DNA of 64,000 nucleotides from Prevotella sp. E13-17. GTDB taxonomy: Bacteria > Bacteroidota > Bacteroidia > Bacteroidales > Bacteroidaceae. The notes under the pieces were generated by a model, which made no database searches, was not told the DNA's origin, and saw only the letters and a list, made by a program, of their open reading frames with translations. Below are positions 1 through 64,000 of this stretch, piece by piece. Each line of letters begins with the position of its first letter. Position 1 is the stretch's first letter. The DNA is taken from contig NZ_CP091787.1 of NCBI RefSeq assembly GCF_022024035.1, forward strand, positions 2,691,001-2,755,000, in the 5' to 3' direction. The position numbers and the translations under genes were made by a program.

Positions 1-1
1 G

Positions 2-829
2 TTAAATGCAGTAGCCGAAAAAACCGGTGAATACGATGGGCCAACGGAAAGCACCGTAGTCCTCGCTGGTGCTACCGCAATTTTTGGTGAAAGCTGGAAA
101 GCAGATGCTGAAGCTAATACAATGATTACAAAGGATGGTATTCACTATACTTTGCAAAAAACTGATGTCATTCTGGAAGCATATGTTAATTATGAATTCA
201 AAATTGTAGTTGACGGACAATGGAATGGTAATGCTGGCGAAGGCAAATTTGCTTCAAAAGACGAAGAGGGAAAAGATTATCCCAACATTATGATTGCAGT
301 TGAAGAGAATGGTAAATACACCATTAGCTTTAGCGTAGACCTTGAGAACAGAGAATTTACCGTGGAAGCCACAAAGACAGGTGATGTTATCATTGCTGAA
401 AAGACTTGGACAATTGCAGGTAGCAGCGAACCTATCTTCGGTACAACTTGGGATCCTACAAATACAAAAAACGACATGGTTAAGTTGGAAGACGGCTCAT
501 TCGAACTGATTAAGCCTAACATCGAACTTGATGCAACAGAATTCCAATTCAAAGTATGTGCAAACCATAGTTGGGACGAGTCATATGGTGATGGTGGTGA
601 AAACATGAGTTTCACAGTTGAGCTTGCTGGCACCTATGACGTCATCTTCACATTCATTCCTGACTCTAAGTTCCTCACAGTTGAATTGACGGAACCAGAT
701 CCAGCAGGAATTAGCACTGTAAAGACCATCAAAGCCAACAATGCTATCTACAACATGCAAGGTCAGCGCATCAATAAAGCATTCCGCGGTATCGCTATCC
801 AGAATGGTCGTAAGATGCTGATGAAGTAA
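2..829 (+). CDS. SusE/SusF-like starch-binding outer-membrane protein (5'-partial)
   Basis: The reading frame is open from base 2, so the N-terminus lies outside the window; about 275 residues remain. Two similar beta-rich modules are visible. The first begins at VVLAGATAIFGESW (residues about 18-31) and the second at WTIAGSSEPIFGTTW; each resembles the SusE/SusF carbohydrate-binding modules that hold starch at the cell surface. The last 30 residues (AIYNMQGQRINKAFRGIAIQ, then NGRKMLMK) form a short tail that is nearly repeated at the end of the second alpha-amylase downstream. A hairpin terminator follows. The two amylase genes next door support a role in starch capture. Whether it is SusE, SusF or another surface binding protein cannot be decided without the N-terminus. 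Confidence 0.7.
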   Translation, partial: LNAVAEKTGEYDGPTESTVVLAGATAIFGESWKADAEANTMITKDGIHYTLQKTDVILEAYVNYEFKIVVDGQWNGNAGEGKFASKDEEGKDYPNIMIAVEENGKYTISFSVDLENREFTVEATKTGDVIIAEKTWTIAGSSEPIFGTTWDPTNTKNDMVKLEDGSFELIKPNIELDATEFQFKVCANHSWDESYGDGGENMSFTVELAGTYDVIFTFIPDSKFLTVELTEPDPAGISTVKTIKANNAIYNMQGQRINKAFRGIAIQNGRKMLMK

Positions 830-877
830 TATACTAATAATCGTAAATCGATACAACTCGATTTACAACAATACATG

Positions 878-913
878 AAGAGGCGGACATCCATGATGAG
901 ATGTCCGCCTCTT
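878..913 (+). terminator. Hairpin terminator after SusE/F-like gene
   Basis: A 14-bp perfect stem (AAGAGGCGGACATC / GATGTCCGCCTCTT) with an 8-nt loop lies 49 bp past the stop codon. The run of T after it is weak. Confidence 0.75.
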
Positions 914-992
914 CTATATTACAGAACAACCGATTGCATATACACAATTAAGTTTTCACACTAAAAGAGATATAACCAATCATTAATATTCG

Positions 993-1000
993 TATATTTG
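993..1000 (+). promoter_or_regulatory. -7 element of first alpha-amylase promoter
   Basis: TATATTTG followed by CA fits the Bacteroidetes TAnnTTTG -7 consensus, 29 bp before the ATG. No clear -33 TTTG was seen. Confidence 0.6.
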
Positions 1001-1029
1001 CAAGACAATAACTATAAAGCGCGAAAACG

Positions 1030-3048
1030 ATGAAAAAGCTACTACTTTCACTGCTAACGCTTCTTGTATCTTCACCAATGATGGCACAGGGTTGGCCATC
1101 AGAATACAAGGGAGTCATGTTGCAAGCCTTTTATTGGGACTCCTATAACAAGGCTTCAAAATGGACAAATCTACAAGCACAGGTTGACGAGTTATCACAG
1201 TATTTCCAACTGGTATGGATACCACAGAGCGGTAACTGCAATGGAAAATCCATGGGTTACGACCCATACTATTTGTTTCCAGGTACTGACCACTATACCA
1301 GCTCTTTTGGAAGCGAAAAGCAATTACGCTCAATGATTAGCACCTTTAAAGAAAAAAAAATAGAAACAATTGCTGATGTAGTCATCAACCACCGAAAAAG
1401 CGGAAGCGGATGGTTTGGGTTTCCCACAGAAACATATAACAACATCACCTACACGATGACCTCGACAGATGTCTGCAGCGACGATGACAACGGCAAGGCA
1501 CAAACAGAAGCCACACGTCTGAAAGTGGCCCTCGGCGCTGCAGACACAGGCGAAGGTTGGGATGGCATGCGCGACCTTGATCACAAGAGCGAGAATGTTC
1601 AAAATATAGTCAAAGCCTATCTCCATGCGTTACTGGAGGATTTAGGCTATGCAGGCTTCCGCTATGACATGGTAAAGGGTTATAGTGGCACATTCACAGG
1701 CCTCTATAATAAAGACTCTAGCCCCAAATACTCGGTGGGAGAATACTGGGATGGAAATGCGTCAAATGTAAAATCATGGATTAACAGCACTAAGGTTGAT
1801 AATGTCATTCAAAGTGCAGCTTTCGATTTTCCATTCAGATATACTGTCCGTGATGCATGCAATAATGGAAACTGGGCAAAACTAGCCAATAGTAGTCTTG
1901 CATCAGATGGCAACTACAGACGATATGGTGTCACCTTCATTGAGAACCACGACACGGAATTCCGTTCTGCAAATGCGCCACAAGATCCCATCAAAAAAGA
2001 CACATTGGCAGGTAACGCACACATGCTGGCAATGCCAGGAACACCTTGTGTATTCTTAAAGCACTGGATTGACTGCAAGGAATTCATCAAGCCAATGATT
2101 GAGGCCAGAAGACTAGCAGGCATTAGCAACACCAGTAGTATCACACGACTAAAGAACAGCACCGCTTGTTATGCGTTCTCTACAGACGACCGTCTGATAG
2201 CCGTGCTTGGAAACGTATCAGACTATGCACCAACCGACAATGGATGGGTAAAGATTTTGGATGGCTACCATTACGCTTATTACATCCGCAATACAGTTGG
2301 AAATACAGCATGGATCAGTCATGCATCAGGCAAGTATCAAGGAGAGCAGAAGGTAATACTTGCTGCAATAACTACTCAGAATGCCCGCATAGTTTATACT
2401 ACAGACGGTTCAACTCCTACGGCTTCGAGTCCTAGTGTAGCTAGCGGTGAGAAGATTACCATTCCTATTGGCACAACAACCTTGAAGGCTGCCATGCTTG
2501 TCAATGGAAACATCACAGGCGACATCATCACACGTGAGTATGAAGTGGAATATGTAGAGCCTTTCTCTATTCCGAGTTTCTGTACCGTAGCTGATGGTGA
2601 GGTGTGCGCCTTCTTCGAAGCTCCTATAACATGGACGAATACCATCAAGTGCTGGGCGTGGAACGCCAACAATAGCAACGCCAACTATACGGGGGGCACA
2701 TGGCCAGGCGTTGAATGCACCAAGTTAGGAACGAACAACGGGAAGGATGTATGGAAGTGGACATTCAAAGCTACCGATTACAAGGGTAGCGGTAATGCCA
2801 CCCAACCTACTCTTATCATTTTTAGTAGCAATGGTAACCCACAGACAGACAACCTGACATTCAAGAACGGAGGATACTACAATCAAGATGGCTTACGCGA
2901 CATTGTCACAGGTATCGGTAACGTCGTTAATAAGCAACAAAACAGATTGCAACGATATTATACCATAGACGGTCGCTATGCGGGAAACGACAAATCCACA
3001 CTGCCGCACGGTATCTTTATCACCAACGGGAAAAAGTTCGTACGATAA
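1030..3048 (+). CDS. Secreted alpha-amylase, GH13, with CBM26-type starch-binding domain
   Basis: Hydrolyses internal alpha-1,4 bonds of starch outside the cytoplasm. A signal peptide (MKKLLLSLLTLLVSSPMMAQ) covers residues 1-20. The GH13 barrel follows: region I DVVINH at 116-121, nucleophile D213 in GFRYDMVKG, acid/base E238 in SVGEYWD, and transition-state Asp D308 in FIENHDTE. Residues about 440-500 look like a chitobiase C-terminal-type beta-sandwich (IVYTTDGSTPT). Residues about 520-615 look like a CBM26 starch-binding module (AFFEAP..WAWN..WPG). The last residues (YYTIDGRYAG..GIFITNGKKFVR) form a short secreted-protein tail. It has its own promoter and terminator, so it can be transcribed separately from the gene upstream. 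The catalytic assignment is secure; the GH13 subfamily was not determined. Confidence 0.93.
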   Translation: MKKLLLSLLTLLVSSPMMAQGWPSEYKGVMLQAFYWDSYNKASKWTNLQAQVDELSQYFQLVWIPQSGNCNGKSMGYDPYYLFPGTDHYTSSFGSEKQLRSMISTFKEKKIETIADVVINHRKSGSGWFGFPTETYNNITYTMTSTDVCSDDDNGKAQTEATRLKVALGAADTGEGWDGMRDLDHKSENVQNIVKAYLHALLEDLGYAGFRYDMVKGYSGTFTGLYNKDSSPKYSVGEYWDGNASNVKSWINSTKVDNVIQSAAFDFPFRYTVRDACNNGNWAKLANSSLASDGNYRRYGVTFIENHDTEFRSANAPQDPIKKDTLAGNAHMLAMPGTPCVFLKHWIDCKEFIKPMIEARRLAGISNTSSITRLKNSTACYAFSTDDRLIAVLGNVSDYAPTDNGWVKILDGYHYAYYIRNTVGNTAWISHASGKYQGEQKVILAAITTQNARIVYTTDGSTPTASSPSVASGEKITIPIGTTTLKAAMLVNGNITGDIITREYEVEYVEPFSIPSFCTVADGEVCAFFEAPITWTNTIKCWAWNANNSNANYTGGTWPGVECTKLGTNNGKDVWKWTFKATDYKGSGNATQPTLIIFSSNGNPQTDNLTFKNGGYYNQDGLRDIVTGIGNVVNKQQNRLQRYYTIDGRYAGNDKSTLPHGIFITNGKKFVR

Positions 3049-3054
3049 AAAACT

Positions 3055-3092
3055 GCAACCAGCCTGAATGATTTTGCATTCAGGCTGGTTGC
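3055..3092 (+). terminator. Hairpin terminator after first alpha-amylase
   Basis: A 16-bp perfect stem (GCAACCAGCCTGAATG and its complement) with a 6-nt loop starts 6 bp past the stop codon. Confidence 0.85.
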
Positions 3093-3178
3093 TTTCATAT
3101 TCCTCACTCGCGCAAACGTTTTCATTTTATCCTAGTCTCTTTTTGCACACACGACACATGTACTATCACAAAAAAAAC

Positions 3179-3186
3179 TATTTTTG
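3179..3186 (+). promoter_or_regulatory. -7 element of second alpha-amylase promoter
   Basis: TATTTTTG followed by C fits TAnnTTTG, 41 bp before the start codon of the second amylase. It indicates a separate transcript for this gene. Confidence 0.55.
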
Positions 3187-3227
3187 CTAAATAAAACTAT
3201 AAGTACAACTAACGATTAAATTTTATC

Positions 3228-5297
3228 ATGAAGAAATTCTACGCATTTATCGTTGCTTTACTATTTGCACAGTTTTCTTTCGCCCAATGGCCCGATAACT
3301 ATGGTGGTGTGATGCTACAAGGTTTCTATTGGGACTCGTACGAAGATACAAAATGGACTAACTTGACAGCCCAGGCAGACCAAATAGCTCCTTACATAGA
3401 CTTGATTTGGATTCCAAATTCCGGCAACTGCGGTTCCGGCAACAGGATGGGATACATGCCTATCTATTGGCTCAACCACATCAGCTCCTTTGGTGCAAAA
3501 GAGTCATACCTCACCACTATGATTAACACCTATAAGGAAAAAGGTGTAGGTTTCATCAGTGATGTAGTCATTAACCATAAGTCACCCCGAGGAGAAAATG
3601 GTTCATGGATTGACTTTGTTAATGAGGAAAGAGCGGGAATAGTGAATTCTGACGTAACCTACAAATTAACATGGAGCGGTGCTGACATTTGTAATAATGA
3701 TGACGGAGGGTATGTCAAAGAGAGGGGATGGCCAGTGACTGGTGCTGATGATACGGGTACAGATTTCAGTGGCGGTCGAGACTTGGACCACACGTCTGCC
3801 AACGTACAAAAGAACTGTAAAACCTATCTGGACTTCCTCCTCAAGGAGTTAGGCTATGTTGGTTTCCGCCTTGACATGGTGAAGGGCTACGCCCCCCAAT
3901 ATACCAAGATGTACAACGAACATGCCAAGCCTCAGTTCTGCGTAGGTGAATATTGGGACGGCATTGACGCCATTAAGTGGTGGATATCAGAAACAGGATG
4001 GACCTCGGCAGCATTCGATTTCCCATTAAAATACCAAATCAAAGAAGCCTTTGGCGACGGCAATTGGAATAAGTTGCAAGAAGCAGCCCTATCTAAAGAT
4101 GATAGTTATAAACGCTATAGCGTATCCTTCATCGACAACCATGACACATTCCGCGATGAGGATGGTAACCGTTTACGTAAAAACGTGATTGCCGCCAATG
4201 CATATATTCTGGCATTACCTGGAACACCATGTATTTTTCTTAAGCACTGGAAGCGCTATCCCATTGCTATTGGCAACATGATTCTTGCTCGTAAAGCTGC
4301 CGGTGTAACAAACCAAAGTGGCATAAAACAGCTAGAAGTTGTTGATGGTGGTGTTATTCTGAAAACACAAGGTTCCGTAGGAACAGTTGCAGCCTATTGT
4401 GGTTCAGCTGCCAGTTATGGTACTCCCGACGGTTATCAACTGATTAGTAAAGGCGAAAACTATGCTTTCTATGTCAGCAATAATGTTACCGTCAACGGAC
4501 TTCGTTCTGGAGTGGACTCCAATGGTGAGGATGTCTCAGGTCCTGCCACAGCCTATGTTGCCTGCGACGAGGCTCCCTACCTCTATGCATGGGACAACAA
4601 CAACCAGCCTATCAACGCCAGTTGGCCCGGCACTCTGATGAGCGAGACAACAACTGTCAAAGGTCGAACTTTCTGGAAGCACACCTTTACAGAAAGTCCT
4701 GTTAATATTATCTTTAACAATGGAGCCGCTGTTCAGACGAACGACCTGGTGCTACAGCACGACAAATATTTCACTTTCGACCTCGACAACGATGACAAGA
4801 ACACAAACTATACAGATATTACTAGCGAATACTACACGCCAGAGCCTGTTGTTCTGCCAAGTTGTGCAAAGGTAATCAACAATAGAACGTACGTTTACTT
4901 CCGCGGTAATATGGACTATGACGAGCCATACGTTTGGGCTTGGTCGGAAGACAAGAATTTCTGCACGAATACTGATTGGCCTGGAGACCGTATGACCAGA
5001 GTAGGACGAGACGACCAGAAACGTGACGTATGGTGCTGGGAAGTGAAGTTAGGAGAAAAGATGCCGACTAAGATTCTATTTAGCAATCACGGCTACCCAC
5101 AAACTTCAGACTTTGCATTTGAGAATGGTGGTTACTACACCGTCTTTGGCATTCAAGGTGTATTAAATGATATTCAACAAGTCAAAGCCACAAATGTTTC
5201 AAAGCATGGAGCGATCTACAACCTCGCAGGTCAGCGCATCAATGCTAACTTCCGCGGCATAGCTATTCAGAATGGCAAGAAGGTTATCTTGAAATAA
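3228..5297 (+). CDS. Secreted alpha-amylase, GH13, with two CBM26-like domains
   Basis: A second starch-degrading GH13 enzyme, paralogous to the one just upstream. The signal peptide is residues 1-19 or 1-20 (ending SFAQ). Catalytic residues are all present: region I DVVINH at 112-117, nucleophile D216 in GFRLDMVKG, acid/base E241 in CVGEYWD, and D306 in FIDNHDTF. Two CBM26-like modules follow (about 441-515 with YLYAWD..WPGTL, and about 550-640 with VYFRGNM..WAWS..WPGDR), where the first amylase has one such module plus a chitobiase-type domain. The C-terminal tail (AIYNLAGQRINANFRGIAIQ, then NGKKVILK) is close to that of the SusE/F-like protein. Two tandem enzymes with different binding-domain sets suggest division of labour on granular and soluble starch; that is inference. 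Confidence 0.93.
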   Translation: MKKFYAFIVALLFAQFSFAQWPDNYGGVMLQGFYWDSYEDTKWTNLTAQADQIAPYIDLIWIPNSGNCGSGNRMGYMPIYWLNHISSFGAKESYLTTMINTYKEKGVGFISDVVINHKSPRGENGSWIDFVNEERAGIVNSDVTYKLTWSGADICNNDDGGYVKERGWPVTGADDTGTDFSGGRDLDHTSANVQKNCKTYLDFLLKELGYVGFRLDMVKGYAPQYTKMYNEHAKPQFCVGEYWDGIDAIKWWISETGWTSAAFDFPLKYQIKEAFGDGNWNKLQEAALSKDDSYKRYSVSFIDNHDTFRDEDGNRLRKNVIAANAYILALPGTPCIFLKHWKRYPIAIGNMILARKAAGVTNQSGIKQLEVVDGGVILKTQGSVGTVAAYCGSAASYGTPDGYQLISKGENYAFYVSNNVTVNGLRSGVDSNGEDVSGPATAYVACDEAPYLYAWDNNNQPINASWPGTLMSETTTVKGRTFWKHTFTESPVNIIFNNGAAVQTNDLVLQHDKYFTFDLDNDDKNTNYTDITSEYYTPEPVVLPSCAKVINNRTYVYFRGNMDYDEPYVWAWSEDKNFCTNTDWPGDRMTRVGRDDQKRDVWCWEVKLGEKMPTKILFSNHGYPQTSDFAFENGGYYTVFGIQGVLNDIQQVKATNVSKHGAIYNLAGQRINANFRGIAIQNGKKVILK

Positions 5298-5324
5298 AGT
5301 AGTATAGAACAATTGTAAAACAAG

Positions 5325-5359
5325 AAAAAGTAGTGATTCCAATCGAATCACTACTTTTT
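5325..5359. terminator. Bidirectional terminator between convergent genes
   Basis: A 15-bp perfect stem (AAAAAGTAGTGATTC and complement) has A-rich and T-rich flanks on both sides. It serves the amylase on the plus strand and the glycosyltransferase on the minus strand, whose stop codon it overlaps. Confidence 0.85.
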
Positions 5360-6139
5360 TATGATGGACCTCACAACAAACCAGCAATGCATGAGGAAGG
5401 TGCTGACATGGCCATAATGGCTCACCATCACGCGATAGCGCTCTTTCAGCGAAGCACGGTGGTTGGCCGTGGTGGCGCCCTCCTCGGTATAGTTAGCCAC
5501 CACCATATTTATATTATAGAGCGGCAGTCCCATACGCTCGGCCTCACGCATCACACGGATACACCAATCTACATCGGCAGAGAAGCGATACTGGGTGTCA
5601 TACTGCAGGTTCTTGGCTATGTCCGTGCGCACATAGAAAGCCTGATGACACACCAGCATTCCCTGCCGAAACGAACGCCACGACAGCTGCGCTGGCGGCT
5701 GCAAGCGCCGCGGACGCAGATAGTGCCCTTCGCTATCGACGATATCGGTATTGCCATAGAGCACGGCAGGCAGTTCGGCTGTAGCACACTCACTGAGTCT
5801 GCAGCGGTGCACTATTTGTTCGATCGTATCAGGTTGCGGAAAAAAGTCGCCCGCATTCATAAACACAACATAATCGCCTGAGGCCTGCGTCAACCCCTTG
5901 TTCATGGCATCATAGATACCGTGGTCGGGTTCCGACTGTACGATGACCTTATGATGATTGCCAGAGGCATCGCTCACTTCCTTGTAGCGCTGTGCCATGT
6001 TGACGGTGCCATCTGTTGAGCGCCCGTCAACGATCAGATGTTCCACGCCCTCGTAGGTCTGACTAAGCACGCTCTGCAGCGTTCGCTCCAGCACCTGCTC
6101 TGCATTATAAGTGATGGTGACAACAGTGAATCGAATCAT
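5351..6139 (-). CDS. Glycosyltransferase family 2
   Basis: A 262-residue cytoplasmic GT-A fold enzyme that transfers a sugar from a nucleotide sugar. Evidence: N-terminal FTVVTITYNAE, the DGRSTDGT motif at 38-45, and the typical block SEPDHGIYDAMNKGL at 69-83 followed by GDYVVFMNAGD, which places the metal-binding acidic cluster near residues 95-98. It has no membrane segment. Its start overlaps the stop of the upstream GT4 gene by four bases (ATGA), so the two are translationally coupled. The pair probably adds residues to a surface glycan, but no polymerase, flippase or sugar-nucleotide gene lies nearby, so acceptor and donor are unknown. Confidence 0.88.
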   Translation of the reverse strand: MIRFTVVTITYNAEQVLERTLQSVLSQTYEGVEHLIVDGRSTDGTVNMAQRYKEVSDASGNHHKVIVQSEPDHGIYDAMNKGLTQASGDYVVFMNAGDFFPQPDTIEQIVHRCRLSECATAELPAVLYGNTDIVDSEGHYLRPRRLQPPAQLSWRSFRQGMLVCHQAFYVRTDIAKNLQYDTQYRFSADVDWCIRVMREAERMGLPLYNINMVVANYTEEGATTANHRASLKERYRVMVSHYGHVSTFLMHCWFVVRSIIKK

Positions 6140-7410
6140 AGCATCAAGTGTTTTTGAGCCAATACTTGCTGATAGACCTCGATATAGCGCACCATCACCT
6201 GCTGGGTAGCGTAGTGATGATGCACCTTCTTAACGGCCTCATTGCTCAGCAGGGCGCGGTCGGCCTTGTTCAGAATCCAGTCGATGCCCTTTGCCAGGTC
6301 ATCCACCGAACGATAGTCGGCCACATAGCCATTCTTCAGATGATCTATCTCTTCGGGAATACCGCCTACACGAAAGCCCAGACAAGGCACACCGCATGCC
6401 ATAGCCTCCATGATGGTGTTGGGCAGATTCTCGCTGAGCGAGGGCAACACGAACATGCTGGCCGCCCTATAGATGCGCACAATGCGCTGGCGGTCGCTGA
6501 CATAGCCCATGGGATAAGCCGCAAAAGGCAGCTGTTGCGCCACCTCGTCAGCATGTCCGCCAAGGATGACGACCCCCGTATTCGCCTTCATCTCTGGTTT
6601 TTCGTCGGCCAGTTTTCTGCAGGCATCAACCAGATACTGCATGCCTTTATTGGGATTGGTAGCACGCTGACAGACAAACAAAATGAGCCGCTTGTCGGTG
6701 GGCAAGCCCTCTGCTACACATGCTTCTTCGCGCGAACCCGGACTAAACGTGTTCACATCGATGGGGTTAGGTATGCTGGTAATGGTCTGCCCTTGCAGCA
6801 ACGCGCTGCTCTTAGCTTCTTGTTCCAGCCACTTGCTGCAGGTCACGAATGTGATATTCCCCTTCTCCAGCATGGCTTGTTTGTGTTTCCACACGCGTGC
6901 CGACAGGTCATGTTTACTTCCTCCGCCCGGCAAGTACTTACAGTTCATACAACCCGTGCGGAAGTTAGTACACCCCAGCGTCAGGTGGCAGAGGGCTGTG
7001 GCGGGCCACATGTCGTGCATGGTCCACACCACGGGCTTACCGCTACGCAGTATCTTCCCGATGACGTTCAGCGACAGAAAGCCTTGATTGATCCAATGCA
7101 GGTGAATGATGTCGGCCTCCTCGAACTCGGGCAACCGTGTGATGTCGGTGCCAGCATTGGCCAGGTCTATCTCGAACAGGTGTTCGCGCTTGAAATGCAG
7201 CTGACAGAACACCACGAAACGTTCCCAAAGAAAATACCATCGTTTCGACAGTTTACCTTTGAGCCCCACAACGCTGATGTCCTGAGTCTGTTTGTCGCGC
7301 ACCAACATTTTGGCTTTAACACCATAATTATTAAGAGAAGTCATCAGACGGTTGGCAGCAACAGCCGCTCCCCCTGTCTTTTCGCTCGTGTTTACAATCA
7401 ATACTTTCAT
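6136..7410 (-). CDS. Glycosyltransferase family 4
   Basis: A 424-residue GT-B fold glycosyltransferase. I chose the ATG at 7410 (MKVLIVNTSEKTGGAA) because the longer frame depends on a TTG that lies inside the promoter element. The N-terminal domain contains HLHWINQG and a cysteine-rich insert (LGCTNFRTGCMNCKYLPGG) common in Bacteroidetes GT4 enzymes. The C-terminal donor domain contains NPNKGMQYLVDA and the conserved SENLPNTIMEAMACGVP segment with the E-x7-E type glutamates. It is coupled by ATGA overlap to the GT2 gene downstream. It is likely cytoplasmic and active on a surface polysaccharide or glycoprotein glycan; donor sugar unknown. The promoter lies only 9 bases before the ATG. Confidence 0.88.
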   Translation of the reverse strand: MKVLIVNTSEKTGGAAVAANRLMTSLNNYGVKAKMLVRDKQTQDISVVGLKGKLSKRWYFLWERFVVFCQLHFKREHLFEIDLANAGTDITRLPEFEEADIIHLHWINQGFLSLNVIGKILRSGKPVVWTMHDMWPATALCHLTLGCTNFRTGCMNCKYLPGGGSKHDLSARVWKHKQAMLEKGNITFVTCSKWLEQEAKSSALLQGQTITSIPNPIDVNTFSPGSREEACVAEGLPTDKRLILFVCQRATNPNKGMQYLVDACRKLADEKPEMKANTGVVILGGHADEVAQQLPFAAYPMGYVSDRQRIVRIYRAASMFVLPSLSENLPNTIMEAMACGVPCLGFRVGGIPEEIDHLKNGYVADYRSVDDLAKGIDWILNKADRALLSNEAVKKVHHHYATQQVMVRYIEVYQQVLAQKHLML

Positions 7411-7419
7411 AAGCAAAGA

Positions 7420-7427
7420 CAAAGGTA
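7420..7427 (-). promoter_or_regulatory. -7 element of the GT4-GT2 operon
   Basis: TACCTTTG on the minus strand ends 9 bases before the ATG at 7410. With a start site about 6 bases past this element, the mRNA would have only a few bases of leader. Confidence 0.6.
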
Positions 7428-7565
7428 CTTACTTTTTCGTAACATTCAGCCATAATCAGCGTTTTTTTCGCTGTTATCGCACACAATTGGTTGATTTACG
7501 TCAAGAACATTGCATTTATTTCGAAAAATAATGCAATATATGATTGTTGATTCTAAAAAAGTGCG

Positions 7566-7573
7566 TACCTTTG
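7566..7573 (+). promoter_or_regulatory. -7 element of candidate small RNA
   Basis: TACCTTTGCA on the plus strand is a perfect Bacteroidetes -7 element. No protein gene follows on this strand, only the structured, terminator-ended stretch annotated next. Confidence 0.75.
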
Positions 7574-7579
7574 CATCAT

Positions 7580-7819
7580 CAAAAGGTTAATAGATTGTTT
7601 TAGGTTAGTAGTAATATTTATAGTTTTAGGTTTTTAGTTATTGGTAAAAGAGAAAGTTTTCAACTGTAGGATAACAGGAGGTCGCTGTGAAGCTCCCTTT
7701 TAAACTTTCAAATTTTTAGTCCTTTGTGGACTGAAAATTTCTTTTAGAGAAAAAGGATTTTTAGTTAAACATAGGCTTGTTCCGCTGCTGCTCGAGAGAG
7801 TTGCAGCGGACTTTTTTTT
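7580..7819 (+). ncRNA. Candidate structured small RNA, about 240 nt
   Basis: This stretch starts just after a perfect -7 element and ends in a terminator (TCCGCTGC 7781-7788 pairing with GCAGCGGA 7803-7810, then eight T). It has no ATG-initiated frame. Internal helices: GAAAGTTT (7652-7659) with AAACTTTC (7702-7709), enclosing GGAG/CTCC; and a 13-bp hairpin at 7710-7740 closed by a 5-nt loop with one G-T wobble. An AGGAGG at 7676-7681 precedes a GTG that would give only a 10-codon peptide. The layout (Bacteroidetes promoter, helices, terminator, free-standing) resembles the Bacteroidales-1 and 6S-type RNAs, but I could not match a consensus. The true 5' end is uncertain by a few bases. Confidence 0.6.
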
Positions 7820-7921
7820 ATTTATACCCCTAAAACGCTTGTCTATATCGCAGAAACATCGAAAGCCGCATAGGAAGCGATGGCTCGACCACCTACCGCA
7901 AGTGTTTCAGCAAGTAAAAAA

Positions 7922-8004
7922 GAATAGCGCCCCCAAACGACCCGTTTGGAGGCGCTATTCAAGTCGTTTGGCGGCCCCAAACCATCCGTTTGGAGCCGCC
8001 AAAC
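7922..8004. repeat. Two tandem hairpins built from 11-bp units
   Basis: Two 39-bp imperfect palindromes (7922-7960 and 7966-8004) have centres 44 bp apart. Outer arms are GAATAGCGCC/GGCGCTATTC and GTTTGGCGGC/GCCGCCAAAC; inner arms are CCAAACG/CGTTTGG and CCAAAC/GTTTGG. Read in steps of 11 from 7923, the units resemble one another (CAAACGACCCG, CAAACCATCCG, TTTGGAGGCGC, TTTGGAGCCGC). The second hairpin directly abuts the stop codon of the M16 peptidase gene and could also end its transcript. The rest of the 7820-8004 gap shows nothing else. Confidence 0.75.
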
Positions 8005-10848
8005 TTATTCCGTCGTAATGTACCCTATATGACAACTGCCTTTCTTGAGCATTTTTCTCAGATATGCTTTAAGTGAAGCTGGTGTAACCTGCCTAACACA
8101 AGTCAAATCAAAAGGATCGTCAAGCTCATCGCCAAACTCACGATTCAGATAAGTATTACATGGATCCTGCTTATTTGCTTTTAAGAATTCCATCACCTGC
8201 TTATTAGAAGTTTCTATCTCCTTCACCGAGCTGTCTATGAGTTCTTGCGTTATCAAACCACCTTCTACCATATCATTGACCATATCTCTCACGTCTTGAG
8301 CAATGCGCTCACGCTGACTGGGGTCACATGTATAAAAAATAGGACAGTACAGACGAGGAATGGGTTGTACTATGGTAATCACACTACAAAAAGGTGAATA
8401 CACATCACTATGCTGCTTACGTAGCACGTTGAAAAGAAGTTTTCCAAGAACTCTCTGCAGCACATTATTATGAGCATTTGTCTGTGGCGTATATTTGTAT
8501 CCTTTCTCCCAAACATACATTATATAGGTCTCGCAATAAGGCTTATCCATTTCCACTTTTTCTACCAGCGTAGAATTACTAGTTTTATAGTGGTCTGAAG
8601 GCCATACCATTCGCTTCACGGGCTTTTTCTCCGATGGAAGAGTTGCAATATATTTCATAATAGATGGCATGATGCTGTCTATTTCGTAGTTTCCATGAAC
8701 CAACAGCACAGAGCCATTATAATTAGATTTATACTTTTTCACTATCTGGCGGAAATGGTCTAAAGAGAATGCAGAGAGTTGATCAGCTGTCAGTGCATTG
8801 ATTCTGTCAAGCGATGCACTTGGCAGATTTTTAATTTTATTTCTTGCCGTTATTAATGGGTTGTCACTTGTTGCGGTTTTTTCCTGAAGTTGTTTCAGAC
8901 TCTTATTGAACTTAACCGAGTCCACATCAACATTGGTCAAGTTTAGATAGAAGCCTTTAAGACTTCCTTCGACAGCACTATGATCGTAAACTGTGATCTC
9001 GAGGTTGTCCTCATAATCGCCTGCAGAAAAATCAGGGAAGCTCTTATATTTGACAACACAATTATTCAGCATGTTTCGATAACCATACTCGTCGTTCTTC
9101 AACATAGAGAAACCTGATGGGCGACGAAAAGCAAAACGCAATTGGCTACTGCCTTTATCCTTCCATAAAACCACTTTTACACCATTCGGCAAAAAGACTT
9201 CACTGATACTATCATTCAGAACTTTAATCTTTTTCGCCAAAGGAGGAACGGTGATAACTTCAACGCTATCAATATCTTTCTCTTCCGGTTCACTTTCTTT
9301 CGTGTTTTCAACGCTGAGCAATTCGTCATCCGACATTCGCTTCACCCGTTCAATCACAGCCAAAGCCTCATCTTCCGTAGGCGCTTTCACATTGTCAGGA
9401 AACATCATTGTAATGAGCAGGTTTCGGTCGTCGGTCAGCTTGAGGAATTCTTGGTGCATCTGCTCTTGTGTCATCGTGGATACAATGTAACTATGCGCCA
9501 CTTCACTTGCCATTGGCTGCTTAATCGTCTTTCCTTTTAGGAAGTTGTTTGTACAAGCTTTCATCAAATCTACGCTTGTGCGTTGTTTAGATGTGCGTTC
9601 CACAAAGGTTGTGTCAACCAGTATGAGGGCTGTCGTGTCAGCATTGAATTCAGGCATACTGACAGTGTAGGTCTCCTTCCATTCTTGATGAGTGAATCCC
9701 TTGCGGCGAATCAGTTCCACCTGCTTCATGAGTGTTTCCAACGTTGACTGCCACTGGTCAGGAGCACTCGAGAGTTTGAAAGAGAGAAGCTCTTGTCCCC
9801 CATCTACGAGCTCCATCTTTAAAGAAGAGTCAAAACTTGCCAATCCTGTGATTTGAGTTTGCAAGTCCCCAATTTTCCATTGCATAATGTTCGTAATCTT
9901 ATCACGAATATAGTCTGTACGTATACCTCCAATTGTATGACGGGATTCAGCAGCCAACTCTGGAACATTCATCAGAAACGATACATCAAAAGCGTTTTGG
10001 GCTTTATCCTGATAGCAACGTAAACGGAGACCATTAGCATTAGGAATCTCGGAAAATGGAGCAACGACATGTTTGCCGCGCGCTCTGTCCCCAAAGTGTG
10101 CTTTCAGCTTATCCACCATTACGTCAGGGTCAACATCACCCACAACGATGACTGTCTGGTTCTGCGGCTCATACCAACGATGGTAGAAATCGCGTATCAA
10201 TTGTGGCGAACAGTTTCTGATAATATCCATGTCGCCTATGGGACTACGTTTCGTATAGGCGGAATAATTAAAGATCTCGTTCAAAACTTGCTCACCAGAA
10301 GGCGAAGCCTTGCGCATTCTCCATTCCTCTACTATAACATTACGCTCACTCTCCACGTCTTTATCCGTGATGACAACATCATTAGCCCAATCGCGCATCA
10401 GCAGCAGACAGGAATCCAGCAGTAAAGTATTGTCTGCAGGAATATAGTGAAGCAAGTAGCGCACCGTATTGTATCCAGTAAAGGCATTGCTATCATGTCC
10501 GAACTGGATGCCGTTGCGTCGCATAAATTCAATCACACTGCTATTAGGGAAATGCTTCGTTCCCTTGAAAGCCATATGCTCTACGAAATGTGCGATACCC
10601 TGTTCATTGTCGTTCTCCACCATTGATCCGCCCTTGACAAGCAATTCGAAATAGACACGTTTTTCAGGATTATCACACCGACACACATAATAGGTCATAC
10701 CATTTGCCAACACGCCCTTGCGCACAGTGGAGTCTGCTGGTATCACCTGCTGGTCAATCTTGTCCTGATGTGCAAACAACGTACACTCTTCTTGGGAAAA
10801 TGCAACAATACTTACTAAAGTGAAAACAATACTTAAAAAAAATTTCAT
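8005..10848 (-). CDS. M16 family zinc metallopeptidase, exported
   Basis: A 947-residue insulinase/pitrilysin-type protease. The start at 10848 gives a signal peptide (MKFFLSIVFTLVSIVAFSQ); the upstream extension has none and spans the promoter. The N-terminal active domain carries the inverted zinc motif HFVEH at 87-91 (ligands H87 and H91, catalytic E90), with the third ligand in ESERNVIVEE (near E168). A second, catalytically silent M16 domain fills the C-terminal half, as usual for two-domain family members. The likely site is the periplasm or outer membrane, degrading peptides. It has its own promoter and stands alone between two repeat-rich gaps. Substrate unknown. Confidence 0.92.
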   Translation of the reverse strand: MKFFLSIVFTLVSIVAFSQEECTLFAHQDKIDQQVIPADSTVRKGVLANGMTYYVCRCDNPEKRVYFELLVKGGSMVENDNEQGIAHFVEHMAFKGTKHFPNSSVIEFMRRNGIQFGHDSNAFTGYNTVRYLLHYIPADNTLLLDSCLLLMRDWANDVVITDKDVESERNVIVEEWRMRKASPSGEQVLNEIFNYSAYTKRSPIGDMDIIRNCSPQLIRDFYHRWYEPQNQTVIVVGDVDPDVMVDKLKAHFGDRARGKHVVAPFSEIPNANGLRLRCYQDKAQNAFDVSFLMNVPELAAESRHTIGGIRTDYIRDKITNIMQWKIGDLQTQITGLASFDSSLKMELVDGGQELLSFKLSSAPDQWQSTLETLMKQVELIRRKGFTHQEWKETYTVSMPEFNADTTALILVDTTFVERTSKQRTSVDLMKACTNNFLKGKTIKQPMASEVAHSYIVSTMTQEQMHQEFLKLTDDRNLLITMMFPDNVKAPTEDEALAVIERVKRMSDDELLSVENTKESEPEEKDIDSVEVITVPPLAKKIKVLNDSISEVFLPNGVKVVLWKDKGSSQLRFAFRRPSGFSMLKNDEYGYRNMLNNCVVKYKSFPDFSAGDYEDNLEITVYDHSAVEGSLKGFYLNLTNVDVDSVKFNKSLKQLQEKTATSDNPLITARNKIKNLPSASLDRINALTADQLSAFSLDHFRQIVKKYKSNYNGSVLLVHGNYEIDSIMPSIMKYIATLPSEKKPVKRMVWPSDHYKTSNSTLVEKVEMDKPYCETYIMYVWEKGYKYTPQTNAHNNVLQRVLGKLLFNVLRKQHSDVYSPFCSVITIVQPIPRLYCPIFYTCDPSQRERIAQDVRDMVNDMVEGGLITQELIDSSVKEIETSNKQVMEFLKANKQDPCNTYLNREFGDELDDPFDLTCVRQVTPASLKAYLRKMLKKGSCHIGYITTE

Positions 10849-10901
10849 GATAGTTATTGGGTTTATATAAGATGATTTTAGTTTTTCTGTCTTTTGAGGC
10901 G

Positions 10902-10909
10902 CAAAGGTA
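10902..10909 (-). promoter_or_regulatory. -7 element of M16 peptidase gene
   Basis: TACCTTTGCG on the minus strand, 53 bp before the chosen ATG. This position also argues against the longer start, which would put the promoter inside the coding region. Confidence 0.7.
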
Positions 10910-10987
10910 ACATTATTCCCTAAACAGACAAACAATTTAATACAATTTAATATATAAAGGCATCTCGTCATTTGCTTAAAGCGGCAG

Positions 10988-11167
10988 TTTTATAGTTTAA
11001 AAGCAACAGTTCTACAGTCTAGAAATGGCTGTTTTAAAGTCTAAAACCAAAACAACTGTTTTACGTTTAGCCCCTGGAAAGCCTGCTTCCAGCCCCTGGA
11101 AGCATCATTTCCAAGGGCTGGAACAACCTCGTCCAGGGGCTGGAATTGACTCGTCTAGGGGCTAGAC
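10988..11167. repeat. Array 1: eight 15-bp dyads at 22-bp spacing
   Basis: Eight units, each a 5-bp arm, 5-bp loop and 5-bp arm, start at 10988, 11010, 11032, 11065, 11087, 11109, 11131 and 11153. Steps are 22, 22, 33, 22, 22, 22 and 22 bp. The first three have AGT-centred loops (TTTTATAGTTTAAAA, TTCTACAGTCTAGAA, TTTTAAAGTCTAAAA). The last five have GCCCC or GGGGC-type loops (for example TTCCAGCCCCTGGAA, GTCTAGGGGCTAGAC). Arms change in pairs so that pairing is kept. The 7-bp spacers are not conserved; the 33-bp step has an 18-bp spacer. It lies between the M16 promoter and the 3' end of the CotH-like gene. No gene was seen in it. Confidence 0.85.
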
Positions 11168-11230
11168 GGGAACCAAAACCTAAACTATTGCAATGCAAAA
11201 GTGCCACTTCTGCGCTGCCAAACCAAAAGA

Positions 11231-11265
11231 ATGGCGACACTATTCCGTGCGAATAGTGCCGCCAT
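11231..11265 (-). terminator. Hairpin after the CotH-like surface protein gene
   Basis: An imperfect 15-bp stem (ATGGCG and CACTATTC pairing with GAATAGTG and CGCCAT, one mismatch) with loop CGTGC lies 22 bp past the stop codon of the minus-strand gene. The T run is poor, so it may be a repeat unit rather than a classical terminator. Confidence 0.5.
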
Positions 11266-11286
11266 ATCTTATCAATGAGATTACTC

Positions 11287-14200
11287 TTACTTCATAAACT
11301 TACAGCTGACGCGAGCGTCCTGACTGTTGGTGGCACGTGCCACATAGAAGCCCGAGGGCAGATGAGAGACGTTGATGCGAGCCGTGCCACCAGTAATGTT
11401 GACAGCGGTGCGCTCTATCAGTCGGCCGTCGGTGGTGAAGATGTCCACAACGGCCTTGTCGGCCTCGTCGCTCTTCACGAACAAGGTCTGCGCACCATAG
11501 CGGATGCGGAATCCATTGGCCGAAGCAATCAAAGCAGGCTGAACGCCAGAGATGATGTCGCGCTGCGGCTCCTCCACCAGATAGCTGGTGAGCATGTTGG
11601 TCTTCCCGATGGTGGGCACGTTCATCTGATAGATGGCCGAAGCACCATCAGGATAGCGACCCACCGTGGTGTTGCCATCGTGAGCACTATAGACGAACTT
11701 GTCGGTCCAGGTGCGACCACGGTCGGAGAGCATCAGATAGCCACCCTCGCCGCTGATCTTGAACGAAGCATGCAGGGCCTGGTCGGTGGTGGCGAGCTTG
11801 TCGCACCAGATGAGCAGATGACCGTGGGCAGGAATGACGGTGTTGACCTTGGTGCCGTCCTTTGCTATCTGGTACTTCATGGGCTGATCAATATCGTCGG
11901 TGAGGAACATGCCCTCTACGTCGATGTCGGCATCAGTGGTGTTGTAGAGTTCCACCCAGTCGTTCTTCTTGGCATATTCGTTGATATAGACGCTGTTAGA
12001 ACCGCTCACCTCGTTGATGCAGACAGGATTAACGCTATGACCCATTCGCTCGATGGTGTTCATGGGGCGGAAGCTTGCCACCAGTTCTACATCGCCTTCG
12101 GGCAGTGTGATCTCCTCTTTCGTAGAATAATAATTAGGTGTGGCATTGTCTTCATCCAGCATGCTGAACGAGGCATCCCAGACAACGTCTGTTGAGTTGG
12201 CCTGGTTATTGTGCAGTTCGACGGCAATAACATTGCTGCCACGCTGGAACAGAGAGGCATCGAGCGTGAAGAAGACACGGTCGGGATTATCATTGGCATA
12301 GGTCGTGGCAAACGTGTTGTAAGTCACAAGGCCAGAGGGCATGTTATAGCGGCCGGCCTCTTGACCGTTGACATAGACCACTGCTCCATCATCGAGGGTA
12401 CAGTAGAGACGGAACTGAGTCGTGGCTGAGGGTGCTGCATTCAGCACCACATTCTTGCGGAAGTAGTAGGTGGGACGCTTGTCGTTGGCATTGTCGCCAA
12501 AGTCAAGGCGTGTGGTTTCAGAGACATTGGGGTTGTTGTAGCCCAAAGGTGCGCCACCCGTCTTCCATTCTGTGGTCTGATAGGCAGGAGAGGTCCAGTC
12601 CGCATGATCTAACGAGCCTTGGTCGTAGTATGACCACGTGGCGCCAGTGGCAAAGAGCTGCGTCTCTTTCATCGAAGCCTTCTGTTTCCACCCTTGGAAC
12701 ACATAGCCGCCAGGAGCCACCGCACGAAGCGTGGTTGGCGCAAAGAGGTAACCAGCAAAGCGACTGGTAGGTACCTGTATGCCGTTGATCAGCAGCTGTG
12801 CATCGGCAACATCGGTGCTGAGCAATACGTACTGACGACTGTTAAAATCTAAGTCGAGGGGCTGATAATTGCACAGGTCGCGGATAGACGTCAGCAGACG
12901 ATTGCTGAGATTGTCCTTCAGCTGTTTGGCGGTATTGTTGGCGGAACGTCCCTCCAGTGCCAAGGCAGGATTGGTGATGCCGGTAATGCCGTTGATGATA
13001 TCTATCGAGCGCTGAGCCTCGAACACGCTGCCGCCCATCATGCAATAGACATCGGTGAAGCGACGACGGAAGTCGCTATTGGCAAGCATGTTGCGGAAGA
13101 GCGTGACAAAGCGTATCTGATCGCTGATACGTCCCAGTTCGACGGGATAGAGCTGGTCGAAGGTGTAGTTCTCCTTACCCATGAAGCCATTGAAAGGATC
13201 GTTAGAGCTGAACACGCCATCGAGGTCGAAGGTGACGAAGCGGAACTTGCCATGGTCCTGATGGCGGAAGCCCTTGACATTGTTCTGAGGCCAGTCCCAG
13301 TTGGCCAGATAGAGCTGCAGCGCCATATAGTTGGCATAGGCATCGATGTCGAGCACACTGCATATCTCGGCATAGGTCTCAGGATTGGCTGCCGACTCCG
13401 AGAGGCTGACCAGATCGAGGAAAGCATCTTTTGTGCCACACTTCTGCACATAGCCTGAGTCGGGCGACATCTCGAACTGGTCGATCTCGTCGTCGTCCCA
13501 TCCGTAGTTAGCATAGACAAAATGTTTGTTGTTGGGCTCACGCACATTCAGCATGCCCATATACTGGCCATTCACAAACTCGTGGACGGGCTGGAACTCC
13601 TGATAATCTAGGTTTAGATGGGCTGAGCTGGCTATCATCTGAAGGGCGGCATCACGCAATCGACAGTTGTTGTCGTTGCCGCCATTACGAATCTGCAGGG
13701 TGCGATTGCGGTTATAGGGCTTTGCCGAGAAGAAGGGATAGAGCAGGTTCTTATTGCCTCCCATCTCCTTATTACCTTTCAGTTTGAAAGCCTTAGGATC
13801 CCAGGCACGGCTCCATCCGCCACACATCTCAAGATCGACATCCTGGTTGAATACCATGTCACCCTGTGCCGAGAGATACGAGAAGTTGACAGGTCGCTCC
13901 CAGTCCATGTTCCAGTTGCACTTCTCAGACTGGCCGTTGCCCGGACGCCCGTTGGGACCTTTGGCAAACACGCCCATCTCGGTGCTATAGATAAAGCGGT
14001 CGTCGGCAACAACAGAAACGACGGGCAACATGAAGTCGCGGATGCGATAGATATAAGAACGTGTGGTCACGGGCGAAGCAAGCTTGTCGTTGGCAAACAG
14101 GCGCAGACGCAGGTTGGTGGTCTCTGAGATGCGGAAGGTGCCATTGGTAGAAGTGCTGCCATTGTCTAACGTAGGCAGCGAGCCGTCAGTGGTGTAGCGC

Positions 14201-16482
14201 AAGGTGGCTCCAGAGGGGATGGTGACCGTGGCAGTGAAAGGACCATCGAAGAGGCGTGAGTCCTGATCAACGGCGGGCGCAGCCAACTGTTCGGTGGCAA
14301 AGCGGCTCGTAGCATTCGTGGCTTCAGGCGTAGGCATGGAGGTCTGTCCCCAGGTACTGCCGCCATCGGTGGTGCGGGCATAGCTGACACGTTCCATGGC
14401 CTGAGGATAGGCCTGGCTGGCTAACAGTTTGCCATCGGCATCGCTCAGGTAGATGGTGCCGCCATCAACATCGAGCTTGAACGGGGCGTTCTGCGAAGCG
14501 ATGTTATTGCTGTCGAACCAGACGACTTTATAGCCACGGGCAGGGATGGTACCAACGGTGGCTGGCATGCGCCACTTCTTGAGATTGCCGGCCTCATCGC
14601 TGAAGTAAAGTCCGGTCAGATCGAGTGTCTGATTAGAAGAGTTATAGAGCTCTACCCAACCATCGAAGTTATAGGCGGGGCTGACGAACTGATCGACATT
14701 GGCAGCCATCACCTCGTTGATGACCAAAGAACCGGTCACTTCCCCACTCTTCTTCACGGTGACCGTTACACTGCGAGACACACCCGAGCCATCGGTAGCC
14801 ATCGCAGTGATGACCGCCGTGCCTGGAGCTATTGCCCTGACAATGCCTTCTTGACTGACCACAGCCACTTGCTCGTTGTTAGACGACCAACTCAGTTGTC
14901 TGATCATGGCATTGGCAGGCAGCACGGTGGCATTGATCTGGGTGGTTTCGTTGACCACCAGTTCGGTGTTAGCATCGGAGAACTGAATATTGTTCACCTT
15001 AACCATATCGCCACAGAACTCCAAACGGAAATGACTGAAGATACACCAGTTGCCCGAACGGTAAATCTGATCATCAAGGGTCACACCAATATTGACATCG
15101 TTAGATGCATTGTTCAGCGTGAATTCAAGGGATGTTCTGTAGTTGTTGTCGCCATAAGCCACCAATACTGTCTCCATCGTGTTAGGGAAAGCATAGTCGT
15201 CGTAATAGCCTTCATCTTGCGCTATCCTATAATGTTGCCAGTCATTGTATTCGTCAGTCTGATAACGCAGATCGTAATAGGAAGGCATCAGCACACGATT
15301 GTCGTCGGCAAAAAGATAGGCAAAGCGGTCCTGCTGACTATTGCAATAGGCTGAGAGTGTAGGATTTAAATCATAACCACGATGGAAGCCCTGCACACTG
15401 AGGCGATAAGTACCGCTGGGCAACCCCTTGATTTGCTGTTGTGCCGTAAACATATAGGCGTTCCAGAACTCCATAGAACCGGCACGCACGGTGTTTGTGC
15501 CATTAATGCGCGTCACATCCCAACCCTCAAAAGAGGCGTTTGTTGTGAAATCGGGATTGGTCAGATAGGAAGAGGTGATGTCCACCCACTGACGGGTGTC
15601 GATAGTTGTTGGTGCTTGTTTCACTTGGAAGGTCAGCGTGCGAGACAGATTGGAACCATCCACGGTCTGCACGGTAGCATGGGCTGTTCCCACACCGCGA
15701 GCTATCAAGCGGCCGTCGGCTCCTACGGTAATCACAAAAGGATTATCTACGACCCATTTCAACTCGCGATTGGTGGCGTTTTCGGGTAGCGCACGAGCGA
15801 CAAGGGTGATTTCCTCGCCTACCTGAAGCGTGGTTTTCGGCGCGGTGAACTCTATATTGCTGACCGCCACCTGATTGAACTCGCCCAGATACTCAAGCTT
15901 GAAATTGTCGAACATGCACCAGTTATCGCTATAGTCGCGACTGAGATTGCGCAGCCCCAACTGAATCTGGCCGTCGGCATCGAACTCAATCTCGTTTATA
16001 TAGCCACCATCATTGAATGCCTCATTAGCTGACTCCATAGTATTGGGGAAGTAAACAGAGCCATCAGGCGACCAGCAATTGTTTCTATAAGACTCAAAGG
16101 AATAATCATAAACGCTTTTCAGAGTCTTTGTTTGATTGCCGGCATACAACTGGGCCGTAATGTTTTCCGTTTGGTTCTGATGGGCATTCCACGATATCTG
16201 ATTATTGGATATACGGAAATAGGCCTGCACCGACAGGCGATAATGTCCCTTGGGGAGGGTTGGCATCTGATAGATATCGAAAGTGCCATTGAAGAACTCA
16301 GCACTCTGAAGCCTGATATTAAACGACTGAGAATTGTAAGTGTAGGTCCATCCATCGATGGAATTGTCATCGAACGATGGGCTTTTCAAAAAGATACTGG
16401 TTACATCGGTCCACTGTTGAGCTTGTAAAGCAATGGAAAGACACAAGAAAAGACCCAATATCGAAATACGTTTCCTTTTCAT
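11287..16482 (-). CDS. Giant surface protein: CotH-like domain, lamin-tail domains, T9SS sorting domain
   Basis: A 1731-residue exported protein. Order seen: signal peptide (about 1-22); two beta-rich modules of about 190 residues starting with W-[TV]-D-[VI]-TS (about 23-200 and 297-490), each followed by a BIG2-type Ig domain (about 205-290 and 495-580); a lamin-tail domain (LVINEVMAANVDQF, DGWVELYNSS); a chitobiase-type domain (LRYTTDGSLPT); a CotH kinase-like domain (about 820-1190, with DVDLEMCGGWSR, NVREPNNKHF, NWDWPQNNVKGF and TFDLDG); a beta-sandwich near 1370-1490; a second lamin-tail domain (CINEVSG..DWVELYNTT); and a type A T9SS C-terminal domain (VDIFTTDGRLIERT..LPSGFYVARA). PorU and PorV, which process such domains, are encoded just upstream. 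The protein is probably cell-surface; whether the CotH domain phosphorylates anything is not known. Confidence 0.85.
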   Translation of the reverse strand: MKRKRISILGLFLCLSIALQAQQWTDVTSIFLKSPSFDDNSIDGWTYTYNSQSFNIRLQSAEFFNGTFDIYQMPTLPKGHYRLSVQAYFRISNNQISWNAHQNQTENITAQLYAGNQTKTLKSVYDYSFESYRNNCWSPDGSVYFPNTMESANEAFNDGGYINEIEFDADGQIQLGLRNLSRDYSDNWCMFDNFKLEYLGEFNQVAVSNIEFTAPKTTLQVGEEITLVARALPENATNRELKWVVDNPFVITVGADGRLIARGVGTAHATVQTVDGSNLSRTLTFQVKQAPTTIDTRQWVDITSSYLTNPDFTTNASFEGWDVTRINGTNTVRAGSMEFWNAYMFTAQQQIKGLPSGTYRLSVQGFHRGYDLNPTLSAYCNSQQDRFAYLFADDNRVLMPSYYDLRYQTDEYNDWQHYRIAQDEGYYDDYAFPNTMETVLVAYGDNNYRTSLEFTLNNASNDVNIGVTLDDQIYRSGNWCIFSHFRLEFCGDMVKVNNIQFSDANTELVVNETTQINATVLPANAMIRQLSWSSNNEQVAVVSQEGIVRAIAPGTAVITAMATDGSGVSRSVTVTVKKSGEVTGSLVINEVMAANVDQFVSPAYNFDGWVELYNSSNQTLDLTGLYFSDEAGNLKKWRMPATVGTIPARGYKVVWFDSNNIASQNAPFKLDVDGGTIYLSDADGKLLASQAYPQAMERVSYARTTDGGSTWGQTSMPTPEATNATSRFATEQLAAPAVDQDSRLFDGPFTATVTIPSGATLRYTTDGSLPTLDNGSTSTNGTFRISETTNLRLRLFANDKLASPVTTRSYIYRIRDFMLPVVSVVADDRFIYSTEMGVFAKGPNGRPGNGQSEKCNWNMDWERPVNFSYLSAQGDMVFNQDVDLEMCGGWSRAWDPKAFKLKGNKEMGGNKNLLYPFFSAKPYNRNRTLQIRNGGNDNNCRLRDAALQMIASSAHLNLDYQEFQPVHEFVNGQYMGMLNVREPNNKHFVYANYGWDDDEIDQFEMSPDSGYVQKCGTKDAFLDLVSLSESAANPETYAEICSVLDIDAYANYMALQLYLANWDWPQNNVKGFRHQDHGKFRFVTFDLDGVFSSNDPFNGFMGKENYTFDQLYPVELGRISDQIRFVTLFRNMLANSDFRRRFTDVYCMMGGSVFEAQRSIDIINGITGITNPALALEGRSANNTAKQLKDNLSNRLLTSIRDLCNYQPLDLDFNSRQYVLLSTDVADAQLLINGIQVPTSRFAGYLFAPTTLRAVAPGGYVFQGWKQKASMKETQLFATGATWSYYDQGSLDHADWTSPAYQTTEWKTGGAPLGYNNPNVSETTRLDFGDNANDKRPTYYFRKNVVLNAAPSATTQFRLYCTLDDGAVVYVNGQEAGRYNMPSGLVTYNTFATTYANDNPDRVFFTLDASLFQRGSNVIAVELHNNQANSTDVVWDASFSMLDEDNATPNYYSTKEEITLPEGDVELVASFRPMNTIERMGHSVNPVCINEVSGSNSVYINEYAKKNDWVELYNTTDADIDVEGMFLTDDIDQPMKYQIAKDGTKVNTVIPAHGHLLIWCDKLATTDQALHASFKISGEGGYLMLSDRGRTWTDKFVYSAHDGNTTVGRYPDGASAIYQMNVPTIGKTNMLTSYLVEEPQRDIISGVQPALIASANGFRIRYGAQTLFVKSDEADKAVVDIFTTDGRLIERTAVNITGGTARINVSHLPSGFYVARATNSQDARVSCKFMK

Positions 16483-16520
16483 GATTATTTGATTGCAGTA
16501 ATAAGTTAGTTTTTACTGCG

Positions 16521-16528
16521 CAAAGATA
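16521..16528 (-). promoter_or_regulatory. -7 element of the CotH-like protein gene
   Basis: TATCTTTGCG on the minus strand, 38 bp before the ATG and downstream of the ispF stop. The surface protein can therefore be expressed apart from porU-porV-ispF. Confidence 0.7.
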
Positions 16529-16569
16529 GGAATAATATTTCGAAATTAGGTGTAAATTCACATCTTTTT

Positions 16570-17055
16570 TTATGAGATACGCTCAATTAGGGCAACAGCA
16601 TAAGCCGCAATTCCTTCTTGACGGCCCGTAAAACCAAGCTTTTCTGTTGTTGTTGCCTTAATGGATATTTGATCGACATCGCAACCAATAATCTGCGCCA
16701 TACACTGCTGCATGGCGGGTATATGAGGATTCATCTTGGGTTTCTCGGCACAGATAGTGGCATCAATATTGACCAAGCAATAACCTTTAGTGGCTATCAA
16801 CTCGATGGTTTTCTTGAGGATAATCTTACTGTCCATGCCGTCGGTCTCGGCCGATGTATCGGGAAAGTGATAACCAATGTCGCGCATATTGGCTGCACCA
16901 AGGATGGCATCGCAAATGGCATGAATCAACACATCTGCATCACTATGACCGAGAAGCCCCAGGGTGTGGTCTAACTTGATGCCGCCCATCCAGAGATCAC
17001 GACCTTCTACTAACTGATGGACATCATAGCCCATTCCTACTCGGATGTTTGTCAT
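16570..17055 (-). CDS. ispF: 2-C-methyl-D-erythritol 2,4-cyclodiphosphate synthase
   Basis: Cyclises 4-diphosphocytidyl-methylerythritol 2-phosphate, releasing CMP, in the non-mevalonate isoprenoid pathway; a cytosolic homotrimer. At 161 residues it has the normal family length. Zinc ligands are D11 and H13 in GYDVHQL, and H45 in DADVLIHAICDA. The C-terminal signature KATTTEKLGFTGRQEGIAA is intact. Its start overlaps the porV stop by four bases, so it is the last gene of a porU-porV-ispF transcript. No functional link between isoprenoid synthesis and type IX secretion is implied by the sequence. Confidence 0.96.
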   Translation of the reverse strand: MTNIRVGMGYDVHQLVEGRDLWMGGIKLDHTLGLLGHSDADVLIHAICDAILGAANMRDIGYHFPDTSAETDGMDSKIILKKTIELIATKGYCLVNIDATICAEKPKMNPHIPAMQQCMAQIIGCDVDQISIKATTTEKLGFTGRQEGIAAYAVALIERIS

Positions 17056-18227
17056 TTGAACAAGTCTTTTAGGCCGTCCATATCGAAGGCCAAGGTGAAA
17101 CGAAGGGTTTGGTCAAGGGGATTTGACTGAGCGGTAGAGATGACATAGCCCACATCAAGAGAGAATACATTCATGCGGAAGCCGCCACCGACAGTGAAGT
17201 ACTTACGGTTGCCCTTGGACTCGGACTCATGGTGATAACCGGCACGCAGCGCAAACTGATCATGATAGACATACTCGGCACCAACACTCCACTGCACTTC
17301 TTCAAGCTCTTCCTTGAAACCGCCAGGGGCGTCACTGAAGCTCTGGAACATACCCTTGATAGCTCCTACGTCAGAATATTCCTTGCGCACACGGTCTTGA
17401 TAGGTGGAGTTGTCTTCATCCACCATCTGACGTGGCACGGTGGGGACCATCAGCTTGTTGGCATCAGCGGCAATGGAAAAACGATTGTACTCATCGAAGG
17501 GAATCATCAGAGAGGCTCCCAAACGCAGGTTGGCAGGAATAAACTGACTCTCGTCGTCGCCATAATAGGAAATCTTTGAACCGATGTTGCTGGCCACCAG
17601 ACCCAAACCCAGCTGACATTCACGGTTGCCCAGCATGAGGTAGTTGTTGTAGTACATAGCAATATCGGCAGCAAAGGCTGATGCCGGCTTAGAGTCATCG
17701 CTATAGTCATAACGCAAATCGCTGTATATCCAACGCAGTCCGACACCAAGTGAGAATGTTTCGCTCAACATCTGCGAGTAGGCCGCATCAAACGACATCT
17801 CGTATGGCTTCACGGTCATGGCGTTCTCTGTGTCGTAATCGGTATAGACTTCACCCAGAGAGAAATAGCGCAACGAACCTGACAAGGCGCCATATTCACC
17901 CACACGATAGTAACCAGCTACATAGGCCAGGTCGATATCGTTGACCAGCTGGCGCAACCAGGGGGTGTAGTTCAAAGCGATGCCCGAACGACTGATGCAA
18001 AAAGGATACTTAGCAAGGTTCCAATACTGAGAGTTAACATCGGGATCGGTAGCAGCACCGACATCACCCATACCAGCAGCACGGGCATCGGGAGCGATGG
18101 TCTGCGAGATAACTGCATGTTCAACGGGGTTGAACGTCGTGGTCTTATAGTCTTCTGCCTGCATGGGAGCAACAGACATCAGGGCGCAGAAGACTGTCAA
18201 CAGTGGTTTCATCATAATCTTGTTCAT
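17052..18227 (-). CDS. porV: Type IX secretion system outer-membrane protein PorV (LptO)
   Basis: A FadL-like outer-membrane barrel that carries type IX cargo from the translocon to the PorU sortase. 391 residues; signal peptide about 1-24 (ending MQAE). The mature N-terminus contains the family block TIAPDARAAGMGDVGAATDPD, then SQYWNLAKYPF. The rest alternates short beta-strands and ends in RFTLAFDMDGLKDLFK. It lies 30 bases after porU and overlaps ispF. Adjacency to porU is the known arrangement in Porphyromonas gingivalis and supports the assignment. Confidence 0.93.
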   Translation of the reverse strand: MNKIMMKPLLTVFCALMSVAPMQAEDYKTTTFNPVEHAVISQTIAPDARAAGMGDVGAATDPDVNSQYWNLAKYPFCISRSGIALNYTPWLRQLVNDIDLAYVAGYYRVGEYGALSGSLRYFSLGEVYTDYDTENAMTVKPYEMSFDAAYSQMLSETFSLGVGLRWIYSDLRYDYSDDSKPASAFAADIAMYYNNYLMLGNRECQLGLGLVASNIGSKISYYGDDESQFIPANLRLGASLMIPFDEYNRFSIAADANKLMVPTVPRQMVDEDNSTYQDRVRKEYSDVGAIKGMFQSFSDAPGGFKEELEEVQWSVGAEYVYHDQFALRAGYHHESESKGNRKYFTVGGGFRMNVFSLDVGYVISTAQSNPLDQTLRFTLAFDMDGLKDLFK

Positions 18228-18257
18228 TGCTTAAATAATAACGCAGGCAATGATGTA

Positions 18258-21200
18258 TTATTGTCTAAGTATAATCAATTTATTTGCTTGAGAGGCTTTA
18301 CGACTACCTTCAGTCCCGATAAGCACCCGATAGAGGTACACACCGGTCTGCAACTTGCTGCCGCCTTCAACCGTCAGGTTCCAGTTGACCGTATAGGTAT
18401 TGTCGGTAGATACGCCGTTCTCGCTGTGCGACCACAACAGGCGACCAGACATGTCGAAGACTTCGACAAGCACATCCATATTGCTGCCGGTGCGATCGTG
18501 ACTGACAATAAACGAGGTAGAGGTGGTGGCTGGGTTCTTGGTGCACATCACACTGAAGCACTGAGGTTCAAGACCTTTGACAACATTAAACTTCAGTTCG
18601 GACGTAGAAGCATTGTTGAGCACATCCCATGCACGGAAGAGCAGCGTGTGAGGACCTTCGCTGAGCGCGGGTATGCTGTAACCAACGGTGCCACTGGTGT
18701 ATTCTCCAAAAGCATAATGGAAATAGTCGTTCAACCGATAGGTCTTCATGGGCTCATTGTCTATGATCAACTCCAGATCATGGCCCAAGCCACTGCCTGA
18801 TGCGTTGATGCCATCCTTGTCCGTTATCTCGGCAAAGAAGTAAGGTGTGGTATTAACGGCATCGCCATTAGTAAACGAGCTGTTGTTCAGATAGCAATAG
18901 ATGGACGGTCCTATACCATCGTTTGCCAGATTCGCATTGCCTGTCATCATAAACGAGTCGTTGCGACCATGCACTTCTTGACCATTGTCACTATACGCAT
19001 AGAGGTTGATGAGTCCTTTATCTTCGCCATAGCTGATGTCGCTCGGCATTGCGAAAGAGATGGTGAAACGTCCGCTACGGACACTATCTGAACCAACATA
19101 CAGGACGTTGGGACGATCTTGAAACACAAATGCAGAGTAGGTGTCGCTTTCACTGTTTTGACGACAGATGATTGATTCCTCAACATCTCTGACCATCATA
19201 CTGACGACACCATTGAACTGTGTATCAATGATTTTGGAATTGGCCGTAGCGTTATTGGATGATTCTGGATTCACCACATGGCCTCTGACAACCACCCTTT
19301 CTCCTGCTTTTAATGTTACGACACCATCGGCAACAGCCTTATCATTGATGCTGTCCACCACAATCTCGCCAGTTGGAGTTGCCAGGCTCAACGCTGGATC
19401 GCCCAACAACGTATAATGTAGTTTATTATATGGATATGCAGTATTCCATACTTCATTCTTGGTCAGACGCACCGCATCACCAAGGGTATTCCTTTGTCCA
19501 TTGGTTGACGCAAGCGCATTATTCAAGAAAGCCCTGTTCACCTCTCTGTTGGCATTAGACCACACCGTACGTGTGGTGCCGAAAAAGGCAATAGCACCAC
19601 CTTTCGGGTTCAGCATCGCTGTTTCTCCGATATTCTCTTCTTGCGAATCGAAGGGCATAATATCGCACGAGGCGGTAATCCAAAGCGGAAGGCGCAAGGA
19701 TGTCTGCTGCTCGAAGTCAGCACGCTGTAACACCATTTCGTGAGAGAGACAGTAGGCTGCACCATGTCCACAATAGTCCATAACCAAGGCGCCATCCTTC
19801 ATCTGTTGCTTGACAACACTTTCTACTTCTGGATAGCTGTAGCCAGTAGAAGAAGCCACACGTGGATAAGCGTCCCAATAGATGCGCTTTATCTGGTAGT
19901 TGGGATAAGACTTCTCGACAGCAGTGGCAGCCGACTCTGCAGCTCGCATGTGGTCATTGTCATTGCCATCGTCACCCAGAAAACAAAGGGTATTCTGCCA
20001 TGAACCAGCCATCTCGTTGTTACGGTAGCTCACAATCTTATCAACCATCACCTTCGCATCTTCCTCTGTGCGCGCCGTCAGACGGCCGACACCCACATCG
20101 ACCATATCGCTCACGGTGAGCCTTGCTCCCTCACCGTCATCGAGCAGACAGAAATAGTCATCCGAAACATAGCTATCTGTCTCACTAAAGGAGTTTTCAC
20201 CCTCGTGACACAACAGGAAATCGTCGGCAGAATAGCTTCGCCAACCTAAGCTAAGCATACGGTTATCCCACGCACCATCACCAAAAAGCAACAGATAGCG
20301 GGGTGCATCTGCCTCAGTTTCGGCACGGTCGTACAGCATCTTCAGATAGCGACGATAGGCATTGCCATCGGGTGTTCCGCTTGAGAACTCATTATACAGT
20401 TCATCGGCAGGAACTATTGTTACTCGCATGTCATCTTTTGATTCATGCAACTCTTTCAGACGCAATGCCTGCGACAGGACTTTCTGGCTGGTTGGAATAA
20501 TGATAACCATGTCGGCAGGTTGATCGGCATGGTGGTCCTGATTCGTAATCCGATAAACGAAACTGGGGGCCTTAAAAGACGTATGGGTCAAACTGGGCAT
20601 TGCCACAGGGGTGGGATGTGTCAGGCATAGATAATCCAGACGTACCGCAGCACCATACTTAAGTCTCAGCGTCAAGTTATTAGTCTCCTTCAAAATGCCA
20701 TCAAGCGCAAAGATCTTGGTTAGTTCCATGGCCTTAGTATAGGATGGAAGTTCTGAGGTATTAGTTATCACACCAACCGAAGCCCCATTTAACAGCACTT
20801 CTACTTCGAAGACATTATCGCTGGTCAGCTTTACAGTCAGTTGTGCGCTTGTGGTGTGTGATGGCAACTCATAACTGACGCCCGAAGTCGTCAAGAGTGT
20901 ACTTTCAGACAGATTGCGGCCACTATGATACCATGCAAAGTTATCTATTTCATGAAGCGTGTGAAAATCATTTGTGGTGGGATAGAAACTATCAGCGAAG
21001 GTAAGGCTATCTACGGTGATCGGTGCGTCATCTGTCTGTGTCAGGAAATAGCAGCCGTAGTCAACATAGAAGTTGCGAGTGCGCTCTGTGGCAGTGGCAC
21101 TTCTCCACCCCACTGGCCCAATGGCATGAAACAACCGCTTGCCATTCACGATGCATTGTGGCACTTCCTTCAAATCATCAGTTGACATCAGATAATCGCC

Positions 21201-21806
21201 AGTCAAAACGTCGGGCTGAAGAGCGCCTCCATAGCCATAGACCTTTACCTTATTAATATCACTAAAGCCTGCCTGACGAACCAGTGCGTCAGTTATCTGA
21301 TAGATGCCCGTCTCGGGAACACTGATTTTTGCCCATTGTCCCGATGCCAAGACTGAATGGTCTGCATAGCGTTTTTCCGTAGCGCTGCGCATCATGGCAT
21401 GACGCTTGTTGACAGGAGTGGCCTGCAACTTCAACTTAAAGCTGACAAGCTTCTGATACTTACCATCTCGATAGACCAGCGGTACAAAGCCCACATGCAG
21501 CGATGCTTGTTTACGAGAGACGCCAATATACTGTTCTATGATGGGCAGTTCTGGCAGAGGGGATGATGAAATCTTGTGATAGCGTTCGATATCAGCTTCA
21601 GACATATCGATAAATTCTGGATAAGCTATCGTGACGCTATAAGCTGAGTCTGCATAATGAGCATCTAAATCATAGACGCGTGAAAAAAAAGGAAGAACCG
21701 AATCAATCTTGACCTCAGCTGCCGTTAAGTTATAAAAGTCTTGCGCAGAGGTGGTTACCATCCCTGCCAGCACGCAGCAAATCATGATGACGATTCGTTT
21801 CTTCAT
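18258..21806 (-). CDS. porU: Type IX secretion system sortase PorU (C25 family)
   Basis: A gingipain-type cysteine protease on the outer membrane that removes C-terminal sorting domains and attaches cargo to the surface. 1182 residues; signal peptide ends near residue 21 (TTSAQ). The C25 domain occupies about 430-800, with YLLLFGDGAWDNR near 504-516, catalytic His H681 in DYCGHGAAYC and catalytic Cys C714 in WITASCDIMPFD. The C-terminus has a sorting-type Ig domain (VLVEVFDMSGRLLWS..TGVYLYRVLI), as PorU proteins keep. It follows a FAH-family gene by 6 bases and precedes porV. The CotH-like protein just downstream is a likely substrate. Confidence 0.94.
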   Translation of the reverse strand: MKKRIVIMICCVLAGMVTTSAQDFYNLTAAEVKIDSVLPFFSRVYDLDAHYADSAYSVTIAYPEFIDMSEADIERYHKISSSPLPELPIIEQYIGVSRKQASLHVGFVPLVYRDGKYQKLVSFKLKLQATPVNKRHAMMRSATEKRYADHSVLASGQWAKISVPETGIYQITDALVRQAGFSDINKVKVYGYGGALQPDVLTGDYLMSTDDLKEVPQCIVNGKRLFHAIGPVGWRSATATERTRNFYVDYGCYFLTQTDDAPITVDSLTFADSFYPTTNDFHTLHEIDNFAWYHSGRNLSESTLLTTSGVSYELPSHTTSAQLTVKLTSDNVFEVEVLLNGASVGVITNTSELPSYTKAMELTKIFALDGILKETNNLTLRLKYGAAVRLDYLCLTHPTPVAMPSLTHTSFKAPSFVYRITNQDHHADQPADMVIIIPTSQKVLSQALRLKELHESKDDMRVTIVPADELYNEFSSGTPDGNAYRRYLKMLYDRAETEADAPRYLLLFGDGAWDNRMLSLGWRSYSADDFLLCHEGENSFSETDSYVSDDYFCLLDDGEGARLTVSDMVDVGVGRLTARTEEDAKVMVDKIVSYRNNEMAGSWQNTLCFLGDDGNDNDHMRAAESAATAVEKSYPNYQIKRIYWDAYPRVASSTGYSYPEVESVVKQQMKDGALVMDYCGHGAAYCLSHEMVLQRADFEQQTSLRLPLWITASCDIMPFDSQEENIGETAMLNPKGGAIAFFGTTRTVWSNANREVNRAFLNNALASTNGQRNTLGDAVRLTKNEVWNTAYPYNKLHYTLLGDPALSLATPTGEIVVDSINDKAVADGVVTLKAGERVVVRGHVVNPESSNNATANSKIIDTQFNGVVSMMVRDVEESIICRQNSESDTYSAFVFQDRPNVLYVGSDSVRSGRFTISFAMPSDISYGEDKGLINLYAYSDNGQEVHGRNDSFMMTGNANLANDGIGPSIYCYLNNSSFTNGDAVNTTPYFFAEITDKDGINASGSGLGHDLELIIDNEPMKTYRLNDYFHYAFGEYTSGTVGYSIPALSEGPHTLLFRAWDVLNNASTSELKFNVVKGLEPQCFSVMCTKNPATTSTSFIVSHDRTGSNMDVLVEVFDMSGRLLWSHSENGVSTDNTYTVNWNLTVEGGSKLQTGVYLYRVLIGTEGSRKASQANKLIILRQ

Positions 21807-21812
21807 TATGTC

Positions 21813-22430
21813 TTATTTACATGTAAAGTCTAACACTTTTCGGTCTTCCAGGAATCCCTCCAGGTGGTCGTCAATCTTCACAGGTCCTACACCTACGGGG
21901 GTACCGGTATAAAGCAAGTCGCCGGTTTTCAGCGTAAAGAACTGTGAGAGATACGCAATCAGTTCGTCTATCTTATAGAGCATCTCACAGGTGTTTCCTA
22001 CTTGCACAGTCTGTCCGTTGATGTCAAGATGGAAATCCAAAGCCTGAACATCGCGAAATTTCTCCTTTTCAACCCACTCGCCAATGGCAGCACTACCATC
22101 AAAACCTTTACAGATAGTCCACGGATTACCCAACTTGCGAGCTTCTTCCTGCATATCACGAGCGGTAAAATCAATACCTACCGTCACCGCATCATAATAG
22201 CGATGGGCAAAACGCGCAGGAATCCCTTTTCCTAAGCGGCAGATGCGCACCACCACCTCAGCCTCGTAATCTACTCGTTGGCACCAGTCTGGAATAAAGA
22301 AGGGTTTTCTGTCCTTCAACAAAGCAGAATCGGCCTTTGTAAAAATCACAGGATGCTCTGGTTTATATAACGCTCCATCCAACTCTTTATTGTGCTGGAT
22401 GTAGTTCATTCCTACTCCAAAAATCTTCAT
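21813..22430 (-). CDS. Fumarylacetoacetate hydrolase-family protein
   Basis: A 205-residue cytosolic metal-dependent enzyme of the FAHD1/YcgM type; known members hydrolyse acylpyruvates or decarboxylate oxaloacetate. The start MKIFGVGMNY matches the short members, which lack the N-terminal domain of eukaryotic FAH. Metal ligands fit E56 and E58 in YEAEVVV and D87 in VGIDFTARD. The ending GDLLYTGTPVGVGPVK is typical. It is the first gene before porU with a 6-base gap and probably shares its transcript. The physiological substrate cannot be told from sequence. Confidence 0.9.
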   Translation of the reverse strand: MKIFGVGMNYIQHNKELDGALYKPEHPVIFTKADSALLKDRKPFFIPDWCQRVDYEAEVVVRICRLGKGIPARFAHRYYDAVTVGIDFTARDMQEEARKLGNPWTICKGFDGSAAIGEWVEKEKFRDVQALDFHLDINGQTVQVGNTCEMLYKIDELIAYLSQFFTLKTGDLLYTGTPVGVGPVKIDDHLEGFLEDRKVLDFTCK

Positions 22431-22461
22431 AACACCACAAACTACGCTTTAGGTAAAAAGA

Positions 22462-22488
22462 AAGGCGGATGCACGATACATCCGCCTT
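22462..22488 (-). terminator. Terminator of the rplM-rpsI-rpsB-tsf operon
   Basis: A 10-bp perfect stem (AAGGCGGATG / CATCCGCCTT) with a 7-nt loop, followed on the minus strand by TTCTTTTT, lies 24 bp past the tsf stop codon. Confidence 0.9.
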
Positions 22489-22512
22489 ATCCATTATTTA
22501 TTTGCCGTTGAT

Positions 22513-23511
22513 TTACTCAGCAACGAGTGTGAAGCGACGGAAAGCAACAATCTCGAGTTCCTTATCCTGAGTCTTCAGCCACTGTGCAACAGTAGCCTTG
22601 TCGCCGTCACCGAACTGGAACTCCTGGTCAACCAGGCAGTTCTCCTTCAGGAACTTCTGAACACGACCCTTAGCGATGTTCTCGATCATGTTAGGATTCA
22701 GCGAAGCAGCCTTCTCAGCAGCAGCCTTCTCCTTCAACTCGCGAGCTTCCTTAGCCTGCTCCTCGGTGAGCCAACCCTTGTTGATGTTGCTTGCGATATG
22801 ATCCTCGCTGTCAACGAGATTGGGGTTGATACCTGCTTTCTTCAGAACAACCTCTACATACTTCTCAACCTGCTCCAGCTTAGTCTTCTCAACAGCAGTG
22901 TTATACTCCTCGTCAAGTATCTTCTGGTCAACCTGATCAGCATTCAGAGCAACGGGCTTCATAGCTGCAACCTGCATTGCAACCTTGTGGCCAGCCTCTG
23001 CATTCTCCTTGTTGGTCTGAACCATGGTGCACAGTGTGTGCTTACCCATGTGATCGTAAACCTCAATATTGTCACCCTCAAGAGTCAGGTAGCCATCAAG
23101 CTCCATCTTCTCACCAGTGATACCAGAACGCTGTGTAACAGCATCCTGAACCTTCTGACCATCAGCCAAGGTCAGCTCTTTCACCTCGTCCAGAGTCTTA
23201 GCCTGAGCTGCGATAGCAGCATCGAGGACAGCCTGTGTCAAAGCGATGAAGTCAGCACCATTAGCAACGAAGTCAGTCTCACACTTCAGGGCGATAATAG
23301 CAGCGAAGTTACCTACCTTCTTAACGAGCACGCAACCATTAGAGGTCTCACGGTCTGAACGCTTTGCAGCGATAGCCAGGCCACGCTCACGAAGCAGTTC
23401 CTTAGCGCGATCGAAATCACCTTCTGCCTCGGTCAGAGCCTTTTTAACATCAGCCAGACCAGCACCAGTCATAGCGCGAAGCTTCTTGATATCGTCAATT
23501 GAAATTGCCAT
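22513..23511 (-). CDS. tsf: Translation elongation factor Ts
   Basis: Exchanges GDP for GTP on EF-Tu in the cytosol. 332 residues. The N-terminal UBA-like segment (KLRAMTGAGLADVKKALTEA) and the core motif KCETDFVANG, which contacts EF-Tu, are intact. Bacteroidetes-type length with two core subdomains and the C-terminal module ending FRRFTLVAE. It follows rpsB by 39 bases, the usual rpsB-tsf pairing, and ends at a strong terminator. Confidence 0.97.
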   Translation of the reverse strand: MAISIDDIKKLRAMTGAGLADVKKALTEAEGDFDRAKELLRERGLAIAAKRSDRETSNGCVLVKKVGNFAAIIALKCETDFVANGADFIALTQAVLDAAIAAQAKTLDEVKELTLADGQKVQDAVTQRSGITGEKMELDGYLTLEGDNIEVYDHMGKHTLCTMVQTNKENAEAGHKVAMQVAAMKPVALNADQVDQKILDEEYNTAVEKTKLEQVEKYVEVVLKKAGINPNLVDSEDHIASNINKGWLTEEQAKEARELKEKAAAEKAASLNPNMIENIAKGRVQKFLKENCLVDQEFQFGDGDKATVAQWLKTQDKELEIVAFRRFTLVAE

Positions 23512-23550
23512 AATCTAAATCTTCAATTTTTTATTCTTCAATTCTAAAAA

Positions 23551-24378
23551 TTACTCAGCAGCGGGAGCCTCTTCTGCGGCAGGAGCCTCAGCAGCCTCAT
23601 CCTTACGAGCACGACGTGTGCGCTTAGGCTTAGCCTCCTCAGCAGCAGCCTCTGCCTGAGCATCAGCAGCTTTCTCGTCGGCCTTCTCAACCTTACGCTC
23701 CTCGACACCCTCAGCGATGGCAGCGCAGCAAGCGTTGAGGATAACCTCTACACTATCCTTTGCATCATCGTTAGCAGGGATCACGAAGTCGATGTTCTTA
23801 GGATCGCTGTTGGTATCAACGATACCGAATACGGGGATACCCAGACGGTTAGCCTCGGCAACAGCAATGTGCTCCTTCATAACGTCAACAACGAACAGGG
23901 CGCTTGGCAGACGAGTCAGGTCAGCGATAGAACCGAGGTTCTTCTCCAGCTTAGCGCGCTGACGAGTAATCTGCAGCAGCTCGCGCTTAGACAGGTTACC
24001 ATAGGTACCGTCCTGCATGAGCTTATCAATATTAGCCATCTTCTTCACAGCCTTGCGGATGGTGGGGAAGTTGGTCAGCATACCACCGGGCCAACGCTCA
24101 ATAACATAAGGCATGTTAACGCTTGCTGCCTTCTCGGCGATAACTTCTTTAGTCTGTTTTTTAGTACCTACGAAGAGGATTTTCTTACCACTGCGAGCAA
24201 TGTTCTTCAGAGCTTCTGCTGCCTCATCAACCTTAACAACAGTCTTGTGGAGGTCAATGATGTGAATACCATTACGCTCAGTGTAGATGTAGGGAGCCAT
24301 GGCGGGGTTCCACTTACGCTTCAGGTGACCGAAGTGACAGCCAGCCTGCAACAGCATATCAAAATTTGTTCTTGCCAT
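23551..24378 (-). CDS. rpsB: 30S ribosomal protein S2
   Basis: A small-subunit protein needed to bring S1 to the 30S particle. 275 residues. The start MARTNFDMLLQAGCHFGH and the motifs KRKWNPAMAPYIYTERNGIH, FVGTKKQ and WPGGMLTNF are canonical. After about residue 235 there is a low-complexity Ala/Glu/Lys-rich tail with a basic patch KPKRTRRARK, longer than in E. coli but usual in Bacteroidetes. The 235-bp gap upstream holds a structured leader, which suggests separate control of rpsB-tsf. Confidence 0.97.
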   Translation of the reverse strand: MARTNFDMLLQAGCHFGHLKRKWNPAMAPYIYTERNGIHIIDLHKTVVKVDEAAEALKNIARSGKKILFVGTKKQTKEVIAEKAASVNMPYVIERWPGGMLTNFPTIRKAVKKMANIDKLMQDGTYGNLSKRELLQITRQRAKLEKNLGSIADLTRLPSALFVVDVMKEHIAVAEANRLGIPVFGIVDTNSDPKNIDFVIPANDDAKDSVEVILNACCAAIAEGVEERKVEKADEKAADAQAEAAAEEAKPKRTRRARKDEAAEAPAAEEAPAAE

Positions 24379-24434
24379 TTTTTCTTAAATGCTTTAATTG
24401 TTTGTTTACTTTCTTTTTAATCTTGTTAGATCAA

Positions 24435-24496
24435 TCCGAGAGTAATTGAGAACTGTGGTGAGAACAGAGCGAGGCATCGCCTCATTCATTCTCGGA
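24435..24496 (-). promoter_or_regulatory. Structured rpsB leader (candidate S2 autoregulatory element)
   Basis: In the rpsI-rpsB gap the minus-strand RNA can close a 7-bp helix between 24490-24496 and 24435-24441 (TCCGAGA/TCTCGGA). It encloses a 5-bp hairpin at 24471-24483 (GAGGC, GAT, GCCTC). The element lies 57 bases before the rpsB ATG. Ribosomal operons often carry such leaders bound by their own product. Binding by S2 is inference. Confidence 0.5.
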
Positions 24497-24613
24497 GCAG
24501 ACCAAGTCCCCCGGATTTAGATACTAAACTGTTCAGTTTCTTGTCGTGAGCCTCATGCCGCATTCATGATCATAAAACCATTCAACACACGCATTGAGAC
24601 GCTCTGTCCAAGA

Positions 24614-25000
24614 TTAACGCTTACTGAACTGGAAGCGACGACGTGCCTTGGGACGACCTGGCTTCTTACGCTCAACCTCACGGCTATCACGTGTCAGGAA
24701 GCCCTGACTGCGCAGTGTCTTCTTGTCCTCAGCATTCACCTTAACGAGTGCGCGAGCAATAGCAAGACGCAGAGCCTGGCTCTGGCCAGTGAAACCACCA
24801 CCGTCGAGGTTTGCCTTAATGTCATACTTCTCAGCAACTTCCAGCAGATTCAGGGGCTGCTTAACAACGTACTGCAGAATAGCTGAGGGGAAATATTCGG
24901 TTAAATCCTTCTTATTGATCGTGATCTTGCCAGTACCCTCTGACAGATAAACGCGAGCTACCGAGCTCTTGCGACGACCTATAGCGTTAATTACTTCCAT
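24614..25000 (-). CDS. rpsI: 30S ribosomal protein S9
   Basis: A small-subunit protein whose C-terminal tail reaches the P-site tRNA. 128 residues, normal length. Landmarks: GRRKSSVARVYL near the start, GGGFTGQSQALRLAIARAL in the middle, and the basic end ERKKPGRPKARRRFQFSKR with the conserved final Lys-Arg. It lies 9 bases downstream of rplM, as in most bacteria. Confidence 0.97.
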   Translation of the reverse strand: MEVINAIGRRKSSVARVYLSEGTGKITINKKDLTEYFPSAILQYVVKQPLNLLEVAEKYDIKANLDGGGFTGQSQALRLAIARALVKVNAEDKKTLRSQGFLTRDSREVERKKPGRPKARRRFQFSKR

Positions 25001-25009
25001 CTCCTTTAA

Positions 25010-25471
25010 TTATTTATACTGGTTAATATCAATAGCCTTTGGCTGCTGTGCCTCGTGCTTATGCTCTGTTCCCTCGTACACATAGAGGTTGTTCAGCAGA
25101 CTGCGACCGAGGGGACCCTTGGGCAGCATACCCTTTACTGCATGGCGGATAATGCAATCAACACCATTGGGGCGCTTGCGCAGCTCAGCAGGTGTATTGA
25201 AACGCTGACCACCAGGATAGCCAGTATAACGAGTGTAAACCTTGTCGGTTTCTTTGTTGCCGGTGAAACGTACCTTGGCAGCATTGATAATAATAACGTT
25301 GTCGCCACAATCTACGTGTGGGGTGAAGCTGGGCTTATACTTGCCACGAATCAGCTTTGCGACCTTAGAAGCGAGACGTCCCACTACTTGATCAGTAGCG
25401 TCGATAACTACCCACTCCTTCTTGGCAGTCTCTTTATTAACAGAGACGGTCTTGTAACTTAAAGTGTTCAT
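25010..25471 (-). CDS. rplM: 50S ribosomal protein L13
   Basis: An early-assembly large-subunit protein. 153 residues. Conserved blocks: VNKETAKKEWVVIDATDQVV, VGRLASKVAKLIRGK, HVDCGDNVIIINA, and the segment GMLPKGPLGRSLLNNLYVYEG. It is first in the rplM-rpsI-rpsB-tsf order, preceded by a promoter and a leader of about 140 bases. Confidence 0.97.
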   Translation of the reverse strand: MNTLSYKTVSVNKETAKKEWVVIDATDQVVGRLASKVAKLIRGKYKPSFTPHVDCGDNVIIINAAKVRFTGNKETDKVYTRYTGYPGGQRFNTPAELRKRPNGVDCIIRHAVKGMLPKGPLGRSLLNNLYVYEGTEHKHEAQQPKAIDINQYK

Positions 25472-25613
25472 TCTTAAATAAATTTACTAAAAAACAGTTT
25501 TTTACTTTATAAAGTGATCTGTGAACGCCGATTCTCAAACCGTGCCATCCGGCCAAAGACAGTCACTATTTACACGACGCCCGTGGGGATTCTAAGACTC
25601 TCCCCCAATAATC
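25472..25613 (-). promoter_or_regulatory. Structured rplM leader
   Basis: Between the promoter and the rplM ATG, about 140 bases of leader fold into an enclosed structure. CCGATT near the 5' end (about 25610-25615) can pair with AATCGG near 25528-25533. Inside, TGGGG pairs with CCCCA around a 14-base loop, and CCG pairs with CGG around GATGGCA. The 3' part is A/T-rich, as is usual before Bacteroidetes start codons. A role in autoregulation by L13 is plausible but not shown. Confidence 0.45.
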
Positions 25614-25619
25614 GGACTG

Positions 25620-25627
25620 CAAAGGTA
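25620..25627 (-). promoter_or_regulatory. -7 element of the rplM operon
   Basis: TACCTTTGCAG on the minus strand, a perfect -7 element, about 150 bp before the rplM ATG. Confidence 0.8.
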
Positions 25628-25851
25628 CTTACTTTAATTGGAATAAAGAACCTCAGCACAGCTTCTTAACTATAAAATTATATTTATTTAACACAAATAA
25701 GTGTCTTTAACTATGAGCCAGTTCCCTTAAAGCACAAACAGATCGCAAGTGAGGCAGGCGTATATCTGCATTTGTCAGCACGCGACAGACCATAAACAGA
25801 CCACCCACATAAGGGGCAAGCATTTCTTTGCGACCGACAAAAAGAAACCTC

Positions 25852-25887
25852 TATATTTGCGTGTTTGACAAAAATATAGTACCTTTG
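25852..25887 (+). promoter_or_regulatory. Two tandem -7 elements before argS
   Basis: TATATTTG at 25852-25859 and TACCTTTG at 25880-25887, each followed by GC or CA, lie 60 and 32 bp before the argS ATG. The second is the stronger match. The rest of the 25628-25851 gap shows no gene or clear structure. Confidence 0.65.
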
Positions 25888-25918
25888 CACACCATATTAT
25901 TATATATAGACAGGAAGT

Positions 25919-27703
25919 ATGAATATCGAGACACTGATAAGTCAAGCCGCAGGCCAGGCCGTCAAGGCACTCTACGGCATGGAGGCAAGCGAAAAGATGT
26001 TGCAGCTGCAGAAGACACGCAGCGAGTTTGAGGGTAACCTGACACTGGTTGTTTTCCCCTTTGTGAAAGCAGCCAAGAAATCACCTGAGCAGACAGCCCA
26101 AGAGATTGGACAGTATCTGGTTGACAACTGTTCGGCCGTTGAGAAGTTCAACGTCGTAAAGGGCTTCTTGAACCTGAGCATCGGCGAGGGCGCATGGCTG
26201 CAACTGCTGCAAGCCATCGACGGCGATGACCACTTTGGCATGAAGCAAGCCGACGAGAATGCTCCCTTGGTTATGATTGAATATTCTTCACCCAACACCA
26301 ACAAGCCCCTCCACTTGGGTCACGTGCGCAACAACCTGCTGGGTTGGTCGCTGGCTCAGATCATGGAGGCCAACGGCAACAAGGTGGTGAAGACCAACAT
26401 TGTCAACGACCGCGGTATTCATATCTGTAAGTCAATGCTCGCATGGTTGAAATATGGCAATGGCGAGACTCCCGAGTCGTCTGGCAAGAAGGGCGACCAC
26501 CTCATCGGCGACTACTACGTGGCTTTCGACAAGCACTACCGCGAAGAGGTTAAAGATCTCGTGGCTAAGGGCATGGACGAAGAGAAAGCCAAGCAGGAAG
26601 CGCCCCTCATCAAGGAGGCTCACGAGATGCTGGTGAAATGGGAGAACAACGACCCTGAGGTTCGTGCACTGTGGGAGAAGATGAACAACTGGGTATATGC
26701 CGGTTTCGACGAGACTTACAAGAAAATGGGTGTTGGTTTTGACAAGATCTACTATGAGTCGCAAACCTACCTCAAGGGCAAGGCTAAGGTCGAAGAAGGA
26801 CTCGCCAAAGGACTCTTCGAGCGCCACGAGGACAACTCCGTATGGGCTGACCTGACCAACGAGGGACTGGACCAGAAGCTGCTGCTCCGCTCCGACGGCA
26901 CCAGCGTCTATATGACACAGGACATCGGTACGGCCGAGATGCGCTTCCAGGATTTCCCCATCGACAAAATGATCTACGTGGTAGGCAACGAGCAGAACTA
27001 TCACTTCCAGGTGCTCTCTATCCTGCTCGACCGTCTCGGCTTCAAGTGGGGCAAGGAACTGGTACACTTCTCTTACGGCATGGTGGAACTACCCAACGGA
27101 AAGATGAAGAGCCGCGAGGGTACGGTGGTTGATGCCGACGACCTGATGCAGCTGATGGTGGATGATGCCTACAAGACCTCTATGGAACTGGGCAAGTTCG
27201 ACGATATGACCGAGGAGGAGCGCCGCGAGATTGCCCGCATCGTGGGTATGGGCGCTTTGAAGTACTTCATCCTGAAGGTTGACGCCCGTAAAAACATGTT
27301 GTTCAACCCCGAGGAGAGTATTGACTTCAACGGCAACACCGGGCCTTTCATCCAATATACATACGCTCGTATCCGCAGCATTCTGCGTAAGGCAGAGGCT
27401 GAAGGCTTAAAGCCAGCATGTGCTGCCGCACAACTGGCAGAGAAGGAGGTTGAGCTCATCCAGAAGATGTCTGAGTTTGGCGCTGCCGTAGAGCAGGCTG
27501 GCAAGGACTACAGCCCCTCTGGCATTGCCAACTACTGCTACGAGCTGACCAAGGTCTTCAACCAGTTCTACCATGACTTCTCTATCCTCAACGAGCCCGA
27601 TGAACAGAAAAAAGCCGTACGCTTGATGCTGGCCAAGAACGTTGCTAAGATCATCAAGAACGGCATGAGTCTGCTGGGTATTGAAGTTCCTGAAAGAATG
27701 TAA
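25919..27703 (+). CDS. argS: Arginyl-tRNA synthetase
   Basis: A cytosolic class I synthetase that charges tRNA-Arg. 594 residues, family length. The N-terminal Arg-specific domain covers about 1-110. The HIGH signature appears as HLGH at 132-135 in SSPNTNKPLHLGHVRNN. The second signature is KMKSR at 395-399 in NGKMKSREGTVVDADD. The anticodon-binding domain ends the protein (VRLMLAKNVAKIIKNGMSLL, then GIEVPERM). Transcribed alone from its own promoters; a GC-rich palindrome follows at once. Confidence 0.97.
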   Translation: MNIETLISQAAGQAVKALYGMEASEKMLQLQKTRSEFEGNLTLVVFPFVKAAKKSPEQTAQEIGQYLVDNCSAVEKFNVVKGFLNLSIGEGAWLQLLQAIDGDDHFGMKQADENAPLVMIEYSSPNTNKPLHLGHVRNNLLGWSLAQIMEANGNKVVKTNIVNDRGIHICKSMLAWLKYGNGETPESSGKKGDHLIGDYYVAFDKHYREEVKDLVAKGMDEEKAKQEAPLIKEAHEMLVKWENNDPEVRALWEKMNNWVYAGFDETYKKMGVGFDKIYYESQTYLKGKAKVEEGLAKGLFERHEDNSVWADLTNEGLDQKLLLRSDGTSVYMTQDIGTAEMRFQDFPIDKMIYVVGNEQNYHFQVLSILLDRLGFKWGKELVHFSYGMVELPNGKMKSREGTVVDADDLMQLMVDDAYKTSMELGKFDDMTEEERREIARIVGMGALKYFILKVDARKNMLFNPEESIDFNGNTGPFIQYTYARIRSILRKAEAEGLKPACAAAQLAEKEVELIQKMSEFGAAVEQAGKDYSPSGIANYCYELTKVFNQFYHDFSILNEPDEQKKAVRLMLAKNVAKIIKNGMSLLGIEVPERM

Positions 27704-27707
27704 CCTT

Positions 27708-27733
27708 CCCCCTCCTCCAAATAGGGGGAGGGG
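27708..27733. repeat. Extragenic copy of GC-rich palindromic element, also argS terminator
   Basis: CCCCTCC (27709-27715) pairs with GGAGGGG (27727-27733) around TCCAAATAGGG. The sequence is the same element found inside ribD, prmC and the yifB/comM-like gene. It starts 4 bases past the argS stop and could end the transcript, though no T run follows. Confidence 0.7.
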
Positions 27734-27753
27734 CTAAATAACGCCAAAGACCT

Positions 27754-28425
27754 ATGAAAAAAATTATTCTTGCAACAGTTGCAGCCATATTTACAACAAT
27801 AGCTGCAAATGCGCAGTATGGCCATGGTACATGGTCCATACAACCCAAGATTGGTATTGGAGCAGCCTCTATCACTAACATGGAGCAAATGAAGATAGAA
27901 GGCACAAACATATCGAATGAACTTTCGCCTGCAGCCTCATTAGGCGCTGAATTTGAATATCAAGATAACAAACGTTTCAGCATAGCCATCGGGGCGGAAT
28001 TCGCCATGCAAGGTTGTGCATGGGAAAAGTATCGAATGAACGGTACAAAATACACAGATATCAGAATGGAGTTGACCTATCTGAATGTACCCATTGTAGC
28101 CAACTTTTACGCTGCTCCTGGTCTTGCTCTGAAAGCAGGTTTTCAGTTTGGTGTTCTTACTAATGCCGATTTCATCATGTCTGCCGAAGGTGAAAACAAT
28201 GGATATGAAACGACTGTAGAAACAAGAACTAATTTAAAAAAGGATTTTGAGGACTTCGATATCTCTATTCCTATTGGCATCTCCTACGAGTTCAAAAACC
28301 ACATTATCATCGATGCTCGCTATAAGTTGGGTTTAACAGACATCACCAAGAACAACGACCTCGATTCTCAGACCAACAAGAACTCTGTATTTACGCTGAC
28401 CGTTGGCTATAAGTTCGACCTTTAG
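27754..28425 (+). CDS. Small outer-membrane beta-barrel protein (PorT/OmpX-like fold)
   Basis: A 223-residue exported protein. Signal peptide 1-21 (MKKIILATVAAIFTTIAANAQ). The mature part alternates short strands of the type found in 8-stranded barrels: WSIQPKIGIGAAS, AASLGAEFEYQ, FSIAIGAEFAMQG, LTYLNVPIVANFYAAPGLALKAGFQFGVL. It ends in VFTLTVGYKFDL with an aromatic near the terminus. This matches the Bacteroidetes 'outer membrane beta-barrel' family. Ligand and role are unknown. It follows argS by 50 bp across the palindromic element. Confidence 0.8.
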   Translation: MKKIILATVAAIFTTIAANAQYGHGTWSIQPKIGIGAASITNMEQMKIEGTNISNELSPAASLGAEFEYQDNKRFSIAIGAEFAMQGCAWEKYRMNGTKYTDIRMELTYLNVPIVANFYAAPGLALKAGFQFGVLTNADFIMSAEGENNGYETTVETRTNLKKDFEDFDISIPIGISYEFKNHIIIDARYKLGLTDITKNNDLDSQTNKNSVFTLTVGYKFDL

Positions 28426-28440
28426 ATACCTACTTCACAC

Positions 28441-28911
28441 ATGAACATTCTATCGCAGAACCCTCCCGACTATAGACACGACACCGTACTGCCCTTACCC
28501 ATGGAGGTAAAGGCAGACGCGTGGGCTGTGGACGCGGCCTGTAGCGGTAATCCCGGTCCTATGGAATATCAATGCATCGACTTACAGACAGGTGCACAGG
28601 TGTTTCACTACGGCCCCGTCAAAGGCACGAACAACATCGGAGAGTTTCTAGCCATCGTTCACGCTTTGGCACTCTGCTGGCAGAAGGGGCTTCACGACAA
28701 GACCATCTATAGCGACAGCAACAATGCCATCTTATGGGTGAAAAAGCGTCAATGCAAGACCAAACTGGAGCGCACCCCCGAAACGGAGCCGCTCTATCAA
28801 GTTATCCTACGTGCCGAAAACTGGCTGCGAACGCACAACTACCGTAATCCTATCGTGAAATGGGAAACCAAGAAATGGGGTGAGGTGCCAGCTGATTTCG
28901 GCAGAAAATAA
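28441..28911 (+). CDS. Ribonuclease H family protein
   Basis: A 156-residue RNase H fold protein expected to cut RNA in RNA-DNA hybrids. All four catalytic acids can be placed: D31 in VDAACSGNPGP, E68 in NNIGEFLAIVHAL, D92 in IYSDSNNAILWV, and D152 in VPADFGRK. It has no N-terminal hybrid-binding domain; instead residues 1-25 are a short leader. It starts 15 bases after the barrel gene and may share its transcript. Named an RNase HI-type enzyme; whether it is the cell's main RNase HI cannot be told here. Confidence 0.88.
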   Translation: MNILSQNPPDYRHDTVLPLPMEVKADAWAVDAACSGNPGPMEYQCIDLQTGAQVFHYGPVKGTNNIGEFLAIVHALALCWQKGLHDKTIYSDSNNAILWVKKRQCKTKLERTPETEPLYQVILRAENWLRTHNYRNPIVKWETKKWGEVPADFGRK

Positions 28912-29014
28912 GTTTCTATCTTAACAAGGAAAATAGTAATGGTGGGACTGTACCGCTTTTTGTACTGGACATACCGTTAATCTCTGTGATGCTTTGACAT
29001 GCACAAGAAACTAT

Positions 29015-29095
29015 GGCTCAAGCGAAAAATCATAGGGGTAATCCTTTATCTTTTTGTTATTTCAGTAAAGGCTCTGCAGATTCTTTAGACAGAAA
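29015..29095 (+). repeat. Dispersed repeat, copy 1 (about 81 bp)
   Basis: Direct repeat of 48237-48322. Shared blocks include GGCTCAAGCGAAAA, ATCATAGGGGTAATCCTTTA, TTTTTGTTATTTCAGTA and GCAGATTCTTTAG. Copy 1 lacks about six bases present in copy 2. It lies in the gene-free stretch 28912-29528, which otherwise holds only the GC-rich palindrome and array 2. Confidence 0.85.
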
Positions 29096-29135
29096 TTAAT
29101 TAAAATAGAAATCAGATAGAAAAAGGACAGAATTA

Positions 29136-29163
29136 CCCTCTCCCTCGGGAGAGTCGTGGTGGC
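29136..29163. repeat. Degenerate copy of GC-rich palindromic element
   Basis: CTCTCCC (29138-29144) pairs perfectly with GGGAGAG (29147-29153), followed by GTGGTGGCG. The layout of C-rich arm, G-rich arm and G-rich tail resembles the elements at 37958-37994 and 46803-46837, but decayed. Confidence 0.5.
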
Positions 29164-29197
29164 GTTGTTCATGGTCGGGACAGGAACGGTTTCGCAC

Positions 29198-29491
29198 TGT
29201 CATAGTTCTGCTTTCGTCTTGTTATAGTTTCACTTTTGCGTTGTAATAGCTTTACTTTTGATGTCCGTCTAGCCCCTAGATGTGGCGTGTCCAGCCCCTG
29301 TAACGGGTCGTTTTAGCCCCTGGATGCGGTCGTTCTAAGGGCTGGATGTAGAGCAGCCAGGGGCTAGACCAGAAATGATAGCTTCGGTTTTAGACTTCAG
29401 AAACGCCTCTTCTAGACTTTAGAACACGTGCTTTTAGACTTTAAAAACGGCCCTCTCCAGACTCTGGAAATACCAATTCAAGACTCTGGGA
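29198..29491. repeat. Array 2: thirteen 15-bp dyads at 22-bp spacing
   Basis: Units of 5-bp arm, 5-bp loop and 5-bp arm start at 29198, 29220, 29242, 29267, 29289, 29311, 29333, 29355, 29388, 29410, 29432, 29455 and 29477. Steps are 22 except 25, 33 and 23 once each. Three groups follow one another: TAG-type loops (3 units, weak arms), GCCCC/GGGGC-type loops (5 units, e.g. GTCTAGCCCCTAGAT), then GACTT/GACTC loops (5 units, e.g. TTCTAGACTTTAGAA, CTCCAGACTCTGGAA). The last two groups, with the 33-bp step between them, match array 1 read on the other strand. It sits between the convergent ends of the RNase H and ribD genes. Confidence 0.85.
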
Positions 29492-29528
29492 GCATTGCGA
29501 AACCTACGCAATTGCAACTGAGCCGAAA

Positions 29529-30470
29529 CTATTTAATGTAGTTCACGATGATGTTTTCACCATATACTTGTCGGGAAATCACCTTTATATTGGCTGGCAG
29601 CTGAGGAGCACGTGTACCTCCAGAAACGGTGAGCGCAGTATTCGTTTCCACTCTTATCTCATCCCACAAGCCCTGTGTCAAAAAAGACTCAAGCGTCTTT
29701 CGTCCACCCTCAACAATCAACGACTGTATTTTATGAGCGTGCAATACCTCGAGGTTCAACGGATGTTGGTGATCAATGACCAGACGTTTGGGGTTGTTGC
29801 CTTGCCACTGTCGCACCGTCAGCTGGGGATGTTCGCGCTCATTGGTCACACGCCCCACCAGAATAGCATCTTCTTCGGCCCTCAGCTTATGCGAGAGCAT
29901 CTGCGTGAAAGGCGTTGAAATAGCCAATGCCTTACCGTCGTCATCAATAAATCCATTGGCTGTCTGAGCCCACTTTAATATAATGTACGGGCGCGAGAGG
30001 CGATGAAAAGTGAAGAAGCGGCGATTCAACGCCTTGCACTCTTCCTCAAGCACGCCCACGGTGACCTCTATGCCGGCATCTCTCAGCTTTTTAATGCCTC
30101 TGCCCTGCACCTCGGCAAACTCGTCTATACAGCCAACCACCACACGCTTCACACCTTTCTTTATAATCAGGTCGGCACATGGAGGCGTCTTGCCATAATG
30201 TGAACAAGGTTCCAGCGACACATACATCGTGGCCTCGCTCAACAGTGGTTCATCCTCTGGTCGCACAGAGGCAAAAGCATTCACCTCAGCATGGCCCTGT
30301 CCGCAACGCACGTGATAGCCCTCGCCAAGGATTCTCCAACTCTCCCTCCCTTTTTGGGGTGCCGGCGGAAGGCTTATCACAGCTCCCACCATCGGGTTGG
30401 GTTTTGCGTTCTGCCGTCCGTTCTGCGCCAATTGCAGGCATCGACGCATATATTTCTCGTCTGTTGTCAT
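29529..30470 (-). CDS. ribD: Bifunctional riboflavin biosynthesis deaminase/reductase
   Basis: Deaminates and then reduces the pyrimidine intermediate of riboflavin synthesis in the cytosol. 313 residues. Deaminase zinc site: H60 and E62 in GHAEVNAF, C89 and C98 in EPCSHYGKTPPCADL. The reductase domain covers the C-terminal half (YIILKWAQTANGFIDDD, IWV-type LVGRVTNEREHPQLTVR). Odd feature: residues 33-46 (SLPPAPQKGRESWR) replace the short loop between VGAVI and ILGEGYH of other RibD proteins and are encoded by a GC-rich palindromic repeat. The active-site residues are unaffected, so the enzyme is probably functional. Confidence 0.94.
   Translation of the reverse strand: MTTDEKYMRRCLQLAQNGRQNAKPNPMVGAVISLPPAPQKGRESWRILGEGYHVRCGQGHAEVNAFASVRPEDEPLLSEATMYVSLEPCSHYGKTPPCADLIIKKGVKRVVVGCIDEFAEVQGRGIKKLRDAGIEVTVGVLEEECKALNRRFFTFHRLSRPYIILKWAQTANGFIDDDGKALAISTPFTQMLSHKLRAEEDAILVGRVTNEREHPQLTVRQWQGNNPKRLVIDHQHPLNLEVLHAHKIQSLIVEGGRKTLESFLTQGLWDEIRVETNTALTVSGGTRAPQLPANIKVISRQVYGENIIVNYIK
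30336..30374 (-). repeat. GC-rich palindromic element in frame inside ribD
   Basis: Encodes residues 33-46 of RibD. On the minus strand it reads as a variant of the prmC copy at 37751-37783 (AGCCTnCCnCCGnC, then CCCC and GGG runs). The peptides align as SLPPAPQKGRES and SLPPTPSKWKGH. Confidence 0.7.
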
Positions 30471-30497
30471 CGTCTGTCAAGTCATTTTAAGTTGCTG

Positions 30498-30505
30498 CAA
30501 AGTTA
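30498..30505 (-). promoter_or_regulatory. -7 element of ribD
   Basis: TAACTTTGCAG on the minus strand, 27 bp before the ribD ATG. Confidence 0.65.
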
Positions 30506-30537
30506 CGATTATTATTTCATTTCAGCAATATGAATTA

Positions 30538-30576
30538 GAATTTTGGCCATTATTTTTAAAAATCTGGCCAAAATTC
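30538..30576. repeat. Perfect inverted repeat upstream of ribD
   Basis: A 12-bp perfect inverted repeat, GAATTTTGGCCA (30538-30549) and TGGCCAAAATTC (30565-30576), with a 15-bp A/T-rich centre. It lies 33-71 bp upstream of the ribD -7 element and before the first lipoprotein module. It could be a regulator-binding site or a terminator; no evidence separates these. Confidence 0.6.
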
Positions 30577-30595
30577 AAAACAATCCATACAACAG

Positions 30596-30626
30596 AGAAG
30601 GCCGTCTTAGCCTTCTGTGCATTTTT
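30596..30626 (+). terminator. Terminator-like hairpin with no gene upstream
   Basis: AGAAGGC pairs with GCCTTCT around a 7-nt loop, then GTGCATTTTTA. Nothing upstream is transcribed towards it, since ribD is divergent. The same order (terminator hairpin, TGCTCGTTTCAA, promoter) recurs at 33383-33462, so it looks like the left edge of a copied module. Confidence 0.6.
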
Positions 30627-30640
30627 ATTAACAATCTTTT

Positions 30641-30869
30641 GCTCGTTTCAAAAACATTGTTTATCTTTGCAAAGTCCTTCCCATTGAAACGGACTCCCAA
30701 TAAGGGCTGAAACCGGAAATGGGGGTGGGGCATTTTTATAAAAAGGTGTCGTCCTCTTAGACGGGCACGGCAACCCGCACTTTTTTGTATCAGTGCCTAA
30801 AACAAACAACTAACCTAATTAACAATTGCCATAGGGTTGCAGGCTGCAATATTCTAAAACTATTCTATT
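30641..30869 (+). promoter_or_regulatory. Module 1 promoter and long leader
   Basis: -7 element TATCTTTGCA at 30662-30669, then a leader of about 200 bases to the lipoprotein ATG. Bases 30731-30799 are identical over 69 positions to 33516-33584 in front of the next lipoprotein module. Inside this block are CGTC/GACG and GGG/CCC short hairpins followed by six T, which could be an attenuator. Further on, TAACCTAATTAACAA and CCATAGGGTTGCAGGC are shared too. No open frame was seen in it. Leader RNA control is inference. Confidence 0.7.
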
Positions 30870-31253
30870 ATGAAAAAAAGTGTTTTTAACCTGATGACCT
30901 TTCTTATGGCATTAACCCTGTGTTTCTCGTTTTCATCTTGTAAAGACGACAGCAACGATGCTGATGACGACCTAATCTACGGCACGTGGCAAAGCATGCG
31001 AGTGAGAGGTAATAACGACACCAGCGAAACACTGCGGCTGCCGGAAAAGGGTGAAGGCTCATGGAGCACTTTCGATGAAACAAGGTCATTCAAATTCTCC
31101 TTCAGCAACAACAAACTTAATATGACCTTCAAGGAGGGCGACATAACCTACACCGTGACCTACAAAGTAGAACTTCTGACCAACATCTCACTGAACATCA
31201 TTGAATACGGCTATTCTGACGAAGACCACCGCTACAGGTTCTCAAGGAAATAA
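30870..31253 (+). CDS. Small lipoprotein, lipocalin-like
   Basis: 127 residues. The signal peptide ends in FSSC with lipid-attachment Cys C24, followed by acidic KDDSNDADDD, a typical Bacteroidetes surface-export context. The mature part begins LIYGTWQSMRV and then alternates strands (FKFSFSNNKLNMTF, YTVTYKVELL), like the lipocalin-type lipoprotein domains of this phylum. It is the first gene of module 1, after the long shared leader. Module 2 starts with a lipoprotein of similar opening (DIYGAWYLEE). Function unknown. Confidence 0.75.
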   Translation: MKKSVFNLMTFLMALTLCFSFSSCKDDSNDADDDLIYGTWQSMRVRGNNDTSETLRLPEKGEGSWSTFDETRSFKFSFSNNKLNMTFKEGDITYTVTYKVELLTNISLNIIEYGYSDEDHRYRFSRK

Positions 31254-31287
31254 GAAGCCCTTGCCACTAACTTAAAACAACAGAATT

Positions 31288-32688
31288 ATGAGACACTATA
31301 TCGCAAGAATAATATTCGTCCTTCTGACTATCCCCATATCGATTCCCATGCAAGCACAAGATGCCATGGAAAAAGCGAAGGCATTATACAACAGAGCGGA
31401 AAAAACTTCTTTAGCAAGTGACTACGACAAGGCTATCATAGCCCTACAAAAAGCCATGGACGAAGGATTTGGACAGGCAGCCTATATTCTTGGCAAACTT
31501 TATATGTTTGGTTATCAAACAACTGGCAATTTTGTCAAGGCAGATGATTTGAAAGCGATACAAATGTTTGAAAAAGCATTAGAACTGGGATTTGATTCGG
31601 GCCATTTAGAACTAGGACGTTACTATATGTATGGTTGGGGTACAGACGTTAATCCAGAAAAAGCAGTCTATCATTTTAAAGCAGATAACAGTACAGAAGG
31701 AGCCTATTATTTAGCCTACTGCTATTGGGCAGGATTTGGTGTAGAGAAAAATGTAATGAAAGCTTTTGAGGAAGTAAGAGTGAACTACGACGAAATGGGA
31801 AAATTCTACGATCCAAATGTAAAATTAATGGTTGCATCATTTTTAGAAAATTCATCTTATCATGATGAGTTCTATAACAGGCACTACGCTGGCGATGCAC
31901 AAGCAGAAAGAGGATATACTATTTCACGCATACACAATTATTTAGCAGCCTGCTGTATATGGTCAAGGATTAACAGTCCATTTTTCGTTCTTAAAGCTCT
32001 CAGGTACATGTATGTCAATGAGTGGCTATCCGTAGGAGCAGATAAAAGTAATTCTAGCGTTAACTATCAAGAGATCGCAAAAAAAGCATTAAAAATGAAA
32101 GGCTTCACAGAAAAAGAATCTGGAGAAATTCTATATATCTTGGCATACCTTAGAGAAAAAGAAGTAGATGGGCAAAACAATTATTACAATAGAGAAAGCC
32201 TTGTTAATGCCGAATATCTAACAAAATCAGCAGAATTTGGCTATGCGCCTGCAATGGAAAAATTGGCGAAATGGTATGAAACTGGCTATACTGTCTCTAA
32301 AAATCTAGTTAAGGCCAACCAATGGAAAGAAAAAGCTGAAGCACTCAGTAATGAGATGGAAGCTGAAGTTGAAAAATTTGACAGTTGCACGTTCTTACGC
32401 ATATATCGCGAAGTGGACGAAAAGGCAACCTGTCCGACTTTGCAAGAATATATTGATAGTTTTGAAAAACCAATAGATAAGGACGGAAATCCAATAAAAG
32501 GTAATGTTGTTATACGCTTTGCCGTTGATAAAAAGGGGAAAGCTAAAGATCTTAGGATTATCAGTTCTGACAACCCAGTATTAACAAGGTTTGCAACAAC
32601 CGAAATCGAAAACCTGCCTAAATTTAATCCTGCGAAACGAAAAGACAAAGAGGTAGCCTCATTGCTTCAATGGAATTTAGAGTATTAG
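31288..32688 (+). CDS. Exported Sel1-repeat protein with TonB C-terminal-like domain
   Basis: 466 residues. Signal peptide about 1-23 (ending MQAQ). Residues about 25-165 and 300-345 carry Sel1-type helical repeats (AAYILGKLYMFGYQ, GHLELGRYYMYGWGTD, APAMEKLAKWYETGYTV). Residues about 400-466 (GNVVIRFAVDKKGKAKDLRI..NLPKFNPAKRKDKEVASLLQ) match the TonB C-terminal fold without a TonB membrane anchor. Such proteins usually act as periplasmic scaffolds. Base composition is A-rich compared with the core genes around it. Middle gene of module 1; no counterpart in module 2. Confidence 0.8.
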   Translation: MRHYIARIIFVLLTIPISIPMQAQDAMEKAKALYNRAEKTSLASDYDKAIIALQKAMDEGFGQAAYILGKLYMFGYQTTGNFVKADDLKAIQMFEKALELGFDSGHLELGRYYMYGWGTDVNPEKAVYHFKADNSTEGAYYLAYCYWAGFGVEKNVMKAFEEVRVNYDEMGKFYDPNVKLMVASFLENSSYHDEFYNRHYAGDAQAERGYTISRIHNYLAACCIWSRINSPFFVLKALRYMYVNEWLSVGADKSNSSVNYQEIAKKALKMKGFTEKESGEILYILAYLREKEVDGQNNYYNRESLVNAEYLTKSAEFGYAPAMEKLAKWYETGYTVSKNLVKANQWKEKAEALSNEMEAEVEKFDSCTFLRIYREVDEKATCPTLQEYIDSFEKPIDKDGNPIKGNVVIRFAVDKKGKAKDLRIISSDNPVLTRFATTEIENLPKFNPAKRKDKEVASLLQWNLEY

Positions 32689-32752
32689 CTAATAGAGACC
32701 GACAAAACAGGCATTATCGTTAAATATTCTTGATAATTATTAACTAAAAAAT

Positions 32753-33367
32753 ATGAAAAAGAACCTATTTTTAATTGCCATTACTTCGATAGGGTTAATG
32801 GCATGTGGTGGTAAGCAACAGCCAGCAGAGAATCTAGATGCTGCAGCAGACACAACAGTTGTAGAAGAAGCTATTATAGAAGAGACTGTGAGCCCTGACT
32901 ACGTGATGCTGAATCTAAAGGGCAAGGTGAAGAGTTATGAGCTTTCGAGCACCAACAATGGCCATTATTGGGACTTCGTAGGCGAAAAAGTAGAATTCGA
33001 CGAAAATGGTTTAATTATTAAAGTTAATGACCAAAAAGCCAAACTCGAAAGAAACGACAAAGGTCAAATAACAAAGTACACATGGAAAGAACAAATGGAA
33101 GAAGACTATTGGGAAGACGCAAACTACATGTACAGTTACGACGAAAAAGGCCAAGTAACGGAAATTGAGTATCATGGCTGCTATGCCGACTATAATTCCA
33201 CCTTCGAAAGAAATGAGAATGGGGATGTTATCAAAAGAATCAATAAATCACTGACACAAAGAAACGAAACGAACAAATACCAATATACAGAATTCGACGA
33301 GCATGGCAACTGGACAAAATGCAAGTCAGATGGTACTATTACCCGCAAAATCACCTACTGGGAGTAA
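32753..33367 (+). CDS. Lipoprotein with YD-like repeats
   Basis: 204 residues. Lipobox LMAC with Cys C18, then a Glu/Asp/Thr-rich linker. The body shows repeated short strands of the YD/toxin-like pattern (VEFDENGLIIKV, LERNDKGQITKYTW, YSYDEKGQVTEIEY, FERNENGDVIKRI, TEFDEHGNWTKCK). It ends ITRKITYWE. The same ending survives as a gene remnant at 36380-36459. Last gene of module 1, followed by a strong terminator. Function unknown. Confidence 0.78.
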   Translation: MKKNLFLIAITSIGLMACGGKQQPAENLDAAADTTVVEEAIIEETVSPDYVMLNLKGKVKSYELSSTNNGHYWDFVGEKVEFDENGLIIKVNDQKAKLERNDKGQITKYTWKEQMEEDYWEDANYMYSYDEKGQVTEIEYHGCYADYNSTFERNENGDVIKRINKSLTQRNETNKYQYTEFDEHGNWTKCKSDGTITRKITYWE

Positions 33368-33382
33368 ATATGCCCCTTTATT

Positions 33383-33420
33383 CGCACGGAAGCCTGAGAA
33401 CAGACTTCCGTGCGTTTTTT
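33383..33420 (+). terminator. Terminator of lipoprotein module 1
   Basis: CGCACGGAAG (33383-33392) pairs with CTTCCGTGCG (33405-33414), followed by six T. The same arms end module 2. Confidence 0.9.
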
Positions 33421-33431
33421 ATGACATTTTC

Positions 33432-33644
33432 TTGCTCGTTTCAAGAATAATGTTTATCTTTGCAAAGTCTTTCTCATTGAAACGCATGGCTATCAGAAAG
33501 CGAAAATGGGGAGAGCATTTTTATAAAAAGGTGTCGTCCTCTTAGACGGGCACGGCAACCCGCACTTTTTTGTATCAGTGCCTAGAACAAAAAAACTAAC
33601 CTAATTAACAACTGCCATAGGGTTGCAGGCAGCAATATTACGTT
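33432..33644 (+). promoter_or_regulatory. Module 2 promoter and long leader
   Basis: TGCTCGTTTCAAG precedes the -7 element TATCTTTGCA (33455-33462). The leader contains the 69-base block (33516-33584) identical to the module 1 leader, then ACTAACCTAATTAACAA and the CCATAGGGTTGCAGGC segment. The first 50 bases after the promoter differ between copies while the later part is held, so the conserved part is probably the functional one. Confidence 0.7.
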
Positions 33645-34709
33645 ATGAAAAATATCAAACTTATTTGGCAGATTATGGCCGTAGTTACTTTGTGTACCTG
33701 TTTCACAGGATGTGGCGATGACGATGAAGACAAGGAAGGCATTGCTTTTTTCACAGATATTTATGGCGCATGGTATCTCGAAGAATATGAAACATGGAAT
33801 GGAATTCAGCACTACTGCTACGAAGTATGGGTATTCAGAGAAGATGGCACATATACTCACTATGATTGTGTTGAAGAAGACGACCATAGTTATCATACTT
33901 TTACAACTGAAAATTCTTTTTCTTACGATAGTTCAAAAAAAATTTTGTCAATCACAGACAGGAAAGATGGCAAGCTCGATTTTGAAGTCAAGTATCATAA
34001 TGATAAAATAGAACTTATAGCTATTGGGGATTTGAATGACTGGGAATTTCCTCTCATGACACACTACAATGGTCAATTACCTCCTCCAGAAGGCAAATTA
34101 TTTGAAAACAACAACCAGAATAACAACGATGACCAGAACGATGACGAGCAGGAAACACTTACCACCATTGACGGCTTTAAATTCGTTGACTTGGGTCTCA
34201 GCGTAAAATGGGCTGCAAGCAACCTGAATGGATATTACCAATATGGCAACCCATCAGCCAACGACTTCAAGACGGAATATGGCCTGCCTACAACTGAAAT
34301 TGGTGGTACGAGCGACGACCCTGCATATGCCAACATGAGCAACAAGTGGAGACTGCCAACCCGTACAGAGATGCAAGAGCTTGTAAACAATTGCACATGG
34401 GAATATACCTATGACAACGGTTCGGGATTTCGCGTAACAGGCCCGAACGGAAATAGTATCTTCCTCACCTGCGAGGGAGCCTATCCTTTGGGCAATGAGA
34501 GCAGCCTACTCTACTACGGCTATCAGTGTTGGCTGATGACCAGCACACTTGATAATAGCGGAAACAAGCGTCCCTACATCCTGAAAGCCAGCTATATCAA
34601 CAGCTACACATCACCAACAGTCACCATCACCACCAATGAGGCCTATCGCATCAGCGGTATGTCTGTACGTGGTGTGAGCATAGCCGACCCTGACGTAAGA
34701 AACAAATAA
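33645..34709 (+). CDS. Lipoprotein with FISUMP/C-type-lectin-like C-terminal domain
   Basis: 354 residues. Lipobox FTGC with Cys C23, then GDDDEDK. An N-terminal lipocalin-like domain (DIYGAWYLEEYE..WVFREDGTYTHYD) covers about 35-150. After an Asn/Asp-rich linker the C-terminal domain (about 175-350) reads FKFVDLGLSVKWAASNLN..WRLPTRTEMQELVNNCTW, the pattern of Fibrobacter/Bacteroidetes major-paralogous domains. Such domains share the fold used by variable DGR targets, but no reverse transcriptase or template repeat is present here. First gene of module 2; probably surface-exposed; function unknown. Confidence 0.78.
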   Translation: MKNIKLIWQIMAVVTLCTCFTGCGDDDEDKEGIAFFTDIYGAWYLEEYETWNGIQHYCYEVWVFREDGTYTHYDCVEEDDHSYHTFTTENSFSYDSSKKILSITDRKDGKLDFEVKYHNDKIELIAIGDLNDWEFPLMTHYNGQLPPPEGKLFENNNQNNNDDQNDDEQETLTTIDGFKFVDLGLSVKWAASNLNGYYQYGNPSANDFKTEYGLPTTEIGGTSDDPAYANMSNKWRLPTRTEMQELVNNCTWEYTYDNGSGFRVTGPNGNSIFLTCEGAYPLGNESSLLYYGYQCWLMTSTLDNSGNKRPYILKASYINSYTSPTVTITTNEAYRISGMSVRGVSIADPDVRNK

Positions 34710-34720
34710 ATTGACAGAAC

Positions 34721-36376
34721 ATGAAAAAAGTATCATCATTTTTCGCTACACTCCTGGCCATCGCAGGGATAGGGGCACTCCTATCCTCCTGCGGCAAGCA
34801 AAAGGATGTAGAAGGGGAACACCGCACCCATGTAGCTGTACAACTAGAAGATTATGGTCCATGGAGCATTGTTGATATAAACGGACAGATTGTAGCACGC
34901 GATGCATATCCTAGAGAGGCTATGATCTCTGACGTGTATGATGGCGTTTATTGGGTAAAATATGATGAAGGAGTATTCGTGCTCTATAATGTCAACGAAC
35001 CCGACAAGCCGCTGTGCGATACCTGTATTGCTGCTACAGAATTTGCTACAGGCAGAGCAATTGTAAGCATGAAGGGGAAGCCGCTACAGGTCATTGACAC
35101 AAAAGGCCAGGTGGTGGCAACGCTTCCGGAAAGCTACGTTAAAGTATCGGCATTTAATAACGAAGGAGTTGCTCGATATCTGACGGATTTCGCAGATATT
35201 AATGGAACATTGGATCGCGACGGTAAAGAAATATACGAAGAGACATTGTTCAATATTTTGCCTAATAGCCTTGGTGATGGTGCCATGATTCTCAGTAATG
35301 GAAATATTGTCGATTATGACGGTGACGAACTTGGCTATATCGATACGGACGATTACAAAATTGAGTATGAAAGCGAGGCGCGTTTCAGCGATGGACTACT
35401 AGGACTTATCAAACGTGAAGACATTGGGGTTAATGTAGCATACATCAACAAAAAAGGAAATGAGCAGTTTACTGTTGAAGGATTTAGCCCCACAGTTTTT
35501 CACGATGGCTATGCAGTATATAATACCGTTAACGGGGCTAAAGTCATAGACAAGCAAGGAAATGTCTTGATTGAAACACACGATGTGCACGATCAGATTA
35601 TTTATCTATCCCAAGGAAAGTTCTTAAAATACGAAGATGAAAATTGCTCTATTATCGACAACAAAGGGAATGAGCTATGTAAATTGGATGATGTTAGAGA
35701 CGTATACAATGCTACATTGCTGAGTGGGGATCGTTTCCTTCTATACGGAGGAGGCTATCGGATATACGATATGCAGGGTAAACGTATTGGAGATACTCCA
35801 TTCGCTAAAATCAGCGAGTCACCATGTTACAAGACTATTGACTATATCAACCCTGACGATCTAGCAAGTTATGTTTCTGCGGAACTCAGTTCTATTTCCA
35901 TTGCTGTGGACGTGGATTCTTTGATGAAAAAGGCAGATATGAACATGAAAACCGCAACAAACAGAAACGGTATCAGTATTAAGTCCAAAAAATTCGGCAT
36001 GCCGCTATCCATAGGTTATAGCTACAACGGGAAAATAGCACAAAGCCTCACTCACAAAGAACGACGCGGAGGATATATTTATACCGTTACAGACGGATAC
36101 AGTTTGACTGGCGCTCTACTCAAATCTTTCACATTGTCATTTGAGTTAGGCGACGTAGATCATCCCTGCACCGTAGATGGATATGGGCTTGTAAATGCCA
36201 TTAAGAAGAAATTGAAGGACACTGGATATGAAGAATTGGACAACGGAATATTCTATACAGAAGGAGCTGACCCCATAAACAGTTACGGCAAATTACTAAA
36301 AGGAGTTACTGTAGATGTATCATGTCCAAATCGTGTTACCTATCTAACGATAAAGTGTAGAATAGCATTCGAATAA
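34721..36376 (+). CDS. Lipoprotein with WG/beta-propeller-like repeats
   Basis: 551 residues. Lipobox LSSC with Cys C24. Residues about 40-380 carry repeats of the WG type (WSIVDINGQIVARDA, PLQVIDTKGQVVATLP, VAYINKKGNEQFTVEGF, AKVIDKQGNVLIETH, CSIIDNKGNELCKL, YRIYDMQGKRIGDTPF), likely a propeller. The C-terminal 150 residues are a separate alpha/beta domain I do not recognise. It follows the previous gene by 11 bases. Function unknown. Confidence 0.75.
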   Translation: MKKVSSFFATLLAIAGIGALLSSCGKQKDVEGEHRTHVAVQLEDYGPWSIVDINGQIVARDAYPREAMISDVYDGVYWVKYDEGVFVLYNVNEPDKPLCDTCIAATEFATGRAIVSMKGKPLQVIDTKGQVVATLPESYVKVSAFNNEGVARYLTDFADINGTLDRDGKEIYEETLFNILPNSLGDGAMILSNGNIVDYDGDELGYIDTDDYKIEYESEARFSDGLLGLIKREDIGVNVAYINKKGNEQFTVEGFSPTVFHDGYAVYNTVNGAKVIDKQGNVLIETHDVHDQIIYLSQGKFLKYEDENCSIIDNKGNELCKLDDVRDVYNATLLSGDRFLLYGGGYRIYDMQGKRIGDTPFAKISESPCYKTIDYINPDDLASYVSAELSSISIAVDVDSLMKKADMNMKTATNRNGISIKSKKFGMPLSIGYSYNGKIAQSLTHKERRGGYIYTVTDGYSLTGALLKSFTLSFELGDVDHPCTVDGYGLVNAIKKKLKDTGYEELDNGIFYTEGADPINSYGKLLKGVTVDVSCPNRVTYLTIKCRIAFE

Positions 36377-36379
36377 AAA

Positions 36380-36459
36380 TTTGATGAACAAAAGGGAACT
36401 GGACCGAACTGTCTGAAGACGGGGAAGTCTCAACCCGCGAACTGACCTACTGGGAATAG
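36380..36459 (+). pseudogene. Remnant of a YD-repeat lipoprotein gene
   Basis: Directly after the WG lipoprotein stop, 21 codons from 36394 read GNWTELSEDGEVSTRELTYW, then E and stop. They match the end of the module 1 lipoprotein (GNWTKCKSDGTITRKITYWE). In another frame just before, TTTGATGAACAA gives FDEQ against FDEH of the intact gene, so a frameshift is present too. Upstream sequence of the gene is gone. This shows module 2 once ended with the same gene as module 1. Confidence 0.75.
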
Positions 36460-36482
36460 ATCCTCATCCATATAACAACTCT

Positions 36483-36514
36483 CGCACGGAAGCCTGCCCT
36501 CAGCCTTCCGTGCG
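36483..36514 (+). terminator. Terminator of lipoprotein module 2
   Basis: CGCACGGAAG (36483-36492) pairs with CTTCCGTGCG (36505-36514), the same arms as the module 1 terminator. The flanking T run is weak. Confidence 0.8.
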
Positions 36515-36553
36515 ATTTCGTTGCTAATCCTTGTCTGTTCCAAGAAAAAGCCT

Positions 36554-36561
36554 TAACTTTG
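36554..36561 (+). promoter_or_regulatory. -7 element before four-helix-bundle gene
   Basis: TAACTTTGCAG on the plus strand, 79 bp before the ATG. The transcript would begin just ahead of the palindrome at 36583. Confidence 0.65.
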
Positions 36562-36582
36562 CAGAAGAAATTAAAAATCAAC

Positions 36583-36624
36583 GTGTCGATATCTCGAGAT
36601 AACGATATATCGAGATAACGACAC
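36583..36624. repeat. Palindrome with 16-bp tandem repeat in 5' leader
   Basis: GTGTCG (36583-36588) pairs with CGACAC (36619-36624), and TATCTCGA with TCGAGATA inside, around a 12-bp centre. It also holds a tandem pair, CGATATCTCGAGATAA then CGATATATCGAGATAA. Related sequence precedes prmC at 37391-37456. Confidence 0.75.
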
Positions 36625-36640
36625 ATCAAAAAAAAGAAGA

Positions 36641-37381
36641 ATGGAAATAACTAGATTCGGATTCTACTGGCTTGACACATGGGTGCTTGCTAACGTGATT
36701 CAATTGGCGACCCAGGATTTTTGCATGGCCTATCTGAATCAGCATAACGACCCCTGCGGACGACAATACGACCAGATGACGATGGCGGCACGCTCGGCCC
36801 CTGCAAACATTGCCGAAGGCAGTTCGCGCCACGCCACCTCGAAAGAGACAGAGATGAAGCTCACGGATGTGGCTCGTGCCACGCTGGCCGAACTGGCTAA
36901 CGACTATCTGAACTGGTTACTTCGTCAAGAGAGCATCCCCTGGTCTATGCAGTCGGCAGACTATCAGGCTGTCAGCAGCATCCACCTAGACCGTCCTGAA
37001 TATAAAGATGACATCCTGCACAAAAGCAGCATTCATATTCTGACTCAGAAGCATAAGTTCGACAAATGGCTGAAGAGTGGCGATTCGCTAACGGCTGCCA
37101 ACTGCCTGCTTGTGCTATGCAACCGTCTGATTCAGATGATTAGTCGTCAGATAGAACGTCAGTTAGAGACATTCAAAGTTGAGGGTGGCTTTACCGAAGG
37201 CCTCACAGCAGAGCGACTTGCCTTTAGGGCGCAGCAAAGTGTTCAGGCAGGCGCGCCGACCTGTCCTCTTTGCGGAAAGCCAATGATCAAGCGCGTGGCC
37301 AAGAAAGGCACCAACTCCGGCAAGGAATTCTGGAGCTGCAGCGCCTATCCGACGTGCAACGGAACAAGAAGAATTAGTTAA
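36641..37381 (+). CDS. Four-helix-bundle protein with topoisomerase-type zinc finger
   Basis: 246 residues. Residues about 35-160 match the S23-type four-helix-bundle family (MTMAARSAPANIAEGSSRHATSKE is the family's central block; written here in part). The C-terminal 40 residues form a C4 zinc finger like those at the end of bacterial topoisomerase I: CPLCGKPMIKRV..GKEFWSCSAYPTCNGTR, four Cys. I believe this corresponds to the 'four helix bundle suffix domain' proteins of Bacteroidetes. The finger suggests nucleic-acid binding. Palindromic repeats lie directly before and after the gene. No reverse transcriptase is nearby, so a role as a DGR accessory is not supported. Confidence 0.82.
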   Translation: MEITRFGFYWLDTWVLANVIQLATQDFCMAYLNQHNDPCGRQYDQMTMAARSAPANIAEGSSRHATSKETEMKLTDVARATLAELANDYLNWLLRQESIPWSMQSADYQAVSSIHLDRPEYKDDILHKSSIHILTQKHKFDKWLKSGDSLTAANCLLVLCNRLIQMISRQIERQLETFKVEGGFTEGLTAERLAFRAQQSVQAGAPTCPLCGKPMIKRVAKKGTNSGKEFWSCSAYPTCNGTRRIS

Positions 37382-37390
37382 AGGCCAAAA

Positions 37391-37456
37391 TCTCGAAATA
37401 TCGGAATATCGTTGTCTCGATATATCGATATATCGAGACAACGAAATAACGACACA
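37391..37456. repeat. 36-bp perfect palindrome within 24-bp repeats, upstream of prmC
   Basis: Bases 37409-37444 are a perfect 36-bp palindrome (left half TCGTTGTCTCGATATATC). The segment also shows a 24-bp period (CTCGAAATATCG at 37392, CTCGATATATCG at 37416). It ends AACGACACAAC, similar to the end of the palindrome upstream of the preceding gene. It lies between the four-helix-bundle stop and the prmC ATG. Confidence 0.85.
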
Positions 37457-37465
37457 ACAAAAAAA

Positions 37466-38299
37466 ATGACCTACGAAGAATTCTGGAAACCACTGACGGC
37501 CGTTTACGAGGCTGGCGAGGCAAAGGCCATCGCCCGCATGGTGATGGAGGTGCGCTTCGGACTCTCCATGACAGACATCATCTGCGGTAAGACTGGCGAT
37601 GAGGACGAGATGCTGACCTTACGACAGCGCCTGCTGACGGGCGAGCCCGTACAGTACGTGCTGGGGCAGGCAGACTTCGGCGGCAGAACTTTCCACGTGG
37701 AGCCGGGCGTGCTGATACCACGACCGGAGACCTACGAGCTGTGCCAGTGGAGCCTCCCCCCGACCCCCTCCAAATGGAAGGGGCACATTCTTGACATCGG
37801 CACAGGCAGCGGCTGTATAGCCTGCACACTGGCAGCAGAGATTCCTAATGCAGAGGTGACAGCATGGGACATCTCGGATGAAGCCCTACGCATAGCCGCA
37901 GAGAACGCCAAACGTACCAATGTTCACGTGTCGTTCGAGAAGGTGGATATACTAAATCCCCCCCTCCTTTACAGGGAGGGGCTGGGGGTGGGTCTTGATA
38001 TCATCGTCAGCAACCCCCCTTATATATGTAATAAGGAACGCGCGGAGATGGAGCGCAACGTGCTGGAGCATGAGCCAGAATTGGCACTCTTCGTGCCCGA
38101 CGACAATCCTTTGTTGTTCTATCGCGCCATTGCACGCTTTGCCCAACAGGCACTTCTGCCCGACGGATGCCTATACTTTGAAATCAACCCAATATATGTC
38201 AACGACATGAAACAGATGCTCTGCGACGAAGGATTTAAGCATACTGAGGTCAGAAACGACCAATATAACAAACAGAGATTCACAAAATCATGGCGATAA
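37466..38299 (+). CDS. prmC: Peptide chain release factor N5-glutamine methyltransferase
   Basis: Methylates the Gln of the GGQ motif in release factors, using S-adenosylmethionine. The ATG at 37466 gives 277 residues starting MTYEEFWKPLTAV; the longer frame starts inside the 36-bp palindrome and is unlikely. SAM motif I is LDIGTGSG (109-116) and the catalytic motif NPPY is at 183-186. Two repeat-encoded inserts are present: SLPPTPSKWKG (96-106), just before motif I, and PPLLYREGLGVG (165-176), just before the NPPY strand. Both are loops in the fold, so activity is probably kept. It overlaps recX by 10 bases. Confidence 0.93.
   Translation: MTYEEFWKPLTAVYEAGEAKAIARMVMEVRFGLSMTDIICGKTGDEDEMLTLRQRLLTGEPVQYVLGQADFGGRTFHVEPGVLIPRPETYELCQWSLPPTPSKWKGHILDIGTGSGCIACTLAAEIPNAEVTAWDISDEALRIAAENAKRTNVHVSFEKVDILNPPLLYREGLGVGLDIIVSNPPYICNKERAEMERNVLEHEPELALFVPDDNPLLFYRAIARFAQQALLPDGCLYFEINPIYVNDMKQMLCDEGFKHTEVRNDQYNKQRFTKSWR
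37751..37783 (-). repeat. GC-rich palindromic element in frame inside prmC, copy 1
   Basis: Encodes SLPPTPSKWKG (residues 96-106). C-rich on the plus strand (AGCCTCCCCCCGACCCCCTC, then CAAATGGAAGGGG). It is the reverse orientation relative to copy 2 about 200 bp downstream. Confidence 0.75.
37958..37994 (+). repeat. GC-rich palindromic element in frame inside prmC, copy 2
   Basis: Encodes PPLLYREGLGVG (residues 165-176). CCCCTCC pairs with GGGAGGGG around TTTACA, then a G-rich tail CTGGGGGTGGGT. The four G-runs (GGG, GGGG, GGGGG, GGG with 1-2 nt loops) fit the G-quadruplex pattern. Confidence 0.8.
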
Positions 38300-38778
38300 A
38301 AAAAGAAATGACCGGTCAGCAGGCCTACCTAAAGCTAACGGCCCTCTGTGCCCGCAGCGAGCACTGTCAGCAGGAGATGCTTGACAAAATGCGCCAATGG
38401 GGCGTGTCAGAAGAAGAGCGGGCACAGGTGATGCAACGACTTGTAAACGAACGCTATGTAGATGACGAACGCTTTACGCGAGCCTTCGTCAACGACAAGA
38501 TACGCTACAACAAATGGGGGCGCCGCAAAGTGGAACAGGCCTTATGGATGAAACGCATAGACGAACACATTGCCAGGGCTATACTCGACGAAGTGGATGA
38601 CGAGGAGTACACCGCCACCCTGACGCCTATGCTCAAGCAGAAGCGCCGCACGACGAAGGCTAACAGCGACTACGAACTCAACATGAAACTCATCAAGTTC
38701 GCCCTGTCTCGCGGATTCACCATGGACATTATCAAACAATGCCTTGACGTAGAAGATGAGAGCGAGTTTTTGGACTGA
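38290..38778 (+). CDS. recX: Regulatory protein RecX
   Basis: A modulator of RecA filament growth. 162 residues, all-helical, with three RecX-type repeats: YLKLTALCARSEHCQQEMLD near 13-32, VSEEERAQVMQRLVNERYVD near 39-58 followed by DERFTRAFVNDKIRYNKWGR, and the C-terminal FALSRGFTMDIIKQCL. It overlaps prmC by 10 bases and comF by 23 bases, so the three form one translationally coupled operon. Confidence 0.9.
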   Translation: MAIKKEMTGQQAYLKLTALCARSEHCQQEMLDKMRQWGVSEEERAQVMQRLVNERYVDDERFTRAFVNDKIRYNKWGRRKVEQALWMKRIDEHIARAILDEVDDEEYTATLTPMLKQKRRTTKANSDYELNMKLIKFALSRGFTMDIIKQCLDVEDESEFLD

Positions 38779-39451
38779 CCTGTTAGACTTCATAGCCCCA
38801 CGCACTTGCGCTATCTGCGGCCGCTGGCTGTCATCAAGAGAAGAGTGCATTTGCATCAGCTGTATCTGCGACATACCTTTTGCATCCTACCATCTTCATC
38901 CTTTAGACAACCCCATGGCCCGCCTCTTCTGGGGCCTATTTCCCGTAGAAAAGGTGGCGGCCCTGTTCTTTTATCAACCACGAACACAACCCTATCACCT
39001 GATTCACGACCTGAAATACCACTATGCACCCGAGATTGGACAGTACCTGGGGCGGCTGATGGTCAAGCGCATGCAGCCACACGGATTCTTCGACGACATT
39101 GATGCCATTATCCCCATGCCTATCACCTGGCTCAGACGCATACACCGTGGTTACAACCAAAGCGAGGAAATAGCTAAAGGAATACACGAACTCACCGGCA
39201 TACCCATCTACAACAACGTGGTGAAGCGCCATAGGTTCAAGCACAGTCAGACAAAACTGAGCATTCGGCAGCGCCGAGAGAACGTGCGAGATGCATTCCA
39301 TCTGAATAAAAGCGAAAAGGTACGAGGCAAGCACGTGCTGCTCATCGACGATGTCATCACCACAGGTTCCACCATCACAGCTTGTGCCGAGGAACTGACA
39401 AAGGCAGGAGACATACGCATCAGCGTGCTTTCCATAGGTCTTACGAAATAG
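38756..39451 (+). CDS. ComF family phosphoribosyltransferase-like protein
   Basis: 231 residues. An N-terminal zinc finger (CAICGRWLSSREECICISC) precedes a PRTase domain with the PRPP-binding loop VLLIDDVITTGSTITA near 190-205 and the ComF block IIPMPITWLRRIHRGYNQSE. ComF proteins take part in DNA uptake in some bacteria; in Bacteroidetes the role is not established. Start chosen at the ATG inside the end of recX, which gives a full zinc finger. No membrane segment. Confidence 0.9.
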   Translation: MRASFWTDLLDFIAPRTCAICGRWLSSREECICISCICDIPFASYHLHPLDNPMARLFWGLFPVEKVAALFFYQPRTQPYHLIHDLKYHYAPEIGQYLGRLMVKRMQPHGFFDDIDAIIPMPITWLRRIHRGYNQSEEIAKGIHELTGIPIYNNVVKRHRFKHSQTKLSIRQRRENVRDAFHLNKSEKVRGKHVLLIDDVITTGSTITACAEELTKAGDIRISVLSIGLTK

Positions 39452-39502
39452 AGAATAAATAAAAATCTCATTCATAATTGATTCGTTTTCAATTAAATTA
39501 TG

Positions 39503-39510
39503 TACCTTTG
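39503..39510 (+). promoter_or_regulatory. -7 element of pyrE
   Basis: TACCTTTGCA, a perfect -7 element, 23 bp before the pyrE ATG. Confidence 0.8.
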
Positions 39511-39533
39511 CACGCAAAACTAAATAGAACACC

Positions 39534-40163
39534 ATGGATATCAAAAAACAATTCGCCCAGAAACTGATGGACATTCAAGCCATCAAGTTGCAACCCAACG
39601 ACCCATTCACATGGGCAAGTGGATGGAAATCGCCTATTTATACAGACAACCGCAAGACCCTCTCGTTCCCACAACTGCGTTCTTTCGTCAAGTTGGAGCT
39701 ATGTCATGCTATTCAGGAGAACTTTCCCGAAGCCGAGGCTGTAGCAGGCGTTGCTACAGGTGCTATTGCGCAAGGCGCTTTGGTTGCCGACCAGCTTGGT
39801 CTTCCATATAGTTATGTTCGTCCGAAGCCCAAAGATCATGGCATGGGCAACCAAGTAGAAGGCGAGATTAAGAAAGGTGCCAAAGTGGTAGTGGTTGAAG
39901 ACCTGATTTCCACTGGTGGCAGTTCGCTAAAAGCCGTTGCTGCCCTGCGCGAATATGGTGTAGAAGTGATTGGCATGGTGGCATCGTTCACCTATGGTTT
40001 CCCCGTAGCAGAAGAAGCATTCCGTGAGGCTGGCGTCAAGCTCATCACACTGAGCAACTACGATGCAGTGCTGGAGCAGGCTGCCGAGACTGGCTACATC
40101 AAGGAAGAAGACAAAGCCGTACTGGCAGAGTGGAGAAAGAACCCCAGTGAGTGGAAGAAATAA
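39534..40163 (+). CDS. pyrE: Orotate phosphoribosyltransferase
   Basis: Joins orotate to PRPP, giving OMP, in pyrimidine synthesis; cytosolic dimer. 209 residues. Landmarks: FTWASGWKSPIYTDNRKTLS (substrate loop), GVATGAIAQGALVADQLGLP, the Lys-rich catalytic loop RPKPKDHGMGNQVEG, and the PRPP motif VVVVEDLISTGGSSLKA. Own promoter. The following two genes are close enough for one transcript. Confidence 0.96.
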   Translation: MDIKKQFAQKLMDIQAIKLQPNDPFTWASGWKSPIYTDNRKTLSFPQLRSFVKLELCHAIQENFPEAEAVAGVATGAIAQGALVADQLGLPYSYVRPKPKDHGMGNQVEGEIKKGAKVVVVEDLISTGGSSLKAVAALREYGVEVIGMVASFTYGFPVAEEAFREAGVKLITLSNYDAVLEQAAETGYIKEEDKAVLAEWRKNPSEWKK

Positions 40164-40169
40164 GTAGAT

Positions 40170-40583
40170 ATGTCAAAATTTGAAAGTAGCGTCAAGCAAA
40201 TACCATACTCGCAAGAGGCGGTCTATAACCTCATCAGCGACCTGAGTAACCTGGAGCGCGTACGTGACCGTGTGCCCGAAGATAAGATTAAGGACTTCTC
40301 GTTCGACAAAGACTCGGTGACGGTGAATGCGCCCATGGTTGGTAGCATCACGTTGCAGATTGTGGAGCGCGACGAGCCCAAATGTGTGAAGTTCGAAAGC
40401 GTGCAGTCGCCCATGCCTTTCAATCTATGGATTCAAGTGCTGCCCGTCAGCGAAACAACATCAAAGATGAAGGTCACCGTCAAGGCCGACATTCCCTTCA
40501 TGCTGAAAGCGATGGTAAGTGGACCTCTGCAGGATGGTGTTGAGAAGATTGCCGATGCACTGGCAATGGTACCCTATGTATAA
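40170..40583 (+). CDS. SRPBCC-family (START-like) protein
   Basis: 137 residues, a single START/polyketide-cyclase-type helix-grip domain. Features: FESSVKQIPYSQEAVYNLIS at the start, alternating strands VTVNAPMVGSITLQIVERD, and a long C-terminal helix (LQDGVEKIADALAMVPYV). Such proteins bind hydrophobic ligands. It sits 6 bases after pyrE and is a common Bacteroidales neighbour of it. Ligand unknown. Confidence 0.8.
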   Translation: MSKFESSVKQIPYSQEAVYNLISDLSNLERVRDRVPEDKIKDFSFDKDSVTVNAPMVGSITLQIVERDEPKCVKFESVQSPMPFNLWIQVLPVSETTSKMKVTVKADIPFMLKAMVSGPLQDGVEKIADALAMVPYV

Positions 40584-40588
40584 TCAAG

Positions 40589-40625
40589 GCGTTATCGCAA
40601 AATAGCGTCATCACGAAATAGCGAA
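40589..40625. repeat. Short 16-bp-period repeat before argH
   Basis: CGCAAAATAGCG (40596-40607) and CACGAAATAGCG (40612-40623) are 16 bp apart, preceded by GCGTTAT. The style and period resemble the palindromic stretch at 36583-36624. Confidence 0.5.
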
Positions 40626-40633
40626 GAAAGACA

Positions 40634-41983
40634 ATGGCACAAAAGCTTTGGGAGAAAGACTTTGAGATCAACAGTGAGATTGAACGTTTCACCGTGGGTC
40701 GCGATCGTGAGATGGATCTATATCTGGCACCTTACGATGTACTGGGCTCGATGGCTCACATCACCATGCTTGAGAGCATCGGACTGTTGGAAAAAGACGA
40801 GCTGCCAGTACTGTTGGCTGAACTGAAAAACATCTACGAACAGGCCCAGCGCGGTGAGTTCAAAATTGAAGACGGCGTTGAAGACGTCCACTCTCAGGTG
40901 GAGCTGATGCTCACCCGCAAATTGGGCGATATAGGTAAGAAGATTCACTCAGGACGCTCACGCAACGATCAGGTGCTGGTGGACCTTAAACTCTTCACCC
41001 GTCACCAGCTGCAGTTGGTGGCAGAAGCCGTCAAAGACCTATTCGACCAGCTCATCGCTAAGAGCAACCAGTACAAGAATGTGCTGATGCCTGGCTACAC
41101 GCACCTACAGGTGGCCATGCCTTCTTCGTTTGGTCTTTGGTTCGGTGCTTATGCCGAGAGTCTTGCCGATGATATGTTGTTTCTGCAAGCGGCCTACAAG
41201 ATGACCAACCGCAACCCTTTAGGTTCGGCTGCAGGCTATGGTTCTTCTTTCCCATTGAACCGACAGATGACCACTGACCTACTGGGCTTCGACTCGATGG
41301 ACTACAACGTCGTTTATGCACAGATGGGACGCGGCAAGATGGAACGCAACGTGGGTTTTGCTATCGCAACCATCGCAGGCACCATGGCCAAGTTGGCTTT
41401 CGACGCCTGCATGTTCAACTGTCAGAACTTTGGGTTTGTGAAACTGCCCAAGGAATGTACCACGGGCTCAAGCATCATGCCACACAAGAAGAACCCCGAC
41501 GTCTTCGAACTGATCCGTTCAAAGTCGAACAAGCTGCAGAGCTTGCCACAGCAAATCACACTGATGATGAACAATCTGCCTGTAGGTTATTTCCGCGATC
41601 TGCAAATCATCAAAGAGGTGTTCCTGCCTGCCTTTGACGAACTGCTCGACTGCCTGCGCATGACAGCTTACATTATCAACCGCATTGAAGTAAACGATCA
41701 TATTCTCGACGACCCACGTTATGACCCAATGTTCTCGGTCGAAGAGGTCAACCGCCTGGCTGCCGAAGGCATGCCTTTCCGCGATGCCTACAAAAAAGTG
41801 GGACTTGACATTGAAGCTGGCAAGTTCACACCCTGCAAAGATATCCACCACACCCACGAAGGCAGCATCGGCAATCTGATGAACGACCAGATCTGCCAAC
41901 TGATGCAACAAGTGCTGGATGGATTCGGTTTTGAACGAGTGACTAAAGCCGAGGCACAACTTCTTAGCTCATGCAAAGACTGA
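40634..41983 (+). CDS. argH: Argininosuccinate lyase
   Basis: Splits argininosuccinate to arginine and fumarate; cytosolic tetramer of the fumarase/aspartase superfamily. 449 residues. Signature loop GSSIMPHKKNPD near residue 280 carries the catalytic Ser. Other landmarks: EDVHSQVELMLTRKLGDIGK, IHSGRSRNDQVLVDLKLF, and MPGYTHLQVAMPSSFG. Its last 13 bases overlap the next gene. Probably in the pyrE transcript. Confidence 0.96.
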   Translation: MAQKLWEKDFEINSEIERFTVGRDREMDLYLAPYDVLGSMAHITMLESIGLLEKDELPVLLAELKNIYEQAQRGEFKIEDGVEDVHSQVELMLTRKLGDIGKKIHSGRSRNDQVLVDLKLFTRHQLQLVAEAVKDLFDQLIAKSNQYKNVLMPGYTHLQVAMPSSFGLWFGAYAESLADDMLFLQAAYKMTNRNPLGSAAGYGSSFPLNRQMTTDLLGFDSMDYNVVYAQMGRGKMERNVGFAIATIAGTMAKLAFDACMFNCQNFGFVKLPKECTTGSSIMPHKKNPDVFELIRSKSNKLQSLPQQITLMMNNLPVGYFRDLQIIKEVFLPAFDELLDCLRMTAYIINRIEVNDHILDDPRYDPMFSVEEVNRLAAEGMPFRDAYKKVGLDIEAGKFTPCKDIHHTHEGSIGNLMNDQICQLMQQVLDGFGFERVTKAEAQLLSSCKD

Positions 41984-42537
41984 AACTTTTCATTATAAGC
42001 TTGTTATACCTACTATGCGCCTGTGAAGAAGAGCCACAGTACAGTAACACCTACTGTAACTTCCTATTTCAGGCATCCCTTTTCCCCAGTAGTGCCCTGA
42101 CCCTGTCAGTCAGTGGTGCAGGCGGCGATTTCTGCATCGTGAAAGCCGTAAAGGAGAATGGGGTTTTTCATCTGAAATGCACCCCCAATCAAGGTTCATA
42201 CAACAAGACAGACCTTGACCTGATAATGAATACAGCCATCGGCAACGAACTGCTGAACTATGATGCCATGGGGCACAAGCGCGGACTCGTCATCGGCCGC
42301 ACCTACGAAGGTATTCTATGCGCCTACGATTTGCAATGTCCCAACTGCGACTTCAATTCAGAACTGGTGTGGGGAGCAAAATCCTATCAGTTAAAATGCA
42401 ACAAATGCCAACGCGTGTACAATATATATAGTAACTATAGCTATATAGAGACAGGAAATAAAGGAAGGCCTTTAGAACAATACAAACGCGTGACCTACGA
42501 TAGGAATCAAGGCATACTTAAAGTACTCAATCCCTGA
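41971..42537 (+). CDS. Lipoprotein with Rieske-like fold and four-cysteine metal site
   Basis: 188 residues. Signal peptide with lipobox LCAC (Cys C18). The body resembles the Rieske-type domains found in Bacteroidetes lipoproteins: YDLQCPNCDF (C123, C126) and LKCNKCQRVYNI (C143, C146). A true Rieske 2Fe-2S site has two Cys and two His; here all four ligands would be Cys, so a zinc ribbon or rubredoxin-like iron is more likely. It overlaps argH by 13 bases. Function unknown. Confidence 0.7.
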   Translation: MQRLKLFIISLLYLLCACEEEPQYSNTYCNFLFQASLFPSSALTLSVSGAGGDFCIVKAVKENGVFHLKCTPNQGSYNKTDLDLIMNTAIGNELLNYDAMGHKRGLVIGRTYEGILCAYDLQCPNCDFNSELVWGAKSYQLKCNKCQRVYNIYSNYSYIETGNKGRPLEQYKRVTYDRNQGILKVLNP

Positions 42538-42552
42538 AAAAGTGTGAAAACA

Positions 42553-42584
42553 TTTGGTATTTCCGAATATAAAATGTACCTTTG
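42553..42584 (+). promoter_or_regulatory. Promoter of tRNA-Leu
   Basis: TTTG at 42553-42556 and TACCTTTGCA starting at 42577, 20 bp apart, fit both halves of the Bacteroidetes promoter. Confidence 0.8.
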
Positions 42585-42627
42585 CACCGATTTTATAGAA
42601 ATCGACATATTTATTGTAAAAAAGGCT

Positions 42628-42712
42628 GCCGCGATGGTGGAATGGTAGACACGAGGGACTTAAAATCCCTTGGCCAGAAATGGCTGTGCGGGTTCGAGTC
42701 CCGCTCGCGGCA
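42628..42712 (+). tRNA. tRNA-Leu (anticodon TAA)
   Basis: 85 nt class II tRNA. Acceptor arms GCCGCGA and TCGCGGC with discriminator A. Anticodon stem AGGGA/TCCCT with loop CTTAAAA, so anticodon TAA (reads UUA). A long variable arm (GGCCAGAAATGGCT) and T-arm GCGGGTTCGAGTCCCGC are present. CCA is not encoded. Confidence 0.96.
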
Positions 42713-42718
42713 CAAATG

Positions 42719-42746
42719 AAGGATTCGAGGTCCTCATCGAATCCTT
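42719..42746 (+). terminator. Hairpin after tRNA-Leu
   Basis: AAGGATTCGA (42719-42728) pairs with TCGAATCCTT (42737-42746). It probably ends or attenuates the tRNA transcript; no separate promoter was seen before the TPR gene at 42801. Confidence 0.75.
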
Positions 42747-42800
42747 TAACCTTTTAAAGGAGACACATCAAAACTTAACATCAAAACATAAACAAAGAAT

Positions 42801-44492
42801 ATGAATAATAAAGGAACTATTTTATTGTCAGCCGTTGCTGTAGCAGTGCTGACATCATGTTCAGGAAAACTTGGCGCGCTTTCTGCCGACAATTTCAGTG
42901 TAACACCAAATCCTTTGGAGACACAGGCTGGTGAGGTCAATGCGACCATCAACGGTATGTTCCCCGAGAAATACATGAAGAAAAAAGCTGTCGTTACCGT
43001 TACACCTCAGCTGCGTTTCCAGACCGTGAACGGTGTAAAACAGGTAGCTGGCGAGAGCGCCACCTTCCAGGGTGAGAAAGTGTTGGGCAACGACCAGACC
43101 ATCTCATACCGTGTGGGCGGACGCTATGCCATGAAGAGCACCTTCGCCTATCAGCCCGAAATGCAGCAGAGCGAGCTGTACCTCACCTTCGACGCAAAGG
43201 TTGGCAAGAAAACGGTCAAAGTGCCCGAAGTTAAGGTTGCCAATGGTGTAATCGCCACTTCTGAGCTTTACAAGCGTGCGCTCACCTCTGCACAGGCTGC
43301 TGTAGCTCAGGATGCTTTCCAGCGCATCATCAAGAAGAAACAAGAAGCAAACATTAAATTCCTCATCGGACAGGCACAATTGCGCAAGAGCGAGCTTCAG
43401 AACAATTCTGTACAGGAGTTCGTACGCTTGCTGAGCACAATTGTTAAAGACCAGGAAGGTATGCTCCTCGATGGTGTTGAGGTATCTGCCTATGCTTCTC
43501 CCGACGGTGGTTTCCAGATCAACGAGCGTTTGGCAGGCAAGCGTCAGGACGTCACTGAGAAATATCTCAAGAAAGAAATGAAGAAAGCAAAGATGGATGC
43601 TACCGTTGACACCAAATACACTGCAGAAGACTGGGACGGTTTCCAGGAATTGGTAGCTGCCAGCGATATTCAGGACAAAGACGTGATTCTGCGCGTTCTT
43701 TCAATGTATCAGGATCCCGAAGAGCGCGAGCAGCAGATCAAGAACATCTCTTCTGCTTTCCGTGAGCTGGCTGACGGCATTCTGCCTCAGTTGCGCCGTG
43801 CTCGTCTGACTGTCAACTACGAACTGATTGGTCGTGACGACGAGCAGATTCAGGAGCAGTTCAAGAGCGATGCCACCAAGCTGAGCATCGAGGAGTTGCT
43901 CTATGGTGCTACACTCGACGAAGAGAACCCCGCTACTGCTGAGGCATATTATAAGAAGGCTGTAGAGCTCTACCCCGAAGATGCGCGTGCATACAACAAC
44001 TTGGCTGTTCTGGCCTATGCAAAGGGCAACGACAACGAGGCTCGTCAGTGGGTAGCAAAAGCTCAGAAGAAGAACAGCAACCTGGCTGAGGCAAACGCTA
44101 ACATGGGTCTGCTGGCACTGAAGCAGGGCGACATGCTGAATGCAGAGAGCTACATTGCAAAGGCATCAAGTGCAAATGGTCTTGCAGAGGTAATGGGTAA
44201 CCTGCATCTGGCACAGGGCAAATATGCACAAGCTGAGCAGGACTTCGGAAGTCTGAAGACAAACTCTGCTGCTCTGGCACAGATTTTGAACAAGAACTAT
44301 CAGGCTGCTGCTAACACACTGAAGGGTGTTAAGAACGCAGATGCCACCACCCTCTACCTTGCCGCTATCCTCAATGCCCGCACAGGCAACAATGCAGAGG
44401 CAGCACAAGCTTTGCAGAAAGCTATTGCTAAAGATCCCACATTGGCAGAATATGCTGCAAAGGATCTCGAACTCGTAAATATCAAGAAATGA
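42801..44492 (+). CDS. TPR-containing outer-membrane lipoprotein
   Basis: 563 residues. Lipobox LTSC (Cys C20). N-terminal half: beta-rich domain, then ALTSAQAAVAQDAFQRIIKK and a segment VEVSAYASPDGGFQINERLA that recalls OmpA-family peptidoglycan-binding loops. C-terminal third (about 375-560): tetratricopeptide repeats (PATAEAYYKKAVELYPEDAR, AYNNLAVLAYAKGNDNEARQ, AEANANMGLLALKQGDMLNA). Regular codon use like the ribosomal genes suggests high expression. It overlaps the next gene by four bases. Conserved in Bacteroidales as far as I know; exact role not known. Confidence 0.8.
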   Translation: MNNKGTILLSAVAVAVLTSCSGKLGALSADNFSVTPNPLETQAGEVNATINGMFPEKYMKKKAVVTVTPQLRFQTVNGVKQVAGESATFQGEKVLGNDQTISYRVGGRYAMKSTFAYQPEMQQSELYLTFDAKVGKKTVKVPEVKVANGVIATSELYKRALTSAQAAVAQDAFQRIIKKKQEANIKFLIGQAQLRKSELQNNSVQEFVRLLSTIVKDQEGMLLDGVEVSAYASPDGGFQINERLAGKRQDVTEKYLKKEMKKAKMDATVDTKYTAEDWDGFQELVAASDIQDKDVILRVLSMYQDPEEREQQIKNISSAFRELADGILPQLRRARLTVNYELIGRDDEQIQEQFKSDATKLSIEELLYGATLDEENPATAEAYYKKAVELYPEDARAYNNLAVLAYAKGNDNEARQWVAKAQKKNSNLAEANANMGLLALKQGDMLNAESYIAKASSANGLAEVMGNLHLAQGKYAQAEQDFGSLKTNSAALAQILNKNYQAAANTLKGVKNADATTLYLAAILNARTGNNAEAAQALQKAIAKDPTLAEYAAKDLELVNIKK

Positions 44493-45490
44493 CGACCAGA
44501 AACTGGTTGGTAATAACAATCATCGGTTGCCTACTCGCTGCTTGCGGCGGGTCAGGCAACCGTTTTCGCCTTGAAGGACAATTCAAAAATCTGAATCAAG
44601 GTGAGTTCTATCTTTATAATCTTGAGCGAGGCACAAAAGACACAATCAAGGTCAACGATGGCCGATTCGTGTATGACATTTATCTGAACGACACCATCAC
44701 CTATGCCTTGCTCTTTCCCAACTATTCAGAGTTGCCCATCTTTGCCATGCCAGGTGCTACCGTAAAAATGGATGGCGACGTTTCCCATTTGAAAGAAACG
44801 AAGATATTGGGAACTCCCGACAACAAGGAGATGACAGACTTCCGACTACGTGTCAACGACATGACACCACCAGAAGTCAAGCAACACGCGCAACATTTTA
44901 TTGAAGAGAATCCTGCATCACCACTAAGCGTATATATATTGCGCCGCTTTTTTATTCAGGACATCAACCCTGACTACGCTCTCTGCGCACGCATGGCTGA
45001 AGCCATTACAAAAGCACAACCAGGGCATATAGAGATGCAGCAACTCAGTCGGCAACTGAACACTCTACGCAATGCTGTCTCAAAAGGTAAATTGCCTCAT
45101 TTCACCGCCATTGACACAAAAGGACGTACTGCCACTCATCAGCAACTTCAAAGCACAGTCAACGTAGTCATTGCATGGGCAGCATGGAGCTATGAATCAC
45201 AAAACATGCTTCACCAAATGCAACGGTTACAGAAAGAATACGGCAACGACCTTGCGATAGTGTCGGTCTGTCTTGATGCCACGAAAGAAGAAGGACGCTA
45301 TGCACTGGACCGAGACAGTATCAATTGGTCAAACATCTGCGATGGCAATATGTGGGACTCACCCCTTGTTATGACCTTGGGAATCACCTCTGTTCCAGGC
45401 AACATCATTGCTGACAAGCAAGGCAACATCATTGCCCGAAACCTACCAGCTTCGGAACTGGAAGAGAAAATCAGAGCCATGATAGAATAA
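44489..45490 (+). CDS. DUF4369/thioredoxin-fold lipoprotein lacking the CxxC cysteines
   Basis: 333 residues. Lipobox LAAC (Cys C19). Residues about 25-110 match DUF4369 (FRLEGQFKNLNQGEFYLYNL). Residues about 200-330 are a TlpA/thioredoxin fold (LPHFTAIDTKGR..VNVVIAWAAWSYES..YGITSVPG-like LGITSVPGNIIADKQGNII). The redox motif WCxxC is WSYES (233-237): both Cys replaced by Ser, so it cannot act as a disulfide enzyme. The cis-Pro region (SVPG) is kept. Coupled to the TPR lipoprotein by ATGA overlap. Probably a binding or scaffolding role. Confidence 0.82.
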   Translation: MTTRNWLVITIIGCLLAACGGSGNRFRLEGQFKNLNQGEFYLYNLERGTKDTIKVNDGRFVYDIYLNDTITYALLFPNYSELPIFAMPGATVKMDGDVSHLKETKILGTPDNKEMTDFRLRVNDMTPPEVKQHAQHFIEENPASPLSVYILRRFFIQDINPDYALCARMAEAITKAQPGHIEMQQLSRQLNTLRNAVSKGKLPHFTAIDTKGRTATHQQLQSTVNVVIAWAAWSYESQNMLHQMQRLQKEYGNDLAIVSVCLDATKEEGRYALDRDSINWSNICDGNMWDSPLVMTLGITSVPGNIIADKQGNIIARNLPASELEEKIRAMIE

Positions 45491-45519
45491 CCCCAAAAAC
45501 AATCAACCAAAAACAACCT

Positions 45520-47088
45520 ATGCTCGTCAAAACCTATTGCGCAGCCGTCAATGGACTTGAAGCAACAACCGTAACAAATGAAGTAAACATCGTACGTGGT
45601 GTTAACATCCACATCTCTGGTCTTGCAGATACCGCCGTACGCGAGAGTATTGACCGTATTCGTGCGGCGCTCAACAATTCTGGCTTTCGTTTTCCCAATG
45701 CTGACATTACGATAAACATGGCACCTGCTGATATCAAAAAGGAAGGCAGTAGCTATGACTTGCCATTGGCTATTGGCATTCTGGCAGCCGACAATAAGAT
45801 AGAATGTAGCCAATTGGAACATTACATGATGGTGGGAGAGCTGGGACTCGATGGCAGATTGAACCCCATTCGCGGTGCACTCCCCATAGCCATCAAAGCT
45901 CGTGCTGATAAATACAAAGGACTCATTGTTCCCAGTCAGAACGTACGCGAAGCTGCCGTAGTCAACAATCTAGATGTTTATGGTATGGACTCGCTGATTG
46001 ACGTGGCCAACTTTTTTAACGGCTCTTCCATCTATAAACCACTGAAGGTGGACACACGTAAAGAATTCTACGAGCAACAGAATCATTTTGAATATGATTT
46101 TAGTGATGTTCGCGGACAAGAAAGTGTGAAGCGAGCCCTTGAAATAGCTGCTGCAGGGGGACACAACCTCATAATGATAGGTCCTCCTGGATCAGGAAAA
46201 TCAATGATGGCCAAGCGCTTGCCAAGTATTCTGCCACCGCTGTCTCTTTCTGAGAGTCTTGAGACTACCCAGATTCATAGTATTGCTGGCAAGCTGCCGC
46301 GAGACACCAGCCTCATCAGTCAACGTCCTTTTCGCGCTCCTCATCACACCATCTCGCAAGTGGCCCTCGTTGGTGGCGGTCAGAATCCTCAACCGGGCGA
46401 AATCTCACTTGCCCATAATGGTGTGTTATTCCTAGACGAGATGCCAGAACTCTCGAGAACAGTGCTCGAAGTTCTACGGCAACCACTGGAAGACCGCAGG
46501 ATCACCATTAGTCGCGCAAAGTATAATGTTGACTATCCCTGTTCGTTCATGCTCATTGCATCTATGAATCCCTGCCCATGCGGTTACTACGGCGACCCGC
46601 TCCACAAGTGTGTTTGCACGCCAGGGCAAATTCAGCGCTACATGAACAAAATCAGCGGTCCCCTATTAGACCGCATCGACATCCACTGCGAGATACAGGC
46701 CGTACCCTTTGCCCAGCTCTCGCAGATGCAGCCCGGCGAACCGTCGTCCGCCATCCGCGAGCGAGTCATCCGTGCCCGCAACATCCAGACTGAGCGCTTC
46801 AGCTCCCTCCCTACAGGGGAGGGCGGGGGGAGGGGCCGCCCTCACTGCAACGCCCAGATGACCGAGCGCATGCTCCACGAGTTCGCCGATCCCGACGCTG
46901 CCTCGCTCGACATGCTGCGCATGGCCATGGAGCGCTTAAAACTGAGTGCCCGCGCCTACAGCCGTATCCTCAAGGTGGCTCGCACCATCGCCGACCTCGC
47001 CGGCAGCGAGAAGGTGCAGTCCATGCACATCGCCGAAGCCATCGGCTACCGGAATCTCGATAGAGGCGACTGGGCAGAAAGAGGATAA
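45520..47088 (+). CDS. YifB/ComM-like magnesium-chelatase-family ATPase
   Basis: 522 residues, cytosolic AAA+ protein. N-terminal ChlI domain (VNIVRGVNIHISGLADTAVR, NITINMAPADIKKEGSSYDL-type segment), Walker A GPPGSGKS at 221-228, Walker B VLFLDEMPEL, and a C-terminal Mg_chelatase_C part with SARAYSRILKVARTIADLAG. ComM members act as branch-migration helicases in natural transformation. A repeat-encoded insert (SSLPTGEGGGRGRP, residues 428-441) sits between RARNIQTERF and HCNAQM, a loop position after the ATPase core. It should not remove activity. Confidence 0.92.
   Translation: MLVKTYCAAVNGLEATTVTNEVNIVRGVNIHISGLADTAVRESIDRIRAALNNSGFRFPNADITINMAPADIKKEGSSYDLPLAIGILAADNKIECSQLEHYMMVGELGLDGRLNPIRGALPIAIKARADKYKGLIVPSQNVREAAVVNNLDVYGMDSLIDVANFFNGSSIYKPLKVDTRKEFYEQQNHFEYDFSDVRGQESVKRALEIAAAGGHNLIMIGPPGSGKSMMAKRLPSILPPLSLSESLETTQIHSIAGKLPRDTSLISQRPFRAPHHTISQVALVGGGQNPQPGEISLAHNGVLFLDEMPELSRTVLEVLRQPLEDRRITISRAKYNVDYPCSFMLIASMNPCPCGYYGDPLHKCVCTPGQIQRYMNKISGPLLDRIDIHCEIQAVPFAQLSQMQPGEPSSAIRERVIRARNIQTERFSSLPTGEGGGRGRPHCNAQMTERMLHEFADPDAASLDMLRMAMERLKLSARAYSRILKVARTIADLAGSEKVQSMHIAEAIGYRNLDRGDWAERG
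46803..46837 (+). repeat. GC-rich palindromic element in frame inside the yifB/comM-like gene
   Basis: CTCCCTCCCTACAGGGGAGG, then a G-rich tail GCGGGGGGAGGGGCC. It encodes SLPTGEGGGRGR. The four G-runs (GGGG, GGG, GGGGGG, GGGG) with one-base loops fit the G-quadruplex pattern. Same orientation as prmC copy 2. Confidence 0.8.
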
Positions 47089-47105
47089 TAATATTAAGAT
47101 ACAAT

Positions 47106-48089
47106 ATGAAATCAGATAGGATCGCTTGGGTAGATATGCTGAGAGGATTCTGCATAATCTCCATTCTATGGTTTCACACCGAAATGTATTATGCCGGTGA
47201 AGACATCATTCCTTATGCTCTATATGTTGAAGACGTACTGGCCGTGTTCTTTTTCCTTTCCGGATATGTGATGCACAATGTGGAAAAAGACGATTATAAG
47301 AGGATGCAAAGGAGTGTGTTTCGCTGGCTTTTTGTGCCTTATGTCGTATTCACGTCTCTGTTGGCCCTACCAAAAGCCTTGGCACATAACTCCTTTGATG
47401 GCTTTTGGCCCATTATCGTGGATATCCTTACCGGACACGCATCGTGGTTCGTGAGTTCACTGATTGTTGCCAAGCTTTTCTACATAAGTCTTATATTTTT
47501 CTTTAAACCTTCTTCAAGACTCCTATCAGTCAGTGGCGCTGCTGCATTTCTCCTGTCTGCCCTGATAGGTAATAACGAATCACCATGGCACTATAAATCC
47601 GATATATGGTGTATTAATGAAGCCTTTTTGGGTTTTTCTTTGATGACAGCAGGCATGCTTTTCAGACGTTATGAAGACATTATTGTGAAGCGTCTTTACA
47701 GCCTGTCTGGCTATCTGCTACTGCTCTTTTTAGTGCTAATCACAAAATACCTCATCCTGACATTGAACATGCAGATGGTGTTTGGCCCCATCATCGTATC
47801 AAACTACCCGCTGTTCCTACTTAATTTAGCAGTTTGTGTATTGCTGATTGTAGGTGTCTTTATGAGGTTGCCCAACAACAACTTGTTGGAGTGGGTGGGG
47901 CGACATTCCATCGTCTATTACTTTTTCTGTGGTGGCTGTCCCTTGCTCATTAGCATTGGTCTTAACCACTTAGGATTCGATTACAAATGCTATGCACAAA
48001 TGCCATTAGTGTGGGGCTTGGTTTTCGCATTCTCGTCCCTGCTAGTCGCTTTAGTTAATCGTTATACTAATATAGTTCGTCGGGCTTGA
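47106..48089 (+). CDS. Acyltransferase 3-family membrane protein
   Basis: 327 residues with about ten predicted membrane helices. N-terminal motif IAWVDMLRGFCIISILWFHT matches acyltransferase family 3 (His near residue 24), followed by VEDVLAVFFFLSGYVM. Known members O-acetylate or otherwise acylate surface sugars at the inner membrane. The A/T content is higher than in the upstream gene. It starts 17 bases after the yifB/comM-like gene. Substrate unknown. Confidence 0.85.
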   Translation: MKSDRIAWVDMLRGFCIISILWFHTEMYYAGEDIIPYALYVEDVLAVFFFLSGYVMHNVEKDDYKRMQRSVFRWLFVPYVVFTSLLALPKALAHNSFDGFWPIIVDILTGHASWFVSSLIVAKLFYISLIFFFKPSSRLLSVSGAAAFLLSALIGNNESPWHYKSDIWCINEAFLGFSLMTAGMLFRRYEDIIVKRLYSLSGYLLLLFLVLITKYLILTLNMQMVFGPIIVSNYPLFLLNLAVCVLLIVGVFMRLPNNNLLEWVGRHSIVYYFFCGGCPLLISIGLNHLGFDYKCYAQMPLVWGLVFAFSSLLVALVNRYTNIVRRA

Positions 48090-48236
48090 TTTCTTATTTC
48101 TGAAATTTGGCAGCTTGGTAAAATAATGGCACATTTGCATCCAATGAATATAATAGAAAGAAATCTCGTGGAACTGATTGTATCTTGATTAAAATTCAAT
48201 ATAGATAACAAATTATTATAAGGTTGAAATTAACAA

Positions 48237-48322
48237 GGCTCAAGCGAAAATCATAGGGGTAATCCTTTATTTGCGCTTTTTGTTATTTCAGTAGAGGGCT
48301 CAGCAGATTCTTTAGGCAGAAA
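48237..48322 (+). repeat. Dispersed repeat, copy 2 (about 86 bp)
   Basis: Direct repeat of 29015-29095. Contains GGCTCAAGCGAAAATCATAG, GGGTAATCCTTTAT, an extra TTGCGC, TTTTTGTTATTTCAGTA and GCAGATTCTTTAGGC. It lies in the 48090-48501 gap, which otherwise shows only the ridA promoter. Confidence 0.85.
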
Positions 48323-48462
48323 GAAGGGTGTAGCCCCAAGTGATTATATGTGAATTGGAGCGTCATATTAGAAGAAGGTATGACAACGTGAAATCAGATG
48401 AAACTCTTTGAAGAGAAGAAAGAAAATACTGAATATTCTATTGTTCTTTTAAAGATTATTAT

Positions 48463-48470
48463 TATCTTTG
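48463..48470 (+). promoter_or_regulatory. -7 element of ridA
   Basis: TATCTTTGCGC on the plus strand, 31 bp before the ridA ATG. Confidence 0.7.
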
Positions 48471-48501
48471 CGCCAACTTACCATTGTTATATATTATTAA
48501 G

Positions 48502-48876
48502 ATGAAAGCAATCAGCACATCAAAGGCTCCTGGAGCCATCGGCCCTTATAGTCAGGCCATTAAAATAGGAAATCTCATTTACACTTCAGGACAACTCCCC
48601 TTGAACCCTGCCACAGGTGCCTTTCCTGAAGGTGGCATCAAAGAACAGACACAACAGTCTCTGAGCAACATCAAAGCCATTCTGGAAGAAGCAGGTACGA
48701 CGATGAATAACGTGGTAAAGACCACCGTATTCTTGGCAGACATGAACGACTTTGCTGCCATGAACGAAGTCTATGCTCAGTTCTTTAGCGCCCCCTTCCC
48801 CGCCCGCTCGGCCGTTGCAGTAAAGACATTGCCCAAGAACGCACTGGTAGAGATAGAGGTGGTGGCAACCGAATAA
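48502..48876 (+). CDS. ridA: RidA family enamine/imine deaminase
   Basis: Hydrolyses reactive 2-aminoacrylate-type imines in the cytosol. The ATG at 48502 gives 124 residues ([20 protein letters not shown]); the longer frame begins at a TTG and adds no conserved residues. Conserved: [20 protein letters not shown], the Arg of [15 protein letters not shown], and the final [10 protein letters not shown] with catalytic Glu. The histidine kinase gene follows by 9 bases. Confidence 0.94.
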
Positions 48877-48885
48877 AGAGTTGCA

Positions 48886-50025
48886 ATGCAGTGGACTGAC
48901 AGAATCAGGCAAGTAAAGATATGGTTGGTGGCGGCAGCAATCATCATTGCCGTTACTTCACTATTGGTGTCACACCTATTGGTGCGCGACCTTCAGAAAG
49001 AAGAACAACGCAAGATGGATGTGTGGGCACAAGCCATGAATTTTGTCAACCAAGCAGACGAAACCACAGACCTGTCACTGGCCACAGCTGTGATAGAAGG
49101 CAACAACACCATCCCCGTCATCGTGCTGAGTGCCGAAGGCGAGGTCATGGACTATCGCAACATTGACGATGATGTGGACGTGAAGAAATATGCCCTGCGC
49201 ATGAAGGCCGCAGGCGACACTATCCGCATCGAAGTCTTCGACACCTATCAATTGGTGTGCTACGATGAGTCAACCATGCTAAAGCGACTTACCCAGTATC
49301 CCTATTGGGCACTGGGCATCGTCATGATTTTTGTGGTAGTCGCCATCTTCGCATTGTTATCCTCTAAACGAGCAGAACAAAACAAAGTGTGGGTGGGACT
49401 CTCGAAAGAGACTGCCCATCAGCTTGGTACACCTATCTCCAGCCTGATGGCATGGGTTGAAATACTGAAAGATAACTATCCTCAAGACGAACTGATACCC
49501 GAACTTGAAAACGACGTAAAACGCTTGGAACGAATCGCCGAACGTTTCTCGAAAATAGGTTCACAGCCCGAACCTGTTGATGAATCCATGAACAATCTGC
49601 TGGACCGCGTGATTGTATATATGAACAAGCGCACCTCTCAGAAGGTCGTCATCAAAGGACACTATCCCAACCACGATGTGGTGGTGAAGATGAATGCGTC
49701 GCTCTTCGAATGGGTAGTGGAGAACCTCTGCAAGAACGCTGTTGACGCCATGGAAGGAGGTAATGGGAGAATAGACCTGTGGCTGCTGGAAGAAGACGAT
49801 ATTGTGGCCATAGAAATTGCCGACACAGGAAAAGGTATTAAGAAGAAAGACATTAAGAACGTATTCCGACCCGGCTTTACAACCAAGCAACGTGGATGGG
49901 GATTAGGTCTTTCTTTGGCTAAAAGAATTGTCGAACAATATCATCACGGTCACATCTATGTCAAAGATTCAGAGGTAGGTAGAGGCACGACCTTCCGCAT
50001 TGAGATGCGAAAAAAAACACAATAA
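48886..50025 (+). CDS. Sensor histidine kinase
   Basis: 379 residues. Two membrane helices (about 13-32 and 137-160) flank a periplasmic sensing domain of about 100 residues. Phospho-acceptor H178 lies in KETAHQLGTPISSLMAW. The ATPase part has the N box NLCKNAVDAMEGG, G1 DTGKGI, and G2 GWGLGLSLAKRIVEQ. No response regulator is adjacent, so its partner is encoded elsewhere. It may share the ridA transcript. Confidence 0.92.
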   Translation: MQWTDRIRQVKIWLVAAAIIIAVTSLLVSHLLVRDLQKEEQRKMDVWAQAMNFVNQADETTDLSLATAVIEGNNTIPVIVLSAEGEVMDYRNIDDDVDVKKYALRMKAAGDTIRIEVFDTYQLVCYDESTMLKRLTQYPYWALGIVMIFVVVAIFALLSSKRAEQNKVWVGLSKETAHQLGTPISSLMAWVEILKDNYPQDELIPELENDVKRLERIAERFSKIGSQPEPVDESMNNLLDRVIVYMNKRTSQKVVIKGHYPNHDVVVKMNASLFEWVVENLCKNAVDAMEGGNGRIDLWLLEEDDIVAIEIADTGKGIKKKDIKNVFRPGFTTKQRGWGLGLSLAKRIVEQYHHGHIYVKDSEVGRGTTFRIEMRKKTQ

Positions 50026-50051
50026 AATATTCGTAATTGAAAAAAAGTTTG

Positions 50052-50059
50052 TAACTTTG
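50052..50059 (+). promoter_or_regulatory. -7 element of DUF177-rpmF-fabH operon
   Basis: TAACTTTGCAG on the plus strand, 20 bp before the ATG at 50080. It supports that start rather than the GTG at 50074. Confidence 0.7.
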
Positions 50060-50079
50060 CAGCCCGAAATAGTGTGATT

Positions 50080-50604
50080 ATGTGTGATTTAGAGCGTTTT
50101 CTGATTGATTTCAAGGCACTTACCGAGGACGAAACGTCCTTGGAATACGACCTTGACAACCATTTTTTTGACGCGCTCGAAGGTGCACAGGTGCAAGAAG
50201 GCTCGCTGCATGTGTCGGGGTCTATACGCAAGGCCGTCGGCTTTTTTGAGCTTCAACTTCACACCACTGGCACCATTCGCATCCCCTGCGACCGCTGTCT
50301 GGACCTGATGGACCAGCCCATAGAGGCCGACTTGCGCTTAGTTATCAAGCTGGGCGACACATACACCGAGGAGGATGACATCATCACAGTGGAAGAGCAC
50401 GATCCCGTACTCAACATTGCATGGTTCATCTACGAGTCAATCATATTGGCGGTACCCATCCAGCACGTTCATCAACCTGGCGATTGCAACGATGCTATGA
50501 TGCGAGTGCTTGAACAGCATTCGGCTGCCCGAAGCAGTGATGCGGACGCACAAGAGATAGACCCGCGGTGGAGTGCACTACTCAAGTTAAAAGAAAAAAG
50601 TTAA
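50080..50604 (+). CDS. DUF177 (YceD-type) protein
   Basis: 174 residues from the ATG at 50080 (MCDLERFLIDFKALTEDETS). The family core IPCDRCLDLMDQPIEADLRL carries the Cys pair CDRC, and DIITVEEHDPVLNIAWFIYE follows. YceD homologues are linked to 23S rRNA processing. The gene lies 20 bases before rpmF, the widely conserved yceD-rpmF order. Confidence 0.9.
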   Translation: MCDLERFLIDFKALTEDETSLEYDLDNHFFDALEGAQVQEGSLHVSGSIRKAVGFFELQLHTTGTIRIPCDRCLDLMDQPIEADLRLVIKLGDTYTEEDDIITVEEHDPVLNIAWFIYESIILAVPIQHVHQPGDCNDAMMRVLEQHSAARSSDADAQEIDPRWSALLKLKEKS

Positions 50605-50624
50605 ATTTTAAATAGTAAATCATT

Positions 50625-50816
50625 ATGGCACATCCTAAAAGAAGACAATCAAACACTCGTACCGCCAAACGTCGTACTCACGACAAGGCTGTAGCTCCTA
50701 CACTGGCAGTATGCCCTAACTGTGGCGCTTACTATGTTTACCACACAGTATGCCCAACATGCGGATACTATCGCGGTAAGGTTGCTATCAAGATGGACGA
50801 AGAAGTAGCTGAATAA
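50625..50816 (+). CDS. rpmF: 50S ribosomal protein L32
   Basis: 63 residues, family length. [20 protein letters not shown] at the start is typical. A zinc ribbon is formed by CPNC and CPTC ([20 protein letters not shown]). It is encoded between DUF177 and fabH, with 2 bases to the latter. Confidence 0.97.
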
Positions 50817-50818
50817 GA

Positions 50819-51820
50819 ATGGGAAAGATTAACGCGATCATCACCGGCGTCGGAGGCTACGTGCCTGACTACGTCCTCACCAACGAGGAATTGTCGCGCA
50901 TGGTCGACACCAACGATGAATGGATTATGACGCGTGTCGGAATCAAGGAGCGCCGAATCCTCACAGAAGAGGGTCTCGGCACTTCTTATATGGCGCGCAA
51001 GGCTGCCAAGCAGCTCATGAAGAAGACGGGCGCCGATCCCGATTCTATTGATGCTTTGATTGTAGCCACCTCTACATCCGACTATCACTTTCCATCTACT
51101 GCCAGCATCGTCATTGGCAAGTTAGGATTGAAGAATGCCATGGCATTCGATTTTTCGGCAGCCTGTTGTGGATTTCTCTATTCGCTGAACGTTGCTTCAT
51201 GCATGATTCAAAGTGGACGCTACAAGCGCATCATCCTGATTGGTGCCGACAAGATGTCGTCGGCTACTGACTATAAGGACCGTAGCACTTGTCCGCTCTT
51301 CGGTGATGGTGCTGGTGCAGTGATGCTTGAAGGCACAGAGGAAGAAAACATCGGACTGATAGACTCTTACCTTCGTACCGATGGCATGGGACTGCCTTTC
51401 CTTCACATGAAGGCCGGTGGTTCGGTCAGTCCTGCCAGCCATTTCACCGTAGATCACCGCATGCACTATACCTATCAGGAAGGTCGCACGGTGTTCCGCT
51501 ATGCAGTGACCAACATGAGTGACGACTGTGCACTCATCGCTGAGCGCAACGGACTGAACAAGGACAACATCGCTTGGGTGATTCCTCATCAGGCAAACAT
51601 GCGTATCATCGAGGCTGTTGCCAAGCGTTTGGAACTGCCCATGGATCAAGTGATGGTCAATATCGAGCACTATGGTAACACTTCTGCAGCCACCATTCCC
51701 TTGGCTCTATGGGAATATGAGTCTAAACTGAAGAAGGGTGACAATATCATCATGACTGCTTTCGGAGCTGGTTTCGTTCATGGAGCCAACTATCTCCGTT
51801 GGGCTTATGATGGCAAGTAA
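50819..51820 (+). CDS. fabH: 3-oxoacyl-[ACP] synthase III
   Basis: Condenses an acyl-CoA with malonyl-ACP to begin fatty-acid synthesis. 333 residues. Catalytic triad: C116 in FSAACCGF, H257 in [10 protein letters not shown], and N287 in [10 protein letters not shown]. The order rpmF-fabH is common to many bacteria. Substrate range (acetyl or branched starter) cannot be told from sequence alone. A strong terminator follows. Confidence 0.95.
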
Positions 51821-51841
51821 ACATAACCATTACAGTACAAG

Positions 51842-51879
51842 AGAGGCGAAGCATCTGCATAGATACTTCGCCTCTTTTA
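51842..51879 (+). terminator. Terminator of the fabH operon
   Basis: AGAGGCGAAGCATC (51842-51855) pairs with GATACTTCGCCTCT (51862-51875) with one mismatch, followed by TTTTATTT. Confidence 0.9.
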
Positions 51880-51924
51880 TTTGCTGCTCACAGACATTGT
51901 GTCCCTTCATTATAAGCTGAAATC

Positions 51925-51998
51925 AAAGTGGCACTATAGCGTCACTAAAGCGCCACTTTACGAATGCCATTGCGCCACTTTACTACGACGAAAGTGAT
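51925..51998. repeat. Phased 11-bp repeat cluster between fabH and nrnA
   Basis: Consecutive 11-bp units from 51930: GGCACTATAGC, GTCACTAAAGC, GCCACTTTACG, AATGCCATTGC, GCCACTTTACT, ACGACGAAAGT. AAAGTGGC (51925-51932) can pair with GCCACTTT at 51952 or 51974. The rest of the 51880-52091 gap shows only the nrnA promoter. Confidence 0.7.
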
Positions 51999-52074
51999 GC
52001 TTGCACACATCAAGTCAACAGGCCTGCCACGGAAAGAACTCCCATAAAAATTTGGTTCTTTTATGGCTTCTTAG

Positions 52075-52082
52075 TAACTTTG
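52075..52082 (+). promoter_or_regulatory. -7 element of nrnA
   Basis: TAACTTTGCA ends 9 bases before the nrnA ATG, leaving a leader of only a few bases. Confidence 0.65.
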
Positions 52083-52091
52083 CACCCAATT

Positions 52092-53129
52092 ATGCTAAAC
52101 AATATACTTACACAAGAGGAATGTCAGCAGATGACAGCCCTCATCAAACAAAGCGAAACGATTGTCATCACCTGCCATCAGAACCCAGATGGCGATGCTT
52201 TGGGCGCAAGTTTAGGTTGGGCAGAATACTTACGCGTCGTCTTTGGGAAAGAAGCACAAATCTTCATTCCCGACCAATATCCAGACTATCTGCAGTGGAT
52301 GCCCAACACACAAAAGATTGTACGCTTCGATAAGTTCCAACAAGGTTGTGAATGGACCCTGAAAAACTGCGACTTAATATTCTGTTTAGACTTCAACACC
52401 GCCTCACGCGTCGATCAAATGCAACAGGCTTTGTGTGCTTCGCCTGCCAAGAAAGTGCTGATTGACCACCACCCCAACCCCGATGTAGATGCCGTGCTGA
52501 CCGTGTCGCGCCCCAAAGCCTCTTCTACCTGCGAGCTGATATTCCGTCTAGTATGGCAGATGGGAGGCTTCGAACAGCTGGAGAAGAACTTTGCCATCCC
52601 CGTATATTGCGGTATGATGACAGACACAGGCGGCTTCACTTACAACTCTAATGATCCAGACATCTTCTTCATCATCGGAGAACTGCTGACCAAGCATATC
52701 AACAAAGACAAGATCTATCGCAACGTGTTCCACAACTTCTCAGAAGATCGTATCAGGCTGATGGGCTACGTGATGTATCAAAGTTTGGTTGTTGACAGCG
52801 AGAGACATGCCAGCTTTTTCACACTGACACGCGACATTCTGAAGAAATTCAACTTCGTAAAGGGCGATGCCGAGGGACTTGTCAACATGCCCTTACAAAT
52901 AAAAGGTCACAAATTGAGCATCTCTCTACGCGAAGATACAGAAAAAGACAACACCATCTGGGTAAGCCTTCGAAGCGTTGACCAGTTCCCCTGCAACGAG
53001 ATGGCAGCTCAGTTTTTCAATGGTGGCGGCCACTTAAATGCATCTGGCGGACGACTCTTTTGTTCGATGGACGAAGCCATCAACATCACCAAGAGCGCCA
53101 TATTGGCCTTCGAGAAACAACTGAAATGA
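52092..53129 (+). CDS. nrnA: Bifunctional oligoribonuclease/pAp phosphatase (DHH family)
   Basis: Degrades very short RNAs and 3'-phosphoadenosine 5'-phosphate. The ATG at 52092 gives 345 residues (MLNNILTQEECQQM); the longer frame starts at a TTG inside the promoter. Metal-binding DHH motifs: NPDGDALGA (D33, D35) and VLIDHHPNPD; C-terminal DHHA1 domain ends in FFNGGGHLNASGG. Own promoter. Confidence 0.93.
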   Translation: MLNNILTQEECQQMTALIKQSETIVITCHQNPDGDALGASLGWAEYLRVVFGKEAQIFIPDQYPDYLQWMPNTQKIVRFDKFQQGCEWTLKNCDLIFCLDFNTASRVDQMQQALCASPAKKVLIDHHPNPDVDAVLTVSRPKASSTCELIFRLVWQMGGFEQLEKNFAIPVYCGMMTDTGGFTYNSNDPDIFFIIGELLTKHINKDKIYRNVFHNFSEDRIRLMGYVMYQSLVVDSERHASFFTLTRDILKKFNFVKGDAEGLVNMPLQIKGHKLSISLREDTEKDNTIWVSLRSVDQFPCNEMAAQFFNGGGHLNASGGRLFCSMDEAINITKSAILAFEKQLK

Positions 53130-53206
53130 AATATGGCAACCGTTAAATAAACACAAGCAGTAACAATTTCTTCAAGTTATCCAAGCCACTATTCACTTTT
53201 ATTTCG

Positions 53207-53214
53207 TATCTTTG
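53207..53214 (+). promoter_or_regulatory. -7 element before DUF4827-glmM
   Basis: TATCTTTGCA on the plus strand, 28 bp before the ATG at 53243. Confidence 0.7.
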
Positions 53215-53242
53215 CAATTGATTTTCAGAACAAAATAGTAAA

Positions 53243-53875
53243 ATGAAACATAAAATCATAGCACTGTTGTCGCTCCTCTGTCTTGCTGCCACATTTGTGG
53301 CTTGCAACGATTATGAAACCTACGGCGACAAAAAGGACAAAGAGCGCGCTGCTATCAAGCAATTCTTGGCAGACTCAGCCATCAATGTCATCAGCGAGGA
53401 TGTGTTCCACAAGCAGGGAGACATCACCAATAACGATAAGAATGAGTTTGTATATATGAACAACACCGGCGTCTATATGCAGATTGTGCATAAAGGATGC
53501 GGCGAGCCCCTGCGCGATGGAGAGAATAGCGACCTGATGGTAAGATTCCTTGAACTGTGCCTGCTTGACTCCTCTGCCATATACAACGACACGGCTCCCT
53601 ATGATGTTGACGTGATGAACGTGCGCCGTCAAGGCAACGTGTTCACCGCCTCACTGACAGATGGCGTCATGATGTCGGCCTATAACACCGAGTCTGTGCC
53701 CACAGGTTGGCTGGTACCGCTGAAATACGTCAACGTAGGTCGGCCACGTACAGAAGACGACCAGATTGCGAAAGTACGTCTCATCGTGCCCCACACCCAA
53801 GGTCACAGCGTAGCCAGCAGCTATGTTTATCCCTATTATTACGAGATTAGTTTTGTACGTTCTATTGATATATGA
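53243..53875 (+). CDS. DUF4827 lipoprotein
   Basis: 210 residues. Signal peptide with lipobox FVAC (Cys C21), then NDYETYGDKKDKERAAIKQF. The body resembles the peptidyl-prolyl isomerase-like DUF4827 family known from Bacteroidales (YMNNTGVYMQIVHKGCGEPL, TGWLVPLKYVNVGRPR, VPHTQGHSVASSYVYPYYYE). It overlaps the glmM start by four bases, so the two are coupled. Function unknown. Confidence 0.85.
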   Translation: MKHKIIALLSLLCLAATFVACNDYETYGDKKDKERAAIKQFLADSAINVISEDVFHKQGDITNNDKNEFVYMNNTGVYMQIVHKGCGEPLRDGENSDLMVRFLELCLLDSSAIYNDTAPYDVDVMNVRRQGNVFTASLTDGVMMSAYNTESVPTGWLVPLKYVNVGRPRTEDDQIAKVRLIVPHTQGHSVASSYVYPYYYEISFVRSIDI

Positions 53876-55245
53876 CACTGATTAAATCCATTTCGGGTAT
53901 CCGCGGAACAATCGGCGGACACACGGGCGACACGCTCAACCCGCTTGACATCGTAAAGTTCACAACCGCTTACGCTACCTTTATCGGTGGCAAGCGTATT
54001 GTTGTAGGCCGCGACGGCCGCATCTCTGGCCCCATGGTTCGCGACATTGTCTGCGGCACACTGGTAGGTATGGGCTACGAAGTGATTGACATCGGTTTGG
54101 CTACTACGCCAACCACAGAGTTGGCCGTACGCTGGCACGAAGCCGATGGAGGCATCATTATCACCGCCAGCCACAACCCCACACAGTGGAATGCGCTGAA
54201 ATTGCTAAACCGTGAGGGAGAATTTCTGACAGCTGCCGACGGTGCCGAGGTACTGCGCATTGCAGATGAAGAAGACTTCAACTATGCGCCAGTAGAGAAA
54301 TTGGGAAGCGTCATCACCGACGACACGATGAACCGACAGCACATTCAGTCGGTTCTCGACCTGAAATTGGTAGATGTAGAGGCCATCAAGAAACGCAAGT
54401 TCCGCGTTTGTGCCGACACCATCAACTCAGTAGGCGGTGTCATTCTGCCCGAGTTCTTCAAGGCTCTTGGCGTAGATTTCGAGATTCTGAATGGCGAATG
54501 CACTGGTCAGTTTGCCCACAATCCCGAGCCGTTGGAGAAGAACCTGCAGGGCATCATGGACAAGATGCGCCAGGGCGGTTTCGACCTGGGCATCGTGGTC
54601 GACCCTGATGTTGACCGTCTTGCCTTCATCTGCGAAGACGGCAAGATGTTTGGCGAGGAATACACGCTGGTCAGCGTAGCCGACTACGTACTGTCACACG
54701 ACAAGGGAAACACCGTCAGCAACCTCTCTTCCACCCGTGCTCTGCGCGATATCACCGAGCGCCATGGTGGCAAATACACCGCCGCAGCTGTCGGCGAGGT
54801 GAACGTTACCACGAAGATGAAAGAGGTGGGCGCCGTGATCGGTGGCGAAGGAAATGGCGGTGTCATCTATCCCGAGAGCCACTACGGCCGCGATGCGCTG
54901 GTAGGTATTGGTCTGTTCCTGAGCAGTCTGGCACAGAAAGGCATAAAGGTCAGCGAACTGCGCAAGACCTTCCCCGACTATCAGATAGCCAAGAACCGCA
55001 TTGACCTGACTCCAGAGACCGACGTTGATGCCATCCTGGTCAAGGTGAAAGAGATGTTTGCTGGCAATCCGGAGGCTACGGTCAACGACATTGACGGCGT
55101 CAAGATAGACTTCCCCACCATGTGGGTTCACCTGCGCAAATCAAACACAGAGCCTATCATCCGTGTTTACAGCGAAGCTCAAACCATGGAAGAGGCTGAC
55201 GCCATCGGTAAGAAGCTGATGCAGGTGGTCTATGACATGCAATAA
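53872..55245 (+). CDS. glmM: Phosphoglucosamine mutase (phosphohexomutase family)
   Basis: Converts glucosamine-6-phosphate to glucosamine-1-phosphate for peptidoglycan and LPS precursors. 457 residues. Active-site Ser S100 in ITASHNPTQWN, metal loop DPDVDRLAF (D244, D246, D248), sugar-binding GGEGNGGVIYPESHYGRD, and phosphate loop RKSNTEPIIRVYSEA. Related phosphomannomutases share the fold, so substrate preference is not certain. Followed by a bidirectional terminator. Confidence 0.88.
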   Translation: MTLIKSISGIRGTIGGHTGDTLNPLDIVKFTTAYATFIGGKRIVVGRDGRISGPMVRDIVCGTLVGMGYEVIDIGLATTPTTELAVRWHEADGGIIITASHNPTQWNALKLLNREGEFLTAADGAEVLRIADEEDFNYAPVEKLGSVITDDTMNRQHIQSVLDLKLVDVEAIKKRKFRVCADTINSVGGVILPEFFKALGVDFEILNGECTGQFAHNPEPLEKNLQGIMDKMRQGGFDLGIVVDPDVDRLAFICEDGKMFGEEYTLVSVADYVLSHDKGNTVSNLSSTRALRDITERHGGKYTAAAVGEVNVTTKMKEVGAVIGGEGNGGVIYPESHYGRDALVGIGLFLSSLAQKGIKVSELRKTFPDYQIAKNRIDLTPETDVDAILVKVKEMFAGNPEATVNDIDGVKIDFPTMWVHLRKSNTEPIIRVYSEAQTMEEADAIGKKLMQVVYDMQ

Positions 55246-55265
55246 GAAATCACAACATATCGCAA

Positions 55266-55313
55266 AAAGTAAGACAGCTGCTTTGTCAATGACAAGGCAG
55301 CTGTCTTACTTTT
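55266..55313. terminator. Bidirectional terminator between glmM and Crp-family gene
   Basis: AAAGTAAGACAGCTGC and its complement form the outer stem, with TTGTC/GACAA inside. A-rich and T-rich flanks on both sides fit use in both directions. Confidence 0.9.
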
Positions 55314-55976
55314 CTACATAAACAAGTGCTCCAACGAGGGCACTATGATTCGTCCACGAGCCAGTTGAAGCAGTCCTTCGCTCTGCATCGCATTCAGCTC
55401 GCGCGACACATCCAAGCGGCTATCGCCTACCTCCTGTGCCAGATTGCGCATCAGGATATGAAAAATTTTCTGTCCAGCGGGATAGGTGCAATGGTCCAAC
55501 AGGAAACGAACAATTCGTTCACGCAGATTCTGCGGAGCTCGTCGCCAGGGCAGATGCGCACGTCGCTGCGACAACGTGGACAGCAAGTTGAACAAATTCA
55601 GTCGGAAAATCAGAAAGTCTTCAAGCAAACGCATCACCTCATCCTTTGAGAGAACAATAAAATGTGCCTCAGTCAGCGTGTTCACGGTGTAAAGATACTG
55701 CGGTTGTGCACCAAACAGAACCTCTGGCTGAACAAGCCAAGGTGCATGCACCTGCTCGCTGACCATATACGCATAGTCGTCACTCTGACGTTGAAACTCC
55801 AGTTCTCCACTGATCAAGAAGAGCAGTTGCTTGCATGTTTCCCCTTCGTGGATAATGGTCTTTCGCGGTGGTTGCTTTTGAAATCCAAATTTTGTATTAC
55901 CAGCCAACTGCAGCAGTTCCGAACGGCTCATGCCTTGGAACAACGGGAACTGCAACAGTTGGTCGTAGATATGCAT
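55314..55976 (-). CDS. Crp/Fnr family transcriptional regulator
   Basis: 220 residues. N-terminal cyclic-nucleotide-binding fold about 10-125 (IIHEGETCKQLLFLISGELE), then a long helix and a C-terminal winged helix (about 150-215, NLAQEVGDSRLDVSRELNAMQSEGLL is the recognition region, quoted in part). No cysteine cluster for an iron-sulfur site is visible, so oxygen sensing of the Fnr type is unlikely. It lies 8 bases after apbE on the same strand. Target genes unknown. Confidence 0.88.
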   Translation of the reverse strand: MHIYDQLLQFPLFQGMSRSELLQLAGNTKFGFQKQPPRKTIIHEGETCKQLLFLISGELEFQRQSDDYAYMVSEQVHAPWLVQPEVLFGAQPQYLYTVNTLTEAHFIVLSKDEVMRLLEDFLIFRLNLFNLLSTLSQRRAHLPWRRAPQNLRERIVRFLLDHCTYPAGQKIFHILMRNLAQEVGDSRLDVSRELNAMQSEGLLQLARGRIIVPSLEHLFM

Positions 55977-55984
55977 AACAGAAA

Positions 55985-56923
55985 CTATTCAACAATCCAA
56001 TCCTTCACGGCATCAGAATGCCACACCACAGGATTCCCATCTTCATCATTATAAATGAAATAGGCAGCCAGCTCGGGATGGCGTGCCAGCACCTCTTTAG
56101 CCTTTTCGACCCCCATCACCATGAATGATGTGGCATAGGCATCGGCCACCGCACACTCATCGGCAAATACGGTGGCCGACAACAGAGTCAGCTGCACAGG
56201 ATATCCCGTACGGGGGTCAATCGTATGTGCATACTTCTTACCATCCTTATAGTAGAAGTTACGGTAGTTGCCACTGGTAGCCATCGCCTTATCCGTGATG
56301 TTCAAGACAGCCTGCATCTCGCCATCAATATGCAGTGAGTCGTCAACAGGCTTCATCACACCAATACGCCACGGTGTATCATTGGGGCTTTTGCCGCTGA
56401 CAACCACCTCTCCGCCAATCTCAACCATGTAATCAGAGATACCTTTCGCGTCAAGCAGACGTGCCACCTCATCGCAGCCGAAGCCCTTCGCGATGGCGCT
56501 GAAATCTAATTGGTCACGCACTCTCAGCAGGCTGTCCACCTGTTCTTTAGTGGGCAACTGCTCATGTTTGAAGCCAAATCCCCAGGCATTGACCAGCGGT
56601 GCCACCGTGATATCGAAGGCACCCTCCGTGTCCTTATTCACTGTTTGTGCCAACTGGAAGAGCGATTTATACATCTCACTCTGAGGCCACTCCTCGCCTC
56701 TGTTCAGATGAGAGACCGTTGACTTTTCATTAAACATCGAGAACTCGCCGTCAACAGCCATCAGCACCTCTTCTATTTCCTTCTGCAAATCCTTGTCATA
56801 GGCATAGGTCACATGATAGACCGTTCCGAAGATCATACCCGTATTCTTCTGAAAGCCTTGCGGCTGGCAGGCTGCCACCAACATCACACAGAGTAAAGCA
56901 AGTAATAGCGTTGTCTGTTTCAT
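55985..56923 (-). CDS. apbE: FAD:protein FMN transferase (ApbE), lipoprotein
   Basis: Attaches FMN to Thr of exported proteins such as the Nqr and Rnf subunits. 312 residues. Signal peptide with lipobox VAAC (Cys C19). Landmarks: TGMIFGTVYHVTYAY, DGEFSMFNEKSTVSHLNRGE, AKGFGCDEVARLL, GGEVVVSGKSP, HTIDPRTGYPV, and the metal-site Asp/Thr segment CAVADAYATSFMVMG. It follows the DUF6048 gene by 2 bases. Confidence 0.94.
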   Translation of the reverse strand: MKQTTLLLALLCVMLVAACQPQGFQKNTGMIFGTVYHVTYAYDKDLQKEIEEVLMAVDGEFSMFNEKSTVSHLNRGEEWPQSEMYKSLFQLAQTVNKDTEGAFDITVAPLVNAWGFGFKHEQLPTKEQVDSLLRVRDQLDFSAIAKGFGCDEVARLLDAKGISDYMVEIGGEVVVSGKSPNDTPWRIGVMKPVDDSLHIDGEMQAVLNITDKAMATSGNYRNFYYKDGKKYAHTIDPRTGYPVQLTLLSATVFADECAVADAYATSFMVMGVEKAKEVLARHPELAAYFIYNDEDGNPVVWHSDAVKDWIVE

Positions 56924-56925
56924 GA

Positions 56926-57615
56926 TTATATGTCAATACTTACATTAAACGTTGCGCCCAAATTGCCTGAATCCTGTATGCCATAGCCCGGAACATACCA
57001 AGCCTGCCCAATCTGATTGTCATTGTGCGACATACGCATGCGGTAACGGACACTCCACCCTAGATGGAGCGGACCAGCTATCTTAGCATCAATGCCAAAC
57101 AGCACTTCAGCCCAGTGTTGATAGAGACGTCTGTCTTTCACCTCAGTAGCAGCATTCCATTGCCACACAGGATCCTTAGATGCGGGTTGCGAAATATCCA
57201 CCTTATAATTAGTATAGGCATAGCGCACACCAGCAAAAATGCGATTGCCCGTATGCTTTTTCTTCATGATGTTCACATCAACACCCACACGAAAATAGGG
57301 TGCCTCCGTACGATATGTGATACCCGTCACAGCGTCGTTCTCATGATTAGCCTTGCCATAGCCCACCTCAACAACCGGGAAATACTGGTCATGCAGATTC
57401 AGTCGCAATGCACCTTCATACTGTCCATAGTCGCTCAACAACATCTGAGCTGCACCCACCAGATCGGCCGACACCGCAAAGCCCCGGAAGAAGGGCACGC
57501 TATCGCGTTCCAACTTCAAGAACCCCTGTGCGAGAACCGTCTGTGGTCCCATCAGCAATAAGAGACTAATGGCTATTCTTGAAATGTATCTCGATATGTT
57601 TCGCTGATGTATCAT
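56926..57615 (-). CDS. DUF6048 outer-membrane beta-barrel-like protein
   Basis: 229 residues. Signal peptide about 1-30 (ending TVLAQ). Strand-rich sequence with alternating aromatics (FAVSADLVGAAQMLL, ALRLNLHDQYFPVVEVGYGK, NRIFAGVRYAYTNYKVDI, LHLGWSVRYRMRMS) ending LGATFNVSIDI, consistent with a barrel. Matches the DUF6048 family as I recall it. Its start overlaps the upstream DUF6452 gene by 50 bases, an unusually long overlap; a later start would lose the signal peptide, so I keep this one. Confidence 0.75.
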   Translation of the reverse strand: MIHQRNISRYISRIAISLLLLMGPQTVLAQGFLKLERDSVPFFRGFAVSADLVGAAQMLLSDYGQYEGALRLNLHDQYFPVVEVGYGKANHENDAVTGITYRTEAPYFRVGVDVNIMKKKHTGNRIFAGVRYAYTNYKVDISQPASKDPVWQWNAATEVKDRRLYQHWAEVLFGIDAKIAGPLHLGWSVRYRMRMSHNDNQIGQAWYVPGYGIQDSGNLGATFNVSIDI

Positions 57616-58042
57616 AAGTCACAGATGGATTGAGAACAAACAAAGTATCTATGGCAACATGCGTAGCACGTACCTGTGTGATTGTATGAAAGAAATGGGT
57701 AGCACAGTCAACCGACTCGAAATGCGGTATATCCTTCTTCTTTATCCACACCGTATCAACAGTCGTCGTCTTCTGTCGGTTATAGATTTCAAAAACAAGA
57801 GTATCTTCAGCAAGACCATAACTTACGGGCAAAGCAAACTTTGTGATATCCACGCCACGGTTCAATATAATCGTATCCTTCCGGTCGGCTCTCTTTGTCA
57901 GTACGGTCAACGTGTCTTTGAGCGTATCGCTCAAGACATAGTTCACCTCTACCGTGGTCTGAATAGGACAGTCAATGCTTGAGCATGCCGTTAAGGCTGC
58001 TGCCACTATCATCCCAAAAGCCACCACTTTCAGTCGCATCAT
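57566..58042 (-). CDS. DUF6452 lipoprotein
   Basis: 158 residues. Lipobox LTAC (Cys C20), followed by SSIDCPIQTTVEVNYVLS. The rest is a beta-rich domain (DTLVFEIYNRQKTTTVDTVW, FESVDCATHFFHTITQVRAT). DUF6452 and DUF6048 proteins are typically encoded side by side in Bacteroidales, as here. They may form an outer-membrane complex (inference). Overlaps the neighbour genes on both sides. Confidence 0.75.
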   Translation of the reverse strand: MMRLKVVAFGMIVAAALTACSSIDCPIQTTVEVNYVLSDTLKDTLTVLTKRADRKDTIILNRGVDITKFALPVSYGLAEDTLVFEIYNRQKTTTVDTVWIKKKDIPHFESVDCATHFFHTITQVRATHVAIDTLFVLNPSVTYDTSAKHIEIHFKNSH

Positions 58043-58992
58043 ATCTTTGTCTCAATCTGATAGTCATTACGATTATTCGAAGAGCGGCTCACCAAATCGC
58101 CCAGGAAGCCAGTTAGGAAGAACTGCGTCCCCATCATCATCATTGTCAGAGAGATGTAGAAGAAAGGGGAATCTGTCACCAAACGCTCTGGTATTCCAGC
58201 AGCCAAGCAGTATAGTTTATTGGCACCGATAATGACAGCAGACAGAAAACCGACCAAGAACATCAGTGTGCCCAGAAAGCCAAACACATGCATCGGCTTC
58301 TTGCCAAACGAAGAGAGAAACCACAATGTGAGCAGATCCAGATAACCATTAACGAAGCGGTTCCAACCCATAAATTTAGAAGTGCCATACTTACGGGCCT
58401 GATGATGCACTACTTTCTCACCGATTTTGTCAAATCCTGCCTGTTTAGCCAAGTAAGGAATATAGCGATGCATCTCTCCATACACCTCGATATTCTTGAC
58501 CACATCACGACGATAAGCCTTCAAACCACAGTTAAAATCGTGCAGGTTGCTGATGCCGCTCACCTTGCGGGCTGTCGCATTAAAGAGTTTTGTGGGCAGT
58601 GTCTTTGACAATGGGTCGTAGCGTTTCTGCTTATAGCCACTCACCAGGTCGTATTTTTCCTCAGTAATCATCCGGTAGAGCGCAGGTATCTCATCTGGCG
58701 AATCCTGAAGGTCGGCATCCATCGTAATCACCACATCGCCCTGTGCTTCGGCAAAACCACAATAGAGCGCAGGACTCTTACCGTAGTTACGGCGGAACTT
58801 GATACCCTTGACTTGAGGCGAACGAGCCTGCAGTTGTTTGATAATCTCCCACGAACCATCGGTAGAACCATCGCTGACGAAGATAACCTCGTAAGAGAAG
58901 TGATTCTCTTGCATCACGCGTTCAATCCATCCAAACAGTTCGCCGATTGATTCTTCCTCATTATAAAGAGGTATTACTACTGATATATCCAT
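58039..58992 (-). CDS. Polyprenyl-phosphate glycosyltransferase (GT2, DPM1/GtrB-like)
   Basis: 317 residues. GT-A domain with VVIPLYNEEESIGELF at the start, VSDGSTDGSWEII near 40-52, and the metal motif DADLQDSPDEIP near 93-104. Two membrane helices lie near the C-terminus (MHVFGFLGTLMFLVGFLSAV and FFYISLTMMMMGTQFFLTGF). Members move a sugar onto a lipid phosphate at the inner membrane for surface glycan decoration. It overlaps DUF6452 by four bases. Sugar unknown. Confidence 0.9.
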   Translation of the reverse strand: MDISVVIPLYNEEESIGELFGWIERVMQENHFSYEVIFVSDGSTDGSWEIIKQLQARSPQVKGIKFRRNYGKSPALYCGFAEAQGDVVITMDADLQDSPDEIPALYRMITEEKYDLVSGYKQKRYDPLSKTLPTKLFNATARKVSGISNLHDFNCGLKAYRRDVVKNIEVYGEMHRYIPYLAKQAGFDKIGEKVVHHQARKYGTSKFMGWNRFVNGYLDLLTLWFLSSFGKKPMHVFGFLGTLMFLVGFLSAVIIGANKLYCLAAGIPERLVTDSPFFYISLTMMMMGTQFFLTGFLGDLVSRSSNNRNDYQIETKI

Positions 58993-59019
58993 ACTATTCT
59001 TTGATTATTCAAGTAAACA

Positions 59020-59559
59020 TTAGCTTTTCGCACCGACTTTTCGCTGCAAGAGTCCAGCGATAGGCAGTCCGACAAGCACGCCCAACATCAAGTTGGTGGT
59101 GAGCATATTCAGCGACAGGTCTATCGGACGCATTGCCCCCAACGTGTTCAATGCGTCTTCAACTACCTGCTGCATGCCTGCCTGCTTGATTACTTCGGCA
59201 TTCTCTGGCAGTTCCATCATTTTGGCATACATACCCAACAGGTAGCCCTGATCCAGGAAATTAAAATAGCAGAACTGGGCTATAGCAAAAAGCAGTGAGC
59301 CGTAGAAGAACAATAAGACGACGTATGCCCAGCCACGTAGAAACGAAATACTACCTTCTAAACCATAATCTCGAAAGTTTTTCAAACGTTTCCACACGAG
59401 TATTGGCGTGGCAAAAGCCAGCAATAAAGCAACAATACTGTAGCCTGGCGAAGCCAGCCCAAGAAGATAAAAGACAAAGCTGGCTATCCATAAAAGAGCC
59501 AACCACAACCCGTCTGCACGGGCAAATGCCTTTAACTGTATATAATCGTTCAAAGCCAA
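59020..59559 (-). CDS. DUF4199 membrane protein
   Basis: 179 residues with four predicted membrane helices (about 17-35, 38-55, 76-98 and 147-168). Matches the DUF4199 family of Bacteroidetes inner-membrane proteins: SLLFAIAQFCYFNFLDQGYL and NMLTTNLMLGVLVGLPIAGL. It is first in the run leading to the polyprenyl-phosphate glycosyltransferase, 27 bases upstream. Function unknown; adjacency hints at a shared role in the membrane. Confidence 0.82.
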   Translation of the reverse strand: MALNDYIQLKAFARADGLWLALLWIASFVFYLLGLASPGYSIVALLLAFATPILVWKRLKNFRDYGLEGSISFLRGWAYVVLLFFYGSLLFAIAQFCYFNFLDQGYLLGMYAKMMELPENAEVIKQAGMQQVVEDALNTLGAMRPIDLSLNMLTTNLMLGVLVGLPIAGLLQRKVGAKS

Positions 59560-59700
59560 TTAATTAACTATTTTGAATTATAACACGAAAAACGATGCAA
59601 ATATACGCATTTTCCGCCATATAACACGGGCGTTGTCTTAAAAAATAGTTAAAACAACAAAATTCCCAGCTAATCATTCTTAATTATTAATTTAATTATG

Positions 59701-59708
59701 TACCTTTG
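59701..59708 (+). promoter_or_regulatory. -7 element of SRP RNA-tRNA-Thr transcript
   Basis: TACCTTTGCAC on the plus strand, a perfect match, just before the SRP RNA. Confidence 0.8.
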
Positions 59709-59713
59709 CACCC

Positions 59714-59829
59714 GCTTAAAAGCAACCACGGGTAAGTCCTGTACGGCCAGCTCCCTTGGAATCCCCCAGGACGGGAACGTAGCAAGGGTACTCGGTTGTA
59801 GCGGCGCGATATAGATCGCTTACCCACCC
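59714..59829 (+). ncRNA. ffs: Signal recognition particle RNA (4.5S, small type)
   Basis: The conserved apical domain is clear: CCCAGG, ACG, tetraloop GGAA bounded as ACGGGAACGT, then AGCAAGG. This gives the symmetric internal loop (CAGG/AGCA) bound by Ffh. Outer helices: CCCTTG with CAAGGG, CAACC with GGTTG, and GGGTAAG (59730-59736) with CTTACCC (59819-59825). The 5' end is set from the promoter and is approximate. The 3' end runs directly into tRNA-Thr, so RNase P cleavage of the tRNA would define it. Confidence 0.9.
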
Positions 59830-59903
59830 GCCTCTTTAGCTCAGTTGGCCAGAGCACGTGATTTGTAATCTCGGGGTCGTTGGTTCGAATCCGACAAGAG
59901 GCT
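59830..59903 (+). tRNA. tRNA-Thr (anticodon TGT)
   Basis: 74 nt. Acceptor arms GCCTCTT and AAGAGGC with discriminator T. Anticodon stem CGTGA/TCTCG-type with loop TTTGTAA, so anticodon TGT. D-arm AGCTCAGTTGGCCAGAGCA and T-arm GTTGGTTCGAATCCGAC are normal. CCA is not encoded. No separate promoter: it is made with the SRP RNA. Confidence 0.95.
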
Positions 59904-59908
59904 CTTCT

Positions 59909-59949
59909 AAACGACAAAGGACAGATGCAACGTCTGTCCTTTGTCGTTT
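59909..59949. terminator. Bidirectional terminator after tRNA-Thr and hemG
   Basis: A 17-bp perfect stem (AAACGACAAAGGACAGA and complement) with a 7-nt loop. It ends the SRP-tRNA transcript on the plus strand and, 2 bases past its stop, hemG on the minus strand. Confidence 0.92.
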
Positions 59950-59950
59950 T

Positions 59951-61303
59951 CTATAGTTTATTGGCGACCATCGCTGCTTGGTGTATGCGATTGCCCATGC
60001 CTATACCATCGCACATATTTCCCGCCAGAATCAACCCGGGATATTGCTGTTCGACACACGCTATTGCTTCAAATCTTGTACCACTATCCTCACCATACTG
60101 AGGAATAGCGTGTTCATGACGGAAAATGCGTATCATGTCGGGCTCCATTGTCTTGGGATATTTCAACAGAGAATGGAACGCATCAATGACCATCTCACGT
60201 ATCTCGTCATCGCTTTTCTGCAGATAGTCGGCATGGCGTGCACCACCCATAAAATAGGAGTAGAGGGCGCCTCCCACTGGAGCTCGCTGCACGAAACACT
60301 CTGAAGGAAACAGTATGCCGAGCAGCTGCTTCTGTTCTTTGCTGGGTATCAGACCGCCGAAAGCGGGATAGTTCAAGCCATGCGAATCACGAATACCAAC
60401 ACACACTTGGATGACAGGAGCATAATAGAGACTGCTGATAGGGTCCATGAGCGTGCGAGGGATAAAGGGCAACAAATCTGGCAGTGCATAAGCCCCCACC
60501 GTTGTGACAACGTGACGACAAATAACCTCTTCACAGCCATTGTTATAAGTCACACGCCAGGTATGGTCCTCACGGGGTTGCACTTTTATCTGCTGAGTTC
60601 CTGTCACGATGTCTGCATCCTGAGCCAAGGCATCTACCATCTTCTGCAGACCACCACGGGCTGAGAACACCTTTTTCGTGACCAGCCGGTCGCGGTCGGT
60701 CTTAGGCTCTTTTCGCTTTGCGATGGCACCGCGCACAAAACTGCCGTAGTTCGCTTCCAGATGATAGAGCTTTGGCAAAGCAAAGCGTGTGGTCAGTTTC
60801 ATGGGATCACCGGCATATACGCCCGACACAAATGGGTCAACAGCATACTCGAAGAACGAACGTCCCAATCTTCGTTGCGCCAGCGCACCCACCGACTCAT
60901 TGGGGTTTGTTCCTTTCTGTCGCCACGGCTCGCCCAGAATGCGAAACTTGTCTTTCAACGTGAACAGCGGCGTGGTGACAGCAGACACAGGTCCCGAAGG
61001 AAGTGCATGAAACTTGTCTCCCTTCCATATCAGACGTCGCTTAGACGACTCGCGGGCGGTTTCTAAGTCACAACGTCCCTTCAGGTCTTGAAACAGTTCT
61101 GCCACTTCAGGAAACGAGACCACACCTGTATTGGGGCCGCTCTCAAACGTAAACCCCTCTTCTGTGAAAGTGTGTATCTGACCTCCCACACGATTTTGTT
61201 TCTCTAATACGAGAACATCACGCCCCTTTTTTCTCAGGTTGAAAGCCGTAGCAAGACCGGTCAGTCCTGCACCAATAACAACGATATCACGTTCTTGCGT
61301 CAT
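59951..61303 (-). CDS. hemG: Protoporphyrinogen oxidase (HemG/HemY type)
   Basis: FAD-dependent six-electron oxidation of protoporphyrinogen or coproporphyrinogen to the porphyrin. 450 residues. N-terminal FAD motif VIGAGLTGLATAFNLRKKGR (Gly 11, 13, 16), then VLEKQNRVGGQIHT. C-terminal FAD contact LILAGNMCDGIGMGNRI. It follows hemN by 3 bases, which places it in heme synthesis. Whether it acts on the copro- or proto- form (HemY naming) cannot be settled from sequence alone. Confidence 0.92.
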   Translation of the reverse strand: MTQERDIVVIGAGLTGLATAFNLRKKGRDVLVLEKQNRVGGQIHTFTEEGFTFESGPNTGVVSFPEVAELFQDLKGRCDLETARESSKRRLIWKGDKFHALPSGPVSAVTTPLFTLKDKFRILGEPWRQKGTNPNESVGALAQRRLGRSFFEYAVDPFVSGVYAGDPMKLTTRFALPKLYHLEANYGSFVRGAIAKRKEPKTDRDRLVTKKVFSARGGLQKMVDALAQDADIVTGTQQIKVQPREDHTWRVTYNNGCEEVICRHVVTTVGAYALPDLLPFIPRTLMDPISSLYYAPVIQVCVGIRDSHGLNYPAFGGLIPSKEQKQLLGILFPSECFVQRAPVGGALYSYFMGGARHADYLQKSDDEIREMVIDAFHSLLKYPKTMEPDMIRIFRHEHAIPQYGEDSGTRFEAIACVEQQYPGLILAGNMCDGIGMGNRIHQAAMVANKL

Positions 61304-61306
61304 CTC

Positions 61307-62671
61307 TTATATCGGATTTGAAAATTGTTTATCTGTATGTTGTACCAACGGATCGAGTGCAGCCGCTACACATCTTACCAGCGGTCTGCCATCACTATGC
61401 ACCTGGATATGCTGTTCGTCAAAGTCTATAATGCCGTCATGGGCCATCTCCTTCAGTCGCTCTTCGTCATAACAGCAAGCGCCACGAAGTTCGTCAACGC
61501 TGACACCTAAGCGATCTGCCACCTCCTTCCAATTTAGATAATAGTTGCACATCAAGGTCTCAACCACCTCGCGCACCATCTTCTGTGCACTGGTGAGCTG
61601 GCAACCACGGCGTATATACAGTTGCTGCCGTCCTATGGTCTCAATATATTCCTTGATATCACGTCCGTTCTGCGCGTAGGCATCATCCAACTGACTAATG
61701 GCCGTCACGCCAAAAGCATAGACCTGCGCCGTGGTCCTGCGTGTACAGTAGCCTTGGAAGTTGCGGTGCAGGGCACCCGACTGCAAGGCAGTGAAGAGTT
61801 CATCCTCGGGTAACACGAAGTGATCGAGTCCTATACGTTGATAGCCCGCCTGCGTCAGGACGCCGGATGCCACCTCAAACATGCGGTTTTTCTCTTCCAC
61901 CGATGGCAGACCTATGCGGTCCAGAATCTGCTGACGGGGAAAGAGCTTAGGCAGATGCGCATACGAGAACGTGACCAGACGGTCGGGACGCAAAGCTGCT
62001 GCCTGCTCGATAGTTTGCTGAAATGAGGCAGCAGACTGATGTGGCAGGCCGTAAATAAAGTCGAAGTTGACCGTTGCCCCCGATGCTCGCAGAATGTCGA
62101 GTACGGCCTTCATAGGCAACAGCGAAGGACGTCGGTTGACAGCTTTCAGCACATCCTCCTTCAAATCTTGCATGCCGATGCTATAGCGCGTAAATCCACA
62201 AGTAGTCAACCGTTGCCAATCTTGTTCGTTCAGATAACCAGGATGACACTCAATCGCAATCTCTGGTCTTTCAATCACTGGAGCAATACTCAGCAGATGC
62301 TCGTTCAGCTCCTTGACCATCTCTATTGGAATCGACGTTGGACTGCCACCGCCATAATGTATCTGGGCAATCTTCCTGCTACGGTCTATATGCTTTGCCA
62401 CCAAGTCAATCTCTTGGTGCAAGGCTTCCACATAAGCCTTCACCGTCTCGGGCGCTGCAGCAGGATAAGAGTTACAACCACAATAGTGGCACAAATGACG
62501 ACAGAATGGAATATGCAGATAGAACGAAATTTGGTTCTGTCTGGCCTTGTCGGATGCCTCTACCGCACGCAGATAGTCTGACTCTGTGAAATTTCCGAAA
62601 TAGTTTGCTGGTGGATAGCTGGTGTATCTGGGCACCGGCTTATTGTATTTTTGAATAATCTCGGGCTGCAT
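61307..62671 (-). CDS. hemN: Oxygen-independent coproporphyrinogen III oxidase
   Basis: Radical SAM enzyme that decarboxylates coproporphyrinogen III without oxygen. The ATG at 62671 gives 454 residues (MQPEIIQKYNKPVPRYTSYP); the longer frame begins inside the upstream gene. The cluster Cys are C57, C61 and C64 in HIPFCRHLCHYCGCN, the true HemN pattern including the following CGCN. HYGGGSPTSIP and the C-terminal HemN domain (GLDHFVLPEDEL) are present. It lies 2 bases after the MFS gene. Confidence 0.96.
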   Translation of the reverse strand: MQPEIIQKYNKPVPRYTSYPPANYFGNFTESDYLRAVEASDKARQNQISFYLHIPFCRHLCHYCGCNSYPAAAPETVKAYVEALHQEIDLVAKHIDRSRKIAQIHYGGGSPTSIPIEMVKELNEHLLSIAPVIERPEIAIECHPGYLNEQDWQRLTTCGFTRYSIGMQDLKEDVLKAVNRRPSLLPMKAVLDILRASGATVNFDFIYGLPHQSAASFQQTIEQAAALRPDRLVTFSYAHLPKLFPRQQILDRIGLPSVEEKNRMFEVASGVLTQAGYQRIGLDHFVLPEDELFTALQSGALHRNFQGYCTRRTTAQVYAFGVTAISQLDDAYAQNGRDIKEYIETIGRQQLYIRRGCQLTSAQKMVREVVETLMCNYYLNWKEVADRLGVSVDELRGACCYDEERLKEMAHDGIIDFDEQHIQVHSDGRPLVRCVAAALDPLVQHTDKQFSNPI

Positions 62672-62673
62672 AG

Positions 62674-63906
62674 CTACTTTCTGAAAAAGATAAGGATATA
62701 TAATAGTGAGACAATGGCAATGATACATTCGGTGAGAAACAGACCATGATAGTCGAAATGGTCAGCAACGCTGCCACTCAGAGAAGCGATAATGATACCA
62801 CTTAGATGGGTCAGCACGGTCTGTATGGTAAAGTCTGTACCCTCACGCCCCTTACGCACACACTCCATCGCCGAGGTATAAACAACGATGGTGGCCATGC
62901 CATAGCTGGACCACATCAGGACAATGCCGAAATAGAGCAACCATGCTGAGGGCTGGGATACATACGACATAGTCAGAAAATAGAGCGTGGTCAGCAGGAT
63001 GAACGTGGCAAACAGCACTCGGGAGACACGGATACCAATACGACGGACCACAAAGCCTGCACCAAAAGAGGCGCAGAAGGCTGCCGACGTTCCCACGATG
63101 CCACTCATCACACCGATTTCTTTCATGGTATAACCTAAGTCAACCAGCCAAGGACGCATCATCGACAGGATGCCGATCATGCTGGCATAGTAAAGCAACA
63201 GGAAACCGATCTGCCGCCAGATGCCACGCTGTGCAAAGAACGAGGCGAAGTCGGTCCATCTGGCACGTTCCTTCACGGTCTTGGCCACAATCTCAGGCTC
63301 ACGACGCATGATGAGAGGAACCAGCATCAGCAACACGAAAGCTCCTAGACACAGGGTGACCGTACGCCAGCCGAAGGCATGCAGTATCAACAACAAGAGC
63401 CCGCTGCCTATCAGCGCTCCGCCAAAGCTCCCCATCGACTGCATACTGTTCACCATGCTCTTATCCTTACCTCCGTGCATCAGGATAGCCAGGGCATCGG
63501 TGGCAATATCCTGTGTGGCCGAAGCCACCAGCGACAGACATACCAGTGCTATAATCAGATAGAGGTTGGTGCCCACATCCAACAAACCAGCCAACACGAT
63601 GAACAGTGCATACACACACTCGCTGCCGATGATGCAGCGACGGAAGTCGCGCCCTGTCAGACAGTGACGATCTACCAGTGGCGACCACAAGAACTTAAGT
63701 ACCCACGGCAACTTCACCAACTGCAACAGTCCGATCGTTGCCAACGAGTAGTGAGCCTCGCGCATCATCACCTGTAGCGCTGTCGCGAAGAAACTGGATG
63801 GAATACTCTGGGCAATGTAAAGGCAGAAGAACATCGGTAGTCCGATGCCTCCTCTGCCTTCTTTGCTTATTATGTGGTTAATCTTTGTTTGAACTTCTGA
63901 TTGCAT
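62674..63906 (-). CDS. MFS transporter, AmpG-like
   Basis: 410 residues with about twelve membrane helices. Resembles AmpG/acetyl-CoA transporter-type MFS proteins: IPSSFFATALQVMMREAHYS near 33-52, LPWVLKFLWSPLVDRH near 64-79, and ATQDIATDALAILM in the centre. Co-transcribed with hemN and hemG, so transport of a porphyrin-related or cell-wall compound is possible. AmpG proteins move muropeptides; the substrate here is not known. Confidence 0.85.
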   Translation of the reverse strand: MQSEVQTKINHIISKEGRGGIGLPMFFCLYIAQSIPSSFFATALQVMMREAHYSLATIGLLQLVKLPWVLKFLWSPLVDRHCLTGRDFRRCIIGSECVYALFIVLAGLLDVGTNLYLIIALVCLSLVASATQDIATDALAILMHGGKDKSMVNSMQSMGSFGGALIGSGLLLLILHAFGWRTVTLCLGAFVLLMLVPLIMRREPEIVAKTVKERARWTDFASFFAQRGIWRQIGFLLLYYASMIGILSMMRPWLVDLGYTMKEIGVMSGIVGTSAAFCASFGAGFVVRRIGIRVSRVLFATFILLTTLYFLTMSYVSQPSAWLLYFGIVLMWSSYGMATIVVYTSAMECVRKGREGTDFTIQTVLTHLSGIIIASLSGSVADHFDYHGLFLTECIIAIVSLLYILIFFRK

Positions 63907-63913
63907 ATATTAA

Positions 63914-64000
63914 TTAAATATCAAATATAAGCGATGTGCCAAAAGACACTGGACGTCCCTGCTGACCATACCCCTGACTGGTCTTGAAGTAGTATGTCAG
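63914..64000 (-). CDS. C-terminal end of an upstream gene, possibly outer-membrane protein (partial)
   Basis: An open frame enters from the right edge and stops at 63914, 7 bases before the MFS ATG. The visible 28 residues are LTYYFKTSQGYGQQGRPVSF, then GTSLIFDI. Alternating residues and an aromatic two residues before the end suggest the last strand of an outer-membrane barrel. It is probably the first visible part of the MFS-hemN-hemG operon. Too short to name. Confidence 0.55.
   Translation of the reverse strand: MTYYFKTSQGYGQQGRPVSFGTSLIFDI

Follow-up and report, generated by a model that had tools for sequence, protein, structure and literature searches.

The 64,000-nucleotide stretch of Prevotella sp. 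E13-17 DNA analyzed here (the window) contains an array of short dyads, array 2, between the convergent 3′ ends of the genes encoding RNase H (28441-28911) and RibD (stop codon at 29529-29531). The original prediction listed 13 units starting between 29198 and 29477, at 22 bp with one 33-bp step, and all 13 are present in the sequence. From start to start, the steps are 22, 22, 25, 22, 22, 22, 22, 33, 22, 22, 23, and 22. Measured between dyad centers, the step leading from the first three units, which form a separate unit type (A), to the following five-unit block is 22 rather than 25, and the exceptions are reduced to 33 and 23. With a dyad defined by at least 4 of 6 pairs, seven pairs of centers are exactly 22 bp apart in the array 2 region, whereas 1,000 dinucleotide shuffles averaged 0.42 such pairs and never gave more than 3. 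In this copy, 5 or more of the 6 pairs are formed by only 4 of the 13 units, and the remainder are decayed. No Rfam match, terminator-like site, or sigma-70 promoter (of the consensus rather than the Bacteroidota type) was found within the array; outside it, two terminator-like sites are present, compared to 0.8 on average in shuffles. The spacers of 7 to 9 bp do not fit a CRISPR array, where unique spacers of ~30 bp are expected.

A second array, array 1, aligns on its opposite strand to array 2 with 72% identity over 216 bp, and in both, A-type units precede the predicted common order of five C/G units, a 33-bp step, and ACT units. The description of the arms of the two arrays as different in sequence was overstated, since most of the differences are C/T or A/G exchanges. 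Likewise, of the two arrays said to lie at gene 3′ ends, array 2 is found purely at 3′ ends, whereas array 1 separates the 3′ end of one gene (11287-16482, minus strand) from the 5′ end of another (8005-10971, minus strand). Two further dyads, TTTGGCGGCCCCAAA and TTTGGAGCCGCCAAA, are located exactly 22 bp apart at 7967-8003, at the 3′ end of an M16 peptidase gene. The features of the window are as follows.

10988..11203, minus strand: array 1, a divergent array (72%), with its C block at 11066-11166
29007..29014, unstranded: 8-bp target duplication GAAACTAT, left copy, from the sequence
29015..29524, plus strand: complete MITE copy, ~510 bp, GGCTCAAGCGAAAAATC ... GCAATTGCAACTGAGCC, with boundaries common to other copies
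29015..29197, plus strand: MITE leader, holding a CCCTCTCCCTCGGGAGAG stretch near 29137
29198..29266, plus strand: A block, with three AATAGTNNNACTTTTG-type units, from the sequence
29268..29368, plus strand: C block, exactly five dyads with centers at 29274, 29296, 29318, 29340, and 29362 and central triplets CCC, CCC, CCC, GGG, and GGG, in this order
29362..29395, plus strand: 33-bp step from the last C dyad center to the first D dyad center
29388..29491, plus strand: D block, five dyads with ACT centers (TYYAG ACT YTRRA), the last one decayed, with one step of 23
29492..29524, plus strand: MITE tail with the right terminal repeat ...GCAATTGCAACTGAGCC
29525..29532, unstranded: right copy of the target duplication GAAACTAT, overlapping the ribD stop codon (29529-29531)
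48237..48322, plus strand: MITE left-end fragment, 87 aligned columns, 88.5%

The mobile element carrying array 2

A BLAST search of the array region against its own genome (G000; 3,454,626 bp in one contig) scored 40 of 93 candidates (56 rows), i.e., 34 places at 87 to 100% identity and 6 at 72 to 78%. Array 2 is one of the 34 and array 1 one of the 6 divergent places, and the third copy that the original prediction called for is thus present many times over. With a longer query and flanks, the repeat spans GGCTCAAGCGAAAAATC (29015) to GCAATTGCAACTGAGCC (29524), and its 6-bp terminal inverted repeats, GGCTCA/TGAGCC, enclose a short, noncoding element. Many copies are truncated at one end. Among 16 copies tested for target duplications, 8 have both ends, of which 5 carry a perfect 8-bp duplication (GAAACTAT in the window; CAAAAGAG, GCTTTTTG, CTCGCAAT, and CAGACTAC elsewhere, the last identified by eye in a copy whose left end reads GGGTCA), 1 has a duplication matching at 7 of 8 positions, and 2 have none. 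Since the duplication in the window spans the ribD stop codon, the end of this gene was preserved. A scan with the MITE end pattern gave 33 matches, 4 of them in unrelated DNA, compared to 0 for the reversed control, and detected no such ends beside array 1. One locus (L071) is a MITE copy without any array, and another (L070) consists of the right end only. A G+C-rich repeat of the CCCTCCCTCGGGAGGG type is found in the leader (29137-29165 in the window) of many copies, and similar stretches adjoin other genes in this genome and in Xylanibacter brevis.

The local form of array 2 is therefore a MITE of known kind. It is well supported that array 2 is the cargo of a nonautonomous MITE with 6-bp terminal repeats and 8-bp duplications, probably moved in trans by an ISL3-type transposase, and residence within a mobile element accounts for the copy number of the array in this genome. 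ISL3 elements make 8-bp duplications. The outer right end CTAAATTTCTACTGAGCC, which terminates 5 of the 34 MITE copies and the arrayless copy L071, also follows an ISL3-type transposase remnant at 2193380-2193565 (2193380-2193640 in the end comparison), a comparison that involves one end alone. Two further occurrences of this end, an exact one at 597719 and one differing by a single letter at 1437910, have no visible transposase beside them. Three PF01610 matches are present in the genome, namely, a 272-amino-acid frame (L193), beside which no MITE-type ends were seen, and two fragments. The CTAAATTTCTACTGAGCC-linked remnant is one of the three; the remaining two matches are similar to each other (88%) and dissimilar to it (about 53%). 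No intact ISL3 partner with MITE ends was found among these three matches.

REP/BIME-like elements moved by a RAYT (Y1 transposase) would also be palindromic, extragenic, and present in many copies, like these arrays, and one of the three Y1_Tnp genes of the genome is located beside a MITE copy. However, that gene, next to a truncated copy, is flanked by its own distinct repeat, TGATCATGGGGACAGG..., and the other two showed no such array by eye in ~3.2 kb around them. Mobilization by RAYT, which we consider highly improbable in general, was rejected for this genome because none of the three Y1_Tnp genes (0/3) is flanked by these dyads as its own REP. The first of these genes, of the RAYT type (L290, about 1014-2025), has the ~66-bp repeat TGATCATGGGGACAGG... 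on both sides.

An array class with fixed geometry

In the stretches of this genome that were covered (400 kb drawn at random, the whole window, and the surroundings of known copies), arrays outside the MITE combine units of three types in a mosaic fashion: A, which is AATAGTGGCACTTTT-like; C, TYYAG CCC/GGG CTRRA; and D, TYYAG ACT CTRRA. C units come in runs of five in 52 of 53 blocks (the 34 MITE copies and 18 of 19 others, which hold exactly five dyads at 22-bp steps), the remaining block having four. Such a fixed unit number argues against slippage. Together with the further copies and the recurring 33-bp step, which is also found in divergent arrays of the same genome and in Prevotella sp. 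RUI122 (L129 and L096), it upholds the proposal that the arrays are a defined element. D runs comprise five units in 18 cases, four in 11, three in 14, and two and six once each, many of these being from truncated MITE copies. A walker that favors 22 traced 148 steps outward from 20 blocks, of which 124 measured 22 bp, 17 measured 33 bp, and 7 measured 21, 23, 25, 26, or 32 bp.

Spacer similarity sorts the 18 five-dyad blocks and array 2 into 14 families, which are not fully independent given residual spacer similarity: identity in the spacers is 0.373, compared to 0.293 for random letters and 0.781 for the dyads. Twenty blocks, including two of Prevotella sp. RUI122, form a gapless alignment of 115 columns, in which T, A, and G of the half-sites are almost invariant and the central triplets are free. 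Near-random spacers in a gapless alignment indicate a geometry more durable than the spacer sequences. A model derived from these blocks matches further blocks in the genome, e.g., at 66951, 631012, and 1008137. Recent MITE copies lose dyads without repair, and their commonest second D unit is TTCAAGACTTTAGAA. Given such unrepaired decay in recent copies, the array may be inert inside the MITE.

Arrays in relatives and other genomes

Searches with two models matched 20 of 120 and 50 of 200 genomes, including that of E13-17. Because the models contain the 22-bp step, the spacing in their matches is biased toward it, and the claim of a period rests on position-unbiased samples (20 stretches of 20 kb per genome) in which distances between palindrome centers were counted. 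The E13-17 sample, which includes two MITE copies, gave 52 pairs at 22 bp (background, 14.4). Genomes G100 and G133 were picked for their many matches to the first model, with the G133 stretches drawn from contigs with such matches; G100 gave 139, 131, 107, 94, and 57 pairs at 11, 22, 33, 44, and 55 bp (background, 16.5), and G133 gave 75, 77, 51, 59, and 31 at the same distances (background, about 14). No signal was obtained from G040, a genome of the same genus picked as a single contig without model matches (21 at 22 bp; background, 20.5). The arrays of G100 are largely one dispersed element of ~190 bp. This element (L257, about 10714-10903, and elsewhere) has A/T tracts every 11 bp (AAAA N7 TTTT N7), is present at about 37 places in 400 kb, and has ends that, by eye, resemble imperfect inverted repeats, TGTAAA-ATA-TTTC. 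In G133, TTCAAGNNNCTTGAA dyads occur in runs of three in 19 of 25 cases (20 random stretches and two model loci), and two more palindrome types stand at 22 bp.

Of 29 loci from the 200-genome search (one from E13-17), 4 lack a chain and 3 have chains that look like chance (A/T-only or masked); the remainder carry palindromes such as TACCAG, TCCCAG, TTCCAC, TTTCAA, and GGGAAC at 22 bp in 2 to 15 units. A pattern scan of genome contigs returned at least 119 stretches, and 80 loci were inspected, of which six (L096, L105, L120, L129, L132, and L152) were retained as 22-bp dyad arrays. Most matches were rejected as unrelated 7-bp tandem repeats, TAGACTN, which according to record titles occur in many Bacteroidota and a few other phyla (L074-L153, e.g., L082, L086, and L144). 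When these loci, all fetched with a related pattern, were sorted by record title, those of Prevotellaceae/Bacteroidaceae (27 of 80) gave 34 pairs at 22 bp against 9.1, with no excess in the non-Prevotellaceae loci (24 against 28.9). Array 2 thus belongs to a wider and apparently undescribed class of arrays with a set number of small palindromes 22 bases apart, the palindromes differing by species; no description of such Prevotella arrays was found in the open-license PMC literature.

Positions, as opposed to spacing, are not shared. Of 100 genomes assigned to the genus (kinship according to the search tool), 91 contain RibD, among them that of E13-17. Inspection of 31 ribD loci, those of E13-17 and X. 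brevis (L152) included, revealed convergent ribD and rnhA genes in 19 and no RNase H within the locus in 12. The MITE is absent from the convergent junction in all 18 relatives. Fifteen of these have a gap of no more than 85 bp and one has a gap of 318 bp; in the other two, the gap is occupied by a different 22-bp array, with CAAACTCGTCGACTTTGTTGAA units in L318 and TCTAGACTCTAGA units in X. brevis. No match to array 2 was detected by BLAST in relatives (0/39 at an E value of 0.001), and no 22-bp pair was present at 12 of 12 stretches orthologous to four arrays of E13-17 in five relatives, one stretch being cut by a contig end and far-side synteny being proved for some but not all. The RNase H of the window (28441-28911) is 100% identical to that of X. 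brevis, compared to 81.6% for the neighboring RibD, which possibly reflects local gene exchange.

This turnover, together with the free decay of the 34 MITE copies, would be expected of inert repeats, i.e., blocks spread by transposition or recombination, without any host function, in which a mutation bias such as arises from template switching between arms would keep the dyads perfect. BrickBuilt, an intergenic MITE of Porphyromonas gingivalis with a leader, a tail, and an inner 23-nt tandem array, has been described as having arisen when a MITE trapped a repeat and provides a precedent (Klein 2015, PMC4596501). Yet dyads, the 22-bp step, and the number five persist over 14 families with spacers near saturation, and the same step is found with different palindromes in other species, so that we regard this explanation as somewhat doubtful.

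The likeness to BrickBuilt extends to a unit of 23 bp, close to the 22 bp here, to a leader and tail around an inner array, and to 19 copies versus 34; its printed consensus also contains dyad centers 11.5 bp apart when pairing is scored permissively (8 of 10 pairs, with ambiguity codes accepted). Identity was ruled out, since both the 23-nt unit and the GAGACCTTTGCA ends differ from those found here. BrickBuilt also has a 4-bp duplication and a repeat number of 1 to 22.8, as opposed to the five of the C blocks, and the available part of its description mentions no phased multitype lattice (PMC4596501). REP/BIME sequences are extragenic palindromes in ordered clusters of high copy number (PMC2817692). 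The arrays described here differ from them in lacking a RAYT link and in their 22-bp step, 3-nt centers, and set unit number. Iteron and centromere arrays, such as the 22-bp iterons of R6K and parC of R1, are helical-phase direct repeats in small fixed numbers that are bound cooperatively; here, by contrast, the units are dyads dispersed over tens of chromosomal loci.

A possible docking array or hairpins

Combining the two layers of evidence, we see about an even chance that array 2 is MITE cargo and at the same time a docking array, older than the MITE and double stranded. Taken separately, such a docking role, for a putative dimeric DNA-binding protein, is from sequence evidence a serious possibility just short of even. 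In this model, the spacing of TYYAG-N3-CTRRA dyads by precisely 22 bp, or two helical turns, would place the bound dimers on one DNA face, and the five-dyad block of 110 bp would form one nucleoprotein unit flanked by in-phase A- and D-type units. Step and dyad number would stay constant across species, with the arms evolving in concert with the protein. The conserved half-site letters, variable central triplets, and exact multiples of 11 bp favor a double-stranded array read by a protein.

Alternatively, the dyads could act as hairpins, either in RNA when transcribed (mRNA 3′-end protection, termination, or processing) or as single-stranded DNA. Dyads pair in 90.6 to 90.8% of cells, compared to 20 to 57% when slid, and arrays show a 3′-end bias in two genomes: in G100 and G133 together, they are rarer in divergent gaps (2/48 versus 39/200; P = 0.009) and commoner in convergent gaps (17/48 versus 33/200; P = 0.005), based on crude ORF calls and omitting 12 arrays inside such ORFs or at stretch ends. 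Avoidance of divergent gaps is not significant in either genome taken singly, nor is the 3′-end trend in E13-17 (8 convergent, 20 tandem, and 6 divergent MITE copies; 6, 10, and 3 for the 19 non-MITE arrays). In 110 non-MITE units of E13-17, chosen by an AG-NNN-YT core that fixes positions ±2 and ±3 and including a few chance matches and two related array pairs, pairing exceeds shuffles at ±4 (76 versus 53.2; 0/300) and mildly at ±5 (78 versus 72.1; 10/300) but not at ±7. However, T.G and C.A mismatches are equally frequent at ±4 (16 versus 17), which indicates no wobble preference, and covariation in the alignments is absent on A1 (313 of 500 column shuffles reach the score) and borderline on A2 (29 of 500). 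Fold z-scores are only −1.4 and −2.4, the array contains neither an Rfam match nor a terminator-like site, the arms are conserved in sequence while the central triplet varies, and hairpins do not need an exact 22-bp phase. Hairpins therefore appear unlikely; kept arms, free centers and spacers, weak covariation, and helical phase seem to fit a double-stranded docking array better.

Several findings nonetheless speak against docking. The arrays have no positional conservation (0/12 orthologous stretches), and the 3′-end bias in E13-17 is not significant. The D blocks are not uniform in length, one of the C blocks contains four dyads, and arrays elsewhere have 8 or 15 units. G040 is without signal despite belonging to the same genus, G100 and G133 were chosen for model matches, and the covariation at ±4 (76 versus 53 of 110) is also predicted by the hairpin model. 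The constant number could result from descent by whole-block copying instead of selection.

For the docking array reading, we tentatively suggest that a genus, most likely Prevotella, holds a class of docking arrays with a set dyad number (five here and three in G133) two turns apart, whose sequence might be rewritten by species together with the putative dimeric protein and whose quick positional turnover would come partly from MITE hitchhiking. Prevotella-type bacteria are abundant in the rumen, mouth, and gut, and their noncoding DNA is little described. The finding itself is real, and its surprising part is a set-number, helix-phased dyad array carried by a MITE, which shows one route by which such arrays multiply. 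At gene 3′ ends, a tendency in two genomes, the arrays may insulate or organize the chromosome or may simply do least harm there. A repeat class that keeps its step and number while its letters change shows that geometry and symmetry are what is kept, and it raises the testable questions of which protein reads the array and whether it marks the ends of transcription units or serves chromosome folding.
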